Source: Magnetococcales bacterium
GTDB lineage: Bacteria > Pseudomonadota > Magnetococcia > Magnetococcales > DC0425bin3
Assembly: GCA_015229045.1 (NCBI GenBank)
Contig: JADGCJ010000173.1
Span: forward strand, 1-6,755
DNA: 6,755 bases
Direction: 5' to 3'
This document shows positions 1 to 6,755 of the stretch, piece after piece. The notes beneath the pieces are model-generated. The model worked only from the letters and a program-made list of their open reading frames with translations, was not told the origin of the DNA and made no database searches. Made by a program: the position numbers and the translations under genes. The stretch's first letter is position 1. The number at the start of each line of letters is the position of its first letter.

Positions 1-370
1 AGCCCCGCTCCAGGGTTTGCAGCAGCTCGGCATTCTGGGTGCGTGCCCGCTCGTAGATGCTGCTCCAGAGATAGTCGGGGTGGATGCAATAGTGCATTTT
101 GCGGCGCATCTGCTTTTCGAGGGTGGGAATATCTTCGGCATTGTCTGCGTACCATACCGACAGCGGCGAGCGGCGGTCGTCCACTTTCAGCCTGGGATAG
201 TCCGGCCCCAGCTCCTTCTGGGCTGCGGCCTCGTAGTTGTCCGAAAGGTAGCGCAGGAACAGGAACGAAAGCATGTAGTCGCGGAAGTCGTCGGCGTTCA
301 TCGCGCCGCGCAGTTCGTCGGCGATGGCCCAGAGAGTCTTGCCCAGTTGGTTGAGTTGGTCTTTGGTCAT
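1..370 (-). CDS. hsdM: Type I restriction-modification DNA methyltransferase subunit HsdM (N-terminal part, cut by window edge)
   Basis: This is the start of the modification subunit, which with HsdS methylates adenines in the host recognition site and forms the core of the restriction complex. The first 123 codons are present and the rest lies beyond position 1. They begin MTKDQLNQLGKTLW and contain FRDYMLSFLFLRYLS (about residues 29-43) and HPDYLWSSIYERAR (97-110). This is the typical helical N-terminal domain of HsdM; the SAM-binding and NPPF catalytic motifs would lie further left. The start is the ATG at 370-368, which overlaps the prrC stop codon as ATGA. No strong Shine-Dalgarno precedes it, so translation probably depends on ribosomes finishing prrC. 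It is the last visible gene of the hsdR-hsdS-rhuM'-prrC-hsdM run. Family assignment is confident; integrity of the full gene cannot be judged. Confidence 0.93.
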   Translation of the reverse strand, partial: MTKDQLNQLGKTLWAIADELRGAMNADDFRDYMLSFLFLRYLSDNYEAAAQKELGPDYPRLKVDDRRSPLSVWYADNAEDIPTLEKQMRRKMHYCIHPDYLWSSIYERARTQNAELLQTLERG

Positions 371-1494
371 GCGCTCACACTCTCTTGTCGCGGTTCCGGG
401 AAGAGTTCCGGGTTGAACCGGTAATTGTTCATAAAGTCCCGCAGGATCTTGCGGAAGTATTCCTTGTTCTCCGGCAGCATCTCCTGGGGCTCAAAGAGGG
501 AATAATTCCCGTGGCTGAGCACGTTCACCAAGCGGGTGTGCAAAATGCCGTCCGGGTCGTCGCTGTCCCTATTGATGCAGTCGGAGAACCTTCGGAAGCC
601 GTGAAAGGTGGCTGTCTTTTCTAGAAGATTGCGCAGGACATTAAAATGGTAGGTGTAAATCTGGCCCGATTCCGCCACTTCATGCAGCTGTTTGAGCAGC
701 GCTATGTGGTGGAAGCGCGGGGTATCGCCGGTGTCTGTCAGCAGGAATTGATCCGCCTCCTTGCCCAGGAAGTATCGAGCGGCGTTGCCCAGTTCGTTGC
801 ACATGACGTTGAAGAACAGATGATGGTGGGTCGAGATCACTGTTCTGATCTGTCCGTTGGCGCTCTTCAGCAGTTGCGACAGATGGCTGGCCACAGCGAT
901 GGCGTTGTTGTCATCCAGCGAGGAGATGGGGTCGTCGATATAGAGGTATTTGACCCAGCGGTAGGCCTCCTGCCCATCCACCGCCAACTGGGCGACGGCG
1001 AGGAAGAAGCACCAGACGAAGATATTCTCCTCACCACGGGACACCTTGATATGCTCGATGGTCTCGGTATTTTCCCCGGACTGGACTTCGCGGACGAAGT
1101 TCACCGCACCTTGCTCGTAATCGATAAAAAAATCGATGTCAGCATAGCGGCGTAATAGCGGTCGGATGCGGTTCTCCATCTCAAGCTCTTGCAGACCATC
1201 GAAGAAGCGCGAATCAGTATTCATGCGCAGCACGCGCCGGGAATCGCCCTCCAGGTCATTGTCCCAGTGGAACAGGTCTTCGGTGAAGGCGTTGAAATAG
1301 AGGGTGTCGCGGGTTGTCTCTTCATTGCCCTCATCATCTTCGACAGTTTTCTTGCCCAATTCCTTGAAGACCATGGAAAGGCGCGTTTTGCCTGTGCCGT
1401 TGAAGGCAAAGAGCAGGACATACTTCTTCGCCAACCCATCGCGCAGATGCCGAGCCAGTTCGTCTAGGCTGGTAAAGGTTTGGGGGCCAGTCAT
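367..1494 (-). CDS. prrC: PrrC-type anticodon nuclease with ABC-like ATPase domain
   Basis: This encodes a 375-aa suicide tRNase of the PrrC family; E. coli PrrC, about 396 aa, cuts tRNA-Lys at the wobble base. The ATPase half shows P-loop AFNGTGKT (30-37), NAFTEDLFHWDNDL (68-81), signature-like SRGEE (152-156), Walker B with D-loop YLYIDDPISSLD (183-194) and H-loop STHHH (221-225). The nuclease half shows LRNLLEKTATF, giving Arg288-x3-Glu292, then His328 in LVNVLSHGNYS. This matches the R-x3-E...H triad of E. coli PrrC (R320, E324, H356). Arg321-x6-His328 also fits the HEPN Rx4-6H motif. A Gly-Asp pair near 256-257 lies about where E. coli PrrC has its tRNA-recognition segment (from memory). 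The ATG at 1494 is preferred over a TTG at 1512: it gives an ATGA overlap with the upstream gene and has AAAGGG 8 nt before it. By analogy it is kept silent by the Hsd complex and released when phage inhibits restriction. Substrate specificity is inferred, not seen. Confidence 0.92.
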   Translation of the reverse strand: MTGPQTFTSLDELARHLRDGLAKKYVLLFAFNGTGKTRLSMVFKELGKKTVEDDEGNEETTRDTLYFNAFTEDLFHWDNDLEGDSRRVLRMNTDSRFFDGLQELEMENRIRPLLRRYADIDFFIDYEQGAVNFVREVQSGENTETIEHIKVSRGEENIFVWCFFLAVAQLAVDGQEAYRWVKYLYIDDPISSLDDNNAIAVASHLSQLLKSANGQIRTVISTHHHLFFNVMCNELGNAARYFLGKEADQFLLTDTGDTPRFHHIALLKQLHEVAESGQIYTYHFNVLRNLLEKTATFHGFRRFSDCINRDSDDPDGILHTRLVNVLSHGNYSLFEPQEMLPENKEYFRKILRDFMNNYRFNPELFPEPRQESVSA

Positions 1495-1769
1495 GACGCT
1501 GTCCCTTTGCAATTCTTGATCTGACTCTCCACCTTCCTGCTCACCGCACGCGGCCCATCGGTTTGAACTGTCAAGGATTCCTTGACAGTTGCCTGGGGGT
1601 CCAACTCACCATCGGCAAAGATGTTGCGCAGATGCAGGGAGATGTTCTGCTTGGTGGCATTGAACAGCTCGGCCATTTCCAACTGGGTGAGCCAAACGGT
1701 TTGACCGTCGGCCCGCAGTTGTATCCGGCTCTGGCCGTCTTCCGTGGCGTAGAGGATCAGGTCGCTCAT
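1491..1769 (-). CDS. Truncated RhuM-like protein (N-terminal domain only, 92 aa)
   Basis: The N-terminus (MSDLILYATEDGQ, then TVWLTQLEMAELFNATKQNI and TVKESLTVQTDG) is characteristic of virulence/RhuM family proteins. Their exact biochemical role is unknown, and they commonly sit inside type I restriction loci. Full-length members, as I recall, run to roughly 300 residues. This one follows the family through RKVE (78-81), where relatives continue with a Tyr/Asn-rich core, and then ends with an unrelated tail SQIKNCKGTAS. The WLTQ...MAELF...KQNISLHLRNI segment (26-50) looks like a helix-turn-helix, so DNA binding is possible. The gene fits the operon exactly: its ATG at 1769 overlaps the hsdS stop as ATGA, and its TGA overlaps the prrC ATG. 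A likely history is a deletion or prrC insertion that removed the last two thirds of rhuM and fused the stub to the prrC leader. It could be a relic kept for translational coupling or a working small regulator; the sequence does not decide. Confidence 0.8.
   Translation of the reverse strand: MSDLILYATEDGQSRIQLRADGQTVWLTQLEMAELFNATKQNISLHLRNIFADGELDPQATVKESLTVQTDGPRAVSRKVESQIKNCKGTAS
1566..1590. repeat. Perfect 25-bp palindrome inside the rhuM-like gene
   Basis: Two 12-bp arms (AACTGTCAAGGA and its exact reverse complement) flank one central base. On the coding strand it covers codons 61-68 of the truncated RhuM (TVKESLTV). No U-run follows on the minus strand, so it is not a usual terminator. 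It could be an mRNA hairpin about 70 nt before the prrC start, or an operator-like site. The protein motif TVKE-LTVQ is common in the family, so part of the symmetry may be forced by coding. Confidence 0.9.
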
Positions 1770-3085
1770 GCCCCCACCGCCTCCGGGCTGGGGAAGAGTT
1801 GCTGCATCAGCCCTTTTTTGTGGGTTTTGAGGGCATCGAGCTTTTTGGTATGGGCGGTGATCAGCGTGTCGATGGAGGAGAGGCATTCGGCGATTTTTTG
1901 TTGTTCGGCAGGGACGGGGAGCGAAGGTGTGTAGGCCATCAGAGCGTCGCGATTGACCTTGGGGATCTTGCCACGATCAGAGTGCTTTTTAGCATACTTC
2001 AAGAATTCATCGGTTAGGAGGGTACAGACAAGGTAATCCTGAAGAAGCTGAGATGTTTTTGGGCGAATCGGGTAAATATCGGCGCTGCAGATTCCTTTGA
2101 AATCCGGTTTAGCAACTTTGTTCAGCGCCGGTCGAATCTTCGAATAGAGGATGTAACTTTCATCAAAAACGTACTTACCGCTGATGAGATTGAGTTCTTT
2201 CGCTGTTCTAACGTTCAGGATTGCCCCAGTATCGCTCTCTATGTTCTCGCCACCCACATGCGGCGAGTCACAGTACGGCGGCTTAGTGGGGTCAACCTGT
2301 CCGGATGCAATTTCGACTACCCGACCAAGTGGTATTTCCTCCCACTCCCCCGCATCCTGAAACTCGGAAAAGCGCAGGCGGGGAACGGTTTCGCCCTCGC
2401 GGGGGAAGAGTTGCTGCATTAGCCCTTTTTTGTGGGTCTTGAGGGCGTCGATTTTGTCCGCCTGGGCGGCAATCAGGGCGTCGAGGGAGTAGAGGCAGTC
2501 GGCGATTTTTTGTTGTTCTTTGGTGCTGCTTGGGTAATGCAGTTTCACATTGCCTAGTCGGCTTGCAGAAAGCCCAAGCACCTTTGCACCTTGAGCCTCA
2601 TGCTGAATTTGTTTTCTGGTAGCCTCGGATGAAAACAAATAAGCGCCAAAACCTAAAGTAAAACCGGCCGCGTCTGGCCTCGCAAGAATAGTATGCAAGC
2701 CACAAACGAGCGGTACGTCACCCGTATCAATGATCTCAATGGCTTTTCCAACGTCCTCCATGTCCTCAGAAGCATCCGCAAAAACCATATCGCCAGGCCT
2801 GCAATAATTTTCTGGTCTAACCGCCGAATGAGATTCTCCTTCATTTATGTACGGAACGGATTCAGCATCAACGCGGAAGTGCAAAGAAAACTTCGTATGG
2901 ATATCGCCATAGTGAATATTCCTTAGAGACCCTTCGCCGTAATTCAGCTTGTCACGTGAAAGCGAGTTATTGCCTTTAAAGGAATATATTTCTGACATTG
3001 GTGATGAAGCCCAGTCCTCCCGAAACTCAGGAAACCGTAGTTTGGGCACCAAGGCCTTTTTCCCGTTTTTCATCGTCTTACTCAT
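1766..3085 (-). CDS. hsdS: Type I restriction-modification specificity subunit HsdS
   Basis: This 439-aa subunit chooses the bipartite DNA target for both methylation and restriction. It shows the classical two-part layout: PKLRFPEF (14-21), target-recognition domain 1 (about 22-188), conserved helical spacer EQQKIADCLYSLDALI...KTHKKGLMQQLFP (190-228), PRLRFSEF (235-242), target-recognition domain 2 (about 243-392), and a second spacer EQQKIAECLSSIDTLI...KKGLMQQLFP (394-432). The spacers are offset by exactly 204 residues. The two recognition domains differ, so an asymmetric target is expected, but the site cannot be read from sequence. The ATG at 3085 is chosen because it overlaps the hsdR stop (ATGAGTAA) and removes an unlikely ten-residue extension from a start at 3115. 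The stop overlaps the next gene as ATGA. Both recognition domains look more AT-rich than the flanking genes, which is usual for exchanged HsdS modules. No frameshift was seen. Confidence 0.95.
   Translation of the reverse strand: MSKTMKNGKKALVPKLRFPEFREDWASSPMSEIYSFKGNNSLSRDKLNYGEGSLRNIHYGDIHTKFSLHFRVDAESVPYINEGESHSAVRPENYCRPGDMVFADASEDMEDVGKAIEIIDTGDVPLVCGLHTILARPDAAGFTLGFGAYLFSSEATRKQIQHEAQGAKVLGLSASRLGNVKLHYPSSTKEQQKIADCLYSLDALIAAQADKIDALKTHKKGLMQQLFPREGETVPRLRFSEFQDAGEWEEIPLGRVVEIASGQVDPTKPPYCDSPHVGGENIESDTGAILNVRTAKELNLISGKYVFDESYILYSKIRPALNKVAKPDFKGICSADIYPIRPKTSQLLQDYLVCTLLTDEFLKYAKKHSDRGKIPKVNRDALMAYTPSLPVPAEQQKIAECLSSIDTLITAHTKKLDALKTHKKGLMQQLFPSPEAVGA
1791..1906 (-). repeat. hsdS conserved-region direct repeat, distal copy
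   Basis: This encodes the C-terminal helical spacer of HsdS. It aligns without gaps to 2403-2518, with 17 mismatches in 116 bases by hand count. The two best-matched stretches are the ends, 1791-1835 and 1888-1906. The offset of 612 bp is a whole number of codons, so recombination between copies would stay in frame. Confidence 0.88.
2403..2518 (-). repeat. hsdS conserved-region direct repeat, central copy
   Basis: This encodes the central helical spacer between the two recognition domains of HsdS. It is the partner of 1791-1906 at a 612-bp offset. It marks the boundary at which recognition-domain swaps or half-subunit deletions would be expected. Confidence 0.88.
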
Positions 3086-6000
3086 ATGCCGCCAACCCCG
3101 ATATTTCGCGCCCACCGGCCTGCTTCTTCAGAAAAGGCACCAACTCTTCCATCAATGCCAGTTCGGCCTTACTGCGGGCCTTCCAGCCCAGCTCCAGCGG
3201 TTCAAAAAGTTCACTCAACCGTTCACCGTCGAAGATCATGCGGTCTTGGATGCCAGCGACGAAGGCTTGCAGGGCGTCGCGTTCCAGCCGGTGCCGCTCG
3301 GCGAGTTCGCTGAGTTCACCCTCGGCCTTTTGCGCCTTGAAGCTCTGATAGCCGTCGCGGATGGCCTCTTCGCTAAGGCCTTTACCTGCCTCCAGGGTGT
3401 TGATGTAGGCGATGATATCCCGGCGTTCGTCCATCAGGTTGCTGTTGGCGGCGAGGAGGTTGATGAGCTGTTCGCGGCTCATGGTCTGCCTGCCGGGCTT
3501 TTCCTGAGTGAAACGGGCGACCAGGCCCATGATATAGTCGTAATCGATCATGGCCGAGGAGAAGAGGACGAATTCAAAGCTCAGTTGCTCGATGACCTCC
3601 CGGTCGTCGCTGGCCTCGTCACCTCTCTTGCCCTGCTGTGCCTTGAGACGTTGGGCGGTCTCCAGGTACATGCCCTTGAAGCCGCGCAGTTGGTCTTCCG
3701 GTAGGCGCTGCTCGATCAGTTCTTTTTGTTCGTTGCTCAGGTCGGTGTACTGGTCCAGCTGGGTCTTGAGACGCTGAACCTCCTTGAAGCGGTTGATGAA
3801 CTCGGCGCGGGCGGCGTCGCCCTTGAGGTTGTTGACCGCATCGGGGGTGCAAGGCTGTCCTTGGGCCTGCATGAACTCTTCCAGTTGCCGAACAGCGGTG
3901 TCGAGTTTGTCGATGACCTTGGGGGCCGGGTCCACCAGCCAGATTTCGCGGGAGCGATCGGCATCCTCGCCGGAGAAGAGGGCAATGGCCTCGTCCACGC
4001 TCTTTTCCTGGGCGCGAAAGTCGAGAATGTTGCCGTAGGGTTTGGTATCGTTGAGCACGCGGTTGGTGCGCGAAAAGGCCTGAATCAGACCATGATGCTT
4101 GAGGTCCTTGTCCACGTACAGGGTGTTGAGGTACTGGGAGTCGAAACCGGTAAGCAGCATATCGACGACGATGGTGAGGTCGATCTTGTTCTTACGCGGG
4201 AAGTCGCTGTTGGGATGCTTCTGATCCTTGATGCGCTGCTGCACGTCCTGATAGTAGCTGTCGAACTCCCCGAGCTTGTGGTTGGCGCCGTATTGGGCGT
4301 TGTAGTCGGCGATGATCTGTTGCAGCGCGGCCTTCTTCCGCTCCGGGTCCTGCTGGTTGTCCGCCCGTTCCTGAGGCAGGTCTTCCTGGAGCTGATTGAC
4401 GTCCCTGTTGCCCTCCGCCGGGGGAGAGAAGACGCAGGCGATGTTGAGCGGGATGAAGTCCGGGTTTTGCGCCCGGCACTCGGCCTGGGCCTGCTTGAAT
4501 AGCTCGTAAAAGTCAATGGCGTCGTTGATGGAGGCGGTGGCCAGAAGGGCATTAAAGCGGCGATGATCGGTGGCGGCGTCATGCTTGGCCAGGATGGCAT
4601 CGACCACGGCGCGCTGGGCCACTGGCCGAGGGGGCTTGGTGCTGCTCTTTTTTGCCTTGTCGCTGGCTGGCTTGTCGCCTTCGGATTTGCCCTCTGGTTT
4701 GAAATAGTCGATGTGAAAACGCAACACGTTGCTGTCATCAATGGCGTGGGTGATGGTGTAGGCGTGGAGCCGCTTTTCAAAGATGTCTTTGGTGGTCCGG
4801 TAGGAGCCAAGAGTGCCGTCGACCTGGGTGTAGCTGGCGTTCTCCTCGAAGATGGGCGTGCCGGTAAAGCCGAAGAGTTGCGCCTTGGGAAAGAACTCTT
4901 TAATGGCCTTGTGGTTCTCGCCAAACTGGGAGCGGTGGCATTCGTCGAAGATGATGACGACGCGCTGGTCGCGTAACGGAGCGAGCCGCTCCTTATAGGT
5001 GAGTTTACCCCTGTCCTTGTGCTGTTGGGCCTTTTTGCTGTTTTCATCCAGGGCCAAGCCGAGTTTCTGGATGGTGGTGACGATCACCTTGTCGGCGTAG
5101 TCCTCCGAGAGCAGGCGGCGCACGAGGGTTTCGGTGTTGGTGTTCTCCTCCACGCAGCCTTCTTGAAACTTATTGAATTCGATGCGGGTCTGGCGGTCGA
5201 GGTCTTTGCGATCCACCACGAACAGACATTTTTCAATGTCCGGGTTGTCCTTGAGCAGGGTGGAGGCCTTGAAGGAGGTGAGGGTCTTACCGCTGCCGGT
5301 GGTATGCCAGATGAAGCCGTTGCCACGGTTCTGGTGGATGCAGTCGACAATCGCCTGGACCGCATAGATTTGGTACGGGCGCATGATCAGCAGCTTTTGC
5401 TCGCTGGCGACGAGTACCATGTAACGGCTGATCATCTGGCCCAGCGCACACTTGGCCAGGAACTTCTCGGCGAAGTCGTCCAGGTGGGTTATTTTGCTGT
5501 TGTCCTTCTCGGCCCACTGGTAGATGGGTAGGAAACGCTCATCGGCGTTGAAGGCAAAGTGTTGGTTGTGGTTATTGGTGAAGTACCAAGTGTTATTGCG
5601 GTTGCTGACGATAAAGAGCTGCATGAAGCAGAGCAGCGTGTTGGCGTAGCCGTTTCCGGGGGCGTTGCGGTACTCGATAATTTGCTCCATGGCTCGACGC
5701 GGATTGATACCGACGCTCTTCAACTCAATCTGCACCAGCGGCAGACCGTTGATGAGCAGGATCACGTCATAGCGATGGTGGCTGTTGTCGGTGTTGATGC
5801 GCAGCTGATGGATGACCTCGAATTCGTTTTTGCACCAGTCCTTGAGGTTGACCAACATGTAGTGCAGCGGCGTTCCGTCTTCGCGCTCGATATAGCCGTA
5901 CTCGCGCAGTGCCTTGGCGGCCTGGAAGACATCGGCGTTGACGATCTCATCGCGCAGCCGGGCGAACTCGGCATCGGTCAGACAGACACGGTTGAGAGTC

Positions 6001-6119
6001 TCGAATTTCTGACGGAAATTACTTTCAAGTGAGGTGCGATCACGAATATCCGAGCGATAGGTGTATTTGAGATCGCCCAGCCTCTCAATCAGCTTTTGTT
6101 CTATTTCCTGTTCGGTCAT
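3078..6119 (-). CDS. hsdR: Type I restriction endonuclease subunit HsdR
   Basis: This 1013-aa motor subunit translocates unmethylated DNA with ATP and cuts it. The nuclease domain has YDVILLINGLPLVQIELK, placing Asp118, Glu132 and Lys134 as the PD-(D/E)xK triad, followed by Gln146-x3-Tyr150 (the QxxxY motif). Helicase motifs follow in order: WHTTGSGKT (271-279), FDECH (391-395), FGFTGTP (416-422), LLTGFD (655-660) and QAFSRTNR (680-687). The sequence resembles EcoR124I HsdR (about 1038 aa), a type IC enzyme; EcoprrI, the partner of E. coli PrrC, is also assigned to that class. A charged Lys/Ser/Pro linker lies at about 474-503. The ATG at 6119 is the only good start. Its Shine-Dalgarno is weak, and I found no convincing promoter in the short gap before it. 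The TAA overlaps the hsdS ATG by 8 nt. No disabling mutation was seen, so restriction activity is expected. Confidence 0.96.
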   Translation of the reverse strand: MTEQEIEQKLIERLGDLKYTYRSDIRDRTSLESNFRQKFETLNRVCLTDAEFARLRDEIVNADVFQAAKALREYGYIEREDGTPLHYMLVNLKDWCKNEFEVIHQLRINTDNSHHRYDVILLINGLPLVQIELKSVGINPRRAMEQIIEYRNAPGNGYANTLLCFMQLFIVSNRNNTWYFTNNHNQHFAFNADERFLPIYQWAEKDNSKITHLDDFAEKFLAKCALGQMISRYMVLVASEQKLLIMRPYQIYAVQAIVDCIHQNRGNGFIWHTTGSGKTLTSFKASTLLKDNPDIEKCLFVVDRKDLDRQTRIEFNKFQEGCVEENTNTETLVRRLLSEDYADKVIVTTIQKLGLALDENSKKAQQHKDRGKLTYKERLAPLRDQRVVIIFDECHRSQFGENHKAIKEFFPKAQLFGFTGTPIFEENASYTQVDGTLGSYRTTKDIFEKRLHAYTITHAIDDSNVLRFHIDYFKPEGKSEGDKPASDKAKKSSTKPPRPVAQRAVVDAILAKHDAATDHRRFNALLATASINDAIDFYELFKQAQAECRAQNPDFIPLNIACVFSPPAEGNRDVNQLQEDLPQERADNQQDPERKKAALQQIIADYNAQYGANHKLGEFDSYYQDVQQRIKDQKHPNSDFPRKNKIDLTIVVDMLLTGFDSQYLNTLYVDKDLKHHGLIQAFSRTNRVLNDTKPYGNILDFRAQEKSVDEAIALFSGEDADRSREIWLVDPAPKVIDKLDTAVRQLEEFMQAQGQPCTPDAVNNLKGDAARAEFINRFKEVQRLKTQLDQYTDLSNEQKELIEQRLPEDQLRGFKGMYLETAQRLKAQQGKRGDEASDDREVIEQLSFEFVLFSSAMIDYDYIMGLVARFTQEKPGRQTMSREQLINLLAANSNLMDERRDIIAYINTLEAGKGLSEEAIRDGYQSFKAQKAEGELSELAERHRLERDALQAFVAGIQDRMIFDGERLSELFEPLELGWKARSKAELALMEELVPFLKKQAGGREISGLAAYE

Positions 6120-6165
6120 TGCGAATACCCGTTTAATATGCCCAAGCTGCTTCAGAACCCCGATT

Positions 6166-6188
6166 AAAAACGGCCCGCGCTACAGGCC
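6166..6188 (-). terminator. Possible weak intrinsic terminator between the antitoxin-like gene and hsdR
   Basis: On the minus strand a 6-bp stem (GGCCTG / CGGGCC, with one G-U pair) and a 5-nt loop are followed by G and five T residues. It starts at the stop codon of the Phd-like gene and ends 46 nt before the hsdR ATG. The stem is short, so it may only attenuate read-through into the restriction operon. If it terminates fully, hsdR needs its own promoter in the remaining gap, where none is obvious. Confidence 0.4.
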
Positions 6189-6388
6189 TACCTTTTCTGA
6201 TTCAATTTGCTTCCCTCCCCGGGGGTGGGTTCCTCGCCACTGGCCTTGACCAAGCGGTCATATTCTTCGATCGCCATCACGACCACCACGGGCCGACCAT
6301 ACTTCTCGATAGCTACGGGCTCTGCCCGAGAGAGATCGATAAGATGTCCAAAGCCATTCTTGGCGTCGCGCGCAGAGATTCGCTGCAT
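6188..6388 (-). CDS. Phd/YefM-family antitoxin-like protein, apparently without toxin
   Basis: This is a 66-aa protein. MQRISARDAKNGFGHLIDLS, AEPVAIEKYGRPVVVVMAIEEYDRL (22-46) follows the Phd/YefM pattern: an N-terminal strand, a helix, then the 'pVaIekyGRPvvVvms.eeYerL' core. Such proteins bind their own promoter with the N-terminal fold and neutralise a toxin (Doc, YoeB/RelE or PIN types) with the C-terminal tail. The tail here is short (about 20 residues, GEEPTPGEGSKLNQKR) compared with Phd (73 aa) or YefM (about 83 aa). No toxin gene follows: the next gene, 68 nt away, is hsdR. A strong AGGAGG site 5 nt before the ATG and a plausible promoter suggest it is expressed. It may be an orphan antitoxin, an anti-addiction protein, or a repressor of itself and possibly of the downstream restriction operon. 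The family call is good; the role is inferred. Confidence 0.82.
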   Translation of the reverse strand: MQRISARDAKNGFGHLIDLSRAEPVAIEKYGRPVVVVMAIEEYDRLVKASGEEPTPGEGSKLNQKR

Positions 6389-6393
6389 GGGTT

Positions 6394-6399
6394 CCTCCT
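6394..6399 (-). promoter_or_regulatory. Strong ribosome binding site of the Phd-like gene
   Basis: AGGAGG lies 5 nt before the ATG at 6388, the best Shine-Dalgarno in the window, and it fixes this start. A CTCC about 7 nt further upstream could pair with GGAG in a small 4-bp hairpin; this is too weak to claim regulation. Confidence 0.8.
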
Positions 6400-6411
6400 G
6401 TAGTTGGAGCT

Positions 6412-6439
6412 ATTTTAGCCATTTCTCTCTGAGTCGCAA
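6412..6439 (-). promoter_or_regulatory. Sigma70-like promoter for the Phd-like gene
   Basis: On the minus strand, TTGCGA (6439-6434) and TAAAAT (6417-6412) are separated by 16 bases. They lie just upstream of the ribosome binding site and would give a leader of roughly 15-20 nt. An 11-bp interrupted palindrome GCTA-AAA-TAGC (6409-6419) covers the -10 box and could be an autoregulatory operator, as is usual for Phd/YefM proteins. The promoter may also feed hsdR if the hairpin at 6166-6188 leaks. Confidence 0.5.
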
Positions 6440-6459
6440 TGCTTTACATCTTCAAACCA

Positions 6460-6702
6460 TCAGGAAAATTTGCCTGTCAGACGGACATGAAAAACTGTCC
6501 CTTCAGGTTCCGGGGCGAGTTTTCGCAGCTTTTTTACGGAGAGGGATTCCGGCTGTCGCCCATCCAGAATGGCCTCCACCACATCGGGGCACCAGCAGGT
6601 CAGGCGAAGGGTGTGGTCAGGTCTCTGTAGCCTGCATCGGTGACTTGATGTACGGCGTTGCCTTTTTTTGCCCCTCTCCGCCCCCCCACCACCACCCGAC
6701 AC
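6460..6702 (-). pseudogene. Probable C-terminal remnant of a serine-recombinase-associated protein
   Basis: The only recognisable segment is PDVVEAILDGRQPESLSVKKL (about 6588-6526), read on the minus strand. It resembles the '(L)APDIVEAILDGRQP..LTL..L' motif that, from memory, ends many serine-recombinase-linked proteins. The usual continuation (a Pro-Leu-x-x-Trp-x-x-Gln type tail) is missing; the frame runs on with APEPEGTVFHVRLTGKFS to a stop at 6460. Upstream, the expected helix-turn-helix is not present, and the frame instead passes through a low-complexity GC-rich stretch (Gly/Arg/Lys-rich) from a poor GTG at 6702. I read this as an eroded gene end left by an old integration or excision event. 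The short motif could be coincidence, so confidence is moderate to low. Confidence 0.4.
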
Positions 6703-6710
6703 AAAAAAGC
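6660..6710 (-). other. G-rich tract flanked by T-run and A-run
   Basis: On the minus strand, 6697-6671 contains G-runs that can be parsed as four runs of three or more with loops of 7, 1 and 6 bases, which fits the simple G-quadruplex pattern. A T6 run (6708-6703) and an A7 run (6669-6663) flank it and can pair as arms. It lies within or just before the recombinase remnant. The rest of the end of the window (6711-6755) shows no recognisable gene, although one minus-strand frame stays open from 6755 to about 6606 without family resemblance. Confidence 0.45.
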
Positions 6711-6755
6711 CGATAATTCCTTGACCGGGAGGGCAAAGGGCAGGAAAATCCCCCA

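Follow-up and report, generated by a model that had tools for sequence, protein, structure and literature searches.

The prrC gene on a contig from a Magnetococcales bacterium most probably encodes a latent anticodon nuclease that would be kept silent by the EcoR124-like type I restriction-modification enzyme encoded beside it, with tRNA-Lys as the likeliest target (rough probability 0.88). A hallmark PrrC cuts tRNA-Lys on the 5' side of the wobble base, stays latent in the company of Hsd proteins and is triggered by an anti-restriction factor. Judged by its sequence, the gene is an intact, well-kept member of the large, already known PrrC family of bacterial 'suicide' enzymes and not a new kind of system. 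It lies within the window—the whole stretch of DNA analysed, 6,755 nucleotides—in a minus-strand array of hsdR, hsdS, a rhuM remnant, prrC and hsdM:

3078..6119, minus strand: hsdR, 1013 aa (Pfam EcoR124_C 4.7e-68, HSDR_N 9.7e-36; NCBIfam hsdR 2.4e-118)
1766..3085, minus strand: hsdS, 439 aa, ATG at 3085 (Pfam Methylase_S 1.2e-19; PADLOC Specificity_I 1.5e-92; profile scores computed from a longer GTG start at 3115)
1491..1769, minus strand: rhuM remnant, 92 codons, RhuM N-terminal part plus a short tail (PADLOC PDC-S05 4.4e-36)
367..1494, minus strand: prrC, PrrC-family anticodon nuclease, 375 aa (PADLOC PrrC, E = 9e-141)
2..370, minus strand: hsdM, first 123 codons, running off the window (Pfam HsdM_N 2.5e-17)

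The earlier note on this DNA had placed prrC in a type I restriction operon, and the flanking genes bear this out: HsdR carries EcoR124_C, HsdS contains two Methylase_S stretches (Pfam) and the N-terminus of HsdM follows. Judging by the EcoR124_C domain name, the partner system is probably a type IC restriction-modification system, which agrees with the type IC partners reported for PrrC (PMC2610378). Neighbouring genes meet in ATGA overlaps (-4 spacing) at three junctions, namely hsdS/rhuM remnant, rhuM remnant/prrC and prrC/hsdM, an arrangement that suggests coupled translation. The rhuM remnant was absent from the earlier listing, and the description of the host as GC-rich proved generous for a window of 55.5% G+C. 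Upstream of hsdR, a Phd/YefM antitoxin gene (6188-6388, minus strand; Pfam 2.1e-11) was found, with no partner toxin recognised, and a further open frame runs off the window edge (6460-6753, minus strand), its part from 6702 having no Pfam match.

The prrC frame begins with ATG at 1494, ends with TGA at 367-369 and is open throughout its 375 codons, so that the reading frame, strand and ends called previously hold exactly. The PADLOC PrrC model scored the window protein at 467 bits, well above anything that chance would give, as compared to 490 bits for the E. coli PrrC allele, while AAA_13 was the sole Pfam family above cut-off (8.4e-17) and no NCBIfam PrrC model fired on the window protein. 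Its length falls within the 341-416 aa given for PrrC proteins (PMC2610378), and the N-terminal two thirds, comprising the ATPase, are free of a long insert. A protein search with the window PrrC returned at least 7,999 candidates, all at E 0.001 or better, not every one of which is necessarily a PrrC. Neither a single-sequence nor a profile search of the PDB yielded a PrrC relative, the lone hits (E 0.26 and 0.53) being attributable to chance. A tblastn search of a phage collection (50,697 records) likewise found no PrrC relative, which leaves a phage origin unsupported there.

A scan taking one genome per species confirmed at least 577 relatives, of which the best 80 were kept, so that the resulting set leans towards close relatives. 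Alignment of these loci with the window protein located the following features (all on the minus strand; counts refer to the best 80 of at least 577):

1381..1404, minus strand: Walker A FNGTGKTR, residues 31-38, aligned to E. coli PrrC 41-48
1027..1041, minus strand: ABC signature SRGEE, residues 152-156, from the alignment of 80 loci
910..942, minus strand: Walker B and D-loop YIDDPISSLDD, residues 185-195, from the alignment of 80 loci
826..828, minus strand: switch histidine H223 (80/80 loci)
706..738, minus strand: stretch facing the E. coli PrrC tRNA-recognition peptide 284-294, by alignment with uncertain gap placement
631..633, minus strand: Arg288, catalytic by homology (80/80 loci)
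619..621, minus strand: Glu292, catalytic by homology (80/80 loci)
532..534, minus strand: Arg321 of the HEPN Rx6H pattern (80/80 window-lineage loci)
511..513, minus strand: His328, catalytic by homology (80/80 loci)

Within the same best 80 of at least 577 relatives, the Walker A lysine K36 is kept in 79, residues S152, R153, G154 and E155 of the signature are each kept in all 80 and E156 in 79, and D194, the counterpart of E. coli PrrC D222, is present throughout. The ATPase motifs, Arg288, Glu292, His328 and the Rx6H pattern that had been read from the sequence beforehand are thus all in place. The Arg-x3-Glu-xn-His triad (R288, E292, H328 by alignment) occupies the C-terminal third and is found in 80/80 of these loci, including the close relative L001, whose frame ends at codon 337; the HEPN Rx4-6H motif takes the form R321-x6-H328. 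A 15-residue 'PrrC box' has additionally been named as a feature of PrrC (PMC3014915). In a structure model, residues 5-264 are predicted to adopt a Rad50-head fold, Rad50 heads being the best fold matches. A HEPN helical fold of the C-terminal domain received weak support, a shortfall that we count against a latent anticodon nuclease. Two window-type proteins, P0038 and P0113, appear in the alignment with an N-terminal extension of ~62 residues.

As a reference we used P0123, which carries D222, D287, R320, E324 and H356 at the residue numbers described for E. coli PrrC (PMC3014915, also the source of the reference length) and which we treat as an E. coli PrrC allele on this basis. Across 355 aligned residues this allele and the window protein share 35.2% identity, and every motif of the two lines up. 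Residue 86, which we take to be a functional Arg in E. coli PrrC, is Phe in P0123. Aligning the C-terminal third—a comparison proposed in the earlier note—matched R288, E292 and H328 with R320, E324 and H356, so that this part, entire triad included, does not fall outside PrrC/RloC. The likeness extends to the ABC-ATPase head, the EcoR124-like type I operon and the position of prrC downstream of hsdS, whereas the E. coli gene order, hsdM-hsdS-prrC-hsdR (PMC3014915), is opposite to that of the window. A second difference concerns the stretch facing the tRNA-contacting peptide 284-294, which is three residues shorter in the window and of other sequence; this altered counterpart weighs against the proposed activity on tRNA-Lys. 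Conservation of the E. coli Asp287 contact was considered and set aside: a Gly-Asp pair lies nearby (256-257), but a gap stands opposite Asp287, and Asp occupies window position 257 in 43 of the best 80 of at least 577 loci, permitting no conclusion on this contact.

By gene list and by distance from E. coli PrrC (35% identity), the nearest characterised relative is PrrC170 of K. quasipneumoniae, whose genes are listed as HsdR, HsdS, PrrC and HsdM (PMC11555353); we infer that this listing reflects gene order. Described in 2024, PrrC170 provides defence against T1 and T7, arrests growth upon expression and targets tRNA-Lys (PMC11555353). The two systems share the same four genes and lie at a similar distance from E. 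coli PrrC (35% and 35.2%), but they differ in host and sequence, the window has the added rhuM remnant, and activity was shown for PrrC170 while the window is known by sequence. A K. quasipneumoniae plasmid protein, P0124, is 64.1% identical to the window PrrC and 34.5% to E. coli PrrC, and is probably PrrC170 itself or closely related to it; P0125, representing the second type of Klebsiella PrrC examined, does not fit PrrC170, being 53.6% identical to E. coli PrrC. The window PrrC thus very probably belongs to the PrrC170-type lineage. RloC has the ATPase motifs and the triad in common with the window protein, yet it measures 658-897 aa, bears a zinc-hook/coiled-coil insert and seldom occurs in restriction-modification loci (PMC2610378), whereas the window protein has 375 aa and no such insert.

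The genomic setting is conserved. The order hsdR, hsdS, prrC, hsdM was found in 72 of 81 sequences (the window plus the best 80 of at least 577), the exceptions being six without hsdR, two without hsdM and one without both hsdR and hsdS; contig ends likely account for the missing genes in these nine. Across the same 81 sequences, prrC and hsdM share a four-base overlap in 43; in 24 others they are no more than 60 bases apart, and in 12 the distance is greater. The hsdS-prrC spacing (-80 to 60 bases in 54/80) was set aside because fragmented HsdS hits create artefacts. The closest DNA found was L001, a Magnetococcales genome bin (JADFZF010000222.1), at 96.9% over 1906 bases and with a PrrC protein ~98% identical. 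The match takes in part of hsdS and everything from there out to the edge of the window; its ending within that gene is as would be expected if specificity genes had been exchanged. In L001, the prrC frame (1057-2067) is cut short at codon 337, downstream of His328, through either a mutation or an assembly error. The gene is therefore not always intact among close relatives, and this, too, counts against a latent anticodon nuclease.

Reasoning from characterised relatives, we propose that PrrC would be produced alongside the EcoR124-like type I restriction-modification enzyme of its operon and, as long as the Hsd enzyme is intact, would remain bound to it and silent. An infecting phage that blocks or alters the restriction enzyme would cause the Rad50-like ATPase head to switch state. 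The C-terminal helical domain, with Arg288, Glu292 and His328, would then cleave a host tRNA in its anticodon loop, and the cut would bring translation and phage growth to a stop. Since PrrC170 targets tRNA-Lys (PMC11555353), this tRNA is the default candidate.

That the protein is a PrrC-type nuclease with another tRNA target, or with a trigger unrelated to loss of restriction, seems unlikely, though it deserves some weight. A different target would be in keeping with the divergent region opposite the E. coli recognition peptide and with the account that the recognition sequence varies among PrrC proteins, whose substrates may vary as well (PMC3014915), but it sits less easily with the target of PrrC170 and with the H. 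influenzae and S. mutans PrrCs, which are said to behave like E. coli PrrC (unpublished, cited in PMC2610378). For a different trigger speaks that RloC relatives answer DNA breaks (PMC12707154). We consider it very unlikely that prrC is decaying or inactive in an operon shedding accessory genes: the adjoining RhuM has been cut down to 92 codons and the L001 sibling has acquired its stop, but the window prrC is full length, retains all conserved motif residues checked and differs from that of L001 by 17 synonymous as opposed to 5 nonsynonymous changes. Scarcely credible, finally, is a stand-alone Rad50/RloC-like ATPase that came to lie in the operon by chance. The Rad50 heads among the predicted fold matches and AAA_13 as the only Pfam family would suit such a protein; against it stand the anticodon nuclease triad, the conserved place in hsd operons and a chain of 375 aa with ~113 residues from Walker A to signature, into which the RloC coiled-coil/zinc-hook insert cannot fit.

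A further proposal would make the rhuM remnant a functional component of the switch, translationally coupled and repressing or tuning PrrC; it strikes us as highly improbable. RhuM together with PrrC in restriction-modification loci has already been reported in a 2013 HEPN survey (PMC3710099). The remnant, lying between hsdS and prrC, resembles RhuM N-termini to about residue 81, is open and in frame both in the window and in L001, whose equally short form is 95% identical, and retains ATGA overlaps on both sides in the window. Short RhuM forms also turn up repeatedly: of the 120 short relatives listed, 14, among them P0133, P0139, P0150, P0160, P0206 and P0240, have an end that is closer to native RhuM C-termini than shuffled sequences are, with junctions at several positions, pointing to repeated internal in-frame deletions. 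The tail of the window remnant, however, matched RhuM C-termini no better than shuffled sequences (15/100 as good), and short RhuM frames are common in general (in a draw of 369 genomes, frames shorter than 160 aa made up 18 of the 128 RhuM matches, a hand count that may include contig ends). In 69 of the best 80 of at least 577 loci, tblastn found no match to the remnant; the 11 with RhuM beside prrC comprise the short form in L001, one gene truncated where its contig stops, and nine full-length genes of about 333-346 codons. Between the window and L001, the remnant has accumulated 5 nonsynonymous and 4 synonymous changes and may thus change faster than prrC, a difference that is not significant (Fisher p=0.10). 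On these grounds a dedicated regulator was rejected as the main reading, and we read the remnant as decayed cargo with its overlaps retained. One short relative, P0143, runs from a RhuM N-terminal part into a tail resembling an HsdS C-terminus (ALKTHKKGLMQQLFPS), possibly a recombination product of neighbouring genes.

Beside the putative latent nuclease of the window, the surrounding family offers a view of how PrrC lineages relate to their operons. In a Halomonas bin (L006), two PrrCs of different lineages occupy one hsd operon (7193-8266 and 9995-11092): the 357-aa P0122 directly follows hsdS, and a window-type PrrC stands further on, before rhuM and hsdM. Such a two-PrrC operon was seen in 1 of the 80 loci examined (best 80 of at least 577). 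P0122 matches the PADLOC PrrC model at 9.2e-95 and is 35.4% identical to the window PrrC. Proteins of this third lineage—P0122, P0246-P0365 and L108 1456-2520—are mostly 353-360 aa long. Among the best 120 of at least 7,041 P0122 relatives, equivalents of R288, E292 and H328 and the Walker A lysine are present in 120/120, whereas an Arg at the Rx6H position is found in 0/120. The triad is common to both lineages, and we infer from these counts that the examined PrrC lineages have Arg-Glu-His, not the HEPN Rx6H arginine, as their common core. The Rx6H pattern cited as support in the earlier note is present in the window PrrC, but Arg321 carries less weight than was thought.

With Hsd proteins of both kinds as queries on L081-L111, which included loci from 12 of 113 matching plasmid records and 4 of 85 matching E. 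coli records, gene order and PrrC lineage went together without exception among the complete loci. All nine E. coli-type loci with both flanks in view (L088-L092, L097-L100) are arranged M-S-C-R (hsdM-hsdS-prrC-hsdR), and all eleven window-type loci from plasmids and E. coli genomes (L081-L087, L093-L096) are R-S-C-M; partial loci were consistent with this pairing, and L110 gave no hit. In two window-type operons on IncC/IncA plasmids (L081, L087), genes for a TrlF-like ATPase and a putative RNA-binding protein lie between hsdR and hsdS. The Hsd proteins of the window-type operon in L006 and of the E. coli operon L088 are 32% (HsdR) and 37% (HsdM) identical. In a tree of 38 hand-chosen rows, with L001 left out, the M-S-C-R branch received 100/100 and the R-S-C-M branch 89/87; two long branches (M-S-C-R and the third lineage) meet in this tree, and no order is claimed. 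An even draw of 369 genomes from one class returned 14 matches to the E. coli PrrC query: six E. coli-type, six window-type, one third-lineage and one weak match (4.8e-5) without adjacent hsd genes. In the open-licence literature consulted, gene order was nowhere described as distinguishing one PrrC lineage from another, a weak negative. Taken jointly, these data permit a reading that we regard as a long shot: at least three old PrrC lineages would be hard-wired to two opposite hsd orders, with the R-S-C-M lineage encoded against HsdM (E. coli PrrC against HsdR) and watching another face of the restriction enzyme; phage anti-restriction proteins inert on E. coli PrrC would trigger the window lineage, and two lineages would act as a double sensor in at least one operon (L006).

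The window PrrC is a clean, intact addition from an environmental bacterium to the PrrC170-type lineage, which in the draw of 369 genomes of one class equalled the E. coli type in frequency, each being present in 6. Its comparison with other members reveals Arg-Glu-His, and not the Rx6H arginine, to be invariant across the PrrC lineages examined. Given that gene order follows lineage, the question of which Hsd subunit keeps PrrC silent becomes testable by partner swap.
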